NCBI GenBank assembly: GCA_017454855.1
Contig: JAFTCE010000019.1
Span: 1 to 45,879, forward strand
DNA length: 45,879 bases
DNA from: Desulfovibrio sp.
Lineage (GTDB): Bacteria; Desulfobacterota; Desulfovibrionia; Desulfovibrionales; Desulfovibrionaceae
Reading direction: 5' to 3'
Shown here: positions 1-45,879 of the stretch, one piece after another
How positions within the stretch are numbered: position 1 is the first letter of the stretch
How the letters are laid out: the number at the start of each line of letters is the position of its first letter
The notes under the pieces: generated by a model
Database searches by the model: none
What the model saw: only the letters and a program-made list of their open reading frames with translations
What the model was told of the DNA's origin: nothing
Position numbers and translations under genes: made by a program

Positions 1-32
1 TATCTTGCCCTTCTTTAGTAAGGATGTCCTTA

Positions 33-426
33 CCCGCAAAGGGGTTCTCCGGGCCTGGAGGTTGTGACATACGCCCATTTTTCCACATGATATACAGGTT
101 TAACGCCCGCAAAGGGGTTCTCCGGGCCTGGAGGTTGTGACTAGCTATACATCCTTCAATAAATTGACCAAAATTCACCCGCAAAGGGGTTCTCCGGGCC
201 TGGAGGTTGTGACTGCCGATATGGTCATAGCTGTTACGTTCATAAATCCCGCAAAGGGGTTCTCCGGGCCTGGAGGTTGTGACTCAAATTCGTGAAGAGC
301 AATCGAATGCTCTTCCAGCTCCCGCAAAGGGGTTCTCCGGGCCTGGAGGTTGTGACGAGACCACCCAGCCACTCAAGAACTTCGCCCCGTGCCACAAAGG
401 TGTTCTCCATGCCTGGAGGTTGTGAC
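33..426 (+). CRISPR. CRISPR array, leader-distal end
   Basis: Six direct 36-bp repeats start at 33, 106, 178, 248, 321 and 391. The first five are identical (begin CCCGCAAAGG, end GGAGGTTGTGAC). The sixth has five mismatches, as is usual for the terminal repeat, so the leader should lie to the left, outside the window. Spacers are 37, 36, 34, 37 and 34 nt and more AT-rich than the repeats. Bases 1-32 look like part of a further spacer, so the array continues off the left edge. The repeat holds a short CTCC/GGAG stem. No cas gene is in the window, so the type cannot be assigned. The spacer at 284-320 contains an 8-bp inverted repeat. Confidence 0.96.
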
Positions 427-486
427 AGAAAATGCGCCGAGGGCAACGGTGAAGAGAGACGACATGCGGAATGACGGACTGGAGCC

Positions 487-515
487 TTGAACTTTAACGC
501 CTCTGTTGGTAGTGT
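487..515 (+). promoter_or_regulatory. Putative promoter in conserved array trailer, copy 1
   Basis: TTGAAC (487-492), 17-bp spacer, TAGTGT (510-515). It lies at the end of a roughly 95-bp trailer that follows the terminal CRISPR repeat and is repeated at 949-1043. The -10 box ends only 6 nt before the ATG at 522, so the transcript would be leaderless or nearly so. Confidence 0.4.
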
Positions 516-521
516 GTGGGT

Positions 522-686
522 ATGAAGAAAGCAATTTTGAAGCGTACCGCTGATATTTTAGAAAAACTCGGAATTTTCGGTATCATTATGGCTGCATACC
601 AGTTGCAGATGTCAGGCATGATACCTTCAATAATCTTTCTTGTTTTAAGTTATCTTTTTACAGCATGGGAGGCAAACGAATGTTAG
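522..686 (+). CDS. Small membrane protein behind CRISPR trailer (54 aa)
   Basis: This 54-aa open frame begins MKKAILKRTADILEKLG and continues with two hydrophobic stretches (about residues 18-27 and 33-46) split by a short polar turn, so it is probably an inner-membrane hairpin protein. It starts directly behind the conserved array trailer. Its last codons overlap the next small gene in an ATG-type overlap (680-686), which suggests translational coupling. The pattern R-x-A-x-x-LEK, then Q, then G recurs in the 49-aa protein at 1044-1193, so the two look like paralogues. No family is recognised. A toxin-like or phage-derived peptide is possible but unproven. Confidence 0.55.
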   Translation: MKKAILKRTADILEKLGIFGIIMAAYQLQMSGMIPSIIFLVLSYLFTAWEANEC

Positions 687-763
687 AAATTTGGATTGCA
701 TATACTGTCGCAGGTATCATTGTTACCTGTATAGGTTTGTGGGCAAAATTTGCGCTCAAGTAA
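680..763 (+). CDS. Tiny membrane peptide (27 aa)
   Basis: ATG at 680 is preceded at good distance by GGGAGG (667-672). The 27-aa product has one hydrophobic helix with flanking W and K residues and ends in KFALK. It overlaps the end of the 54-aa gene, so the pair would be translated together, and a hairpin with a T-tract follows at 789-820. It is too short for family assignment. The strong ribosome site and the operon position are the support. Confidence 0.45.
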   Translation: MLEIWIAYTVAGIIVTCIGLWAKFALK

Positions 764-788
764 AAAGATACTCGTTTCATTTTTCTTA

Positions 789-820
789 CCCCCTTGGTTC
801 ACCTTGGGGGCTTTCTTTTT
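789..820 (+). terminator. Rho-independent terminator, imperfect stem
   Basis: CCCCC (789-793) pairs with GGGGG (806-810); inner GG/CC pairs flank a mismatch. The stem is followed by CTTTCTTTTT (811-820). It closes the small membrane peptide pair. Confidence 0.6.
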
Positions 821-840
821 GGGAATTACGCAGCAAGGCA

Positions 841-948
841 TTTGCAAAGGGGTTCTCCGGGCCTGGAGGTTGTGACCTCAAAATCTTTTCCACGATGGAG
901 CATTCTGATTTGCCCACCAAGGGCTTCTCCGTGCATGAAGGTTGTGAC
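841..948 (+). CRISPR. Second, one-spacer copy of the CRISPR array end
   Basis: A 36-bp repeat (841-876) matches the array repeat except its first three bases. It is followed by a 36-nt spacer (877-912) and a degenerate repeat (913-948, six mismatches). The trailer behind it (949-1043) matches the trailer of the main array in blocks of 23 and 17 identical bases. The simplest reading is duplication of the array terminus, with cargo genes now lying between the two copies. Confidence 0.85.
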
Positions 949-1008
949 CAGAAGGCCGTCAAGGGGCAGGGTGAAGAGAGACGACATGCGGAATGCAGGT
1001 CTGTAGCC

Positions 1009-1037
1009 TTGAACTTTAACGACTCTGTTGGTAATAT
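1009..1037 (+). promoter_or_regulatory. Putative promoter in conserved array trailer, copy 2
   Basis: TTGAAC (1009-1014), 17-bp spacer, TAATAT (1032-1037), a near-consensus sigma-70 promoter. The ATG of the next small gene is at 1044, six bases behind the -10 box, so translation would be leaderless. Spacing is identical to copy 1 at 487-515. Confidence 0.5.
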
Positions 1038-1043
1038 GTAGGA

Positions 1044-1193
1044 ATGTTGGAACGGGCTGCTAATTGGCTTGAAAAGATGAGTATTGCTGCAATGGCAATC
1101 GGCATCTTCCAAAAGCGCGGTGAAGGTGTACTTTTAGGCACTGCGTGTTTCGTTGCATGCATGATCCTTTCACGGAAAGGGGGAAGTCAGTAA
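1044..1193 (+). CDS. Small membrane protein behind duplicated CRISPR trailer (49 aa)
   Basis: The 49-aa product begins MLERAANWLEKMS and has hydrophobic segments at about residues 13-21 and 28-41, with a basic tail (SRKGGSQ). It aligns without gaps to the 54-aa protein at 522-686 (shared R-x-A, LEK, Q and G), and both start at the same distance behind the same trailer. The downstream GC hairpin at 1200-1215 may end the transcript. Function is unknown. The link to CRISPR is positional only. Confidence 0.5.
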   Translation: MLERAANWLEKMSIAAMAIGIFQKRGEGVLLGTACFVACMILSRKGGSQ

Positions 1194-1198
1194 ACAAC

Positions 1199-1405
1199 CC
1201 CGCCCTGAAGGGCGGAGCTTTATAGTCGCTTCATCAAGGGAAGCGCTACATTCGGACGGCTTACAGCGCCCGTTGACCGCACGGCAGTGCGACCAAGACT
1301 TGCAAGGTTTTGACCTGCATTGAGGTCAGCGTGGGCAAGCCTACCACAAAAGGGACACGAGAAACGATGTTGAGAACGCTTTCCACGAGAACACCTACGG
1401 AGCAC
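1199..1405 (-). pseudogene. TnpB (IS200/IS605 OrfB) C-terminal relic with right-end hairpin
   Basis: On the minus strand the reading contains FSCPFCG followed by AHADLNAGQN. This is the last zinc-knuckle pair and the final RuvC motif (D-x-N-A) of TnpB, the RNA-guided nuclease of IS200/IS605 elements. The rest of the roughly 370-400 aa protein is missing: the frame begins at about 1405, just before a lipoprotein gene, and the first zinc knuckle appears collapsed. The hairpin CCGCCC-TGAA-GGGCGG at 1200-1215 fits the right end of such elements and may be the remnant of the guide-RNA scaffold. The element is not active as it stands. Confidence 0.75.
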
Positions 1406-1425
1406 GTCTGCGAGGTATAGACAAG

Positions 1426-1944
1426 ATGAAAAAACTGTTGTTCGTCTTAATGGTGACTATGGTTATTGCGATGGGAGCAGGATGCTCCAAGATGCCAGTA
1501 CGCGGTGACTATATACTTGAAAAAACTCCACCACAAATTACGTCAGAACCTGACAAAGCTACAATCTTTTTTTACCGTCACGGATGGGGATACTTCGGTG
1601 CCGGAACTTCCTATTTTGTTGAAGAGGACGGCAAACAAATTGGTTTGATGAAATACAAGACATATTTTGTCTATAAGGCACAGCCTGGCCAGCATGTCTA
1701 TGCTCTATCTACAGAATCAACAGCAAATGCCCATATAACTGTAGAAGCGAGCAAAACATATTACCTTGAATGCGGTTTACATATGGGTTTTCTTGTGGGC
1801 AGGCCATCAATACGGGAAGCAACACAAACAGAATTTGAAAAGGTCAAAAACGACCTTGAATATATCCGTCTCTCTACGCAGGAAGAAAAGGAGGCTTTCA
1901 AGGCCAAGGAGAGCAAGCCTGAATCCTCTGGCGTAAGCATGTAG
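1426..1944 (+). CDS. DUF2846-like lipoprotein
   Basis: The 172-aa product has a signal peptide with a lipobox (MGAGC, Cys20), so it should be a lipid-anchored envelope protein. Residues about 42-130 follow the DUF2846 pattern: a strand with FFYRHG, a DGKQIG turn, then YFVYKAQPGQHVY and a strand-rich end. The tail (about 130-172) is charged. DUF2846 proteins are widespread small lipoproteins of unknown function. The gene is AT-richer than the core and lies between the tnpB relic and a decayed CRISPR repeat, so it is probably acquired cargo. The stop is followed by a strong terminator at 2053-2107. Confidence 0.85.
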   Translation: MKKLLFVLMVTMVIAMGAGCSKMPVRGDYILEKTPPQITSEPDKATIFFYRHGWGYFGAGTSYFVEEDGKQIGLMKYKTYFVYKAQPGQHVYALSTESTANAHITVEASKTYYLECGLHMGFLVGRPSIREATQTEFEKVKNDLEYIRLSTQEEKEAFKAKESKPESSGVSM

Positions 1945-1958
1945 CCAACATGTTCAAA

Positions 1959-1989
1959 CCCGAAAAGGGGCACTCCATGCCTGGTTGAC
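1959..1989 (+). repeat. Decayed orphan CRISPR repeat
   Basis: CCCGAAAAGGGG, then CTCC, GCCTGG and TTGAC match the array repeat in order, with substitutions and a deletion in the GGAGG part. It lies about 1 kb from the last array fragment with no intact partner repeat. Confidence 0.6.
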
Positions 1990-2052
1990 GCCAATCTGAA
2001 ACTCGTGCAAAAGACAAGTGAACATTGCCGATGGTTTCCAATGTCACCATCT

Positions 2053-2107
2053 CCTTGAGCGCCTCCTGGAATACAGGAGGTTCGCTCAAGGGTGAGTAAT
2101 TTTTTTG
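2053..2107 (+). terminator. Strong rho-independent terminator
   Basis: CCTTGAGCG plus CCTCCTG pairs with CAGGAGG plus CGCTCAAGG around a five-base loop, and a run of T follows at 2100-2106. It separates the CRISPR-side cargo from the next gene block. The gap to 2280 shows a TTGACA at 2156 without a clear -10 partner. Confidence 0.85.
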
Positions 2108-2280
2108 CTGATTCCTGCCTGAACTGATCAATTTTGCATGCTGACGAACAGCTCATTGACAGACTGACTGTTTGTTTGCCTGTGACCACAATATTTTTCG
2201 TCTTCCCGCGTAAAAAACCTCCCTGGCACCGACAGGAGCAATAGGTTCGACATGTTTCACTACAACCACGGAGGCACGCC

Positions 2281-3327
2281 ATGTCCAGACGCACGCAAGA
2301 AGACCTCAATGCCCTGCACGAAGGCCGCGAAATCTACTACGACGCAGTCGGTCAAGAGGCCCTGCGGCGCAGCGGCAAGTCCCCCCAGCTCAAGGGCATC
2401 GTGCATGAAGTGCTGTTCCGCGACCAGCAGAACTGTGCCGCCAACGGACTTCTGTCCGGCAATGTCACCCAGCTGACCAAACGCCCCACAGCCAGGGGCG
2501 TGGATCTCGTCACCGTGGACAAAAACGGCCATGTGGCCGGACGCTACCAGCTCAAAGACTGCACCAGCGTCTCCGGCATTGGCAAAACGCTGTCCCAGGT
2601 TCGCAGGGGCAAATACCACAGTGCGAAAATGCTGGGCACTGAGGAAACGACGCGCGCCTTTGACGCCGCCCGCAAGGTCGGCGACAAAACCATGCGCTCC
2701 ACGGGCATTTCCAGCAACCGCACGGGCAGAATTGCCGACAATGTCGGCGCACAGTCCCGGGATGCGGGCACGACGTGGAACAATTTCAAGGACATCCAAT
2801 CCTGCGCGGCCAGCAATGCAGCCTTTAGTGCGGCGGCAAGCTGTCTTTCGTCAGCGGTCTCCAATTATGATCGCTACAAAAAAGGCGAGTTGTCCGCTGG
2901 CGAATACGCAGCCGAGGTTGCCAGCGACAGCGCCACATCGGCGGTGAGAAGCGCGGCAACCACTGCTGCAGCTTTGACGCTGAAGGAAGGGGGTAAGGCC
3001 CTGGGCAGGAGTGTGGGCAGCGAAAGCCTGAAGCGCCTGGCCGGTTCCAATGCAGCCACTGCCGCCGCCTTCGCCGTTGCCGAAATCGGCATGGACGCCG
3101 TAGATCTGGCACGCGGCAAAATATCCGGCGGCGAATTTGCCAAGAACGCCATGGGCAGCGCTGGCGGTGCGGCTGGCGGACTGGGCGGCGCAGCCGGCGG
3201 GGCTGCCCTGGGCACCATGATCTGTCCTGTCGTGGGCACGGCCATCGGCGGAGCTATCGGAGGCGTTGTCGGCGGCATAGGCGGTCGCAGCATTCTGAAA
3301 TCCATCGGAAGTTTGGTCTTTGACTGA
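2281..3327 (+). CDS. Predicted PD-(D/E)XK-fold protein with glycine-zipper membrane tail
   Basis: The 348-aa product starts after GGAGG. Residues about 35-115 hold the spacing expected of a PD-(D/E)XK nuclease core: Glu43 in KGIVHEV, Asp75 in GVDLV, then Gln90-Leu-Lys92 in YQLKD. This suggests a restriction-endonuclease-like fold with a QxK variant. Residues about 160-270 are Ala-rich helices. Residues about 290-340 are dense GxxxG glycine zippers (GGAAGG, GTAIGGAIGGVVGG), typical of membrane-inserting or pore-like segments. The domain order suggests a membrane-attached effector, as in toxins or defence proteins, but no named family was recognised. A small gene follows 47 nt later. Confidence 0.8.
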   Translation: MSRRTQEDLNALHEGREIYYDAVGQEALRRSGKSPQLKGIVHEVLFRDQQNCAANGLLSGNVTQLTKRPTARGVDLVTVDKNGHVAGRYQLKDCTSVSGIGKTLSQVRRGKYHSAKMLGTEETTRAFDAARKVGDKTMRSTGISSNRTGRIADNVGAQSRDAGTTWNNFKDIQSCAASNAAFSAAASCLSSAVSNYDRYKKGELSAGEYAAEVASDSATSAVRSAATTAAALTLKEGGKALGRSVGSESLKRLAGSNAATAAAFAVAEIGMDAVDLARGKISGGEFAKNAMGSAGGAAGGLGGAAGGAALGTMICPVVGTAIGGAIGGVVGGIGGRSILKSIGSLVFD

Positions 3328-3374
3328 GGCCCTCGGCCACATGCGCACGTAATCCACACGCCAAGGAGGCAAGC

Positions 3375-3566
3375 ATGTATGTCGCCCCAATCCTTATTGC
3401 CGCCCACGAGCTACGGATACGCAAACACCGTGCGCCGGTCACCAAGGTTTTCAGAAACAGGAAGGCATACACACGGAAGGAAAAGCACAGGTGTCGGCGG
3501 ATCGATGGTGACGATTCGGGGTCGAAAGAGTCCGCGCAGATGAGACTTGCGCGGACTCTGGAATAG
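3375..3566 (+). CDS. Small basic protein (63 aa), unknown
   Basis: ATG at 3375 is preceded by AAGGAGG (3363-3369), a better ribosome site than most in the window. The 63-aa product is rich in Arg and Lys and has no recognisable domain. Its last codons lie inside the hairpin at 3528-3558, which acts as terminator for the convergent minus-strand gene. That overlap argues for caution. It may form a two-gene unit with the PD-(D/E)XK-like protein. Confidence 0.45.
   Translation: MYVAPILIAAHELRIRKHRAPVTKVFRNRKAYTRKEKHRCRRIDGDDSGSKESAQMRLARTLE
3528..3558 (-). terminator. Terminator of the DUF3800-like gene
   Basis: GAGTCCGCGC and GCGCGGACTC form a perfect 10-bp stem with an 11-nt loop. Read on the minus strand it is followed by TTTCG, about 25 nt behind the stop codon at 3583. 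Confidence 0.65.
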
Positions 3567-3582
3567 GAACGACGCTGGCAGA

Positions 3583-5925
3583 TCAGCAGAAGTTGAAAGG
3601 AATGATGCGGCGGGCCAGCCCGCTGTCCCCGGGGGATGCATCCTGGAGCTGCCGCACGATGGCCTGAGCATCTGGCATACGTTCCGCCAATGTGTGCAGC
3701 ATGTTCTGCACAGCAGGTTTGCCTGGATTCAGCTGGCCCATGCTGATGGCAATGGCCAGGACAATGAGTTCTACTGTGGGCATGTTGTCCTTGCCACGGG
3801 CATAGTCCAGGCTGTTCGCCAACTCCCGGCGCAGGGCGTCATCGTCTCTATCGGTCATCAGCCAGCGAAAATACTGGATTTGCGGCCAGGGATGACCGGG
3901 CAGCACCCCTTTTTCCGGTTCTGTCCATAAAAAGGCGCGCTGCTCATAGGCCGTCTTTTCCTCTTCCGTGCCCATCCAGGCGAGATAGCGGGCCAGCAGA
4001 TAGTGCGGATACGGACTGTCTTCCAAGGGCTTGCGGCCAAAATGGTGCGCCGCATCCAGCACGGGCATGCCCAGGGCCGTTTCCACCGTCCGGCGGACGT
4101 GCGCGGTGTCCGCATCCGGCATGTCCATGCAGGCCACGGCAAGGTACGTGGCTGTCTGCTGCCGTTGGCGTTTGGCTTCTTCGGGGTCTGCTTCTTCAAG
4201 GACGGCAAAACGCTCCAAGGCTTCTTCAAAAAGCCGCACGGCGTCTGTCGGGTCATTCTGGAAGGCGCGAAACTGCCCCAGACTGCTCAGGATTTTTCCA
4301 TCCCACAGCGCGCTGCCGGTCAAACGACCGCCCACAGCCGGATTCCAGGCATCGAGCCGTGCCTGGCTGCGGGCAAAGGCGAAGGCATTGCTGTCCGCCA
4401 CGGCCAGACGCAGGGCCACATGTAGGCTTGCGGTCATATCCAGGCTGGCCATCTTCGGCGTCAGTCGCTCCAGGGCCTGCACGGTATTGTGCAACGCGTC
4501 GCTGTCCACATCACCCAAATGGTTGAGCCGGGCCAATTCCGCACAGTGCCAGTAAAATTCCGCCGCCAAACCCGGCGCGCTCATAGGGCGCAGCCAAACG
4601 CTCATCCGCTCCAGGACGTCGTGCCTGTACTTCTTACTGGCCAGATAGTCCTGCATGGCCTGTGCGTAGGTTTTCCACAGGCCAGGCTGGGCATGGCAGC
4701 GCTGCTGCAGTCGGGCAAGCGCATGTTCCAGCAGCGAGCCTTTGCGGGCCTTCTCCTGCATGAGTCCGATCCAGGCCGCGCCGTCGGGCGTTTTGCCCGT
4801 GAAAATGTCTTCGAGGGTTTTCAGCCTGCTGGCAGGGCAGTGTATAAGGCAGCTCTCCGCAAGCCCGCTCTTGCGAAATACCTTGAAGTCAACACCTTTC
4901 TGCCGCCCCCAAAGGTAGGCCACGATGTCCGCCCAGGCCAGCATGGGAGCCGTCTTGTCTTCAAAGGTGAACTGGAGGATGCGCATCTGCGCTGCGCGCT
5001 TTGGATCTTCCCCCGTCATCTCGGCCTGGAGGTTTTTTGCGCTGAGCAGCGTTGTGAGCTTTCCGCTGTACACACCCCGCTGCTCCACATGAACATGCAG
5101 ACCAGTGCCTTCAGTCGACAGGGGCAGCAGCCGCCAGACCCATTTGACCAAATCGCGAATGGCCTGCAGCCAACCGTCTTCACCCTGGATGTCAAGCGCT
5201 GGGCAAGTAAAGCCCAACACGCCGCAGTCGCTTTGCAGCAAGGTATTGCAATGCTCAAGGATTTGTCTAGGAGAAGATTCCGTGGCGTGGAAGGAACCCG
5301 GATTCCCAAGCGGGGAACCCTCTGGCACGGCCACGGCAACTACACGCCCCATCTTGCCTTCCTCGAGAGCGCTGAAGCTCTCCCCGTTTTCATCGATGTA
5401 CACATGCCAGACCGGGGCTACCTGCCTGGTCCAGAGCGTATGTACGGTATGCTGGACGATGTCCACAGGCTGCGTGCCACGCTCGTCCATATCTTCGGGT
5501 ATCTGCACCGAATGAACGGAGATGCCATACAGCTTGCGGGCCTGCTGCAAATGCGCTTCCGCAGCCTTGCGTCCGGAGTTTTTTGCTATATCCTGTACTT
5601 CCTTCCCCAGCGTCCGGGAAATTTGTTTGGCTATCCATGACGGCACGTTCAAGGGCTTGCCAGGAACAGTCTGCCAGTAGACTTTCATTTCCGCACTCAA
5701 GAGGCCATGACGCATGGCTTGGGACAATGCGTTCTTTTCCTTGTAGCGTTGACGGCCTTCGCTCTTCGCCTTGTCCAGCCGCTTTTGCCATTTCTGCGCC
5801 TTGCCCGTCAACAGGGCAAAATCGCTTTCCAAGGCAGAGGAATCCTTACCATCGGCCAGGGCAAACTTGATTTGCTCCAGCAAGGCTTCTGCGCTTTCCT
5901 GTAAACTGTTCTCTTTTTTCTGCAT
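3583..5925 (-). CDS. DUF3800-like (RNase H-fold) protein with helical-repeat C-terminus
   Basis: The start at 5925 is chosen for its AAGGAGG site; the frame is open further upstream. The product is 780 aa. Residues 1-70 are charged and probably coiled coil. Residues about 172-345 resemble DUF3800: VYIDENGE (Asp178, Glu179) at the start and WADIVAYLWG (Asp333) at the end, the two acidic positions expected of that RNase H-like fold. Residues about 380-780 are alpha-helical repeats (TPR/HAT-like). The C-terminal 110 residues share an HPW motif (678-680), an R-L-x-SL pattern and a PFNF tail with the Lon-type protein at 9570-11555, so the two are probably built on a common module. It is divergent to the operon at 6120. 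DUF3800 proteins are often found in defence or mobile loci; activity here is unproven. Confidence 0.8.
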   Translation of the reverse strand: MQKKENSLQESAEALLEQIKFALADGKDSSALESDFALLTGKAQKWQKRLDKAKSEGRQRYKEKNALSQAMRHGLLSAEMKVYWQTVPGKPLNVPSWIAKQISRTLGKEVQDIAKNSGRKAAEAHLQQARKLYGISVHSVQIPEDMDERGTQPVDIVQHTVHTLWTRQVAPVWHVYIDENGESFSALEEGKMGRVVAVAVPEGSPLGNPGSFHATESSPRQILEHCNTLLQSDCGVLGFTCPALDIQGEDGWLQAIRDLVKWVWRLLPLSTEGTGLHVHVEQRGVYSGKLTTLLSAKNLQAEMTGEDPKRAAQMRILQFTFEDKTAPMLAWADIVAYLWGRQKGVDFKVFRKSGLAESCLIHCPASRLKTLEDIFTGKTPDGAAWIGLMQEKARKGSLLEHALARLQQRCHAQPGLWKTYAQAMQDYLASKKYRHDVLERMSVWLRPMSAPGLAAEFYWHCAELARLNHLGDVDSDALHNTVQALERLTPKMASLDMTASLHVALRLAVADSNAFAFARSQARLDAWNPAVGGRLTGSALWDGKILSSLGQFRAFQNDPTDAVRLFEEALERFAVLEEADPEEAKRQRQQTATYLAVACMDMPDADTAHVRRTVETALGMPVLDAAHHFGRKPLEDSPYPHYLLARYLAWMGTEEEKTAYEQRAFLWTEPEKGVLPGHPWPQIQYFRWLMTDRDDDALRRELANSLDYARGKDNMPTVELIVLAIAISMGQLNPGKPAVQNMLHTLAERMPDAQAIVRQLQDASPGDSGLARRIIPFNFC

Positions 5926-6119
5926 GGCTGCCTCCTTGGCAGGGCATCGCATACTGTCTGTTGCGCATATCGCGCATTTGCTCTGTCTGTATCGTGCCCG
6001 ACGCTGTGGGTCAAGCAAGACATGGCTGGGTCGACACAATGGAAAAAACATTCCTGTGCGCAAAAATTTCGATCAGCCCCGAAAGAGCATGTAGAACCAC
6101 GAACACAAGGAGGCCCACC
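5926..6119. promoter_or_regulatory. Divergent intergenic region
   Basis: It separates the divergent DUF3800-like gene and the YkvA-Lon operon. A perfect inverted repeat TGCGC-ATATC-GCGCA lies at 5962-5976. The stretch AAAAAACATTCCTG at 6043-6056, about 77 nt before the ATG at 6120, matches 12 of 14 bases at 2212-2225, about 69 nt before the ATG at 2281. No consensus sigma-70 promoter is obvious, so a dedicated sigma factor is possible. Confidence 0.3.
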
Positions 6120-6476
6120 ATGAAGTCCCGCACCGCCATACAGTCCTACGCTAGGCACAGTGATTTTTCTGAAACGACGTTCTGGCGCACGCTGAAAGCC
6201 TGCGCCAGGCGCATAGGCAGAGTCCTGCTCTATACGGCCCTGTGTCTGTACTACGCCATGCAGAACCCGGCCATGCCCCTGCCCCTCAAGCTGTCCATCA
6301 TGGCCTCCCTGGCCTATCTCGTCTGCCCGGTGGACGCCATACCGGACGTGATTCCCGTTCTCGGCTACAGCGACGACGTCGGCGTACTGGGGGCCACCAC
6401 CACCGCCGTGGCCGCCTACATCGACGCGGACGTCACGGCCAGGGCCAGCCACAAAGCTGACGAAATCCTGGCTTAA
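6120..6476 (+). CDS. YkvA/DUF1232 family membrane protein
   Basis: The start at 6120 follows AAGGAGG (6108-6114). Residues about 50-100 of the 118-aa product hold the DUF1232 signature: LPLKLSIMASLAYLVCPVDA, then IPDVIPVLGYSDD. This is a short membrane hairpin with conserved Pro and Asp. YkvA-type proteins are small membrane proteins of unknown biochemical role. Here it is the first gene of a five-gene plus-strand run ending in the Lon-type protein, so it may anchor or report on the membrane for that system. The gap to the next gene is 127 nt. Confidence 0.85.
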   Translation: MKSRTAIQSYARHSDFSETTFWRTLKACARRIGRVLLYTALCLYYAMQNPAMPLPLKLSIMASLAYLVCPVDAIPDVIPVLGYSDDVGVLGATTTAVAAYIDADVTARASHKADEILA

Positions 6477-6603
6477 CCGGACGCTGGCAGCGCGACCCAC
6501 CGTTACCCTGGGTCGCGTTGCACAGAGGGGCCTTGCTTTTTGGGGTTGGAATGGCTACACAATTTCCGTGCAGTTTTGCCCCCAGCCTGCCACGGAGACA
6601 ACC

Positions 6604-7161
6604 ATGCCCAAAGCTCGCCCCGCCGCCCCGGTATCGACTGCCGCCCAGAATACCGCCGCCATACGGAAACCGCGTAACCACCAGCGCAACCAGGCCCGCC
6701 AATCTCTTCTGGATGCCGTCTTGCAGCCGGGAACCATCCAAGCCAGCGCCAAAAGTCCCCAAGATCCGTCGCCCTTTCTCGTCCTTTACGCACGCATTCC
6801 CCTGCAATACTGGGCCTGCGGCTGGCTGTTCAAGGCCATTGACGACATTTTGTGGCGATCCATCACCAGTGAGGCCAGGGATACGTTTCCGGCCACGCTG
6901 CGCGAGGATCACACAACGCATCCTGGCTATGTGCTGCGCGACATCGGCAACTACGGTGTGGAACTCTGTCCCCTGACAAGCCGTCCGAAACCCGGCCAGC
7001 GCATTCCAGCGGGCACGCGCCTGCAGCCCACAGGCTTTGTCCTGGAAAAAGACAGCTACCCTGTCTTCCGCGCAGCCACCGTCCTGCCACGCAAGAACGG
7101 CATTTTCCCCAAACTGCCCCAATTTCTCGGCATCTTTCCGCCCCATGAGCTGGAAGCATAA
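6604..7161 (+). CDS. Unknown protein in Lon/sigma operon (185 aa)
   Basis: The start at 6604 has GGAGA 6 nt upstream. Residues 1-60 of the 185-aa product are Ala/Pro/Gln-rich and probably disordered. Residues about 64-185 look globular, with aromatic-rich strands (LVLYARIPLQYWACGW, later GYVLRDIGNYGVELCPL), basic turns, and the hydrophobic end PQFLGIFPPHELEA. No domain is recognised. It ends 9 nt before the sigma-like gene, so it is cotranscribed. It could be a partner or substrate within the system. Confidence 0.7.
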   Translation: MPKARPAAPVSTAAQNTAAIRKPRNHQRNQARQSLLDAVLQPGTIQASAKSPQDPSPFLVLYARIPLQYWACGWLFKAIDDILWRSITSEARDTFPATLREDHTTHPGYVLRDIGNYGVELCPLTSRPKPGQRIPAGTRLQPTGFVLEKDSYPVFRAATVLPRKNGIFPKLPQFLGIFPPHELEA

Positions 7162-7170
7162 GGCACTCGC

Positions 7171-8337
7171 ATGAAGATCAATATTGATGCCCTGTTCTCC
7201 AACGACACGCAACGCAAGCACTTGAGCGAGCTGTTCGCCCTGATCTTGAAACAAGAATTCCGTGGTAGGCACAAAGCCCAGCTTGTGGCCTACATGGCCG
7301 AGGATATGGGCGAGCGCGGCAGCATATCCGCACAGCAATGGGCAGAGACGCTGCAAGCAGGCGTCAATGAATGTTGGGCCATTTTGTACGCCCTGCCTGA
7401 CGCCGTCAGCGCCAGTCTGGAAGAAGCCCTGGACGATCTGACCCAGGGCGCATGCGGCCCTGAGGAACTGGCGCAACGCTGCTGCCAGGCCGTAGTGACA
7501 TGCTTCGTGGACATGGTCAGCGAACAGATGCGCGACAGGGACTATGCGGGCCTGCGTCAGGCCATTGCCCGCAAAAAAGATGCCGACCGTCCGCTCTTTT
7601 ACACCCGTTTTTACAGAGGCTTGGGCACATGCTTTTCCCCACAGCCCGTGGAAGAAACAGTGCCGCAACTGGCAAACGCAGACATCACGACCCCACCGAC
7701 TGGCCTGGGCGTTGCCGATGCGGCCATTCGTAAGCAGCGCACGGTGGCTGCGCCCGGGGGCAGCAACCGCCAAATGGTCTGGGATACCAACGTCGTGGCG
7801 CGGGAAGCGCAACGCTTCTGGCAGGCATTTGTGGATGAGCGCTATGACGGCGTGCCGGGCTATGTGCCCATCTTCGCCATGTATTGCTGGCTCTGCCGGG
7901 ACTATGCGCTGGGTTCCGTGCCCGTGCTGCATTTCTGCGCACATGTTGCAGCGGACGACGATACCCGGGATACAGGCACTTTAGAGCGCTGTCTGACAAC
8001 CGACGACATTGCGGTGGAGGATGCCGCAGCCCAAGCCGAAATTCTGCTTCTGGCCGAGCATTTCGCCAACGACCTTGCGGACACTGAGGCCATGTTCTGC
8101 GCCTGGGGTTTTGAACCCGGGGTCAGCATGGAACGTCTGGCCCATGCCCTGGGTCTGGCCGGGCCCAGTTCCCTCAGCCGCCACAAAAACCGACTCGTGA
8201 CGCGCCTGCGGGAACGCGCCACGCAATTGGATGATGTCGCCTGTGCGGCCTTTTTTGTCTCCGCCGTACAGGAAGCGTGTAAAAAACGCTGTCCGGCCCC
8301 GACAGAAGTGGCGGAGGTACTCCATGAACAGCACTGA
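7171..8337 (+). CDS. Sigma-factor-like / HTH regulatory protein
   Basis: The 388-aa product has, at about residues 300-350, an arrangement close to sigma-70 region 4: a helix ending LADTEAMFCAW, then VSMERLAHALGLAGPSSLSR and a basic RLVTRLRERA helix. Residues about 205-260 (REAQRFWQAF onward) may correspond to a region-2-like helical part, but the core-binding motif is not clear. Residues 1-200 are helical and unassigned. The stop overlaps the start of the next gene by 14 nt, and that next gene encodes an HCC zinc-finger protein, as with sigma/anti-sigma pairs. An ordinary HTH regulator is the alternative. Confidence 0.7.
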   Translation: MKINIDALFSNDTQRKHLSELFALILKQEFRGRHKAQLVAYMAEDMGERGSISAQQWAETLQAGVNECWAILYALPDAVSASLEEALDDLTQGACGPEELAQRCCQAVVTCFVDMVSEQMRDRDYAGLRQAIARKKDADRPLFYTRFYRGLGTCFSPQPVEETVPQLANADITTPPTGLGVADAAIRKQRTVAAPGGSNRQMVWDTNVVAREAQRFWQAFVDERYDGVPGYVPIFAMYCWLCRDYALGSVPVLHFCAHVAADDDTRDTGTLERCLTTDDIAVEDAAAQAEILLLAEHFANDLADTEAMFCAWGFEPGVSMERLAHALGLAGPSSLSRHKNRLVTRLRERATQLDDVACAAFFVSAVQEACKKRCPAPTEVAEVLHEQH

Positions 8338-9583
8338 TACGTTACGCCGCCATGCCTGGCGTCGCATGTTTTTGTTGCGCACCTGTCCGCCCCTAGGAGT
8401 TCTGGCCAGGGGGGGGGCGCAGGTGGATCGGCATCTCGCCGTCTGTTCCGTTTGCCGCGACACCCTGCGACATGCCCAAACCTTTGCCGATGTGGGCAAG
8501 CTGCTGGCCGACATGCCCCTGCCACGGCGTACGCCCACACCTCCCACTCCAGGAGAACTGCGCCGGGTGCGGCCCCTGGGCGGCCCGGAAACATGGTTTG
8601 ACGCCGAGGGACGCTACCACAATCCCCCGCTCGTGCTGGTGCTGGATGCCCCTGACGACTACGGCTTCGTGCGCGTAGCCCAGATTTTCCACGAGCAAGA
8701 CTTGCGCGACCAGGGGGACATCCCCCTGGATGCGGGCCAGCAGGGCTTTGCCGAGGCATGGAATGTCTATGGCCTGCCAAAGTCCGGCCTTGCCGACGTG
8801 GCCTTCCGCAAGGTCAGCCCTGAACACGCCAGCCGTGTCCTCGCGGCTGCTGCACAAAATTTTCCGGCCCTGGATCCGTCCCAGGCCCTCTTCCATTTCC
8901 GCAGCTCCGAGCTGGAGACAGGGGCGTTTTTCAGTCTGCCTCTGAATGCCGCAGCCCTGGCCAGCCAGGAAGCCGCAGAGCAGGAAGACGCGCTCCCAGG
9001 CCGCATCCTGGCGCACGGCGCCCATGTCCTGCGCACGGTACTTAGGCAGGCTGCGCCGTCCCGGCACTCGCCCGTCGATTTCGGCATGGCGGCATTGATG
9101 GCGCATGCCCCCGAGAAGCGCGCCGGAACCAGCAGCGTCTTGGATCAATTGCGCTCCAAGCTTCAGGACTATGTCCGCGCATGGTCTGGGCAGATCGCCC
9201 CCCTGGCTGCTGCTGCGGCAAGCAGGGAAGACTTCGCCCCCGACAGCGAAGCCGACAAGACGCTGCGCCTGCCTTGCCTCATTGTCACAGCCACAGGCGA
9301 ACGCCAGCCCTGGACAGTGTCGGCCAAGGTCGACGTACATTTCCTGGATCAGGGCTTCTTTTGCCAGGCATGGTGTCGTATACCAGGGTTGTCGTCTGGG
9401 CAGGTCTTGGCGGCGGTGACCTGTGGCGCTGCGCAGGCTCAAGAGGAATACGTGGAACGACCAGAAATGGACGTCGTCTGCCTCAAGGCCAGGTTTTCAG
9501 ACAAAAACCTCAGGCCAGAGCAGCTCCAATGCACCATTCTGCTCACCGACCTCCCTGCGGAACACACAGATGGTGGATTTTGA
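8324..9583 (+). CDS. Zinc-finger anti-sigma-like protein with possible MazF-like domain
   Basis: The start at 8324 follows GGAGG and overlaps the sigma-like gene by 14 nt. Residues 1-60 of the 419-aa product hold Cys21 and the HLAVCSVC box (His37, Cys41, Cys44), the zinc-binding pattern of zf-HC2 anti-sigma factors. Residues about 77-175 resemble a MazF/PemK-type barrel: NPPLVLVLDA, later GDIPL, then VYGLPKSGLADVAFRKV and SRVL; this is a weaker call. The rest is unassigned. A run of nine G (8409-8417) sits inside the zinc-finger coding part and could slip. The next gene overlaps by 14 nt. Role inferred: holds the sigma-like protein until cleaved or released. Confidence 0.65.
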   Translation: MNSTDTLRRHAWRRMFLLRTCPPLGVLARGGAQVDRHLAVCSVCRDTLRHAQTFADVGKLLADMPLPRRTPTPPTPGELRRVRPLGGPETWFDAEGRYHNPPLVLVLDAPDDYGFVRVAQIFHEQDLRDQGDIPLDAGQQGFAEAWNVYGLPKSGLADVAFRKVSPEHASRVLAAAAQNFPALDPSQALFHFRSSELETGAFFSLPLNAAALASQEAAEQEDALPGRILAHGAHVLRTVLRQAAPSRHSPVDFGMAALMAHAPEKRAGTSSVLDQLRSKLQDYVRAWSGQIAPLAAAAASREDFAPDSEADKTLRLPCLIVTATGERQPWTVSAKVDVHFLDQGFFCQAWCRIPGLSSGQVLAAVTCGAAQAQEEYVERPEMDVVCLKARFSDKNLRPEQLQCTILLTDLPAEHTDGGF

Positions 9584-11555
9584 AGACTGCTGCCGCATGC
9601 GCTGGGAAAAGTATTTCCCGGCGACAAGCATCAGACCGCCCAGGCACATGCCCGACGCTTGCGAGGCGAACGGCGCACGCGTCCTGCTTGCGCACTGGCT
9701 GCTGAAGCTGGAGACCGCGCAACGCACCCCGGCCTTCGTGCGTACCCTACCTGGCGTACGCCTTGACGATGCCACGGCCTGGACCGAAGTCCCCCTGCTT
9801 CTGGAGGTCGGGAACGCGGGCCGGATTTTTCCGGTTCTGCTGGGCCTTCTGCCCTGCACGGAAATCCGCGTGGAAGCAGGATGGCTCAGCCTGAGCGCCG
9901 AAGATGCCGCCAGGGCCGCCCTGACACTCGCCGGCCACGGAGAAAAGGGCTTCGTCCTCCTGCCTCGCGCATCCCCGCCGGGCGCGAGGCCCATCGATGG
10001 CGCATCCCTCGCGCTTCCCCTGGCCGCTGCAGGCCGCCGACTCGTCCAGGGTCGGCCACTGCCCTGGCAGATCATGATGACGGGCGCGCTTGCCCCGGAC
10101 GGCACTGTGTTGGCTGTGGACGCCGTGTCCGCCAAATACGACGCCTTTCGTCGCCGTTGCCACATGCAGGACGGCAGGGCCTTCTTCTATCCCCTTGCCA
10201 ACAATGCCCTGGACAGGCCGGACGCCTGCGCCGTGACCAGCCTGGACGCCACTCTGGCCCTGTGCGCCCTGTGCGACGCCCACGGTGCCGGGCTACTGCA
10301 AAACTTGGCATCCTGGCGTTGGACACCGCAGTATTTTTTCACCTGGCTTACCGATGACACCTTTGCACCAGACTTGCTGCATCCGCTGCTCGACCTTGCC
10401 GAACGCGAACACTGGCACTTTTCCGGCGGTGCAGCGCTGTCCGAGGCCGTACACCGCCTCTATGCCTGGCGCGCCAGGCAGGGCCGTCTTGACCACCTTG
10501 AGCGCTTGCTACGCTTGTTTCCGTCTGCAGATCAAGCCCTTGGCCTGGACAATCTGGCACTGCTGCGCCTGGCCTCCATGCACGCAACCCTGGAAAGCCA
10601 CGCCGGCAGAGTGGATGGCCCCTGGCAGGGCATTCTTGCACATTGCCTCCAGAGCATGGGCAACGACAATCCTGAAACCGCCGCAGAACTGCTCTTGGCC
10701 GAACTGCGGCTGGCCAATGTCGCGTACAATGCCTACAACTTCCACATGCCCATTTCCCCTGCCTGGCTGGAACATGTGCAGGCCCGCAGGAGCTATTGCG
10801 CACGCTTTTCTGAGGACGCTACCCTGGGCAAAGCCTACGGTTTTTTGACGCAACGCGCGGCCTTTGTCGGCCAGTGGAAGCAAGCCCTGGAGTACGCCCA
10901 GACCTCACTGCGCTTTTTCGGCGCCACTGTCTGCGAGAAAAAACGACGCTGGATTGACCGCGTGTACATTTTTTGCGAAATGGGACGTACTGCAGAAGCT
11001 GAACACGAATTGCGCCTTGCCCTGACAGCCAGCCTAGACAGCGCAGCCCTTGCCGCCACGGATCAGCTTGTGCGCACCTACCAGGGCAAAGACGCCGATT
11101 ATGTCCATGCGGCTTTCGTACGCATCTGTCGCCAGTTCCCGCCGCTCTTGGGCAGCTATCCCGTGGCCGACATTCTGGACGGGCAGTGCCAGGATCACCA
11201 TCCCTGGCAATGCTGGTCGCACAACTGCGGACGGCTTCTGGCCAAAGACAATCCAGATCTCGCCCGGCGCTGCCTGCACCGTTCCCTGGCCATCTGCCGC
11301 TGCGATGCCAGGGCAACGACCCTGCTGCCCATGGCATTGCTGCCCCTGGCCGGCCTGATCTTCCTGAACATGGAACCTGCAGCAGACGTTTTGCGCCACA
11401 CCGAAGCCGTCTTACAAGAACTCCACAGCCTCTGCGACCAAGGCCAACTCCACGCAAAGCACTTTCGCCCCGTGCTGGAAGCGGCCACGCCCTTGGCGGC
11501 ACTCCAGATTGTCGAGGACGCGCAATCGCAGCTCTTCCCCTTCAACTATCGCTAA
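9570..11555 (+). CDS. Lon-type (S16) protease domain fused to helical repeats
   Basis: The start at 9570 is chosen because it couples to the previous stop (14-nt overlap) and precedes the conserved body; its ribosome site is weak. In the 661-aa product residues about 125-215 match the Lon proteolytic core without gaps across the active site: DGAS (Ser146), MTG 24-26 residues later (170-172), Gly178, Val-Leu (180-181), and Lys189 exactly 43 residues after the Ser, as in the E. coli Lon Ser679-Lys722 pair. YPLANN follows where Lon has IP-x-EN. There is no AAA+ domain. Residues about 240-661 are helical repeats ending in an HPW motif (544-546) and a PFNYR tail, shared with the DUF3800-like protein. 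Probably an ATP-independent, signal-gated protease; the adjacent zinc-finger protein is the obvious candidate substrate. Confidence 0.8.
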   Translation: MVDFEDCCRMRWEKYFPATSIRPPRHMPDACEANGARVLLAHWLLKLETAQRTPAFVRTLPGVRLDDATAWTEVPLLLEVGNAGRIFPVLLGLLPCTEIRVEAGWLSLSAEDAARAALTLAGHGEKGFVLLPRASPPGARPIDGASLALPLAAAGRRLVQGRPLPWQIMMTGALAPDGTVLAVDAVSAKYDAFRRRCHMQDGRAFFYPLANNALDRPDACAVTSLDATLALCALCDAHGAGLLQNLASWRWTPQYFFTWLTDDTFAPDLLHPLLDLAEREHWHFSGGAALSEAVHRLYAWRARQGRLDHLERLLRLFPSADQALGLDNLALLRLASMHATLESHAGRVDGPWQGILAHCLQSMGNDNPETAAELLLAELRLANVAYNAYNFHMPISPAWLEHVQARRSYCARFSEDATLGKAYGFLTQRAAFVGQWKQALEYAQTSLRFFGATVCEKKRRWIDRVYIFCEMGRTAEAEHELRLALTASLDSAALAATDQLVRTYQGKDADYVHAAFVRICRQFPPLLGSYPVADILDGQCQDHHPWQCWSHNCGRLLAKDNPDLARRCLHRSLAICRCDARATTLLPMALLPLAGLIFLNMEPAADVLRHTEAVLQELHSLCDQGQLHAKHFRPVLEAATPLAALQIVEDAQSQLFPFNYR

Positions 11556-11577
11556 AGAGGCGCGCATGAACATCAAA

Positions 11578-11604
11578 AGCGCTCCCCATTACCCAGGGAG
11601 CGCT
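11578..11604 (-). terminator. Terminator between convergent genes
   Basis: AGCGCTCCC and GGGAGCGCT form a 9-bp stem with a 9-nt loop. On the minus strand it is followed by TTTTGATG, so it mainly serves the nitroreductase gene. It may also stop read-through from the Lon-type gene. Confidence 0.75.
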
Positions 11605-11631
11605 GCGCACAAGCTCATGCTGGCCTTGGTA

Positions 11632-12438
11632 TTACAGAATGTTCACCTTGAACATGTCAGGCTGTGTTGTCCTCTGGTATTTCACGGCAGGCATACCAAA
11701 TAACATGGTATATCCCAGCGTATAGTTCTCCGGGATTTCCAGCAAGGCGTACATTTCCGGTATCTGCTGGGCGATCATGAAGGCATAGCCGCACCAGGTT
11801 GTACCCAGACCAAGGCTTTGGGCATAGAGTTCAAAATACGACAGGGCGATAACGGAATCGACAGTTTCACAGCCCTCGGCGACGGTTTCCTTATCCGTTG
11901 CCACGGCTACCATGGCCGGTGCGCCGCGAAAAATGAGGTCTTTTCCGGCGTGAAACGCTTCTTTTGCCAAAAGGTACAAGCCTGTGGGATTCTCCATTTC
12001 TGCAATTTTTTGATAGGTGACCCGGCGGATGGCGTCCATTTTTTCTTTTGTGGCCACGAGAGAGAAATAGAGATCATCGGCATTTTTCGCTGTGGGGATA
12101 AAGGGCAGCATCTTGACGATCTCTTGCACGGCTGCACTGTCAACGGGCGCGTCTTTGTAGCGCCTGATACTTCTTCGGGACTGGATAAGCTGCAAAAGAC
12201 CTGCACTGTGTTCCAGGGAAACGCTGTGGGAATGTTCCGGCTTTTTCCCGCCAAAAGAGGCCGCGCCACTGGGACAAATGGCCAGGCAGTGTTGACATCC
12301 TATGCAGAACTCTGCTTTTCCTGGCGCATACTGCGGAAATTGCTCATCGTCAAATTCCAGGGCGTAAATGGGGCAGTCCTGAATGCAGAGTCCGCAGTGC
12401 GTACAGCTTTCTTTGGTAACGGCAAATTTTTGGGTCAT
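11632..12438 (-). CDS. Ferredoxin-nitroreductase fusion protein
   Basis: The start at 12438 is chosen for its GGAGG site. Residues 1-70 of the 268-aa product form a two-cluster ferredoxin domain (CTHCGLCIQDCP and CIGCQHCLAICP). Residues about 90-268 form a nitroreductase-family FMN domain (SRRSIRRYKD at the start, GTTWCGY near the FMN pocket, YTLGYTMLFGMP at the end). Such fusions transfer electrons from iron-sulfur clusters to FMN and reduce quinone or nitro-type substrates; the natural substrate is unknown. It is transcribed away from the hdr operon and shares an upstream region with it. Confidence 0.9.
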   Translation of the reverse strand: MTQKFAVTKESCTHCGLCIQDCPIYALEFDDEQFPQYAPGKAEFCIGCQHCLAICPSGAASFGGKKPEHSHSVSLEHSAGLLQLIQSRRSIRRYKDAPVDSAAVQEIVKMLPFIPTAKNADDLYFSLVATKEKMDAIRRVTYQKIAEMENPTGLYLLAKEAFHAGKDLIFRGAPAMVAVATDKETVAEGCETVDSVIALSYFELYAQSLGLGTTWCGYAFMIAQQIPEMYALLEIPENYTLGYTMLFGMPAVKYQRTTQPDMFKVNIL

Positions 12439-12812
12439 GGCATGTTCCTCCGCGCAGGGTAAAAAACGCCTATGTTCACAGTCCTCTCCTCTTGCGCTAA
12501 GTGCCTGGCACAGGCCCACCCGGCCATTGCTTACCTAACGAAGCACTAGCTTTTTTCCCTTGCCAATGATAGCTTGCCGCCAGCGAATGTTGCAATCCAC
12601 AGTCGGATACATCCGCCGACTCCGACATCGGCAGAGAGGATCGGTGCTGCCCTTCCTGAAGGGAAGAGAGAGTTTAGAATAAAGATGCCATCGGCTTCGC
12701 CGTTCGTCAAGGACACGTTCCTCTGCTGAAGGAGGATAGTACGAACAGCTAAGGAAATTCGGCTGCATGCCGTACTGGCAGTCCTCAACCCCAATATTTC
12801 GCAGAGTAGCCC
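12439..12812. promoter_or_regulatory. Divergent region upstream of hdrC
   Basis: This 374-bp region lies between the nitroreductase gene and hdrC. It should hold both promoters. A TAGAAT-like box at 12675-12680 and an inverted-repeat-like TTCCTGAAGGGAA at 12653-12665 are visible. No convincing Rex, Fur or sigma-54 site was seen. Confidence 0.3.
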
Positions 12813-13394
12813 ATGAATGATACTGTTGACTTGAACCGTATGCGCGACACGGCCTTCACCGCCCAGGTGGAAGCCCTGAGCGGGCAGAACATTTCCGCCT
12901 GCTATCAATGCGGCAACTGCACCGCCGGCTGTCCCGCAGGCTTTGCCTATGACGTGCAGGTGAGCCAGATCATGCGCGGCGTACAACTGGGCCTCAAGGA
13001 TCGCGTCCTGCGTTCGCGTTCCCTGTGGATGTGCCTGTCCTGTTCCACCTGTAGCCAGCGCTGCCCCAACAACATTGACGTGGCCGCCGTCATGGAGACC
13101 CTGCGCCACATGGCGCGCAAGGCCGGCATTGTCAGCGTGCCCAAGATGGAAAAGTTCTGGCTGTCCTTCCTGAACACGGTACGCCTCTTCGGACGTAGCC
13201 ATGAAATCGGCACCATGGTTCTGTACATGTTGCGTTCCCTGCGCCTGCACACGGATGTGGATCTGGCCCCCACAGCCTTGGCCAAGGGCAAGCTCGGCCT
13301 GCTGCCGCACATTCCGCCAGGCGGTGCCGAACCCGTGGAGCGCATCTTTACCCGCTACAAAGAACGCGCCCAGCGCGAGGGGGTGCGGCCATGA
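12813..13394 (+). CDS. hdrC: Heterodisulfide reductase subunit C-like
   Basis: The 193-aa product carries two [4Fe-4S] motifs: CYQCGNCTAGCP (residues 30-41) and CLSCSTCSQRCP (about 74-85). The central and C-terminal parts are helical, as in HdrC. HdrC passes electrons from HdrA to the catalytic HdrB in the cytoplasm. The stop overlaps hdrB by 4 nt (ATGA). In Desulfovibrio this operon belongs to the FlxABCD-HdrABC complex, where NADH oxidation is linked to ferredoxin and to a thiol-disulfide protein, proposed to be DsrC. Confidence 0.95.
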   Translation: MNDTVDLNRMRDTAFTAQVEALSGQNISACYQCGNCTAGCPAGFAYDVQVSQIMRGVQLGLKDRVLRSRSLWMCLSCSTCSQRCPNNIDVAAVMETLRHMARKAGIVSVPKMEKFWLSFLNTVRLFGRSHEIGTMVLYMLRSLRLHTDVDLAPTALAKGKLGLLPHIPPGGAEPVERIFTRYKERAQREGVRP

Positions 13395-14290
13395 AGTATG
13401 CCTACTACCCTGGCTGCTCGGCCAAGGGGTCGTCCAAGGATTACGAAATGTCCACCCAGGCCGTGTGCCGACAACTGGACATGGTGCTAGAGGAAATCCC
13501 GGGCTGGAACTGCTGTGGCTCCACGCCGGCCCATGCCGTGGACACGGAGCTTTCCGCCGCGCTCTGCGCACGCAACCTGGACATTGCCGCCCGCCAGGGG
13601 GCACAGCTTTTGCTCACGCCCTGTCCGAGCTGCCTCTCCAACCTGCGCGCTGCGGCGCAGCGCATGGAAAAGCCGACATTCCGGCAGCGCGTCAACGAAC
13701 TCCTGGACGAACCGGCTGCCGAGACCTTCCCGGAAGTCATTTCGGTCATGCAGGCCATTGCCCGCGAGAAGGAGAATCTGGTCAAGCGCGTACGCCTGAG
13801 CCTCAAGGGTGTGCGCCTGGCCGCCTATTATGGCTGCCTCATGAGCCGTCCTGCCGAACGCATGCGCTTTGAAGACCCGGAAAATCCCCTGCTCATGGAA
13901 AACCTGCTGGCAGCCTGCGGCGCGGAAATGGTTGACTTTCCCCTCAAGACGGCCTGTTGCGGGGCTGCCTTTGGCATTCCCGAAAGGGCCATGACCGCGC
14001 GCAATTCCGGGCGCATCCTGGAACTGGCCGTGCGCCTGGGCGTGGACGCCATCGTCACGGCCTGTCCGCTCTGCCAGATGAACCTGGATCTGCGCCAGAC
14101 CCAGGCCGGACGCGCCTTCGAAACGCGCTTCCACATGCCTGTGATCTACTACACCCAAGCCCTGGGCCTGGCCCTGGGGTTCACGCAGAGGGAATTGGGC
14201 CTGCACAAGCTGGCCGTCAGCGCAGAGGGGCTACTCAACAAGCTGGACGGTCTGCGCCGTGCGCCAGCCGCAGAAGGAGGGCAGTCATGA
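13391..14290 (+). CDS. hdrB: Heterodisulfide reductase subunit B-like
   Basis: The 299-aa product has the two CCG domains typical of HdrB: Cys9, the Cys41-Cys42-Gly pair and Cys78/Cys81 (CPSC) in the first; the YYGC, CCGAAFG and CPLC positions in the second. In methanogens these bind two noncubane [4Fe-4S] clusters that reduce the disulfide. All key cysteines are present, so it should be catalytic. Translationally coupled to hdrC (4-nt overlap) and to hdrA (ATGA overlap at 14287). Confidence 0.96.
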   Translation: MKYAYYPGCSAKGSSKDYEMSTQAVCRQLDMVLEEIPGWNCCGSTPAHAVDTELSAALCARNLDIAARQGAQLLLTPCPSCLSNLRAAAQRMEKPTFRQRVNELLDEPAAETFPEVISVMQAIAREKENLVKRVRLSLKGVRLAAYYGCLMSRPAERMRFEDPENPLLMENLLAACGAEMVDFPLKTACCGAAFGIPERAMTARNSGRILELAVRLGVDAIVTACPLCQMNLDLRQTQAGRAFETRFHMPVIYYTQALGLALGFTQRELGLHKLAVSAEGLLNKLDGLRRAPAAEGGQS

Positions 14291-16248
14291 GAATAGGCGT
14301 CTTCGTCTGCCACTGCGGCAGCAATATCGGCGGCACCGTGGACTGCGCTCGGGTTGCGGCCCTGGCCAGGGACTTCCCGGATGTGGCCTATGCCACGGAT
14401 CCCATGTACACCTGCGCCGAACCAGGCCAGGCGGCCATTGAGGAAGCCATCCACGAGTATAGGCTGGACGGCGTGGTGGTGGCTTCCTGTTCGCCACGCA
14501 TGCACGAACCGACCTTCCGCCGCACCGTGGAACGCGCCGGACTGAATCGCTACATGTTTGAAATGGCCAACATCCGCGAGCATGTCTCCTGGATCGGCAA
14601 GGATAAGGAAGCGAATACCAATAAGGCTGCCGAGCTGGTACGCCTGGCCGTGGAAAAGCTGCGCCACAACTTGCCGCTTGCCGCCAGCCAGTTTGACGTC
14701 AATAAGCGCGTCCTCGTCATCGGCGGGGGCGTTGCCGGCATACAGGCGGCCCTGGACTGCGCCGAGGGCGGCATTCCCGTGGTTCTGGTGGAGCGCGAGG
14801 CCACCATTGGCGGTAAGATGGCCAAACTGGACAAGACCTTCCCCACGGTGGACTGCTCGGCCTGCATTCTCGGCCCCAAGATGGTTGACGTGGCCCAGCA
14901 CCCCAAGATCACCCTTTACGCCTGTGCGGAAGTGGAAGAAATTTCGGGCTATGTGGGCAACTTCACGGTCAAAATCCGCAAGCGGGCCACCTATGTGGAC
15001 TGGAGCAAGTGTACGGGCTGCGGGGCCTGCACGGAAAAGTGTCCGGCCAAAAAGACGCCCGACGCCTTCAACGAACATACCGGCACGACCACGGCCATCA
15101 ACATCGCCTTTCCCCAGGCCATTCCCAAGAAGGCCGTCATCAATGCGCAATACTGCCGCCAGCTGACCAAGGGCAAATGCGGTGTGTGTGCCAAGGTCTG
15201 TCCCACTGGAGCCATCAACTACGCCATGCAGGAGGAGATCGTCAGCGAAAACGTGGGCGCCATCGTGGCGGCCACGGGCTATGATCTCATGGACTGGCGC
15301 GTGTACCAAGAGTACGGCGGCGGCGTCTACCCTGACGTCATCACCTCCTTGCAGTACGAAAGGCTGTTATCGGCCTCCGGACCCACGGGGGGGCATGTGC
15401 TGCGGCCTTCCGACGGCAAGGAACCGCAAACCGTGGTCTTTGTGCAGTGCGTGGGTTCGCGCGACAGGTCCATAGGGCGGCCCTATTGTTCGGGATTCTG
15501 CTGCATGTACACGGCCAAGCAGGCCATTTTGACCAAGGATCACATTCCCGGCGCGCAGACCTTTGTCTTTTACATGGACATCCGCGCCCCGGGCAAGATG
15601 TACGACGAGTTTGTGCGTCGGGCCAGCGAAGAATACGGCACGGAATACATTCGCGGTCGCGTGTCGCAGATCTATCCCGATGGCCAGGGCAGGCTGGTGG
15701 TCAAGGGCGCGGACACCCTGCTGGGCGAACAGGTGGAAATCAAGGCCGACCTCGTGGTTCTGGCCGTGGGCATCGAAGCCAGCAAGGGGGCGGTCAATCT
15801 GGCAGAAAAGCTGCGCATTTCCTATGACAATCATGGCTTTTTCATGGAAAGCCATGTGAAGCTCAGACCCGTGGAGACGAACACGGCCGGCGTCTTCCTG
15901 GCCGGTGTCTGCCAAGGAGCCAAGGACATTCCGGCCTCGGTGGCCCAGGGTTCGGCTGCTGCAGCCAAGGTGTTGACCCTCTTTGCCCGCGACAAGCTCG
16001 AAAGCGATCCGCAGATCGCCCAGGTTGACATACGCCGCTGTGTGGCCTGCGGCAAATGCCTGCGCTGCTGTCCCTTTGGCGCCATCAAGGAAACCGAATT
16101 CCGCGGCGAGACCAAGGCGCAGGTCATTGCCACCGTCTGCCAGGGCTGCGGGCTGTGTACGTCAACCTGCCCCCAGGGGGCCATCCAGCTCCAACACGCT
16201 ACTGACAACCAGATTCTCGCGGAGGTGAATGCCCTATGTCAGTGCTAG
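14287..16248 (+). CDS. hdrA: Heterodisulfide reductase subunit A-like flavoprotein
   Basis: The start at 14287 is coupled to hdrB. The 653-aa product has an N-terminal domain with VCHCG (residues 7-11) and CSPRMHE, a Rossmann FAD site (VIGGGVAG, 144-151), then CTGCGACTEKCP with GKCGVCAKVCP (ferredoxin insert), a second nucleotide-binding part, and a C-terminal ferredoxin pair (CVACGKCLRCCP, CQGCGLCTSTCP). This is the full-length HdrA layout. Its FAD is the proposed bifurcating centre. The next gene overlaps by 13 nt and supplies the MvhD-like electron entry. Confidence 0.96.
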   Translation: MRIGVFVCHCGSNIGGTVDCARVAALARDFPDVAYATDPMYTCAEPGQAAIEEAIHEYRLDGVVVASCSPRMHEPTFRRTVERAGLNRYMFEMANIREHVSWIGKDKEANTNKAAELVRLAVEKLRHNLPLAASQFDVNKRVLVIGGGVAGIQAALDCAEGGIPVVLVEREATIGGKMAKLDKTFPTVDCSACILGPKMVDVAQHPKITLYACAEVEEISGYVGNFTVKIRKRATYVDWSKCTGCGACTEKCPAKKTPDAFNEHTGTTTAINIAFPQAIPKKAVINAQYCRQLTKGKCGVCAKVCPTGAINYAMQEEIVSENVGAIVAATGYDLMDWRVYQEYGGGVYPDVITSLQYERLLSASGPTGGHVLRPSDGKEPQTVVFVQCVGSRDRSIGRPYCSGFCCMYTAKQAILTKDHIPGAQTFVFYMDIRAPGKMYDEFVRRASEEYGTEYIRGRVSQIYPDGQGRLVVKGADTLLGEQVEIKADLVVLAVGIEASKGAVNLAEKLRISYDNHGFFMESHVKLRPVETNTAGVFLAGVCQGAKDIPASVAQGSAAAAKVLTLFARDKLESDPQIAQVDIRRCVACGKCLRCCPFGAIKETEFRGETKAQVIATVCQGCGLCTSTCPQGAIQLQHATDNQILAEVNALCQC

Positions 16249-17684
16249 ACGGCAAAGAACTGCGGATCGTGGGCTTTCTCTGCAATTGGTGTTCCTACGG
16301 CGGTGCGGACACTGCCGGCGTGGCTCGGGCCACGCAGCCCACGGACCTGCGCATTATCCGCGTCCCCTGTTCCGGACGCGTGGATCCGCTCTTCGTCCTC
16401 AAGGCCCTCTTCAACGGCGCGGACGGCGTACTGGTCTCTGGCTGCCACCCGCGCGACTGCCACTATGCGGCGGGGAATTTTTACGCCCGACGGCGTCTGG
16501 AAATCCTCAAACGTTTCCTGCCCGTGCTGGGCATTGACGAACGCCGTTTCGCCTATACCTGGGTCTCGGCTGCCGAGGGCCAGCGTTGGCAGCACGTGGT
16601 TACCGCCTTCACGCGGCAGATTCACGAGCTAGGACCTGCCCCACGCTTGGAGGACGCCGAACCCCTGCTCAAGGTAGCAGATATGGCCCTCACGGCCCTG
16701 CGTCCGCTGGGCAGCGGTCAGTCTGCGGCTCTGGACGAACTCAAGGCCGCCATCCGCAGCAAGCTGCCGGAGCTGGACTGCGTCATTGGTTGGCAGCAAG
16801 GCCGGGATGCGGCGCACCATGTGCCCCTGTTCATGCGCAAACCTGAGGACGTGGACAAGCTCGTCTGGGGTCCGTTCAACGTGAACAATCCCGCCGTCTA
16901 CCTGCCCTCCTTCAAGGGCAAGAAGGTTGGCGTTGTGGTCAAGGGCTGTGATGCGCGCTCGGTCGTGGAACTGCTGCAAGAGAATCTCATCCGGCGCGAA
17001 GACGTGACCATCTTCTCCATGCCCTGCGAAGGCACATTGGACATGGGCCGCGTGGATCAGGCCCTGGGCCGCTACACGGCCATCGACCAGGTGGCCTACG
17101 ATGAAGCCGGCGTGACCATTACCGCCGACGGTCGGGCACAACGCTTCTGCATGGCCGACTGGGCCCAGGGCAAGTGCTATGGCTGCGCCACGCCTTCGGC
17201 GGTGTTGACGGACGAGAGCTTTGGTGCGTCCGCGCCTGTGGAGGCCAAGGCCACGACGCCGCCCGAACTGGCCATGCTGGACGCCATGAGTCTGGAAGAA
17301 CGCCGGGCCTTCTGGCGCGGTCAGATGGAGCGCTGCCTGCGCTGCTATGCCTGCCGCAATGCCTGTCCCCTGTGCGTCTGCCGCGACTACTGCGTCTCGG
17401 ACAGCCGAGATCCGCACTGGATGACGCAGGAAGATACGGTCAAGGAAAAGCTCTTCTTTCAGACCATCCACGCCCTGCACCTGGCCGGTCGCTGCACCGG
17501 CTGTGGCGAATGCCAGCGCGCCTGTCCCGTGGGCATCCCCATCCTGGCCCTGCGCCAGCAGATCTCCCGCGCTGTGGGCGAACTTTTCAACGGCTATGCC
17601 GCCGGCATGAACCCCCAGGATGTTCCGCCCCTGCTGGGCTATGCCGTGGTGGAAGAAAATATTCAGGAGCAGGACTGGAAATGA
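16236..17684 (+). CDS. Fused FlxD (MvhD-like) and FlxC electron-transfer protein
   Basis: The start at 16236 follows GGAGG. Residues about 8-135 of the 482-aa product are an MvhD/FlxD domain ([2Fe-2S] type) with Cys16, Cys19, Cys45, Cys70 and Cys75 (FLCNWCSYGGAD, VPCSGR, GCHPRDCHY). Residues about 160-330 form an FrhB-like part (VKGCDARS, MPCEG, KCYGC). Residues 367-430 carry two [4Fe-4S] motifs (CLRCYACRNACP, CTGCGECQRACP). In described Desulfovibrio clusters FlxD and FlxC are separate polypeptides; here they form one continuous frame with no stop or frameshift. It connects HdrA to the NADH-oxidising FlxA/FlxB. Confidence 0.88.
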   Translation: MSVLDGKELRIVGFLCNWCSYGGADTAGVARATQPTDLRIIRVPCSGRVDPLFVLKALFNGADGVLVSGCHPRDCHYAAGNFYARRRLEILKRFLPVLGIDERRFAYTWVSAAEGQRWQHVVTAFTRQIHELGPAPRLEDAEPLLKVADMALTALRPLGSGQSAALDELKAAIRSKLPELDCVIGWQQGRDAAHHVPLFMRKPEDVDKLVWGPFNVNNPAVYLPSFKGKKVGVVVKGCDARSVVELLQENLIRREDVTIFSMPCEGTLDMGRVDQALGRYTAIDQVAYDEAGVTITADGRAQRFCMADWAQGKCYGCATPSAVLTDESFGASAPVEAKATTPPELAMLDAMSLEERRAFWRGQMERCLRCYACRNACPLCVCRDYCVSDSRDPHWMTQEDTVKEKLFFQTIHALHLAGRCTGCGECQRACPVGIPILALRQQISRAVGELFNGYAAGMNPQDVPPLLGYAVVEENIQEQDWK

Positions 17685-18754
17685 GTACCATGCGTTTTGT
17701 GACCCCCGACGGCCTGCCCGCCTTCCTGGCCTTCCTGGCCCGCGACGGACGCCGCGTTCTTACGCCGCAGGAGCAATCTGGCGCCAAGCGCGCGGTGGTC
17801 TTTGCCCCGTGGAGCGAAGGCATGCCCTTCACCCTGGAAAAGGCCACGGTACCGGCCAAACACGCCGTGTTGCCGCAATGCGAGACTCTTTTACGTTACA
17901 AGAATACGCGCCAGGACGACGGCACGCGCAGCCTCAGCCTGGACGACAGGCCCGAGGCCGAACCTACGGTCGTCTTTGCCTGTCGGCCCTGTGACGCGCG
18001 GGGCTATGCCGTCCTGGACAGGCCCTTTTTGCACGGGCCCTACGCCGACCCCTATTACAAGGCGCGCCGCCAGGGCCTAACCGTGATCGCCCTCACCTGC
18101 GCCAAGGGCTGTGACACCTGTTTTTGCCACTGGACAGGCGGCAGTCCGGCCTCATCTGAGGGTTCGGACATCCTCATGACGGAAATCGACGACGGCTATC
18201 TGCTCCAGGCCATGACGCCCACAGGTACGCAACTCTTGGCGGCATCCGCATTGCCCGACGGTTCCGAACGCCTGGCCGAGGCCCAGGCGGCGCGCACGGC
18301 GGCCTGCAATTCCCTGCCGCCCGCGCCCAAGCTGGAGCATACGCCGCAGGACGTGGCCGCCCGCTTCGGGGATCTGGCCTTTTGGGAGCAGTGGACAGAA
18401 CGCTGCCTGTCCTGCGGGGCCTGCACCTATTTCTGCCCCACTTGCTATTGCTTCAGCATCACGGACGAGGGTGAGGCCCAGAGCGAGAGGGGGGGACGCC
18501 GCTTGCGCAGCTGGGACAACTGCATGTCCGCCCTGTTTACCAGGGAGGCCAGCGGCCACAATCCCCGCCTGACCAAGGCCCAACGCATGCGCAACCGCAT
18601 TTCCCATAAGTATGCCACCTATCCCGAAAACTGGGGGGCCTTTTCCTGTAGCGGATGCGGTCGATGCATTGCCCACTGCCCGGTGGGGCTGGACATTCGT
18701 GAGATCGTGCTGGCCTGCGCCAGACAGCCGGCTGCCCAGGAAGCACAGCCGTAG
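17681..18754 (+). CDS. flxB: FlxB-like iron-sulfur protein (AsrA-like)
   Basis: The start at 17681 overlaps the previous stop by 4 nt (ATGA). The 357-aa product resembles the AsrA / hydrogenase-beta type: an N-terminal part with VVFACRPCDARG and CAKGCDTCFC (about residues 97-152), then a two-cluster ferredoxin domain with CLSCGACTYFCPTCYC and CSGCGRCIAHCP near the C-terminus. It should carry electrons between FlxA and the FlxC/D protein. An internal run of seven G occurs near 18488. Confidence 0.88.
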   Translation: MSTMRFVTPDGLPAFLAFLARDGRRVLTPQEQSGAKRAVVFAPWSEGMPFTLEKATVPAKHAVLPQCETLLRYKNTRQDDGTRSLSLDDRPEAEPTVVFACRPCDARGYAVLDRPFLHGPYADPYYKARRQGLTVIALTCAKGCDTCFCHWTGGSPASSEGSDILMTEIDDGYLLQAMTPTGTQLLAASALPDGSERLAEAQAARTAACNSLPPAPKLEHTPQDVAARFGDLAFWEQWTERCLSCGACTYFCPTCYCFSITDEGEAQSERGGRRLRSWDNCMSALFTREASGHNPRLTKAQRMRNRISHKYATYPENWGAFSCSGCGRCIAHCPVGLDIREIVLACARQPAAQEAQP

Positions 18755-18766
18755 TCAGGAGGAGTC

Positions 18767-19906
18767 ATGTCGAATACCACATCTTCCGTCAAGACTTCCC
18801 GCGCAGAGCGCACGGGGCAGGATGTTGTCCTTGCGCAACCGCACATGCCTGTGCAGCGCGAAAATGCCGTGCCCGCGCCAGCCGTGGAAGCCGGTTTGCC
18901 CGCAGCCAAGGAGCAAGGGGTTTTGGCCGCACGCCCACAGACTGCACCGCCCAGTGTCAGGCCCGAGGGGGCGCTGAACCTACGCGTTCAGACACCGCCT
19001 GCCAACGTGCCCCCCCAGGCTGAAGCAGCGAGTCCAGGCCAGGGCATGCGCCGTCCTTTCCAGCCCAGACCCATGCTGGCGGGCAATCCCTATGCGCCCC
19101 TGCCGGCCACGGTGCGGGAAATCATCTCCGAAACCGCCAACATCAAGACCTTGCGCGTGGTTCTCGACGACGAGGAGCGCATGGCTTCCTTCACTTTTGA
19201 GCCAGGCCAGGTGGGTCAGCTTTCTGTCTTTGGGGTGGGGGAAGCGACCTTTGTGATCAATTCCCCGCCGTCGCAGAAGGACTATTTGCAATTTTCGGTC
19301 ATGCGCGCCGGCGAAGTGACTGCCGCCATCCACAAATTGTCTCCCGGGGACAAGGTAGGGGTGCGCGCCCCCCTGGGCAATTTCTTTCCCTGGCAGGACT
19401 GGAAGGGCAAAAGCATTTTCTTTGTGGGCGGCGGCATTGGCATGGCCCCCATCCGCACCATCATGCTCCATGTGCTGGAGCGCAAGGCTGAGTACGGCGA
19501 AATCAGCCTCCTCTATGGGGCGCGCTCACCCAGAGACATGGCCTATACGGCAGAACTGCAAGACTGGCTGGGGCATCCGGATCTGCATTGTACGCTGTGC
19601 ATTGACCAGCCTTTCGACGGCTGGCAGCACAAGGTGGGGCTTATCCCCAACATCCTGCTGGAACTCAAGCCCGATCCACAGAACTGCGTGGCCGTACTCT
19701 GCGGGCCGCCCATCATGATCAAGTTCACCGTCCAGGCACTGGAAAAACTCGGCTTCAGCCCAGAAAACATCGTCACCACCCTGGAAAAGCGGATGAAGTG
19801 CGGCATCGGCATCTGCGGTCGCTGCAATATCGGCGGCCATTACGTCTGCGTGGACGGCCCGGTGTTTACCTGGAAGCAATTGCAGGAACTTCCGCCGGAA
19901 TTGTAA
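18767..19906 (+). CDS. flxA: FlxA-like NAD(P)H:flavin oxidoreductase subunit
   Basis: It has an AGGAGG site before 18767. Residues 1-105 of the 379-aa product are a low-complexity Ala/Pro-rich extension, not part of the family fold. Residues about 110-345 are a ferredoxin-NADP reductase fold (AsrB/PyrK-like): FAD-binding strands, then VGGGIGMAPIRTIM (nucleotide binding) and LCGPPIMI. The C-terminus CGIGICGRC with a later Cys binds [2Fe-2S]. It is the NADH entry point of the complex. The long N-terminal extension is unusual and might tether the subunit. Confidence 0.9.
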   Translation: MSNTTSSVKTSRAERTGQDVVLAQPHMPVQRENAVPAPAVEAGLPAAKEQGVLAARPQTAPPSVRPEGALNLRVQTPPANVPPQAEAASPGQGMRRPFQPRPMLAGNPYAPLPATVREIISETANIKTLRVVLDDEERMASFTFEPGQVGQLSVFGVGEATFVINSPPSQKDYLQFSVMRAGEVTAAIHKLSPGDKVGVRAPLGNFFPWQDWKGKSIFFVGGGIGMAPIRTIMLHVLERKAEYGEISLLYGARSPRDMAYTAELQDWLGHPDLHCTLCIDQPFDGWQHKVGLIPNILLELKPDPQNCVAVLCGPPIMIKFTVQALEKLGFSPENIVTTLEKRMKCGIGICGRCNIGGHYVCVDGPVFTWKQLQELPPEL

Positions 19907-19915
19907 GGAGACGCC

Positions 19916-20485
19916 ATGAAACGCCACTTCTCGGGCTTGCGCCCGTATCTAGGCATTGTATGTTGCCTGACCCTGCTCCTGGCCTTGCCTTGTGCCCCAC
20001 AGGCTGCCAACGACAAAATTGATCCCGCCACCTATATCTGCGCCGAATTGGTCACGCAGCCCATCTCCGGCGATGGCGAGCCGCCGGTCTTTACCGCCCT
20101 GCAGATCGACGGCTATGCCAGTGCCAAGGCCGGTAATGTCGTGGCTGACCCGGACAGCCTGGCCAGCATCCTGGATCAAGTCTACGCGGTCTGCCAGACC
20201 AAACCTGCGGATACGGTGCTGTCCGTCTGGCAGGAGGCGCGCAAGCTCCTGCCGGCCGGCACGGAAAGCCCCTGGCGCGCAGACAAGACTACCTGTAAGG
20301 ACTATGCGGACGACACAGAAAACGGCAGCGGCTTTGTCATCTGGCTGGACGGCTACAACCGCGCCAAACAGAACACGTCCGCCTCGGTACTCAAGGACGA
20401 CGCCACGCTCAAGGCGTATTTTGACGCCTGCACCAAGCAGCCACAGGCCCTCATGCTGGATGTCATGACCACCTCGGCCCAATGA
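19916..20485 (+). CDS. Periplasmic protein with two HdeA-like domains
   Basis: It begins 9 nt after flxA with an AAGGAG site. The 189-aa product has a signal peptide (hydrophobic to about residue 25, cleavage near APQAA). Two similar modules follow: about 36-105 (YICAELV, DGYASAKAG, VCQTKPADTV) and 120-185 (TTCKDYA, WLDGYNRAKQN, ACTKQPQAL). Both show the HdeA pattern of a Cys pair, a W/DGY turn and C-x-x-x-P. HdeA proteins are acid-stress chaperones of the periplasm. Two in one chain is less usual, and the place at the end of the flx-hdr operon is curious. Confidence 0.75.
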   Translation: MKRHFSGLRPYLGIVCCLTLLLALPCAPQAANDKIDPATYICAELVTQPISGDGEPPVFTALQIDGYASAKAGNVVADPDSLASILDQVYAVCQTKPADTVLSVWQEARKLLPAGTESPWRADKTTCKDYADDTENGSGFVIWLDGYNRAKQNTSASVLKDDATLKAYFDACTKQPQALMLDVMTTSAQ

Positions 20486-21826
<1,341 letters not shown>

Positions 21827-21827
21827 C

Positions 21828-22721
21828 GTGACTCTGCGGCGCATTCTCCTTTTTTCGGGCATTTTGCTCATTCTGTTTCTGGGCATGTATTCCTGGAATC
21901 AGCGTACGCACTTGCTGGACGACATGGCCGCCCGCCTTGGCCTCGAAGTCACAGGGGAACTCCTAACGCCCCTTGACTCCTTGTTGCGCCAAGGCAAGGA
22001 TCTTTGGCAGCGCTATTTTGATCTCGTCAACGTGCATGAGGAAAATGCCCGCCTCCATCGTCAGGTGGAAGACCTGGAAGCTCGGCTGCTGGCCAATGCC
22101 GAAGATCTGGCCGAACTCAAGCGTCTGCGCGAACTCATCCAATTGCCGCCCATGGACGCTGGCTGGCGTCGGCTGGGCGCGCGCGTCCTGGCCGGACGCA
22201 TGGGTCCCAATGCCGTGCTGGACAGCATTACCATCAATCGCGGCTACCTCAGCGGCGGTCGTCCTGGCACCCCCCTGATCACTCCCCTGGGCCTCGTGGG
22301 CCGCGTCCTCAAGGCCAGCGCCCACAGCGCCATTGCCATGCTCATAACCGACCCGGGCAGCCATATTGCCGTATTCACCCAGGAACACCGCGCCTCCGGC
22401 ATCCTCGTGGGCCGCGGTATACACCGCAAACTCGAAGTCAATTTCGTCCAGCGCAACAGCACGGTACATGCCGACGAAATCCTTGTCACTTCCGGACTGG
22501 ACGGCAAGTATCCCAAGGGCATCCCTGTGGCCAGGGTTCTCCATGTAGCGCCCTCTGATTACACGCAGTTCATGGCCATCACAGCCGAGCCCCTGGTGAA
22601 CCTGCAGCGCCTGGAAGAAGTCCTGCTGCTGGATGCCATCGGCCCTGAGCGGCCCGCCACCTTTGACGGCCAGCCCGAAGAATTGGTGGGACCGCCCCCC
22701 CCACCGACGACAACGCCATGA
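21828..22721 (+). CDS. mreC: Rod-shape protein MreC
   Basis: GTG start one base after the mreB stop. The 297-aa product has a short cytoplasmic end, one membrane helix (about residues 6-22), a coiled coil (about 55-100) and two beta domains, including LITPLGLVGRV and VTSGLDGKYPKGIPV, both MreC hallmarks. The C-terminus is a Pro/Thr run encoded in part by eight C in a row. It links MreB to PBP2 in the periplasm. Confidence 0.96.
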   Translation: MTLRRILLFSGILLILFLGMYSWNQRTHLLDDMAARLGLEVTGELLTPLDSLLRQGKDLWQRYFDLVNVHEENARLHRQVEDLEARLLANAEDLAELKRLRELIQLPPMDAGWRRLGARVLAGRMGPNAVLDSITINRGYLSGGRPGTPLITPLGLVGRVLKASAHSAIAMLITDPGSHIAVFTQEHRASGILVGRGIHRKLEVNFVQRNSTVHADEILVTSGLDGKYPKGIPVARVLHVAPSDYTQFMAITAEPLVNLQRLEEVLLLDAIGPERPATFDGQPEELVGPPPPPTTTP

Positions 22722-23188
22722 AAACGCTCGGCAACATTCTTTGGTGGCTGGCCTTCGTCTATGCCGCCATTGCCCTGCAGGCATTTGTGCCCAGTGTGGA
22801 CGTGCTGACCTGTGGCGTGATCCTTCTCTTGCAGGAACGGGACTACCACAATATGCTTTGGTTCTTGCCCCTGTGCATCCTCTTGCAGGAAGGCATGGGT
22901 ACGCGGCTCTTTGGCGCGGCCATCCTCTGGTATGCCACGGTCATCCTTTTTTTCAACGCAGGACGCTGGCTCTTTGAGGCCAAGAATTTCCTCTTTGTCT
23001 TCCTGCTTTCCGCCTGCCTGGGAGTGGCCTTTTACGGTCTGAACTGGATTTTGGCCCCCTTGCAGAACATCGACTTCGACCCGCAGGAGGCGCTGAACGC
23101 CAGCCTGCTGCAAGCCGTCCTCATCCCCTGTATCTGGTGGGTACTCACCTATGCACGACGTTGGCACACCGCCCCCCGTGACAGCTGA
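22718..23188 (+). CDS. mreD: Rod-shape protein MreD-like
   Basis: The 156-aa product has four or five hydrophobic segments and no soluble domain, with the length of MreD. The sequence is divergent, and the call rests largely on place: ATGA overlap with mreC and 38-nt overlap with the penicillin-binding protein gene. Confidence 0.85.
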   Translation: MKTLGNILWWLAFVYAAIALQAFVPSVDVLTCGVILLLQERDYHNMLWFLPLCILLQEGMGTRLFGAAILWYATVILFFNAGRWLFEAKNFLFVFLLSACLGVAFYGLNWILAPLQNIDFDPQEALNASLLQAVLIPCIWWVLTYARRWHTAPRDS

Positions 23189-25076
23189 TTCCACAGCTGA
23201 TTCCGCAGCCGAAGCCCAAACTTCCGAAGGCAAGGATCCCCGCTCCTGGCTCAAAATCCAGGTCGAAAGCGAAAGCTATCAGCCGCCGCGCACCGGCGTC
23301 ATCCTCTTACAGGTACTTGTCGGCATCCTCTTCTTTGTCCTGACAACACGCTTCTGGTATCTGCAAATCCACCGCGGCGCGGAATTTTCACGCCAGGCAC
23401 AGGAAAACCGCCTGCGCATCGAACGCATCTTCGCCCCACGCGGTCGCATTCTGGACTGTCAGGGCCGTATCCTCGCCGATAACCGCATTGCCTTCGGACT
23501 CTCCATCGTGCGCGAAGACTGCGTGGACTTGCCGGCCACCCTGGCCCAGGTCAGCGCCTGGTCCGGCATGCCCCTGACGCAAGTCTGGGAAAAATTCCGC
23601 CAGGATCGCAACAAGGTCAAGCCCTATGAACCCATGCTGCTTATTCCAGACATTGACTTCGCACTCGTGGCGCGCATCGAATCCGAAATCTACGCCTGGC
23701 CGGGCCTGGAAATCGAAGTGCGCACCAAACGCCGCTACCCGGAACAAGACATTTTCGCCCACGTCCTGGGCTATGTGGCCGAAGCCAATGAACAGGAAAT
23801 CGCCGCCGACAGCGCCTTGAGCATGGGCGATCTGGTGGGCAAGCAGGGCCTGGAGCTGTCCCTGGAAAAGCAACTGCGCGGTCGCAAGGGACTGTACGAC
23901 TTGGAAGTAGACGCCCATTCCCGCATCCTGGGCAAGACCCTGCGCGAGGAACCGCTCGGTGGACGCGAACTGCGCCTGACCCTGGACACCGGTCTGCAAA
24001 AGGCCGCCTGGGAAGCCCTCAAGGGCGAGGCCGGCTGCATCGTTGTCATGGAACCACACAGCGGCAAATTGCGCGCCCTGGTCACCTCGCCGGCCTATGA
24101 CAATAACCTCTTTGCGGCCGGCATCAGCCAGCAAGACTGGAATGCCCTGCGCAGCAACAAACGCTTCCCCCTGCAAAACCGCGTCATCCAAAGCGTCTAC
24201 CCGCCAGGCTCTGTGTGGAAATTGGTCATGGCCACCATGCTGCTGGAGCGCGGCGTGAAACCGACGGAAAGCGTCTTCTGTCCGGGCCAGGTCAAATTGG
24301 GCAGGCAGACCTTTCGCTGCTGGCGGCGCGGCGGACATGGCTCGCAAGACATGGTGCATTCCCTGATCAATTCCTGTGACGTCTACTATTACCTCATGGG
24401 TGAACGCCAAGGCATCGATAAAATTGAAGAATTTGCCAAAGCCTGCGGTTTTGGCCGTCCCACGGGCATTGACCTGCCCCACGAGAAATCCGGCCTGGTG
24501 CCCTCAAGGGAGTGGAAGCGGTTGCGTTTCGGTCGGCCCTGGGCGCGCGGCGAAACCTACAATATTTCCATTGGCCAGGGCTTCACCCTGGTCACGCCGG
24601 TGCAGGTGGCCGTTTTTGTCTCTGCCTTGCTCAACGGCGGCGATCTGCTCAAGCCCCAACTCGTTGACGACGCGCCGCGCGAGGTGCGCGGACGCGTGCC
24701 AGCCAAGCCGGAAACCCTGCAGTTCGTGGTCAATGCCATGCGCCGCACGGCCAACGGCGGTACGGCCAAGGTCGTGGGCCGCAAGGATGCCGACATGGGC
24801 GGCAAGACCGGCACAGCGCAAGTGGTCAAGCTGCGCATGGTTGGCGAACGCCGCCAGCGCACCGCCGAAATGGCCTACGCCATGCGCGACCACGCCTGGA
24901 TCGCCACCTGGGGCATCAAGGATGGCAAGTCCTATGTCGTGGTCGTCATGGTGGAACATGGCGGCGGCGGTTCCAGTGTGGCCGGCCCGGTGGCGCGCAA
25001 GATATATGAGTATCTCTTTGGACCCACAGGCGGCAAGGCCAAGACGGCGAGTCTGCCAGCCCAAGCCGGGGCTTGA
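23151..25076 (+). CDS. mrdA: Penicillin-binding protein 2 (elongasome transpeptidase)
   Basis: The 641-aa product has a membrane helix at about residues 47-66, a PBP dimer/pedestal domain (NRLRIERIFAPRGRILD), and a transpeptidase domain with SVWK (active Ser in PPGSVWKLV), SCD in SLINSCDVYYY and KTGT in GGKTGTAQV. The order fits PBP2 rather than FtsI because mre genes flank it and rodA follows. The start lies inside mreD, so translation is coupled. Confidence 0.97.
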   Translation: MHDVGTPPPVTADSTADSAAEAQTSEGKDPRSWLKIQVESESYQPPRTGVILLQVLVGILFFVLTTRFWYLQIHRGAEFSRQAQENRLRIERIFAPRGRILDCQGRILADNRIAFGLSIVREDCVDLPATLAQVSAWSGMPLTQVWEKFRQDRNKVKPYEPMLLIPDIDFALVARIESEIYAWPGLEIEVRTKRRYPEQDIFAHVLGYVAEANEQEIAADSALSMGDLVGKQGLELSLEKQLRGRKGLYDLEVDAHSRILGKTLREEPLGGRELRLTLDTGLQKAAWEALKGEAGCIVVMEPHSGKLRALVTSPAYDNNLFAAGISQQDWNALRSNKRFPLQNRVIQSVYPPGSVWKLVMATMLLERGVKPTESVFCPGQVKLGRQTFRCWRRGGHGSQDMVHSLINSCDVYYYLMGERQGIDKIEEFAKACGFGRPTGIDLPHEKSGLVPSREWKRLRFGRPWARGETYNISIGQGFTLVTPVQVAVFVSALLNGGDLLKPQLVDDAPREVRGRVPAKPETLQFVVNAMRRTANGGTAKVVGRKDADMGGKTGTAQVVKLRMVGERRQRTAEMAYAMRDHAWIATWGIKDGKSYVVVVMVEHGGGGSSVAGPVARKIYEYLFGPTGGKAKTASLPAQAGA

Positions 25077-25188
25077 ACAGTCGCGCTGCCATGTCAAGAG
25101 CAGCGCGGCCAGCAAGAAAGGCGAAACGATGCCGAAGACGACAGAGTACACAGGCCGGAAAACCATGCCTTTACCAGGCGCAAAGATC

Positions 25189-26295
25189 ATGGACAAGCAA
25201 CTTTTCGGCTATATTAACTGGGGCCTTTTGGCTTGTCTCTTCCTGCTCTACCTCGTGGGCGTGGGCAATCTGTACTCCGCAAGCGCAACGCGCCTGGAAA
25301 GCGGCCTCGCGGTCAGCGATTTTTACCAGCGCCAGATCATCTGGGGACTGTGCGGCATGGTCTGCATGCTGGCGGCCATGATCTTCGACTACCGCCGACT
25401 GCGCAACATGGCCTGGCCATTCTTCCTGATCACCGTTGTTCTGCTCCTGCTGGTGCCCTTGGCCGGCAAGACGGTTTACGGGGCCAAACGCTGGATATCC
25501 CTGGGCTTCATGAGCGTACAGCCTTCCGAAATGGCCAAGCTCTCCGTACTCGTGCTGGCGGCACGCCTGCTGTCCCGCGACAGCCAGCCCCTGGGGTGGA
25601 AGGACTTCAGCGGCATTCTCTGCGTGGGCCTCGTGCCCTGCGCCTTCATTGTCATGCAGCCCGATCTGGGCACGACGCTCATGGTCTTGCTCATCCTGGG
25701 CGGCATGATCCTCTTTCACGGAATCAAGGGGCATGTGCTGAAAACCTGCCTGCTGGCCGTGCCCTGCGCCGGCGCCTTCATGTGGTTCGTGGGCATGCAC
25801 GATTACCAACGCCAGCGTATTCTGACCTTTCTCGACCCGGGCAATGACCCGCGCGGCACCGGCTACCACATCATCCAATCGCGCATTGCCATTGGTTCCG
25901 GCGAACTCTGGGGCAAGGGCTTTGGCGAAGGTACACAGAGCCAGCTCCGCTTTCTGCCCGAACGCCATTCGGATTTTGCCGTGGCCGTGTTCGGGGAGGA
26001 ATGGGGCTTTGCGGGCTGCGTAGCCCTGGTCACGCTCTTCTGTCTCTTTCTGCTCTCCATCTTCTCCACAGCCGTGCAGGCCAAGGATCGCTTTGGCAGC
26101 ATGCTGGTTGTGGGCGTGTTCTTTTACTTCTTCTGGCAGATATTCATCAATATCGGCATGGTCATTGGCATCATGCCCGTCGTGGGCATCCCCCTGCCCT
26201 TCATCAGCTATGGCGGCAGCGCCACCGTGGTCAACTTCACCCTGCTGGGCATCGTACTCAACGTGTCCATGCGGCGCTTTATGTTCAAGGGCTAG
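25189..26295 (+). CDS. rodA: Peptidoglycan glycosyltransferase RodA
   Basis: The start at 25189 gives the usual RodA N-terminus (MDKQLFGYINWG). An upstream ATG at 25129 has a somewhat better ribosome site and would add 20 residues. The 368-aa product has about ten membrane segments and SEDS motifs: WISLGFMSVQPSEMAK, RGTGYHIIQS, GEEWGFAG and PFISYGGS. It polymerises glycan strands with PBP2. The gene ends the rod-shape cluster. Confidence 0.96.
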   Translation: MDKQLFGYINWGLLACLFLLYLVGVGNLYSASATRLESGLAVSDFYQRQIIWGLCGMVCMLAAMIFDYRRLRNMAWPFFLITVVLLLLVPLAGKTVYGAKRWISLGFMSVQPSEMAKLSVLVLAARLLSRDSQPLGWKDFSGILCVGLVPCAFIVMQPDLGTTLMVLLILGGMILFHGIKGHVLKTCLLAVPCAGAFMWFVGMHDYQRQRILTFLDPGNDPRGTGYHIIQSRIAIGSGELWGKGFGEGTQSQLRFLPERHSDFAVAVFGEEWGFAGCVALVTLFCLFLLSIFSTAVQAKDRFGSMLVVGVFFYFFWQIFINIGMVIGIMPVVGIPLPFISYGGSATVVNFTLLGIVLNVSMRRFMFKG

Positions 26296-26331
26296 GGCGT
26301 TTTTTCACCCTGAGGAAGGTCTGTGCCAGCC

Positions 26332-26360
26332 TTGACAACCTCGGCTTGCCTGCATAAATA
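26332..26360 (+). promoter_or_regulatory. Sigma-70 promoter of umuC
   Basis: TTGACA (26332-26337), 17-bp spacer, TAAATA (26355-26360). The start of transcription would be near 26367, ahead of both candidate umuC start codons. No CTGT-N8-ACAG LexA box overlaps it. Confidence 0.7.
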
Positions 26361-26412
26361 ACAAACAAGATCCTTCCTCCACATGGGGACAAGCCGTCCG
26401 TGCAGAAAGCCT

Positions 26413-27699
26413 ATGCCCTCTTCAAGCGCCACACATGGCCTCTGGGGCCTGGTCGATTGCAATTCCTTCTACGCCTCCTGCGAACAAGTCTTCCGACCTG
26501 ACTTGCGCGGCAAAGCCATCGTTGTCCTTTCCAACAACGACGGCTGCATCATCGCCCGTTCCGCCGAGGCCAAGAAGCTCGGTATTGCCATGGGCGAACC
26601 CTACTACAAGGTTCAGGGCTTGCTCAAGGCCAAAGAGGTGAACGTCTTCTCCTCAAATTTCCCCCTGTACGGCGATTTGTCCAACCGCGTCATGGCCACG
26701 ATGGAGGAAATCTGTCCGCACATCGAGCAATACTCCATCGACGAGGCATTTATTCCCCTGCGCGGCGCCTTGGCTGTCAATGCCGAAGACATTGCCGTCA
26801 CGCTCAAGGAAACCATCCTGCGCTGGACGGGCATACCCGTGTCCGTGGGCGTTGGACCCACAAGAACGCTCTCCAAGGTAGCCAATCACCTTGCCAAGAA
26901 GGGGAACGGCATCTGCGTATTGCGGCAGGACGCGCCCTACCAGGATATTCTCAGCAAGGTTCCCGCCGAAGACATCTGGGGCATCGGCAGGCGGCAGGCG
27001 GCCAAGCTGGCGCTGGCAGGAATCCGCAATGCCTGGCAGCTCGCCCAGGCTAACGATGCCTGGTTGCGCAAGCGGCTTACCGTCATGGGCTGGCAGACGG
27101 CGCTGGAACTTCGCGGTATCCCTGTCCTTGACCAGGACACTACGCCCACTCCACGCAAATCCGTCGTCTGTTCCCGATCCTTTGGCGAAAGGATTCGGGA
27201 CAGGGGCTTGCTTGCCGAAGCCATTGCCGCGTTCACGGCACGGGCTGCGGAACGGATGCGGCGCGGCGAACTGCTGACCCGCGGCATTGCTGTACACATA
27301 CGGACTTCGTACTTTGAACAGCAGCATCAATACGAGCAGACAGCCCAGCGCGTGTTTCGCCAGGGCACGAACGATACGAGTTTTCTCCAAAGAACGGCAG
27401 CCCAGATACTCGCCGAAATCTTCAGCCCAGGCTTTGCCTATGCCAAGGCCGGCGTCCTGCTCTTCGACCTGATCCCCGCCAGAAGCCAACAGACTTCGCT
27501 GCTTCCTTCGCCAGAAACCGATCCCAAACGCAGGGAGCTGATGACTGCCCTGGACAAAATCAATGCCAAGCATGGGCGTGACACGGTGCGTTTCGCCGCC
27601 GAAGGGCTTCAGGGACAGGTCTGGAAGATGAAGCAGAACAAGCGCTCGCCACGCTATACGACGGAGTGGGAAGAACTGCCGACGGCCTACTGCAAGTAG
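26413..27699 (+). CDS. umuC: Y-family DNA polymerase UmuC
   Basis: The start at 26413 is chosen as closest to the family N-terminus; an ATG at 26383 is also possible and neither has a good ribosome site. The 428-aa product has the palm start GLVDCNSFYASCE (metal-binding Asp), VLSNNDGCIIARS, YSIDEAF (catalytic Asp-Glu), SVGVGPTRTLSKVA, an HhH part (IWGIGRRQAAKLA), and a C-terminal little finger with DUF4113-like end. No umuD gene is adjacent, so the partner must be encoded elsewhere or be dispensable. It makes translesion DNA synthesis possible after damage. Confidence 0.93.
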   Translation: MPSSSATHGLWGLVDCNSFYASCEQVFRPDLRGKAIVVLSNNDGCIIARSAEAKKLGIAMGEPYYKVQGLLKAKEVNVFSSNFPLYGDLSNRVMATMEEICPHIEQYSIDEAFIPLRGALAVNAEDIAVTLKETILRWTGIPVSVGVGPTRTLSKVANHLAKKGNGICVLRQDAPYQDILSKVPAEDIWGIGRRQAAKLALAGIRNAWQLAQANDAWLRKRLTVMGWQTALELRGIPVLDQDTTPTPRKSVVCSRSFGERIRDRGLLAEAIAAFTARAAERMRRGELLTRGIAVHIRTSYFEQQHQYEQTAQRVFRQGTNDTSFLQRTAAQILAEIFSPGFAYAKAGVLLFDLIPARSQQTSLLPSPETDPKRRELMTALDKINAKHGRDTVRFAAEGLQGQVWKMKQNKRSPRYTTEWEELPTAYCK

Positions 27700-28205
27700 A
27701 ACCTGGGCGAGATTGTACGGCGTGTTGGCTAAAAGGGCAAAAAAAATTGGCTCAAGCCAGTTAAGCGTCCGTACTTACGCATTCAGGAAACACATGTTCC
27801 AGATGTAGAGCGCATTATTCTCCGTCAAGAAAGAAAATTTTTCGAGTACACCGCCCACCGCCTTGTACGCTGGCTGTAAGGAAAGGGAGGGCATCGTCGC
27901 GCAAACATTTCCGTAACCTTGGTGCAGAATATCCTGGACATTTTCGCTTGAATAGGGCATGGGTGGGGACTATATGAAACGTAAAAGAGCAGGTTCCGCA
28001 GACGCCCGGGATGCGCGCACCAAATGTCATGCCCGTCAGACAATGGAGCGCATGTTCCGCCCGACGCCCGAGATGCGCGCACCAAATGTCATGCCCGTCA
28101 GACAATGGAGCGCATGTTCCGCCCGACGCCCGAGATGCGCAGGTGAAGACCGGATAGCCCCTGTGCAGGGAACTAAAAACGAAATCACGGCAAGGCAGTG
28201 TGGGG
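27700..28205. other. Intergenic region with tandem repeat
   Basis: About 500 bp with no supported gene. It holds a TGGCT/AGCCA stem at 27748-27759 flanked by an A8 run (27739-27746), which on the minus strand reads as a weak terminator, and the 62-bp repeat at 28001-28140. Confidence 0.4.
28001..28140 (+). repeat. 62-bp tandem repeat, 2.3 copies
   Basis: Copies at 28001-28062 and 28063-28124 differ at one base, and a partial third copy runs to 28140. The period is not a multiple of three, so the array is unlikely to encode a repeated peptide. It lies just upstream of the coiled-coil lipoprotein gene. Confidence 0.95.
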
Positions 28206-29066
28206 ATGAATACCTTTTGTAAAGTACTACGTATCACTTGTATCCTATGCCTTTTCGTAGGCTGCTCTGCAAAGCAGCCCAGTGATGTCGGCCTCACTGA
28301 CGAGCAATTTGGACCTTTTCCCGATAATTTTTACGACATGGTGAAAGGCTATGCCGGGCCATATTTCGCTGTACATGGACATGCTGGGCAAAGGATACAA
28401 GCGTACTATGTCAGTCCCAAGCCGCCAGAAAAGAAAATCGTGAACAAAGACATCTGGGGCTGGCATGGAGAATTAGCTGTACAGTATCAGCACAAGGAAA
28501 AATCCCTATATGCATTGTATGAATATTTTATACGAAGAGACAAAATTATTATTGATACAGCTGAAAACTTCGTGGTTAGTATTACTAAATCAATTTTTGC
28601 ACTAGGAACTCTAGGCTTATCTACATATGTTACAGGCGATCTTGCAGGAAAAAAAGCTGAAAATTTAGCAAAGGAAAGCCAGGTATATGAAGCAACGCGA
28701 CAACTGCCACGGTCGTATAGTCAAACTATAGAAAAACTACAACAACCACAACTGAATGCGCAGCGAGAACAGCAAAGACTCGAAGCGCAAAAGGAACAAG
28801 AACGTCTTGCTGCGCAACGTGCCGCACAAGAAAGTGAAGAGCAACGCTTGCGAGAAGAGCGCGCCAAGCTGGAAGAGGCCAAACGTGATGAAGAGGAGCG
28901 GGCATTGGAGCGTCAGCGTTTAGAACGTCAACGCGAGCAGTTAGAACGCGAGAGACAGGAACAGGAGGAACTCGCGCGCCAACAGGAACGTGCAGCTCAA
29001 AAACGTAAAGAAACGCAGGCAGCAGAACAGAACGTAAAGGATGCGTTCTCCCGTGCTACGGAGTAG
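28206..29066 (+). CDS. Coiled-coil lipoprotein
   Basis: The start at 28206 places the lipobox correctly (LFVGC, Cys18). The 286-aa product is lipid-anchored. Residues about 25-165 are a mixed domain with two hydrophobic stretches near 125-150. Residues about 180-280 are a long Glu/Arg/Gln-rich coiled coil (repeats of ERQ, REQ and LERQR), like periplasm-spanning or TolA-type helices. The gene is clearly AT-richer than its surroundings at the 5' end. It is followed 8 nt later by the sulfatase-modifying-factor-like gene, so they probably form an operon. No family is recognised. Confidence 0.8.
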   Translation: MNTFCKVLRITCILCLFVGCSAKQPSDVGLTDEQFGPFPDNFYDMVKGYAGPYFAVHGHAGQRIQAYYVSPKPPEKKIVNKDIWGWHGELAVQYQHKEKSLYALYEYFIRRDKIIIDTAENFVVSITKSIFALGTLGLSTYVTGDLAGKKAENLAKESQVYEATRQLPRSYSQTIEKLQQPQLNAQREQQRLEAQKEQERLAAQRAAQESEEQRLREERAKLEEAKRDEEERALERQRLERQREQLERERQEQEELARQQERAAQKRKETQAAEQNVKDAFSRATE

Positions 29067-29074
29067 ATGGAATC

Positions 29075-30862
29075 ATGGTGAACCTCTGCAAAAATATTCC
29101 CTACCTTATGGCAATTCTATGCCTTTTCCTGCCCGTATGGAGTTTCGGGGCACTGCGTTCTGAGAGCAATCCCGGCAAACCTGGTCTGGCATGGAATCCC
29201 CATCCCGATCAGGATGACATAGTGCTGCCCATGCCGAACGGCTTACAAATGGTCTTCCGCCTCGTCGTATTGCCTTCTTCCGGTGCCCTCTATGATAAAA
29301 AGTTTACCATGGGAATTGGCGATACCGGAGAAGAACGGAGCCTCTACGAGCGCCGCATTGATGCCTATGTAGGTGCCCCCTTTCGACAGGATAACTTGCC
29401 TGAGTCCTGGCGACCGATCCTCCACAAACTTGGAGGGCGCAATTGCGCCTGCTACCTTATCGGAAAATATGAGGTGACCAATGCGCAATGGCATGCCGTG
29501 ATGGGAGATTCCCCTAAACCCGATGAGCGTGCCGAATTGCCGCGCGCTGGTATCTCCTGGTACGCCATGCAACGTTTTTTAGAAAAATACAATTCCTGGT
29601 TGCTTGCCCATCACAGCAGAGAACTGCCTTCCATAGAAGGTGTTCCTGGTTTTCTAAGACTTCCTTCGGAGGAAGAATGGGAATTTGCTGCGCGTGGGGG
29701 AAACCTGCCCCCGGAAAAACTGAATTTCGATGAGTTCCCGCTGGAGGAAGGGAAAACGGTAGCTGATTATGCCGTCTTCGGCCTACGCTATACGCAACCC
29801 ATGCCCATTGGAAGCCGATCTCCGAACTACCTTGGCTTGTACGACATGGGGGGCAATGTCGCAGAGCTGGTAAACAGTACGTTTCGCTTTACCGTCAGTG
29901 ACGTATCCGGGCGCCACATGATCCGCCGTCTTCATGGGGCACAGGGCGGCATGGTAAGCAAGGGAGGGAGCTTCCTTTCCACAGACGAGCGTGATGTCTG
30001 GCCTGGACGCCGCGTAGAATGTCGTTTGTTCTCAGGGGCGGATACGGGTGCTTCGCCAGCCCAGCCGTATGCGGCGCGCAACCTTGGCTTTCGCCTCGTC
30101 CTCACGTCTGTCAATGTTCCCGGATTGCAGAGAGCTACCGAATTACAGAAAGCGCTGACTGCTATGGTTGGGTCAGAATCTGCGAAAGAGACATCGCGAG
30201 AACGTCGAAGGGAAGTTGGTGGCGGTGAACGCAAAAAAATCTCAGACAAACTGGTACATGTCGATCTCCAGGGCGATCCCTTGAAGGAACTTTCCAAGAT
30301 CATTGACGCCGCCGCATCCCCCTTGATGAAAAGCAATTTGACGCAATTCCAAAGTCTGCTGGAAGATCGAAATGCTGCCCTGGTCAGGGAAAGGGATGCC
30401 AATCTTTCCGCCAGCATACGCACCTCCCTTTATAACGCCGAGTCCATACGCAACATGGCGTTCCGCTGCTTCTATATTATTGAAGTGTTTGAAAAATCAG
30501 CGGACAGTCTAGAAAGGGACGCCAGGGAGAGCGCGCTGATGCGTATGCAGGAGATTTTTCGACAACTCGAAACCTGCACGAACCATTATCGAGGAAGCGT
30601 TGAGGAACTCGCCGCCTTACCGGCTGAGACTGTTGACGACAAATTAGACACTGTCGCCACAGAATATCGTGGTAATGATATTATGAGCGTCCATATGCAG
30701 AAAAATCTCAAGATGCTGATCAAGCATATCAATGCCGTTCGTCGCGCCGAAGGCATTGCAGGGATTCCGCTGTCTGAGGTCTACAATGACATCATCCCTG
30801 AAGGGCAACTGACGCTCATCAGGAAATACAGTGAGCAAGAGTATCAAGAGAGCAACTTATAA
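29075..30862 (+). CDS. Secreted SUMF1/FGE-like domain protein with helical C-terminus
   Basis: A signal peptide (residues 1-25, ending SFGA) targets the 595-aa product to the periplasm. Residues about 55-350 follow the formylglycine-generating-enzyme fold: YEVTNAQWHAVMG, FLRLPSEEEWEFAARGG, YDMGGNVAELV, then SKGGSF and RNLGFRLV. The copper-binding cysteine pair of true FGE enzymes is not evident, so a structural or binding role is more likely than sulfatase activation. Residues about 380-595 are helical and charged, unassigned. Context with the coiled-coil lipoprotein and a surface adhesin suggests an envelope-associated complex. Confidence 0.82.
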   Translation: MVNLCKNIPYLMAILCLFLPVWSFGALRSESNPGKPGLAWNPHPDQDDIVLPMPNGLQMVFRLVVLPSSGALYDKKFTMGIGDTGEERSLYERRIDAYVGAPFRQDNLPESWRPILHKLGGRNCACYLIGKYEVTNAQWHAVMGDSPKPDERAELPRAGISWYAMQRFLEKYNSWLLAHHSRELPSIEGVPGFLRLPSEEEWEFAARGGNLPPEKLNFDEFPLEEGKTVADYAVFGLRYTQPMPIGSRSPNYLGLYDMGGNVAELVNSTFRFTVSDVSGRHMIRRLHGAQGGMVSKGGSFLSTDERDVWPGRRVECRLFSGADTGASPAQPYAARNLGFRLVLTSVNVPGLQRATELQKALTAMVGSESAKETSRERRREVGGGERKKISDKLVHVDLQGDPLKELSKIIDAAASPLMKSNLTQFQSLLEDRNAALVRERDANLSASIRTSLYNAESIRNMAFRCFYIIEVFEKSADSLERDARESALMRMQEIFRQLETCTNHYRGSVEELAALPAETVDDKLDTVATEYRGNDIMSVHMQKNLKMLIKHINAVRRAEGIAGIPLSEVYNDIIPEGQLTLIRKYSEQEYQESNL

Positions 30863-31075
30863 TGCGTTCCGACTGCAAAATGGGTGTGCAGTGTTGCCGT
30901 GGAATTTTTCATAGTCATAGTCATGCATTGTATCGCGACCTCTTTACAATATCCTCGGGCGGCATAGATGGAGGAATGTATTCCTAGAGCTATCAAAAGA
31001 GTCCCCCACATTTTTGCTCTTTTTCACTGCTGCTGATATTCCAGATCGTAGATCAATAACAAAGGAGTTTGCCCT

Positions 31076-33367
31076 ATGGCAGTATATAAAAATAAAAAGC
31101 TTTATGGTAAAGAGATGATACAGGAACTTGGCCCTGGCGACTCTGCGTACAACACAGTTGTCTCAAACTACGCCAGCCAATATGTCGGCGGCGGCAAAGC
31201 CTACAATACTAAGATCTACCACTCAAGTACCCAGATTGTCGTGGACGGCGGCGTGGCCTCCCAAACGACGCTTATTTCTGCGTATGCCGTTCAGATGATC
31301 GCCCCCGATGGTAAAGCCTTTTCCACCACGATCAGCTGGGGGGGGTCACAGATTATCTCTGCTTATGGCAGAGCCTCAACCACCACGATCATGAGTGGTG
31401 GTTCCCAAATCATTTCTCAAGGCGGCATCGCCAGAACCGTCACGGTCAGTAGAGGTGGTGTGCAGTCGATTTACGGCGGCACGGCTTCCAATACGCAGCT
31501 CAAGGCCAGCGGCACACAATATCTCTCTGGCGGCAGCGCAGTGAAGACCGTGGTCAGTTTTGGCGGGTATCAGAGTGGCTACGGCACTGCTATCAGCACG
31601 ACCCTGCTCTGGAGCGGGAGCGCAAGGATTAAAGGCGCAGCTTCGGCCACAACCATCAACGCTGGTGGTTCGCAGTATGTTTCCGGCCAGGCGGTCAAGA
31701 CCACAATCAAGGGCGGCGAACAAACGGTCGTCGGAACAGCGACGAAGACAAACATCAGCAGCGGTGGCGTACAACACGCTGGTAGCGCCCTGGACACGAC
31801 CATATACAATGGCGGGTATCAAGTCATCTCTGCCTACGCCTCCAACACGCAAATCAAGAGCAAGGGGAGCCAATACGTTGGCTTAAATGGAAAAGCATAC
31901 GCCACCTTTATCAGCAAGGGCGCAGGACAAATAGTCAACGGCAGCGCCATAAAGACAACTGTCTCTAAGGGCGGTTGGCAAGAACTGAATTCTGATTATG
32001 AGAGCTTTGCCAGCCTTACAGAACTCAGCGGCGGTACGCAGTATGTGGGCGGCAGCGCGCTCAAGACGACCATTTTGAGCGGCGGCGTCCAGCAAATTAT
32101 TGGTAATGGCACTGCCCAAAAGACAATCATTGAGGACGGCAGACAGATTGTTTCCTATGGGAGCGCCGTGAGCGCGACCGTCAATACCGGCAGCCAGATC
32201 GTGTACAGCAACGGCAGCGCCTTGATGACCAGAGTCAATGAGGGCGGTCTGCTGCTGATGCACAGCGGCTTTGCCTCAGGTGCGCGCCTGGCTGCTGGCG
32301 CGTCGATGCTGCTGAGCGGTGGTAGAGCGAACGTGACAAAGATTCTCAATGGCGGTCAGGCTGTCGTGCGGGGCAGCGGTCTTGTCTACAGCACCGTTGT
32401 CAGCAAGGGCGGCATCTTGACGATAGCCGGTGGCAGTGCTTCGGCAACGATCGTCAAATCCGGCGGCACGCTTGTCCTCTCTCGGGGTAACATAGCTGGC
32501 GACACTGTGCAGAAGGGCGGCATCCTGTCCTTGGCCGGCAACGGCTGGAATTTCAGCAAAAGTACCATGTCCCGGCTCAAAAAAGACGCTATTCTCAATT
32601 ATGACCTGCGCACAGTGGCCAATGAAAGCAAGCCCATGCTGCAAGGGGAGGTCACAAGTACCTATAGTGAAGCCAAAGATATGTATGTTATCAACCCTCT
32701 CAGCCATAACGGGCTGAAGTTCACCGCCACCGTGACCAAATATCAGGCCGCTGGGGAATATGTCCTTTCGAGCAATCTCAAAATGGCGGCCAAAACGTCC
32801 TTTACCCTCAAGGCAGGCGCAAGCACACTGGGCAGCGTGAACATGGACGGCACTGCCCTCACCCAAAACGGCGTGACCTACAGCATCACGAGCGATGACG
32901 AGGGCACCGTTGCATTGTTACTCTCCAACGAGACTGGCAAGATGTACAAGGGCAACGACAAGGCGAACAAGCTCACCGGCACGGCCAACAGCGACGTCTT
33001 TTACGGCGCCAAGGGCAATGACACGATCAGCGGTCAAAACGGGCATGACGTGGCCGTGTATGACAAGACAGCCTGGGGCAAGGATGTCATTGCCAAAACC
33101 AGTGGCGGCGTGACGTTGCTCTTCAAGGATCTGAAAAAGGCGGACATTGTGCAGAAGATGCAAGGTGCGGACATGGTCATCACGCGCAAGGACGATGCCA
33201 AGCAGAGCATCACCGTGCGAGGCTGGAACGATGACAGTCACAATATCATTTTTGCCAAGAACATGACCGCCTTCAATACGTACCTCCAGGCAGCCAAGCC
33301 ATCCACGCCACAAACCACGGCGGCCCGGAACGAAGTCTGGAAGAAGGCTGGACTTGCTTCGGCATAA
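31076..33367 (+). CDS. Large AIDA-repeat surface protein with RTX-like end
   Basis: It has AAAGGAG before 31076. Residues about 20-480 of the 763-aa product are roughly twenty AIDA-type repeats built on G-G-x-Q-x-V/I and A-x-x-T-x-I (for example SGGSQIIS, SGGVQ, GGTQYVGG), which form a beta-helix stalk as in autotransporter adhesins. There is no N-terminal signal peptide and no C-terminal autotransporter barrel. Instead residues about 645-680 hold a nonapeptide-like calcium motif (GTANSDVFYGAKGNDTISGQNGHD), which points to type I secretion through a C-terminal signal. No secretion genes are adjacent. A run of eight G at 31338-31345 lies in the coding region. Confidence 0.85.
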   Translation: MAVYKNKKLYGKEMIQELGPGDSAYNTVVSNYASQYVGGGKAYNTKIYHSSTQIVVDGGVASQTTLISAYAVQMIAPDGKAFSTTISWGGSQIISAYGRASTTTIMSGGSQIISQGGIARTVTVSRGGVQSIYGGTASNTQLKASGTQYLSGGSAVKTVVSFGGYQSGYGTAISTTLLWSGSARIKGAASATTINAGGSQYVSGQAVKTTIKGGEQTVVGTATKTNISSGGVQHAGSALDTTIYNGGYQVISAYASNTQIKSKGSQYVGLNGKAYATFISKGAGQIVNGSAIKTTVSKGGWQELNSDYESFASLTELSGGTQYVGGSALKTTILSGGVQQIIGNGTAQKTIIEDGRQIVSYGSAVSATVNTGSQIVYSNGSALMTRVNEGGLLLMHSGFASGARLAAGASMLLSGGRANVTKILNGGQAVVRGSGLVYSTVVSKGGILTIAGGSASATIVKSGGTLVLSRGNIAGDTVQKGGILSLAGNGWNFSKSTMSRLKKDAILNYDLRTVANESKPMLQGEVTSTYSEAKDMYVINPLSHNGLKFTATVTKYQAAGEYVLSSNLKMAAKTSFTLKAGASTLGSVNMDGTALTQNGVTYSITSDDEGTVALLLSNETGKMYKGNDKANKLTGTANSDVFYGAKGNDTISGQNGHDVAVYDKTAWGKDVIAKTSGGVTLLFKDLKKADIVQKMQGADMVITRKDDAKQSITVRGWNDDSHNIIFAKNMTAFNTYLQAAKPSTPQTTAARNEVWKKAGLASA

Positions 33368-33400
33368 CCCAGTTTCAGCGCAAGAGCGCAAAAGCAGAGA

Positions 33401-33429
33401 ACGCCTCTGGTTGAGAAAAACAGAGGCGT
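33401..33429 (+). terminator. Hairpin terminator after the adhesin gene
   Basis: ACGCCTCTG and CAGAGGCGT form a perfect 9-bp stem with an 11-nt loop, followed by CGTTTCC. It lies 34 nt behind the stop at 33367. Confidence 0.6.
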
Positions 33430-33458
33430 CGTTTCCACCATGACGCAGAGAGCCAGCG

Positions 33459-33488
33459 AGCAGGGGCAGGATCTTCAATGCCCCTGCT
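33459..33488 (+). promoter_or_regulatory. Strong hairpin in front of SWIM gene
   Basis: AGCAGGGGCA and TGCCCCTGCT form a 10-bp stem with a 10-nt loop, and TTTTTT follows at 33497-33502. It covers the in-frame ATG at 33478, which argues for translation from 33529 instead. It may be a terminator or an attenuator. Confidence 0.6.
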
Positions 33489-33528
33489 GGTGAGCTTTTT
33501 TGCAGAGACAGATACCGGGTTGTCGACG

Positions 33529-35412
33529 ATGCCAAAGCCACAAGTGTCACTGAAATCCCTTGAACGTCTTTCCTGGAGCGATATTGTCGAGCGGGCGGGA
33601 AGCCAGGTCGCCAGTCGTGGGCGCGAATACCAGCGCCGGGGCCTGGTGGAGGATCTGGCCGTGACCGAGAGCGGCATCATCGTAGCCACAGTGCGTGGTT
33701 CCAAGCCCTATGCCGTCCAGGTGAGCATGGACACCAAGGGCGATCTTCAATCCCATTGCACATGTCCCTATGCGTTTTTCTGCAAACATAGTGTCGCGAC
33801 CCTGCTCGAATATCTGACCAGCATCGACCAGGGCAAGCCTGTTCCCCTTGCCGATCCGCTGGATGCACGACTGGCCTGCCTGGATTCTGGCACAGGGGAG
33901 GAAGACGGAGAGGATGATTCCAGTAGGAACATGGCCCTTGTGGAAAGCCTGCTCCAGAAGAAAACCAAGGCCCAACTTGTCAGCATGATCCTGGGCTATG
34001 CAGAAACATACCCCAAACTCCTGTCGGAACTTTTGGACAAGGCGCAACTGGACAGCGGCAATTTCGCCTCGCTCAAAGCCCGTGTGCAAAGGGATATTCG
34101 CACGATCAGCAGCGAATCAGCCTACTGGAACTCCGGGGACGACGATGGCCCTGACTACTCAGGCATACACGACAGGCTGGAAGCCTTGTTGGCCGCTGGT
34201 CAAGCCGATGACGTCCTCACTCTCGGCAAAGAACTCTTGGATCGTGGCCTCAGCCTCATTGAAACAAGCAATGATGACATGACGGCGTATGAGATAGCCA
34301 TGTGTCTGGAGGTGATCCCCAAGGCATTGGCAGCGTCTTCCCTGCCAGAGACAGAACGCTTGCTGTGGGCGCTGGATGGCGTACTCGCCGATTCCTACAA
34401 TATCTGCTCTTCCTGCGCCGACTATCTGCGGCAAAAGCATCCCGCCAGCGCCTGGAATGTTGTGGCGGACAGGCTGCTCCAACGCTTGCACAGCGATCCT
34501 CGTTGGCAGGAAGATGGCGAAAACAACAGGTATGCGCGGGATGCGTTCGTCGATTGGATCGTCCATGCCCTGGAACAGGCCGGCAGGCACGATGAGAGTA
34601 TCTCTCTTTGCCAGGAAGAAGCCCCCAAAACCCAAAGCTATGTACGTCTTGTCCAACGTCTGATTGTTGGCCAACGGTATGAAGAGGCGGAGCGCTGGAT
34701 TCGGAGGGGCGTCGCGGCAACAGAGCAATCCCTTAGCGGAATTGCCGCACAGCTTCGGGAGCTGCTTCTGGACATCAGAATCCGTCACGAAGACTGGTCA
34801 GCAGTGACTATCCTGCACGTAGAGGCATTCGTGCGCAGCCCATCGGCGCAGGCTTTCGAAAAATGCCAAGAAGCTGCGGAACACCTCGGTCTGTGGCCGA
34901 CCATGCGTCAATGCCTGCTGGAATACCTCGTCAGCGGTCGCATTCCCTGGGAACAGGCCCAATGGCCTTTATCGGCATCAGACATGTGTGCTCCAAAGTC
35001 AAAAGCGCACGGTTCTTTCCCCGCTACTCACGTCCTCATCAACATCGCCATAGCCGAGAACAAACCAGAAGAAGTCCTGCGCTGGTACGATCTGCACGAC
35101 AGGAACAACATTTCATCGTACGACACTTTGGACATCAATGTGGCGGAGGCCATAAAGACGCATGCTCCCCTGCGGGCTGTGGAGATATGGAAGTCTTTGG
35201 CCCAAGAACACATAGCCTTGGTCAAGCCGCGCGGCTATGAAACGGCGGTCAAGTATCTGCGTAAAGTCGGCGAGGTTATGCTTCAGGAGAAGAAGAAAGC
35301 CGAGTGGATGCAGTATCTGAACAGTTTGCGCACTGAGCATCGCCGCAAAAGGCTTTTTCTTGAGCTACTCGACACCTTCGATGATCAGCCCATCGTCAGA
35401 AGAAAACGCTGA
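33529..35412 (+). CDS. SWIM zinc-finger protein
   Basis: The start at 33529 is chosen because the ATG at 33478 lies in a strong hairpin and because SWIM proteins usually begin close to the A-S-R-G-R-E-Y motif. The product is 627 aa. Residues about 60-85 carry the SWIM zinc motif (CTCPYAFFCKH: C-x-C-x5-C-x-H). The rest is alpha-helical, repeat-like, with TPR-type segments. SWIM domains bind DNA or protein; family members are found beside SNF2 helicases or alone. No partner helicase is adjacent here, and the specific role is unknown. Confidence 0.85.
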   Translation: MPKPQVSLKSLERLSWSDIVERAGSQVASRGREYQRRGLVEDLAVTESGIIVATVRGSKPYAVQVSMDTKGDLQSHCTCPYAFFCKHSVATLLEYLTSIDQGKPVPLADPLDARLACLDSGTGEEDGEDDSSRNMALVESLLQKKTKAQLVSMILGYAETYPKLLSELLDKAQLDSGNFASLKARVQRDIRTISSESAYWNSGDDDGPDYSGIHDRLEALLAAGQADDVLTLGKELLDRGLSLIETSNDDMTAYEIAMCLEVIPKALAASSLPETERLLWALDGVLADSYNICSSCADYLRQKHPASAWNVVADRLLQRLHSDPRWQEDGENNRYARDAFVDWIVHALEQAGRHDESISLCQEEAPKTQSYVRLVQRLIVGQRYEEAERWIRRGVAATEQSLSGIAAQLRELLLDIRIRHEDWSAVTILHVEAFVRSPSAQAFEKCQEAAEHLGLWPTMRQCLLEYLVSGRIPWEQAQWPLSASDMCAPKSKAHGSFPATHVLINIAIAENKPEEVLRWYDLHDRNNISSYDTLDINVAEAIKTHAPLRAVEIWKSLAQEHIALVKPRGYETAVKYLRKVGEVMLQEKKKAEWMQYLNSLRTEHRRKRLFLELLDTFDDQPIVRRKR

Positions 35413-35498
35413 ATCCCTGTCCAGACTCACCTCCTTCTGAGGATGTCAAGCTGCCCGCTTTCTGGCTGAACCGAACTCTCCCGTGCAGCGTTGCAGCC

Positions 35499-35527
35499 TT
35501 GCACCCTGGCTGCATTCCCTGTACTGT
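35499..35527 (+). promoter_or_regulatory. Promoter of peptide unit 1
   Basis: TTGCAC (35499-35504), 17-bp spacer, TACTGT (35522-35527). The leader carries AAGGGGG before the ATG at 35595. Confidence 0.75.
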
Positions 35528-35594
35528 GCCCCTTGCGCGGCTACCCTCTGGCCTATGCGTCGGCACGGCGCAAACGGAAAAAGGGGGCACAGCC

Positions 35595-35663
35595 ATGTGG
35601 AAACTTGTTTTTGCCTTGATCGCTGCGGCCTTGGTTCTGTTGCTGGCGACTGACGCCATGTAA
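35595..35663 (+). CDS. Ibs-like hydrophobic peptide, copy 1 (22 aa)
   Basis: The peptide begins MWKLVF and ends LLLATDAM. It has a basic residue near the N-terminus followed by a continuous hydrophobic helix and a short polar end. This matches the size and form of type I toxins of the Ibs class (about 18-20 aa, beginning MMKLVI in E. coli). Ribosome site AAGGGGG lies 8 nt upstream. Conserved frame and conserved ends in three copies with changing middle positions (A/T, I/L, A/V, L/W) support a real peptide. Membrane toxicity is inferred only. Confidence 0.7.
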   Translation: MWKLVFALIAAALVLLLATDAM

Positions 35664-35668
35664 TAGCT

Positions 35669-35699
35669 GACCCCGGCCCATAAGCAGTGGGTCGGGGTC
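35669..35699 (+). terminator. Hairpin A behind peptide 1
   Basis: GACCCCGGCCCA and TGGGTCGGGGTC form a 12-bp stem with one G-T pair and a 7-nt loop. Repeated at 36085-36116 and 36502-36532. The T-rich side is weak (GTTTAAC), so it may be a stability element rather than a full terminator. Confidence 0.6.
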
Positions 35700-35759
35700 G
35701 TTTAACTAACCTTCACTTGAAGTAGCCGTTGCGCAGGGGCGCTCACCGCGTCGTGCCAG

Positions 35760-35801
35760 CCCCGGCACGTTGCTGGCCGCAGCGTGTCAGGGTTCCTTTT
35801 T
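35760..35801 (+). terminator. Hairpin B with T-tract, unit 1
   Basis: CCCCGGCACG pairs with CGTGTCAGGG (one mismatch), followed by TTCCTTTTT. It ends the unit. Confidence 0.75.
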
Positions 35802-35914
35802 GTATAGCCATTTCATTCGGGTTTGGCAAGGGTATCGTTGAGGGCACCAACCAAGGCCAAGCAAATTTTGTATCTGGCCCATCGGTTGTTTGAGGACGTA
35901 TAGAGCATCCCTCC

Positions 35915-35943
35915 TTGCACCCTGGCTGCATTCCCTGTACTAT
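35915..35943 (+). promoter_or_regulatory. Promoter of peptide unit 2
   Basis: TTGCAC (35915-35920), 17-bp spacer, TACTAT (35938-35943). Best of the three. Confidence 0.8.
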
Positions 35944-36010
35944 GCTTCTTGCGCGGCTACCCTCTGGCCTATGCGTCGGCACGGCGCAAACGGAAAAAGG
36001 GGGCACAGCC

Positions 36011-36079
36011 ATGTGGAAACTTGTTTTCACCCTACTCGCTGTGGCCTGGATTCTTTTGCTGGCGACTGATGCCATGTAA
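36011..36079 (+). CDS. Ibs-like hydrophobic peptide, copy 2 (22 aa)
   Basis: Begins MWKLVFT and ends LLLATDAM; Thr7 and Trp13 distinguish it from the other copies. Same ribosome site, same distance to hairpin A. See copy 1 for the reasoning. Confidence 0.7.
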   Translation: MWKLVFTLLAVAWILLLATDAM

Positions 36080-36084
36080 ATAGA

Positions 36085-36116
36085 TGACCCCGGCCCAAAT
36101 GCAGTGGGTCGGGGTC
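36085..36116 (+). terminator. Hairpin A behind peptide 2
   Basis: Same 12-bp stem as at 35669-35699, followed by ATAAAAC. Confidence 0.55.
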
Positions 36117-36173
36117 ATAAAACTGTTCTACATGCAGTAGCCGTTGCGCAGGGGCGCTCACCGCGCCGTGCCA

Positions 36174-36214
36174 GCCCTGGCACGTTGCTACCCGCAGCGT
36201 GTCGGGGTTCCTTT
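36174..36214 (+). terminator. Hairpin B with T-tract, unit 2
   Basis: CCCTGGCACG region pairs with CGTGTCGGGG (G-T pair in place of the unit 1 mismatch), followed by TTCCTTT. Confidence 0.7.
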
Positions 36215-36329
36215 CTGTATAGCCATTTCGCTCGGGTTTGGCAAGGGTATCGTTGAGGGCACCAACCAAGGCCAAGCAAATTTTGTATCTGGCCCATCGG
36301 TTGTTTGAGGACGTATAGAGCATCCCTCC

Positions 36330-36358
36330 TTGCTTCCTGCCTGCATTCCCTGTACTCT
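36330..36358 (+). promoter_or_regulatory. Promoter of peptide unit 3
   Basis: TTGCTT (36330-36335), 17-bp spacer, TACTCT (36353-36358). Weakest of the three. Confidence 0.65.
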
Positions 36359-36426
36359 TCCCCCTGCGCGGCTACCCTCTGGCCTATGCGTCGGCACGGC
36401 GCAAACGGAAAAAGGGGGGCACAGCC

Positions 36427-36495
36427 ATGTGGAAACTTGTTTTCGCCTTACTCGCTGTGGCCTTGGTTCTTTTGCTGGCGACTGATGCCATGTAA
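36427..36495 (+). CDS. Ibs-like hydrophobic peptide, copy 3 (22 aa)
   Basis: Begins MWKLVFA and ends LLLATDAM. The leader has one extra G in the ribosome site (AAGGGGGG) relative to copies 1 and 2, which also joins an upstream ATG frame differently. See copy 1. Confidence 0.7.
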   Translation: MWKLVFALLAVALVLLLATDAM

Positions 36496-36588
36496 ATAGA
36501 TGACCCCGGCCCAAAGGCAGTGGGTCGGGGTCATAAAACTGTTCTACATGCAGTAGCCGTTGCGCAGGGACGCTCACCGCGCCGTGCC

Positions 36589-36634
36589 AACCCCGACACG
36601 CTGCTGGCAGCAACGTGTCGGGGTTCCTTTATAT
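36589..36634 (+). terminator. Hairpin B, unit 3, perfect stem
   Basis: AACCCCGACACG and CGTGTCGGGGTT form a perfect 12-bp stem, followed by CCTTTATATTT. It also faces the convergent ankyrin remnant at 36687. Confidence 0.85.
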
Positions 36635-36686
36635 TTAGCCATTATTTCTTTGGTTGGCAAGAGCAGATTTACGGCGAACCTGTCAC

Positions 36687-37180
36687 CTACTTTGTTTCCA
36701 GAAAAGCGGCAAAGAGCATGTCGTTGTGAGCGTCTTCAGACTGAGGCTTTCGGTTGACCCATGCACACACTGGGAGCATAGCTGGTTTTGAAATATCTGA
36801 AACTTTCAGCTCCAAATCAAAGAGTGCCTTCTTGCCGTTGTTATCGAATACGCCGGTAAAGACCATGCGCATGTATTCGCGCTGCTTATCCGTGATTATC
36901 CATTTGGGATCGTCAAAGTACTTCCCAAAGGCTCGACCAGCGGGCAAATAGCCTTCGGAAGCCGGAAAGGTTGGCAGGTAGAGTCCCTTAACAAGGGCCA
37001 AAAGCCTGTCATCATCCTCTTTGGCAAAGGAAGGCATAGCTTTTTCAAGTAGCCTGGCTCCTTCTGTATAGCCTTGTTTCTTTGCAACATCGAACGGCGT
37101 ACAACCCTTATAATCACCGTCCGTCAAGGCATTTACCCCGTATAGCGCATTACAAGAAAGGAAAATCTTTGCTTCTGTTT
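36687..37180 (-). pseudogene. 5'-truncated ankyrin-repeat protein gene
   Basis: The minus-strand frame ends at 36687. Its N-terminal part starts inside an ankyrin repeat (YGVNALTDGDYKGCTPFDVA, then KKQGYTEGARLLEK), and no signal peptide, first repeat or plausible ribosome-site start precedes it. The frame runs open to 37262, but that part overlaps the HigA remnant in another frame. The remaining roughly 130 residues after the repeat are a mixed domain ending HNDMLFAAFLETK. Probably the broken end of a longer protein joined to the toxin-antitoxin remnant by deletion. Confidence 0.6.
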
Positions 37181-37210
37181 TGCATGCTCCTTTTGGGCGC
37201 AAGTGCGGAT

Positions 37211-37408
37211 TTATGCGCGTACTTCCATGTCGGCGTTTCTTGGCTGGCACGTTGTTCGGCACTCCGCCAGATCAGCCTGTTTCATGTCGAGCGTCCTGAG
37301 TATCTTCGCCTGGTCTATTTCTTGGATCATCGCGTCAGCCTCAGCACGAATACACGCCAGCCGCGCTTTACTCATGCCCTCCAGAAGTCTGGCGAACTTC
37401 TTTGCCAT
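37211..37408 (-). pseudogene. Decayed HigA-type antitoxin
   Basis: The 65-aa frame begins MAKKFARLLEGMSKAR, as in HigA/XRE antitoxins, with the helix-turn-helix start DMKQADLAE. It then loses the rest of the HTH and ends early at a stop after ADMEVRA, which looks like the ADMYVS segment that normally lies about 15 residues further on. It begins 2 nt after the toxin stop, the usual HigBA order. Judged non-functional because the HTH is incomplete. Confidence 0.65.
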
Positions 37409-37410
37409 AG

Positions 37411-37763
37411 TTACTCCTCAGAAATTTCCTTGAGGTGTTCGTCGTACAACCTGTCAGCCAGCGGGACATAACGCTCGTACCAGTCATCCCGCCCTGTCTT
37501 GTCACCTCCAATCAGCAGTAGTGCTACCCTACGCGGATCAAAGGCGTAAAGTACGCGCAGGGGTGTCCCTCCGCTCTGCGTCCGCAATTCCCCCTCATGT
37601 GTGCATGACGGGACGTGACGACCGACGAGGAGTACGGAAACGGTAGGTTCGGCCCACGAGCCTCAAGAAGAGCGACAGACGCGGCCACAGAATTCTGCCG
37701 TCGTTCGTCGAGTTCACACCACCATGACTCGAACTCGTCAGTGTATTCAACTTCCCATGCCAT
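37411..37763 (-). pseudogene. Frameshifted HigB/RelE-type toxin
   Basis: The frame from 37763 reads MAWEVEYTDEFESWW, then GPNLPFPYSSSV and SRHAHMR, which is the phage-type HigB (Gp49-like) toxin. At the C5 run at 37590-37594 (G5 on the coding strand) the frame shifts. The continuation in the next frame restores the family C-terminus (LRVLYAFDPRRVALLLIGGD, DWYERYVP, DEHLKE) and ends at 37411. The 353-nt length is two more than a multiple of three. One indel therefore separates it from a full toxin of about 116 aa. Confidence 0.8.
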
Positions 37764-38074
37764 ATGCTACTTGTATAGTTTTGGTGAAGATATTCGTTAG
37801 CCTATGTACCTTGGCGTTACAAGTTTAGATTACGTCATGCCAAGCCATCGCCAGGAACACCGGCGTAGTTTGAGCAATCATGGCCTTGAACATCGCACCA
37901 GACAAAAAAGCATTCTGCAATCGCAACAGCATGCCATGACGCTCCCCCAAAAAATTTTTTTTATTGCAATAAAAAATAATGGCAATCTATCTCGCTGTGA
38001 GGTGACGCTTACAGAGGCACGACTGTCATACACTTCTGAGATTTTCTGGGACGTAAGAAAAGAGCAAAAGATAA

Positions 38075-38105
38075 GCCCCACGCGGTCTTAGGAACCTTGT
38101 GGGGC
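38075..38105 (-). terminator. Terminator of tRNA-Ala
   Basis: GCCCCAC (38075-38081) and GTGGGGC (38099-38105) form a 7-bp stem; on the minus strand TTATCTTTTGC follows. Confidence 0.75.
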
Positions 38106-38122
38106 GATATGGATTTGAGGTG

Positions 38123-38198
38123 TGGTGGAGAAGAGGAGACTTGAACTCCCGACCCCTGCCTTGCGAAGGCAATGCTCTCCCAGCTGAGCTACTTCCCC
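38123..38198 (-). tRNA. tRNA-Ala (anticodon CGC)
   Basis: The minus strand folds as a cloverleaf: acceptor GGGGAAG/CTTCTCC with the G3-U70 pair that marks alanine tRNAs, D-arm AGCTCAGCTGGGAGAGC, anticodon loop TTCGCAA with anticodon CGC, T-loop GTTCAAG, and an encoded CCA end. 76 nt including CCA. The stretch between it and the HigB remnant shows no supported gene and no clear att repeat. Confidence 0.95.
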
Positions 38199-38254
38199 AT
38201 TGTTTGCTTTGGAAATACCGAAACATGAAATTTCACCACGCGGTATAAAGAATA

Positions 38255-38283
38255 TATTTATCCCCAGTTTTCTTGTTTGTCAA
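38255..38283 (-). promoter_or_regulatory. Promoter of tRNA-Ala
   Basis: On the minus strand TTGACA (38283-38278), 17-bp spacer, TAAATA (38260-38255), about 57 nt before the mature 5' end. Confidence 0.8.
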
Positions 38284-38377
38284 GAAATTTAGAATTCTCT
38301 GCTTATTGTCAGAAGAATTTCGGCATTGTTGCCATGCACCCTATTTCTCTCCGTCCCCTAAGCCCAGGAGCTTGCAC

Positions 38378-38749
38378 TTACGAAGCCGCTACTGGAACAT
38401 CCCTGCTGGCATGCGCCGCGCCCCAGGCATAGAGCTTGCGCAGGATGGGCACGAGTTCCCTGGCCGAGGCCGTCAACGAGTATTCCACATGCGGCGGTAT
38501 GACCTCGTACTGCGTGCGCCGTACAAGACCGTCCGTTTCCAGTTCCCGCAGACACTTGGCCAGCATCATGTTGGTGACGCCGCTGACGCGCCGCCGTAGC
38601 TCATTGAAACGCACATGCTCTTCCTGGGACAAAAACCAGATGATGGGCAGCTTCCACTTGCCGCCAATGATGTCCAACGCACAGAGCAAGGGACATCTGT
38701 CTGCATAGACGGACGGAGAATCTATCCCTTTTGGTGTTGTTTTTTTCAT
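38378..38749 (-). CDS. HxlR-family transcriptional regulator
   Basis: The 123-aa product has the HxlR winged-helix pattern: CPLLCALDIIGGKWKLPIIW, FNELRRRVSGVTNMMLAKCL, LETDGLVRR, PPHVEYSLT. The N-terminal Cys20 in the conserved CP motif can be a redox or electrophile sensor in this family. It is divergent to the old-yellow-enzyme gene with 124 bp between them, so it probably controls that gene and the following hydrolase. Confidence 0.95.
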   Translation of the reverse strand: MKKTTPKGIDSPSVYADRCPLLCALDIIGGKWKLPIIWFLSQEEHVRFNELRRRVSGVTNMMLAKCLRELETDGLVRRTQYEVIPPHVEYSLTASARELVPILRKLYAWGAAHASRDVPVAAS

Positions 38750-38873
38750 ATATACCCCAGAGATAGAAATCTTTGACGGTTAGAAAATTCTGCGTACTTG
38801 TGCAATATGCTTTATGCGTTATTTTTTTTGCAGTCAAGTTTTCAAACCGTCTTTCAGCATAAGGAGCATAGGC

Positions 38874-39914
38874 ATGCACACCATATTCGACACCACCAGC
38901 CTCAGAGGCATTGTTTTGAAGAACCGCGTCTTCCGTTCCGCCACATGGCTGGGCATGGCGGGTTCCGACGGCCTGGTTACGGATGCCATTGTTGACGTCT
39001 ACCGCACGTACGCCCAGGGACAGGTAGGTGCCATCATTACCGGCTTCACGTCCATTTCGCCCTATGACGGACCCTTGCCTGGGGCCATGCGCCTGAGTCA
39101 CGACAGCCACGTGGAGGGGCACAAGCGCATCACCGCTGCCGTCCATGCCGAGGGAAGCCCTATTTTTCTCCAGGCAGCCTTGCTGGACACCTTTGTCCCG
39201 GACGCCGCCGGACACGGCGTCCTGAAATCCGTGAATGCGCTGACGCGAGAAGACCTAAGGAGCATCGTCCAGGTGTATCGGGAAGCTGCCCTGCGGGCGG
39301 AAAAGGCCGGATATGACGGCCTGCAGATTCACGCCGCGCATTTTTTCGGCCTGAGCAAATGCCTGAGCCCGCTCTGCAACCAGCGTCAGGACGAATACGG
39401 CGGCTGTGCGGAAGGCCGCGCTCGTCTTTTGGTCGAAATCTATGACGCCGTGCGCCAGGCCGTGGGCCAGCGCTTCGTTATCCTCATCAAGATCAACTGC
39501 TCGGACTTCAGCGAGGGCGGCCTTACGCAGGCAGATTTTCTGACCGCCTGCGAATTGCTGGCCCGCGTGGGCATTGATGCCATTGAGGTCAGTGGCAACT
39601 ACACATCGCGCCCCCACGTGCGTCCCGACGTCAATGAGGCATATTTCAGGGATGCCGCTCTGCGCCTCAAGGCCCTTGTGTCCACACCAGTTATTCTCGT
39701 GGGCGGTCTGCGCAGCCTAAAAACCGTCAACGAGCTTGTGAACAAGGACGGTATCGACTATGTGGCCCTCTCCAGACCCCTCATCTGCGAGCCGAACCTT
39801 GTGGCGCGCTGGCAGGCAGGCGACACGCGGCCCTCGCGCTGCCTTTCCTGCAATGCCTGCTATCACACCCCCGACCACCAGTGCGTGCAGCGCCTGCACG
39901 GCCAGGAGGCATAA
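38874..39914 (+). CDS. NADH:flavin oxidoreductase, old yellow enzyme family
   Basis: The start at 38874 follows AAGGAG. The 346-aa product is an FMN-binding TIM barrel: LKNRVFRSATW at the N-terminus, GFTSISPYDG, GYDGLQIHAAHFFGLSKCLSP with the active-site His pair region, NQRQDEYGG, IEVSGNYTS and VGGLRSLKT. A C-terminal CLSCNAC is left over from, or similar to, the iron-sulfur site of longer family members, but the FAD domain is absent. It reduces activated double bonds; the substrate is unknown. It is followed 1 nt later by a hydrolase gene. Confidence 0.92.
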   Translation: MHTIFDTTSLRGIVLKNRVFRSATWLGMAGSDGLVTDAIVDVYRTYAQGQVGAIITGFTSISPYDGPLPGAMRLSHDSHVEGHKRITAAVHAEGSPIFLQAALLDTFVPDAAGHGVLKSVNALTREDLRSIVQVYREAALRAEKAGYDGLQIHAAHFFGLSKCLSPLCNQRQDEYGGCAEGRARLLVEIYDAVRQAVGQRFVILIKINCSDFSEGGLTQADFLTACELLARVGIDAIEVSGNYTSRPHVRPDVNEAYFRDAALRLKALVSTPVILVGGLRSLKTVNELVNKDGIDYVALSRPLICEPNLVARWQAGDTRPSRCLSCNACYHTPDHQCVQRLHGQEA

Positions 39915-39915
39915 G

Positions 39916-40800
39916 ATGGCTCTTCGCAAGCTCAATGTGCCCACGCAACGCGGTGTCCTGCTCAACGGCGTTTTGTTCACAGAAACGAAGGCAGACACCG
40001 TGGTCGTTGCCATCACGGGCATCCACGGAAACTTTTATTCCAATCCCTTTTACTACAATTTTGGCCAGACACTGAACGCGGGCGGCGTGGATTTTATCTA
40101 TGCCCAGACCAACGACGCCTTCGGGCGCATCCAGACCCACAACGTCAAGACGGGCAAGGAGGAAGTCATCGGCTCGTGGAACGAAAATTTCGACGACACT
40201 GACGACGACGTGGGGGCCTACGTACGGTACGCATTTCAGGCTGGATATAGGCACATCATCCTTGCCGGGCACTCCCTGGGGGCCAACAAGATCATCCACT
40301 ATCTGGCACAGACGCATGACCCCAAGGTGGAGCATTTCATCCTGCTCAGCCCAGCAAACATCACCTGGCTGACCAGTCAGGTGACGGAGGAAGAAAAGGA
40401 CTGCGTCCGCCGTATGGTGGGGCGCGGCCAGGGCCAGGAAATGCTGCCCTTCCCCCTGCTGGGCTGGATTGACTGCGTGGCGGACACGGCCTGGCAATGG
40501 CTGTTCACGGACACCCTGAACAACGTGCATGTGGAGGCGGACAAGGATTTTTCGCAGGTGGCCCGCATGACGCACAGCGGCGCTCTCCTCATCGGCACCT
40601 ATGACAATTTCACCTATGGCGACCCTGCGGGTTTTTTGCGCACCATCAACAGCCACATGCCCACGGCGCAGGACAACACGCTGATCTTCATCCAGAAGAC
40701 GGGCCACACCTATCAGCAGAAGGAACAGGAAGTGGCCGACCATATCTTGCGCCTGGTGCAGCAGTGGCGTCAGGCCGAAGTCGCCAGCATCATGCCCTAG
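39916..40800 (+). CDS. Alpha/beta hydrolase
   Basis: The start at 39916 has AGGAGG upstream and lies one base after the previous stop. The 294-aa product shows GIHGNF (oxyanion strand), the nucleophile elbow GHSLGANK and a late His in KTGHTYQQKE, the parts of a Ser-His hydrolase. It is close to DUF1749-type enzymes. Coupled to the flavin oxidoreductase and under the HxlR control region. The substrate is unknown. Confidence 0.88.
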   Translation: MALRKLNVPTQRGVLLNGVLFTETKADTVVVAITGIHGNFYSNPFYYNFGQTLNAGGVDFIYAQTNDAFGRIQTHNVKTGKEEVIGSWNENFDDTDDDVGAYVRYAFQAGYRHIILAGHSLGANKIIHYLAQTHDPKVEHFILLSPANITWLTSQVTEEEKDCVRRMVGRGQGQEMLPFPLLGWIDCVADTAWQWLFTDTLNNVHVEADKDFSQVARMTHSGALLIGTYDNFTYGDPAGFLRTINSHMPTAQDNTLIFIQKTGHTYQQKEQEVADHILRLVQQWRQAEVASIMP

Positions 40801-40880
40801 GTTGGCGCGTTGCCAACTTCACGTCCCCTGCCATTGACCGTGGGAGCGGCGGGTCAGCCGTCGCTCCGATTGTGCTGCGC

Positions 40881-41537
40881 CTATGCCGTGACAAGGGCCG
40901 CGCCCAGGGCATGGGCCTTGTGGCAATCCTCGGCAAAATGCTCCTCGCGGTATTTGGCTTTTTCCTCGCCGGAAAACATGGTGCAGACGTATTTGGAATA
41001 GTCGCTGAACTGTACGGTATTGTTCACATGCAGCACCTGCGGCTGGCTGCCAAAGATATGGCCCACATAGCCTTCCATCATACTTAACCGTTCAGGATAT
41101 TTCCATTCCTCCATCAGGGCAGCTGGCACGTTCATGGTGTAAACGAAGCCCGTGCGGATTTTTTTGGGCGCAATGCTGGCATGGCCCTCGGTATAGGTCA
41201 GGTAGGGAAAGAGCAGCCGTTCCTCAAAGCAGCGCAACATACCGGACACGCCCCCAAAATAGATGGGCGAGCCGAAGATGATGGCGTCCGCCTGGGACAG
41301 ATTTTCCAGCACGGGCGTGATGTCGTCTTTGATCGCGCACCGACCGTAGGACTTCCCCCCTTTCAGCTTGCAGGCAAAACAGCTCTTACAGCCGGTATAG
41401 GTGTAGGCATAGAGATGCAGCAGCTCCGTATGCGCGCTGTTTCCTGCGGCTTCCCTGGCGCCGTCCAGGGCATGTTGCAGCAGTGTGGCGGTATTGCCCT
41501 TCTTTCTGGGACTGGCATTGACAGCATAGATGTCCAT
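40881..41537 (-). CDS. Flavodoxin-like NAD(P)H-dependent FMN reductase 1
   Basis: The 218-aa product has the FMN loop NASPRKKGNT at the N-terminus, the CKSCFACK cysteine cluster, DDITPVLE and GSPIYFGGVSGMLRCFEER. This is the iron-sulfur-flavoprotein-like flavodoxin family. A second, similar gene lies at 42348-42989; the pair shares YTGC-SCF-C-K, SYGRC and YTMNV. Role inferred: reduction of quinones or other electrophiles. Confidence 0.92.
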   Translation of the reverse strand: MDIYAVNASPRKKGNTATLLQHALDGAREAAGNSAHTELLHLYAYTYTGCKSCFACKLKGGKSYGRCAIKDDITPVLENLSQADAIIFGSPIYFGGVSGMLRCFEERLLFPYLTYTEGHASIAPKKIRTGFVYTMNVPAALMEEWKYPERLSMMEGYVGHIFGSQPQVLHVNNTVQFSDYSKYVCTMFSGEEKAKYREEHFAEDCHKAHALGAALVTA

Positions 41538-41666
41538 GGTTGCTCCTTTGGCAAATGGCGTTCACGATGGCGCAGCATACACCATGTCCGGCCAAGCGCA
41601 AGCGGTTAGCTTTTGCCAACCGCAGGAGTACACCGTGCCGTCCACCGTCCTGAAAAAGCCCAGGAA

Positions 41667-42314
41667 CTATCCGAAACTTTCCTCCCACGTCCAGGCTTGC
41701 CGCGGCTGCTGGTACAGGTTCCAAAAGACATCGGCAATGCGTTCCGGGTCGCCTTGGCTGGCTTCCACGGCCTTCTTGACCAGCACGCTGGCGATATGCA
41801 CGTTGTCCTGTGCCAGATCGGGAAAAAGCGCCTGGCACAGGCAGCGAATCCCGGCCTTAGCCATGCTGAGAACCAAAAATTCCCTGGAAGGGAACAGCGC
41901 GAAGCCGCTGCCGGTCAGCAGGATGGTGCCAGACCGGCGTTGCCGCATGTGGGGCATGACCGCCTTAACAGCCACCAGCGCCCCGATGATGTCTACCTGC
42001 ATGTCCTCGGCGAGACTGTCCGCAGTGGCATCCTCAAGGCATTGCGGTCGCAATACGGCGGCATTGTAGTGCAAGACTTCAATCTCTGTGCCCCAACGTT
42101 CCATCAGGGCGGCTATTTGACCGTTGTCGGCGGCGTCAAGAACGGCAATGACGGCATCCATGCCAGTACACTCGCGAATTTCCCGGGCCATGCTGTCCAA
42201 CCTCTTGGCGTTGCGGGCGGCCAGAAGAGGCTGAAAGCCTTCCCTGGCAAAACGCAAGGCCGTCTGTAAACCAATGCCAGGCCCTGTGCCAATGCTGCAA
42301 AAGAGTTTTGCCAT
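41667..42314 (-). CDS. Short-chain dehydrogenase-like protein
   Basis: The 215-aa product has the Rossmann start SIGTGPGIGLQTAL, the YNAAVL strand (for NNAG) and TGSGFALFP. The usual YxxxK active site is not kept: the segment reads LVLSMAKAG, with Lys present but Leu where Tyr should be. Either catalysis differs or the protein is a binding variant. It sits between the two FMN reductase genes on the same strand. Confidence 0.9.
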   Translation of the reverse strand: MAKLFCSIGTGPGIGLQTALRFAREGFQPLLAARNAKRLDSMAREIRECTGMDAVIAVLDAADNGQIAALMERWGTEIEVLHYNAAVLRPQCLEDATADSLAEDMQVDIIGALVAVKAVMPHMRQRRSGTILLTGSGFALFPSREFLVLSMAKAGIRCLCQALFPDLAQDNVHIASVLVKKAVEASQGDPERIADVFWNLYQQPRQAWTWEESFG

Positions 42315-42347
42315 ACAGTTCTCCCCTAGATCGTATTGTGGCCTCCG

Positions 42348-42989
42348 CTACGACACCAGTCTTTGTCCCAGCGCCCGAGCGTCCTTCAATTCCTGCTGAA
42401 AAACGGTATTGTGCCGCTGGCGTTTGGCCTGTTCATCCCACATGTCCGTATCATATTGGGAATAATCCTCAAATTGCAGCGTATCGCAGCTGAGCAGCAC
42501 TTCGCAGGGGCCGAACTGGCGCTCCATAAGGCGCTTCGCCGTGGCTACGATATGGTCTTTGCCGTAGACCGCCATCTCCTCTTGCTTGACATTCATGGTA
42601 TAGACCAGCGCCGTGGCTTTTTTGCGCGGAGAAAGCGGTGGCTTGACGTTGGAATACAAGAGATACTGGAACCAGAGGCGCTCCTCAAAGGCGCGCATGA
42701 AGGCCGATTCCGCACAGATATAAAAGGGGGTGCCGAGTACCAGCACATCCGCCGCATGGGCCTTGTCCAGCACGGGGCGCAGGTCGTCCTTGAGAACACA
42801 GCGCCCGTAGGACGGGCCGCCAATTTTTTTGCAGGAAAAACAGCTCACGCATCCCGTGTATTTCAAATCGCGCAGATGGACAAGTTCCGCTTCCGCGCCT
42901 TTCTCCTGTGCGCCAGCCACAACCTGCTCCAGCAGTTGCGCCGTATTCCACTTCTTTCTGGGACTTCCATTGATCGCCAGCAGTTTCAT
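42348..42989 (-). CDS. Flavodoxin-like NAD(P)H-dependent FMN reductase 2
   Basis: The start at 42989 is chosen for GGAGGGGAG upstream and for the family N-terminus MKLLAINGSPRKK. The 213-aa product is a paralogue of the protein at 40881-41537, with CVSCFSCKK, DDLRPVLDKA and GTPFYICAESAFMRAFEER. Confidence 0.92.
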   Translation of the reverse strand: MKLLAINGSPRKKWNTAQLLEQVVAGAQEKGAEAELVHLRDLKYTGCVSCFSCKKIGGPSYGRCVLKDDLRPVLDKAHAADVLVLGTPFYICAESAFMRAFEERLWFQYLLYSNVKPPLSPRKKATALVYTMNVKQEEMAVYGKDHIVATAKRLMERQFGPCEVLLSCDTLQFEDYSQYDTDMWDEQAKRQRHNTVFQQELKDARALGQRLVS

Positions 42990-43092
42990 TCTCCCCTCCA
43001 GTGTCACTGAAACGCTAATTTACCTGATGGATGTTTCGTGCGAGACGGCTTGCGTAACGTCTGCCCATGCTTGCGTTCTCCATTGTCAAGCC

Positions 43093-43413
43093 CTACCCTT
43101 CCGCTGAAAGTGTCTTCAGGATTGCGGGCGTCATGGGCAAGTCGGTAAAATTGGCAATGTCCGCCACAAGCTCCCTGGTGCAGGCTGCGGTAAACGCAGC
43201 CTTCACGGCTGCCTCGTCAGAAAACACGCATTCGCAGATGCATACCGTCCCCTTGCGGCTGTCTTGCAGGGCAGGGAAGAACACCCTGGCATCCAGCAGG
43301 CCGTACGGAGTCCATTCCCGTTTGGCCTTGGGCATATGCGTGTTGCAGTAATACTCACGGTCAAAACGATCTGCAGATGTGCCTTCATAACGCAAGATGA
43401 CTGTCACAGACAT
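43093..43413 (-). CDS. EthD-domain protein
   Basis: The start at 43413 follows GGAGG. The 106-aa product is a ferredoxin-like alpha/beta barrel of the EthD type: VILRYEG at the start, FDREYYCNTHMPKAK, and a conserved helix before the C-terminal DLPM. EthD-like proteins act on or bind hydrophobic or quinone-like compounds, mostly undefined. Confidence 0.85.
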   Translation of the reverse strand: MSVTVILRYEGTSADRFDREYYCNTHMPKAKREWTPYGLLDARVFFPALQDSRKGTVCICECVFSDEAAVKAAFTAACTRELVADIANFTDLPMTPAILKTLSAEG

Positions 43414-43461
43414 GCTCTTTCCTCCATGATTTGCCAGCAATCGCGTTTGCAAGCATCTCCT

Positions 43462-43758
43462 CTACAAGGCTACCTGTGCTGTCGCTATACTTGAAGCATC
43501 GTACAGCGGCATGTATTTTTCCACAATAGCAGCATGCTGCGGATGGTTGATGAACGCATCCCACGCGGCCTTGTCCACAAAGTCCGCTGTCAGGACAATG
43601 TCTATTTTCTTGTTGAACCAGCCGAGATTTCTTTGCACCACAAGCCCGCTCATGCCGGAAATTTTGCCTTCAAATGTCTGAAGTTCCGCAATAGCCTCAT
43701 CGACAACATGTGCCTCGACATTCGGCTTCATGGAAGCCATAAAAATGTGCCGTATCAT
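43462..43758 (-). CDS. Dabb (stress-responsive A/B barrel) protein
   Basis: The start at 43758 gives MIRHIFMASMKPNV after a GGGGGGAA site. The 98-aa product shows the Dabb layout: HIF strand, a helix AIAELQTFEGKI, LGWFNKKIDIVLTADF, and the YMPLY end. Small dimeric barrel. It is the first gene of the minus-strand run and is divergent to the TetR gene. Confidence 0.88.
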   Translation of the reverse strand: MIRHIFMASMKPNVEAHVVDEAIAELQTFEGKISGMSGLVVQRNLGWFNKKIDIVLTADFVDKAAWDAFINHPQHAAIVEKYMPLYDASSIATAQVAL

Positions 43759-43951
43759 GCTGTGTTCCCCCCATGTAGATGACCTCTGCACATCCCCGTT
43801 GCCACAGAGATCATTGACAACATTGTGCAACGGCGGTTACCTCTCCAAGAGAATAGATACCGAAAGAATGCCCTCGCGACAACGGACTGACGGCGATTGG
43901 TCGTAGCATAAGCAACGCTTTTGCCCCAAAAGTAGCTTAACGGAGAAAACA

Positions 43952-44530
43952 ATGACAAAAACGGTTCGTGAGGATCTGCGCGTCAAAAAAACGCTGTCGT
44001 CCATTGACAAATCCTTCCGCGAACTCGTTCTAGAAAGGGAGTATGAGCAAATTACCGTGAGCGAAATCTGCAAACGGGCCGTAATCAACAAAAAAACTTT
44101 TTACGCCCATTTTCACTGCCTGGACGATTTGCTACGCCACACGCTGGAAGACATCGCCAAAGGGTATATCGCCCGCATTGCCCGCTTTTCGTTGCCAGAA
44201 GACCTCCTCAACATCCACCGAGAATTTTTCCTGTACTCCATCGAACAGGGGGAATTCTATGAAAAACTGGTCTGCAGCAGGGCCTATCAACACATTGCCA
44301 GAACCCTGCTCGGCAAACTTGTCAAAACAGCGTGGCAGGATTCGCCATGGTTCAACAGTCTTGACGCTGAAACGCAAAACATGCTGCTCTGCTTCCTGCA
44401 CAGCGCAGGGGCCGACATGTACAGACAATGGATCGCGGACGGCAAGGGCATGCCCTTGGAAGACGCCATAGCCATCAGCGGAACCCTGCTGTGCAAAGGC
44501 GTGGACGGGATAGCCAAAACCAGATCGTGA
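43952..44530 (+). CDS. TetR-family transcriptional regulator
   Basis: The 192-aa product has an N-terminal TetR DNA-binding domain (ITVSEICKRAVINKKTFYAHF, then DDLLRHTLED) and a helical ligand domain. Ribosome site GGAGAAA before 43952. It is divergent to the Dabb gene (about 190 bp between), so it is the likely regulator of the minus-strand redox run and perhaps of the alcohol dehydrogenase downstream. Confidence 0.95.
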   Translation: MTKTVREDLRVKKTLSSIDKSFRELVLEREYEQITVSEICKRAVINKKTFYAHFHCLDDLLRHTLEDIAKGYIARIARFSLPEDLLNIHREFFLYSIEQGEFYEKLVCSRAYQHIARTLLGKLVKTAWQDSPWFNSLDAETQNMLLCFLHSAGADMYRQWIADGKGMPLEDAIAISGTLLCKGVDGIAKTRS

Positions 44531-44706
44531 CACAAAAGCGAAGGTTGCCTTTCAGGAACGCAGGCAACATACGCAACGTTATTGCCAAAACTGTTGCCTA
44601 TGCCACAGCACAAAAACTTCCGACCATTGCCGACAAACGACAAAGGTGTATGCTCGTAAAAGAATTTCCTGTCTCCCCTCAACCCATCGACAAGGAGCAT
44701 GCGCCC

Positions 44707-45879
44707 ATGCAAGCGAATTTTGAATACCATGTGCCCACACACATCTATTTTGGTCACGCACAGTTGGAAAAACTGGGAACGGAGCTGCTGCGGCACGGCA
44801 GCAAGGTTTTGCTCATCTACGGCAGCGAACGCCTCAAAACAACCCCCTTGTACCAGACCATTCAAGAGCAGGCCAAGGCAGCGGGCCTTGCGCTTTTCGA
44901 AATGGGCGGTGTTGAACCCAATCCCCGCCATACGACTGTGAACCGCGCTGCTGCACTCTGCAAGCGGGAAGGCATTGAGGTCCTCCTGGCCGTGGGGGGC
45001 GGCAGCGTTGTGGACTGCGCCAAGCTTGTGAGTCCCTCGGTCTTTTATGAAGGTGACTGCTGGGATTTCCTGTCCGGCAAGGCCACGATGCAGCAATTCC
45101 TCCCCATCGTGACCATTCCCACCATCTCCGGCACGGGTACGGACATGGACGCGTACGGCATTGTCAGCAATGCGGCGACGCAGGACAAGACCCCCTTCTA
45201 CCACCCTTCGCTCTACCCTGCTGCATCCTTCCTGGATCCCACCCAAACCCGCACCGTCAGCCCCTTCCAAACAGCTTGCGGGGCCATTGATGCCTTCAGT
45301 CACTATCTCGAAGTTTACTTCATGCGTCCCAATCTCTACGTGCTGGAACGCTGCATGGAAGGCTTCCTGAAGACACTTTTACACTTCATCCCCATTGTCA
45401 TGCACAATCCCCAAGATGACGACGCACGGGCCAACATCATGTGGGCGTCCTCCTGGGCGCTGTCCGGCTTTACCTATGGCCCGACGCAGGGCGTCCCCTT
45501 TATGTGTCACTGGATTGAGGACGAAGTTTCGGCAAAATACGATATCACCCACGGCCTGGGCCTGGCCATCATCCTGCCACACTACCTGGAATATTGCTTG
45601 CACGAAGCATCTGCACCCCTGTACCATGAATTTGGGGTCAATGTTCTGGGCCTCTCTCCCGATCTTGCCCCCCTGGAGGTCGGTCGTCAGAGCATCGCCG
45701 CACTGCGCAGGCTGTTTTTCGAGGTCTGCGGCCTGCCCTCCCGCTTGCGCGATTGCGGCATTGCCAACACGGACAAGTTCGAAGAAATGGCGCGCATTGC
45801 CTGCCGCAACGGCGTGATGCACGGCTTTGTGACTCTCAACCAGCAGGATGTCATCCGCATTCTGACGGCCAGCCTGTAA
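44707..45879 (+). CDS. Iron-containing alcohol dehydrogenase (YqhD/BdhA-like)
   Basis: The start at 44707 is chosen for AAGGAG upstream. The 390-aa product has GGGSVVDCAK (NAD(P) loop), PTISGTGTDMD, the metal-binding region DAFSHYLE, and THGLGLAIILPHYLEY. The NADPH-type layout resembles YqhD and butanol dehydrogenases, which reduce short aldehydes. Its stop codon is the last three bases of the window. With the neighbouring flavin enzymes it fits a reactive-carbonyl or electrophile response. Confidence 0.95.
   Translation: MQANFEYHVPTHIYFGHAQLEKLGTELLRHGSKVLLIYGSERLKTTPLYQTIQEQAKAAGLALFEMGGVEPNPRHTTVNRAAALCKREGIEVLLAVGGGSVVDCAKLVSPSVFYEGDCWDFLSGKATMQQFLPIVTIPTISGTGTDMDAYGIVSNAATQDKTPFYHPSLYPAASFLDPTQTRTVSPFQTACGAIDAFSHYLEVYFMRPNLYVLERCMEGFLKTLLHFIPIVMHNPQDDDARANIMWASSWALSGFTYGPTQGVPFMCHWIEDEVSAKYDITHGLGLAIILPHYLEYCLHEASAPLYHEFGVNVLGLSPDLAPLEVGRQSIAALRRLFFEVCGLPSRLRDCGIANTDKFEEMARIACRNGVMHGFVTLNQQDVIRILTASL

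Follow-up and report, generated by a model that had tools for sequence, protein, structure and literature searches.

A TPR-Lon protease, zinc-box anti-sigma and sigma factor-like operon linked to type III CRISPR loci: a candidate proteolytic cascade

Introduction

A run of overlapping genes in a Desulfovibrio sp. contig (JAFTCE010000019.1) raises the question of what might activate a predicted protease that is encoded alongside a sigma factor-like protein and its putative inhibitor while lacking a recognisable sensor domain. A preliminary description of the 45,879-nucleotide stretch analysed here, hereafter the window, had likened this layout to that of the CalpS-CalpT-CalpL cascade. As a whole that observation is borne out: the three overlapping genes (B, C and D, all on the + strand) lie where they had been placed, and they encode respectively a sigma region 4, an anti-sigma zinc box and a Lon domain. 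We give an even chance to the operon being a type III CRISPR-linked TPR-Lon/anti-sigma/sigma cascade, which in the window's clade is probably triggered by the effector complex and not by cyclic oligoadenylate.

Features of the window

33..434, + strand: CRISPR array with six 36-nt repeats, of which the last is degenerate; truncated by the contig start
841..956, + strand: two more repeat copies, one an exact core and one degenerate
3583..5925, - strand: gene E, divergent TPR protein, ends in IPFNFC
6568..7161, + strand: gene A, small protein, first gene of the conserved operon; alternative ATG at 6604
7171..8337, + strand: gene B, sigma factor-like protein
8035..8229, + strand: sigma region 4 of B, residues 289-353
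8324..9583, + strand: gene C, ZAS anti-sigma zinc box protein
8378..8455, + strand: zinc box of C, with H-x3-C-x2-C at 8432-8455
9570..11555, + strand: gene D, Lon protease domain followed by TPR-like repeats, ends in LFPFNYR
9780..10259, + strand: Lon (S16) domain of D, approximately residues 71-230; Ser146 codon 10005-10007, Lys189 codon 10134-10136
10557..11552, + strand: C-terminal TPR-like part of D

The preliminary description covered neither genes A and E, the latter divergent, nor the CRISPR array.

Domain architecture of the operon and of gene E

The sigma region-4-like helix-turn-helix earlier proposed for B is recovered at the level of the family: a 16-member profile matches sigma factors in the PDB over region 4 (FliA, 1.1e-5; an ECF factor, 0.008), and the Pfam Sigma70_r4 model matches 5 of the 16 members (best 9.4e-4, below the Pfam cut-off where that cut-off was displayed). 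The window's B protein searched singly yields no sigma match, and no model matches region 2, for which conserved helical-looking blocks are discernible by eye alone. Gene A, which is conserved among relatives and carries a CPC(T/S)S stretch, shows no convincing Pfam or PDB match in profile searches.

The HCC zinc box of anti-sigma type attributed to C is likewise present, the H-x3-C-x2-C signature being found in 17/22 aligned members (of the five exceptions, the L083 gene begins at the end of a contig and the L086 reading frame is missing its N-terminus) and the zf-HC2 model matching 4/22 (best 0.0023). The possible MazF-like barrel in C is not confirmed, as neither the PemK model nor the PDB, searched with the C profile, returned a match. 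A MazF barrel in either A or C was rejected after model, profile and alignment searches gave it no support.

The D profile matches Lon at 5e-14, and the catalytic pair is strongly conserved: Ser146 and Lys189 are found in 14/14 and 13/14 rows of one alignment (A3) and each in 16/17 rows of another (A7), the exceptional row being a gap in both cases. Models for AAA+, SAVED and CARF domains find none in the 14 D members at E-values up to 1, in agreement with the earlier reading of a Lon-type protease without AAA+ and without a visible SAVED or CARF sensor; the helical repeats noted in the protease correspond to matches of TPR models in a few members (best 0.0015). Searches of plasmids and phages gave no match to D, and a search of viral contigs found no relative of the proteins P0003 and P0001.

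The D profile also matches one relative of E, over its TPR part, while the window's own E and two of three other E proteins go unmatched; the C-terminal TPR part of E is taken to be related to that of D. At the N-terminus a weak DUF3800-like signal (0.077) is seen in one relative, out of nine E members.

Conservation and genomic linkage to type III CRISPR systems

The A-B-C-D order is kept among distant relatives, and the operon is present in several families of bacteria, which we take to be sulfate- and metal-reducing forms. A neighbourhood survey, earlier suggested as a check on the trio, favours its conservation: C adjoins D in 22/27 distinct loci and B, C and D occur together in 17/27, with some of the misses being contig ends. 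Not among the 27 are four named duplicates, the fragment in G170 and, in G050, a second D that is partial.

The connection to CRISPR is stronger than had been supposed, since the operon itself often lies beside type III genes. CRISPR components occur within 10 kb of D in 17/27 loci as against 0/20 housekeeping lon controls (these measured between 5.7 and 16.5 kb, and for one of them, L136, the script did not locate a lon reading frame), a comparison that favours the D loci because the 29 cas reference proteins were drawn from these loci and from the window's own genome. Of these references 18 are model-confirmed, one (Card-like, from L015) is unconfirmed and the rest were named by eye, and no locus was found whose place in the count depends solely on an unconfirmed reference. 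CARF proteins were counted as CRISPR components, and G075 has no other. The arrays twice flagged by the array finder in L088 proved to be coding repeats and were dropped. D is followed on the same strand by cas6 after gaps of about 30 (G050), 100 (L083), 160 (L084) and 220 (L080) bases, and by cas6 2.3-2.5 kb behind it in L085 and L086.

Such arrangements and the difference from the controls argue against the view that the operon is a general stress module, comprising a sigma factor, a ZAS anti-sigma factor and a dedicated protease, which travels in defence islands, responds to a non-CRISPR trigger and has acquired its neighbours incidentally. This view draws on the presence of B-C-D in Geomonas limicola and in G062 (a single contig, 99% complete), where neither Cas1 nor a Cas10 over the cut-off is found, a distribution that does count against a CRISPR-linked cascade, and on a MotA/ExbB gene near the operon in G062. 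We consider it quite improbable. Lipoprotein-like genes, recognised by eye, lie near the operon in G062 and G088, and they too would accord with such a module.

Csx11 and the nature of the trigger

The repeat core of the window recurs in the same genome at the end of contig C108, where the repeat adjoins Cas2, Cas6-Cas1, a RAMP protein and Csx11; contigs C108 and C86, which have no exact end overlap, are presumably adjacent. Csx11 is an inactivated Cas10, and the GGDD column is replaced in all seven of the Csx11 proteins aligned. It is found in 5/16 genomes with D as against 5/329 others, assuming that the same 345 genomes underlie the Csx11 search and the count of D genomes, with a p-value (2.4e-5) that overstates independence because all five genomes with both Csx11 and D belong to one family. 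In the window's clade, contact with the effector complex is the more likely trigger than cyclic oligoadenylate, because D, in which SAVED and CARF are missing, occurs together with Csx11, a Cas10 that has no GGDD cyclase motif.

A cyclic messenger stays a candidate trigger because GGDD-bearing Cas10 proteins are encoded at other D loci (G044, G049, G050 and L086) and the second Cas10 in the window's own genome is GGDD-bearing as well. A Cas10 match of 1e-10 or better is present in five of 12 named D genomes, a share that weighs against a CRISPR-linked cascade. PF22335 matches weaker than 1e-8 are taken to be other GGDEF proteins and do not count as Cas10. In G014, G030 and G250 Csx11 is present, itself without GGDD in the aligned column, and there is no other strong Cas10.

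Comparison with the Calp system

The Calp protease has a SAVED sensor domain and is activated by cA4. Like the D operon, the Calp system combines a Lon protease without AAA+ and with the Ser/Lys pair, a sigma factor, a protein in the anti-sigma position and a small gene that comes first. The two systems have this gene order in common, as CalpL loci of the same phylum show, and both are linked to type III systems. The differences are that the TPR-like part takes the place of SAVED in D, that C carries a ZAS zinc box, and that the partner in the window's clade is Csx11 without GGDD.

The D profile matches CalpL at 6.2e-6, and at 3.9e-7 when nine CalpL sequences are aligned, over the Lon domain only; the CalpL model matches the window's D protein at 0.068, again in the Lon region only. 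For the other genes, profiles were compared by hhalign, at first with three sequences for each of CalpT, CalpS and the small protein, and later with more CalpL loci; CalpL was identified by model in these loci, and the other three were presumed from their position. B against CalpS scores above 51/51 nulls in local alignment and is reached by 1/51 in global alignment; the E-values were 0.0083 and 0.0039, and the first alignments fell out of register. A against the small protein is reached by nulls in 3/51 local and 4/51 global alignments. For C against CalpT (E 0.24 and 0.15) nulls reach the score in 11/51 local and 39/51 global alignments, and homology was detected neither here nor after the addition of CalpL loci. 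Plasmid searches gave no match to CalpL. The earlier Calp-like reading is supported for the roles, the layout and the lack of SAVED and CARF, and unsupported for homology of C to CalpT and for the MazF barrel.

These similarities could also mean that the operon is a Calp variant still triggered by cyclic oligoadenylate, with the messenger bound by the TPR part, by the product of gene A or by some unrecognised partner, which then activates Lon. The shared four-gene order, the B-CalpS scores and the GGDD-bearing Cas10 proteins are consistent with this, as are the CARF proteins of the TIGR02221 family near D in L012, L016, L070 and L071 and a gene for a CARF-adenosine deaminase that begins 11 bases behind D in L065. 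D moreover accompanies several type III subtypes, as would befit a messenger-driven effector. Against it stand the lack of CARF and SAVED in the 14 D members and the genomes whose sole strong Cas10 is Csx11 without GGDD, and we regard it as rather unlikely.

Comparison with Craspase and DUF3800 systems

The type III-E Craspase or CASP system comprises the TPR-CHAT protein Csx29, Csx30, Csx31 and CASP-sigma, and is activated by binding of target RNA (PMC10028731). It shares with the D operon a TPR-protease combination, a sigma factor and a further gene; its sigma inhibitor is cleaved, and C may by analogy be likened to it. The Craspase protease is a CHAT domain whereas that of D is a Lon domain with Ser/Lys, the TPR part of D sits behind the protease domain, unlike in Craspase, and the genes near D belong to multi-subunit type III systems. 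The C profile matched no Csx30-like chain in a copy of the PDB that may not contain Csx30.

TPR-DUF3800 proteins are described from Cas12a2 loci (PMC10910872) and DUF3800 nucleases from VI-F and V-A2 loci (PMC12669027). E resembles these in its TPR repeats and in the faint DUF3800 signal of one relative; it differs in that it accompanies type III loci or lies next to D, and in that its TPR part and the one of a Lon protease are related.

Proposed mechanism

In the cascade that we favour, the zinc box of C would at rest bind the sigma factor B and keep it off RNA polymerase. Once a type III complex has met its target RNA, D would take up the signal through its TPR part and switch on the Lon Ser/Lys protease, whereupon C would be cut and B freed for transcription of response genes; E, with its related TPR part, may constitute a second effector arm. 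More tentatively, and at rather less than an even chance, TPR-Lon D might be an RNA-guided protease docking on type III complexes, including the messenger-less Csx11 ones, and cutting a zinc-box anti-sigma factor for transcriptional output, that is, a Craspase-like device built independently from Lon, in which the protease D and the nuclease-like arm E employ the same kind of TPR plug. D is found with all of Csm, Cmr and Csx11 complexes, which would not be expected of tight docking and counts against the cascade that we favour. That A and C are themselves effectors once released by D, with the sigma factor regulating only the operon, would fit the length of C (about 420 aa, exceeding the need of a zinc box, with conserved middle and C-terminal parts) and the conserved CPC(T/S)S stretch of A, and is very improbable given that model searches match neither protein to a toxin family.

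Implications

To our knowledge, two routes have been described by which CRISPR frees a sigma factor via proteolysis, those of CalpL and of Craspase. The D operon would be a third arrangement, without a recognisable messenger sensor. The Cas10 of subtype III-C has an inactivated cyclase domain (PMC12669027), and on that account these systems cannot signal by cyclic oligoadenylate. The TPR-Lon/sigma module would give such III-C systems a signalling output, which makes the question of their signalling directly testable. That a protease and a nuclease-like protein bear related TPR parts points to an exchangeable plug.

Organization of the operon and affinities of its products

The operon in the window comprises genes A to D, which respectively encode a small protein, a sigma-like protein, a zinc-box anti-sigma-like protein, and a protease combining a Lon domain with TPR-like repeats. 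A and B are separated by 9 bases, the B/C and C/D pairs each overlap by 14 bases, and a DUF1232 gene is located between A and the divergent gene E. The window makes up the whole of contig C86, one of 174 in this genome.

Features of the operon neighborhood in the window
33-434, CRISPR array of six 36-nt repeats
841-956, two additional repeat copies
3583-5925, minus strand, gene E, TPR protein divergent from A-D
6568-7161 (alternative start 6604), plus strand, gene A
7171-8337, plus strand, gene B
8324-9583, plus strand, gene C
9570-11555, plus strand, gene D

Elsewhere in the window (35497-36643) there are direct repeats about 415 bp apart, with copies 64 to 94% alike.

A profile of 14 D members recovers Lon (5e-14) and CalpL (6.2e-6), the SAVED-Lon protease of the type III CRISPR-linked Calp system, with the catalytic residues Ser146 and Lys189 conserved in 14 and 13 of the 14 members. 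When an earlier six-row D profile was searched against 348 genomes of the class, 15 genomes had long matches and another (G170) had a C-terminal fragment; among the matches listed, the remainder fall mostly on the Lon domain, which is what housekeeping Lon would be expected to produce. The D relative of genome G030 (L011:1824-4133) has L in place of the catalytic Lys, and its C gene sits 1.6 kb behind D instead of before it. Of the 31 D rows listed, 29 (25 of 27 without duplicates) end in FP[FY]x[YF] followed by a single residue, and the two rows lacking this both end at contig ends. A similar motif, P(F/Y)x(Y/F) with one further residue, closes almost every complete D protein as well as several E proteins, and may form a packing or docking tail.

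On its own, the B protein of the window gives no convincing match. A 16-member B profile matches sigma factors over region 4 (FliA, 1.1e-5), and five of these members weakly match Sigma70_r4; region 2 was not detected in the B members. Of the 22 C members, 17 carry an H-x3-C-x2-C box and four match the zf-HC2 model. C is also conserved outside the box, with D132, W146, N147, F192 and E196 invariant in the alignment; this portion matched no known family in profile and model searches, and the MazF-like barrel that the preliminary description considered possible in C found no profile support.

Conservation of the operon and linkage to CRISPR

After removal of L075, L077, L081 and L090, which were taken as duplicates of G055, G049, G068 and G075 because their contigs are equally long, 27 distinct D loci remain (the window, 14 searched genomes and 12 named loci), spanning Desulfovibrionales, Desulfobacteraceae, Desulfobulbaceae, Geobacteraceae and Geomonas limicola. 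C lies near D in 22 of these, C and B in 17, and C, B and A in 11. A locus was counted as linked if a cas or CARF gene or an array lay no more than 10 kb from D. A scripted scan counted 17 of 26 loci as linked, or 16 once the array of L088 was recognized as false; with G050, which is split across contigs and has cas6 30 bases past the D tail, the final figure is 17 of 27, as against 0 of 20 housekeeping lon controls. The ten loci with no CRISPR part nearby (G014, G030, G062, G088, G115, L079, L082, L087, L088, L089) include several short contigs. L072 (G062) and L079 (Geomonas limicola) have B-C-D, and neither Cas1 nor any Cas10 above the cut-off was found in these genomes; in L072, a MotA/ExbB-HEAT gene and lipoprotein-like genes lie close to B-C-D. 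In G075, a gene for a CARF (Cas_NE0113)-adenosine deaminase fusion (L065:5241-7124) begins 11 bases past D.

With PF22335 and a threshold of 1e-8, Cas10 was scored in 53 of 348 genomes, comprising 7 of 16 D genomes versus 46 of 332 others (p=0.0049). At 1e-10 or better it is present in 5 of the 12 named D genomes (L076, L078, L086, L087, L088).

Csx11 and the probable trigger

A whole-genome search with a 32-base core of the window's repeat, allowing up to two mismatches, found eight copies, none of them mismatched; C86 has six and the extreme end of contig C108 the other two. This end of C108 encodes a RAMP protein (3.7e-10), Csx11 (TIGR02682, 3.3e-57, under the curated cut-off), a Cas6-Cas1 protein (Cas1 7e-35, Cas6 2.3e-5) and Cas2 (1.5e-14), and by eye has an AT-rich stretch ahead of the repeats. 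We infer that C86 and C108 carry the two ends of a single broken array. The Cas6-Cas1 fusion (L176:13926-16277) has a relative in L073 with an additional, below-cut-off match to a reverse transcriptase model. A second type III locus, with Cas6 and a GGDD-containing Cas10, is found at the end of contig C1.

Csx11 is a marker of the III-C subtype. At 1e-8 it is found in 10 of 345 genomes, namely 5 of 16 D genomes (G000, which is that of the window, G014, G030, G115, G250) versus 5 of 329 others (p=2.4e-5). All seven aligned versions (from G014, G030, G250, L085, the genome of the window and two genomes lacking D; the G115 fragment was left out) have other residues in the GGDD column, which two Cas10 controls retain; two of the seven contain GGE-type pairs at other positions, and alignment across such distance may be off. 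Passages of PMC3150331 and PMC12669027 respectively describe Csx11 as an inactivated Cas10 subfamily and the III-C cyclase domain as inactivated; the latter also describes type III messenger sensors as almost exclusively CARF or SAVED. No strong Cas10 apart from Csx11 was detected in G014, G030 and G250 (74, 98 and 98% complete); G030, one of these three, has the D version without Lys. In L085, a single stretch contains D and cas6 together with a RAMP-like gene and Csx11. These Csx11 results are our main ground for preferring a trigger without a cyclic messenger in the window's clade.

Gene E and the TPR region

E members match TPR models (TPR_2, 3.7e-7), and one of nine gives a weak DUF3800 signal (0.077). 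The D profile matches the E protein of L087 over the TPR part (3.5e-15; 1.6e-16 in a five-sequence search), as well as a 1107-aa protein adjoining type III genes (3.2e-6); it did not match E of the window, of L066 or of L073 (truncated). When 18 D tails are aligned with 3 E tails, five columns, including HPW, are invariant. The profile of these 21 tails matches 19 of 345 genomes at 1e-5, its matches to E being partly by construction because E rows are part of it. In G063, E adjoins cas6, a small Cas10, RAMP genes and a 49-repeat array, and in G014 it shares a contig with Csx11; no cas genes were found beside the E relatives on the 3 to 4 kb contigs L118 and L119. E relatives adjoin D in L066, L073 and L087, and a type III locus in L117. 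Genes of ubiquitin-like conjugation (Prok-E2 and ThiF-JAB) lie close to the D/E genes in L087 (1576-3740), and two copies of a similar E2-like gene were seen by eye in L073 (7455-10514).

Relationship to the Calp system and proposed cascade

A search for CalpL across 395 genomes of the phylum found it in 4, and one across 41 genomes of a single class found it in 9; three genomes belong to both sets. With its neighbors assigned by position, the order in L147-L149 is small protein, sigma, CalpT, CalpL and cas10 (one gene precedes cas10 in L149); L157, L158, L160 and L161 have the first four, and L159 and L162 part of these. Gene order and roles are the same as in A-B-C-D, the Lon domains of D and CalpL are homologous (3.9e-7), and B scores above all 51 local nulls against CalpS, with one of 51 global nulls reaching its score and the first alignments out of register (E 0.0083 and 0.0039); homology was not demonstrated between C and CalpT or between A and the small protein. 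The Calp protease bears a SAVED domain, whereas no CARF or SAVED sensor was found in 14 D members, in agreement with the preliminary description. Because SAVED was searched for in D and not found, we call A-B-C-D a variant working like Calp rather than a Calp member. In the papers listed by searches of the CRISPR literature, titles and abstract openings mentioned no TPR-Lon/ZAS/sigma operon, though a supplementary table may mention one.

In the proposed mechanism, C would inhibit B and D would cut C, with the TPR part of D taking a signal from the effector complex, E acting as a parallel arm and A assisting. Taken alone, a protease/anti-sigma/sigma cascade is quite probable. That the operon is, as a whole, a type III CRISPR-linked TPR-Lon/anti-sigma/sigma cascade, triggered in the window's clade without a cyclic messenger, is an evenly balanced proposition.
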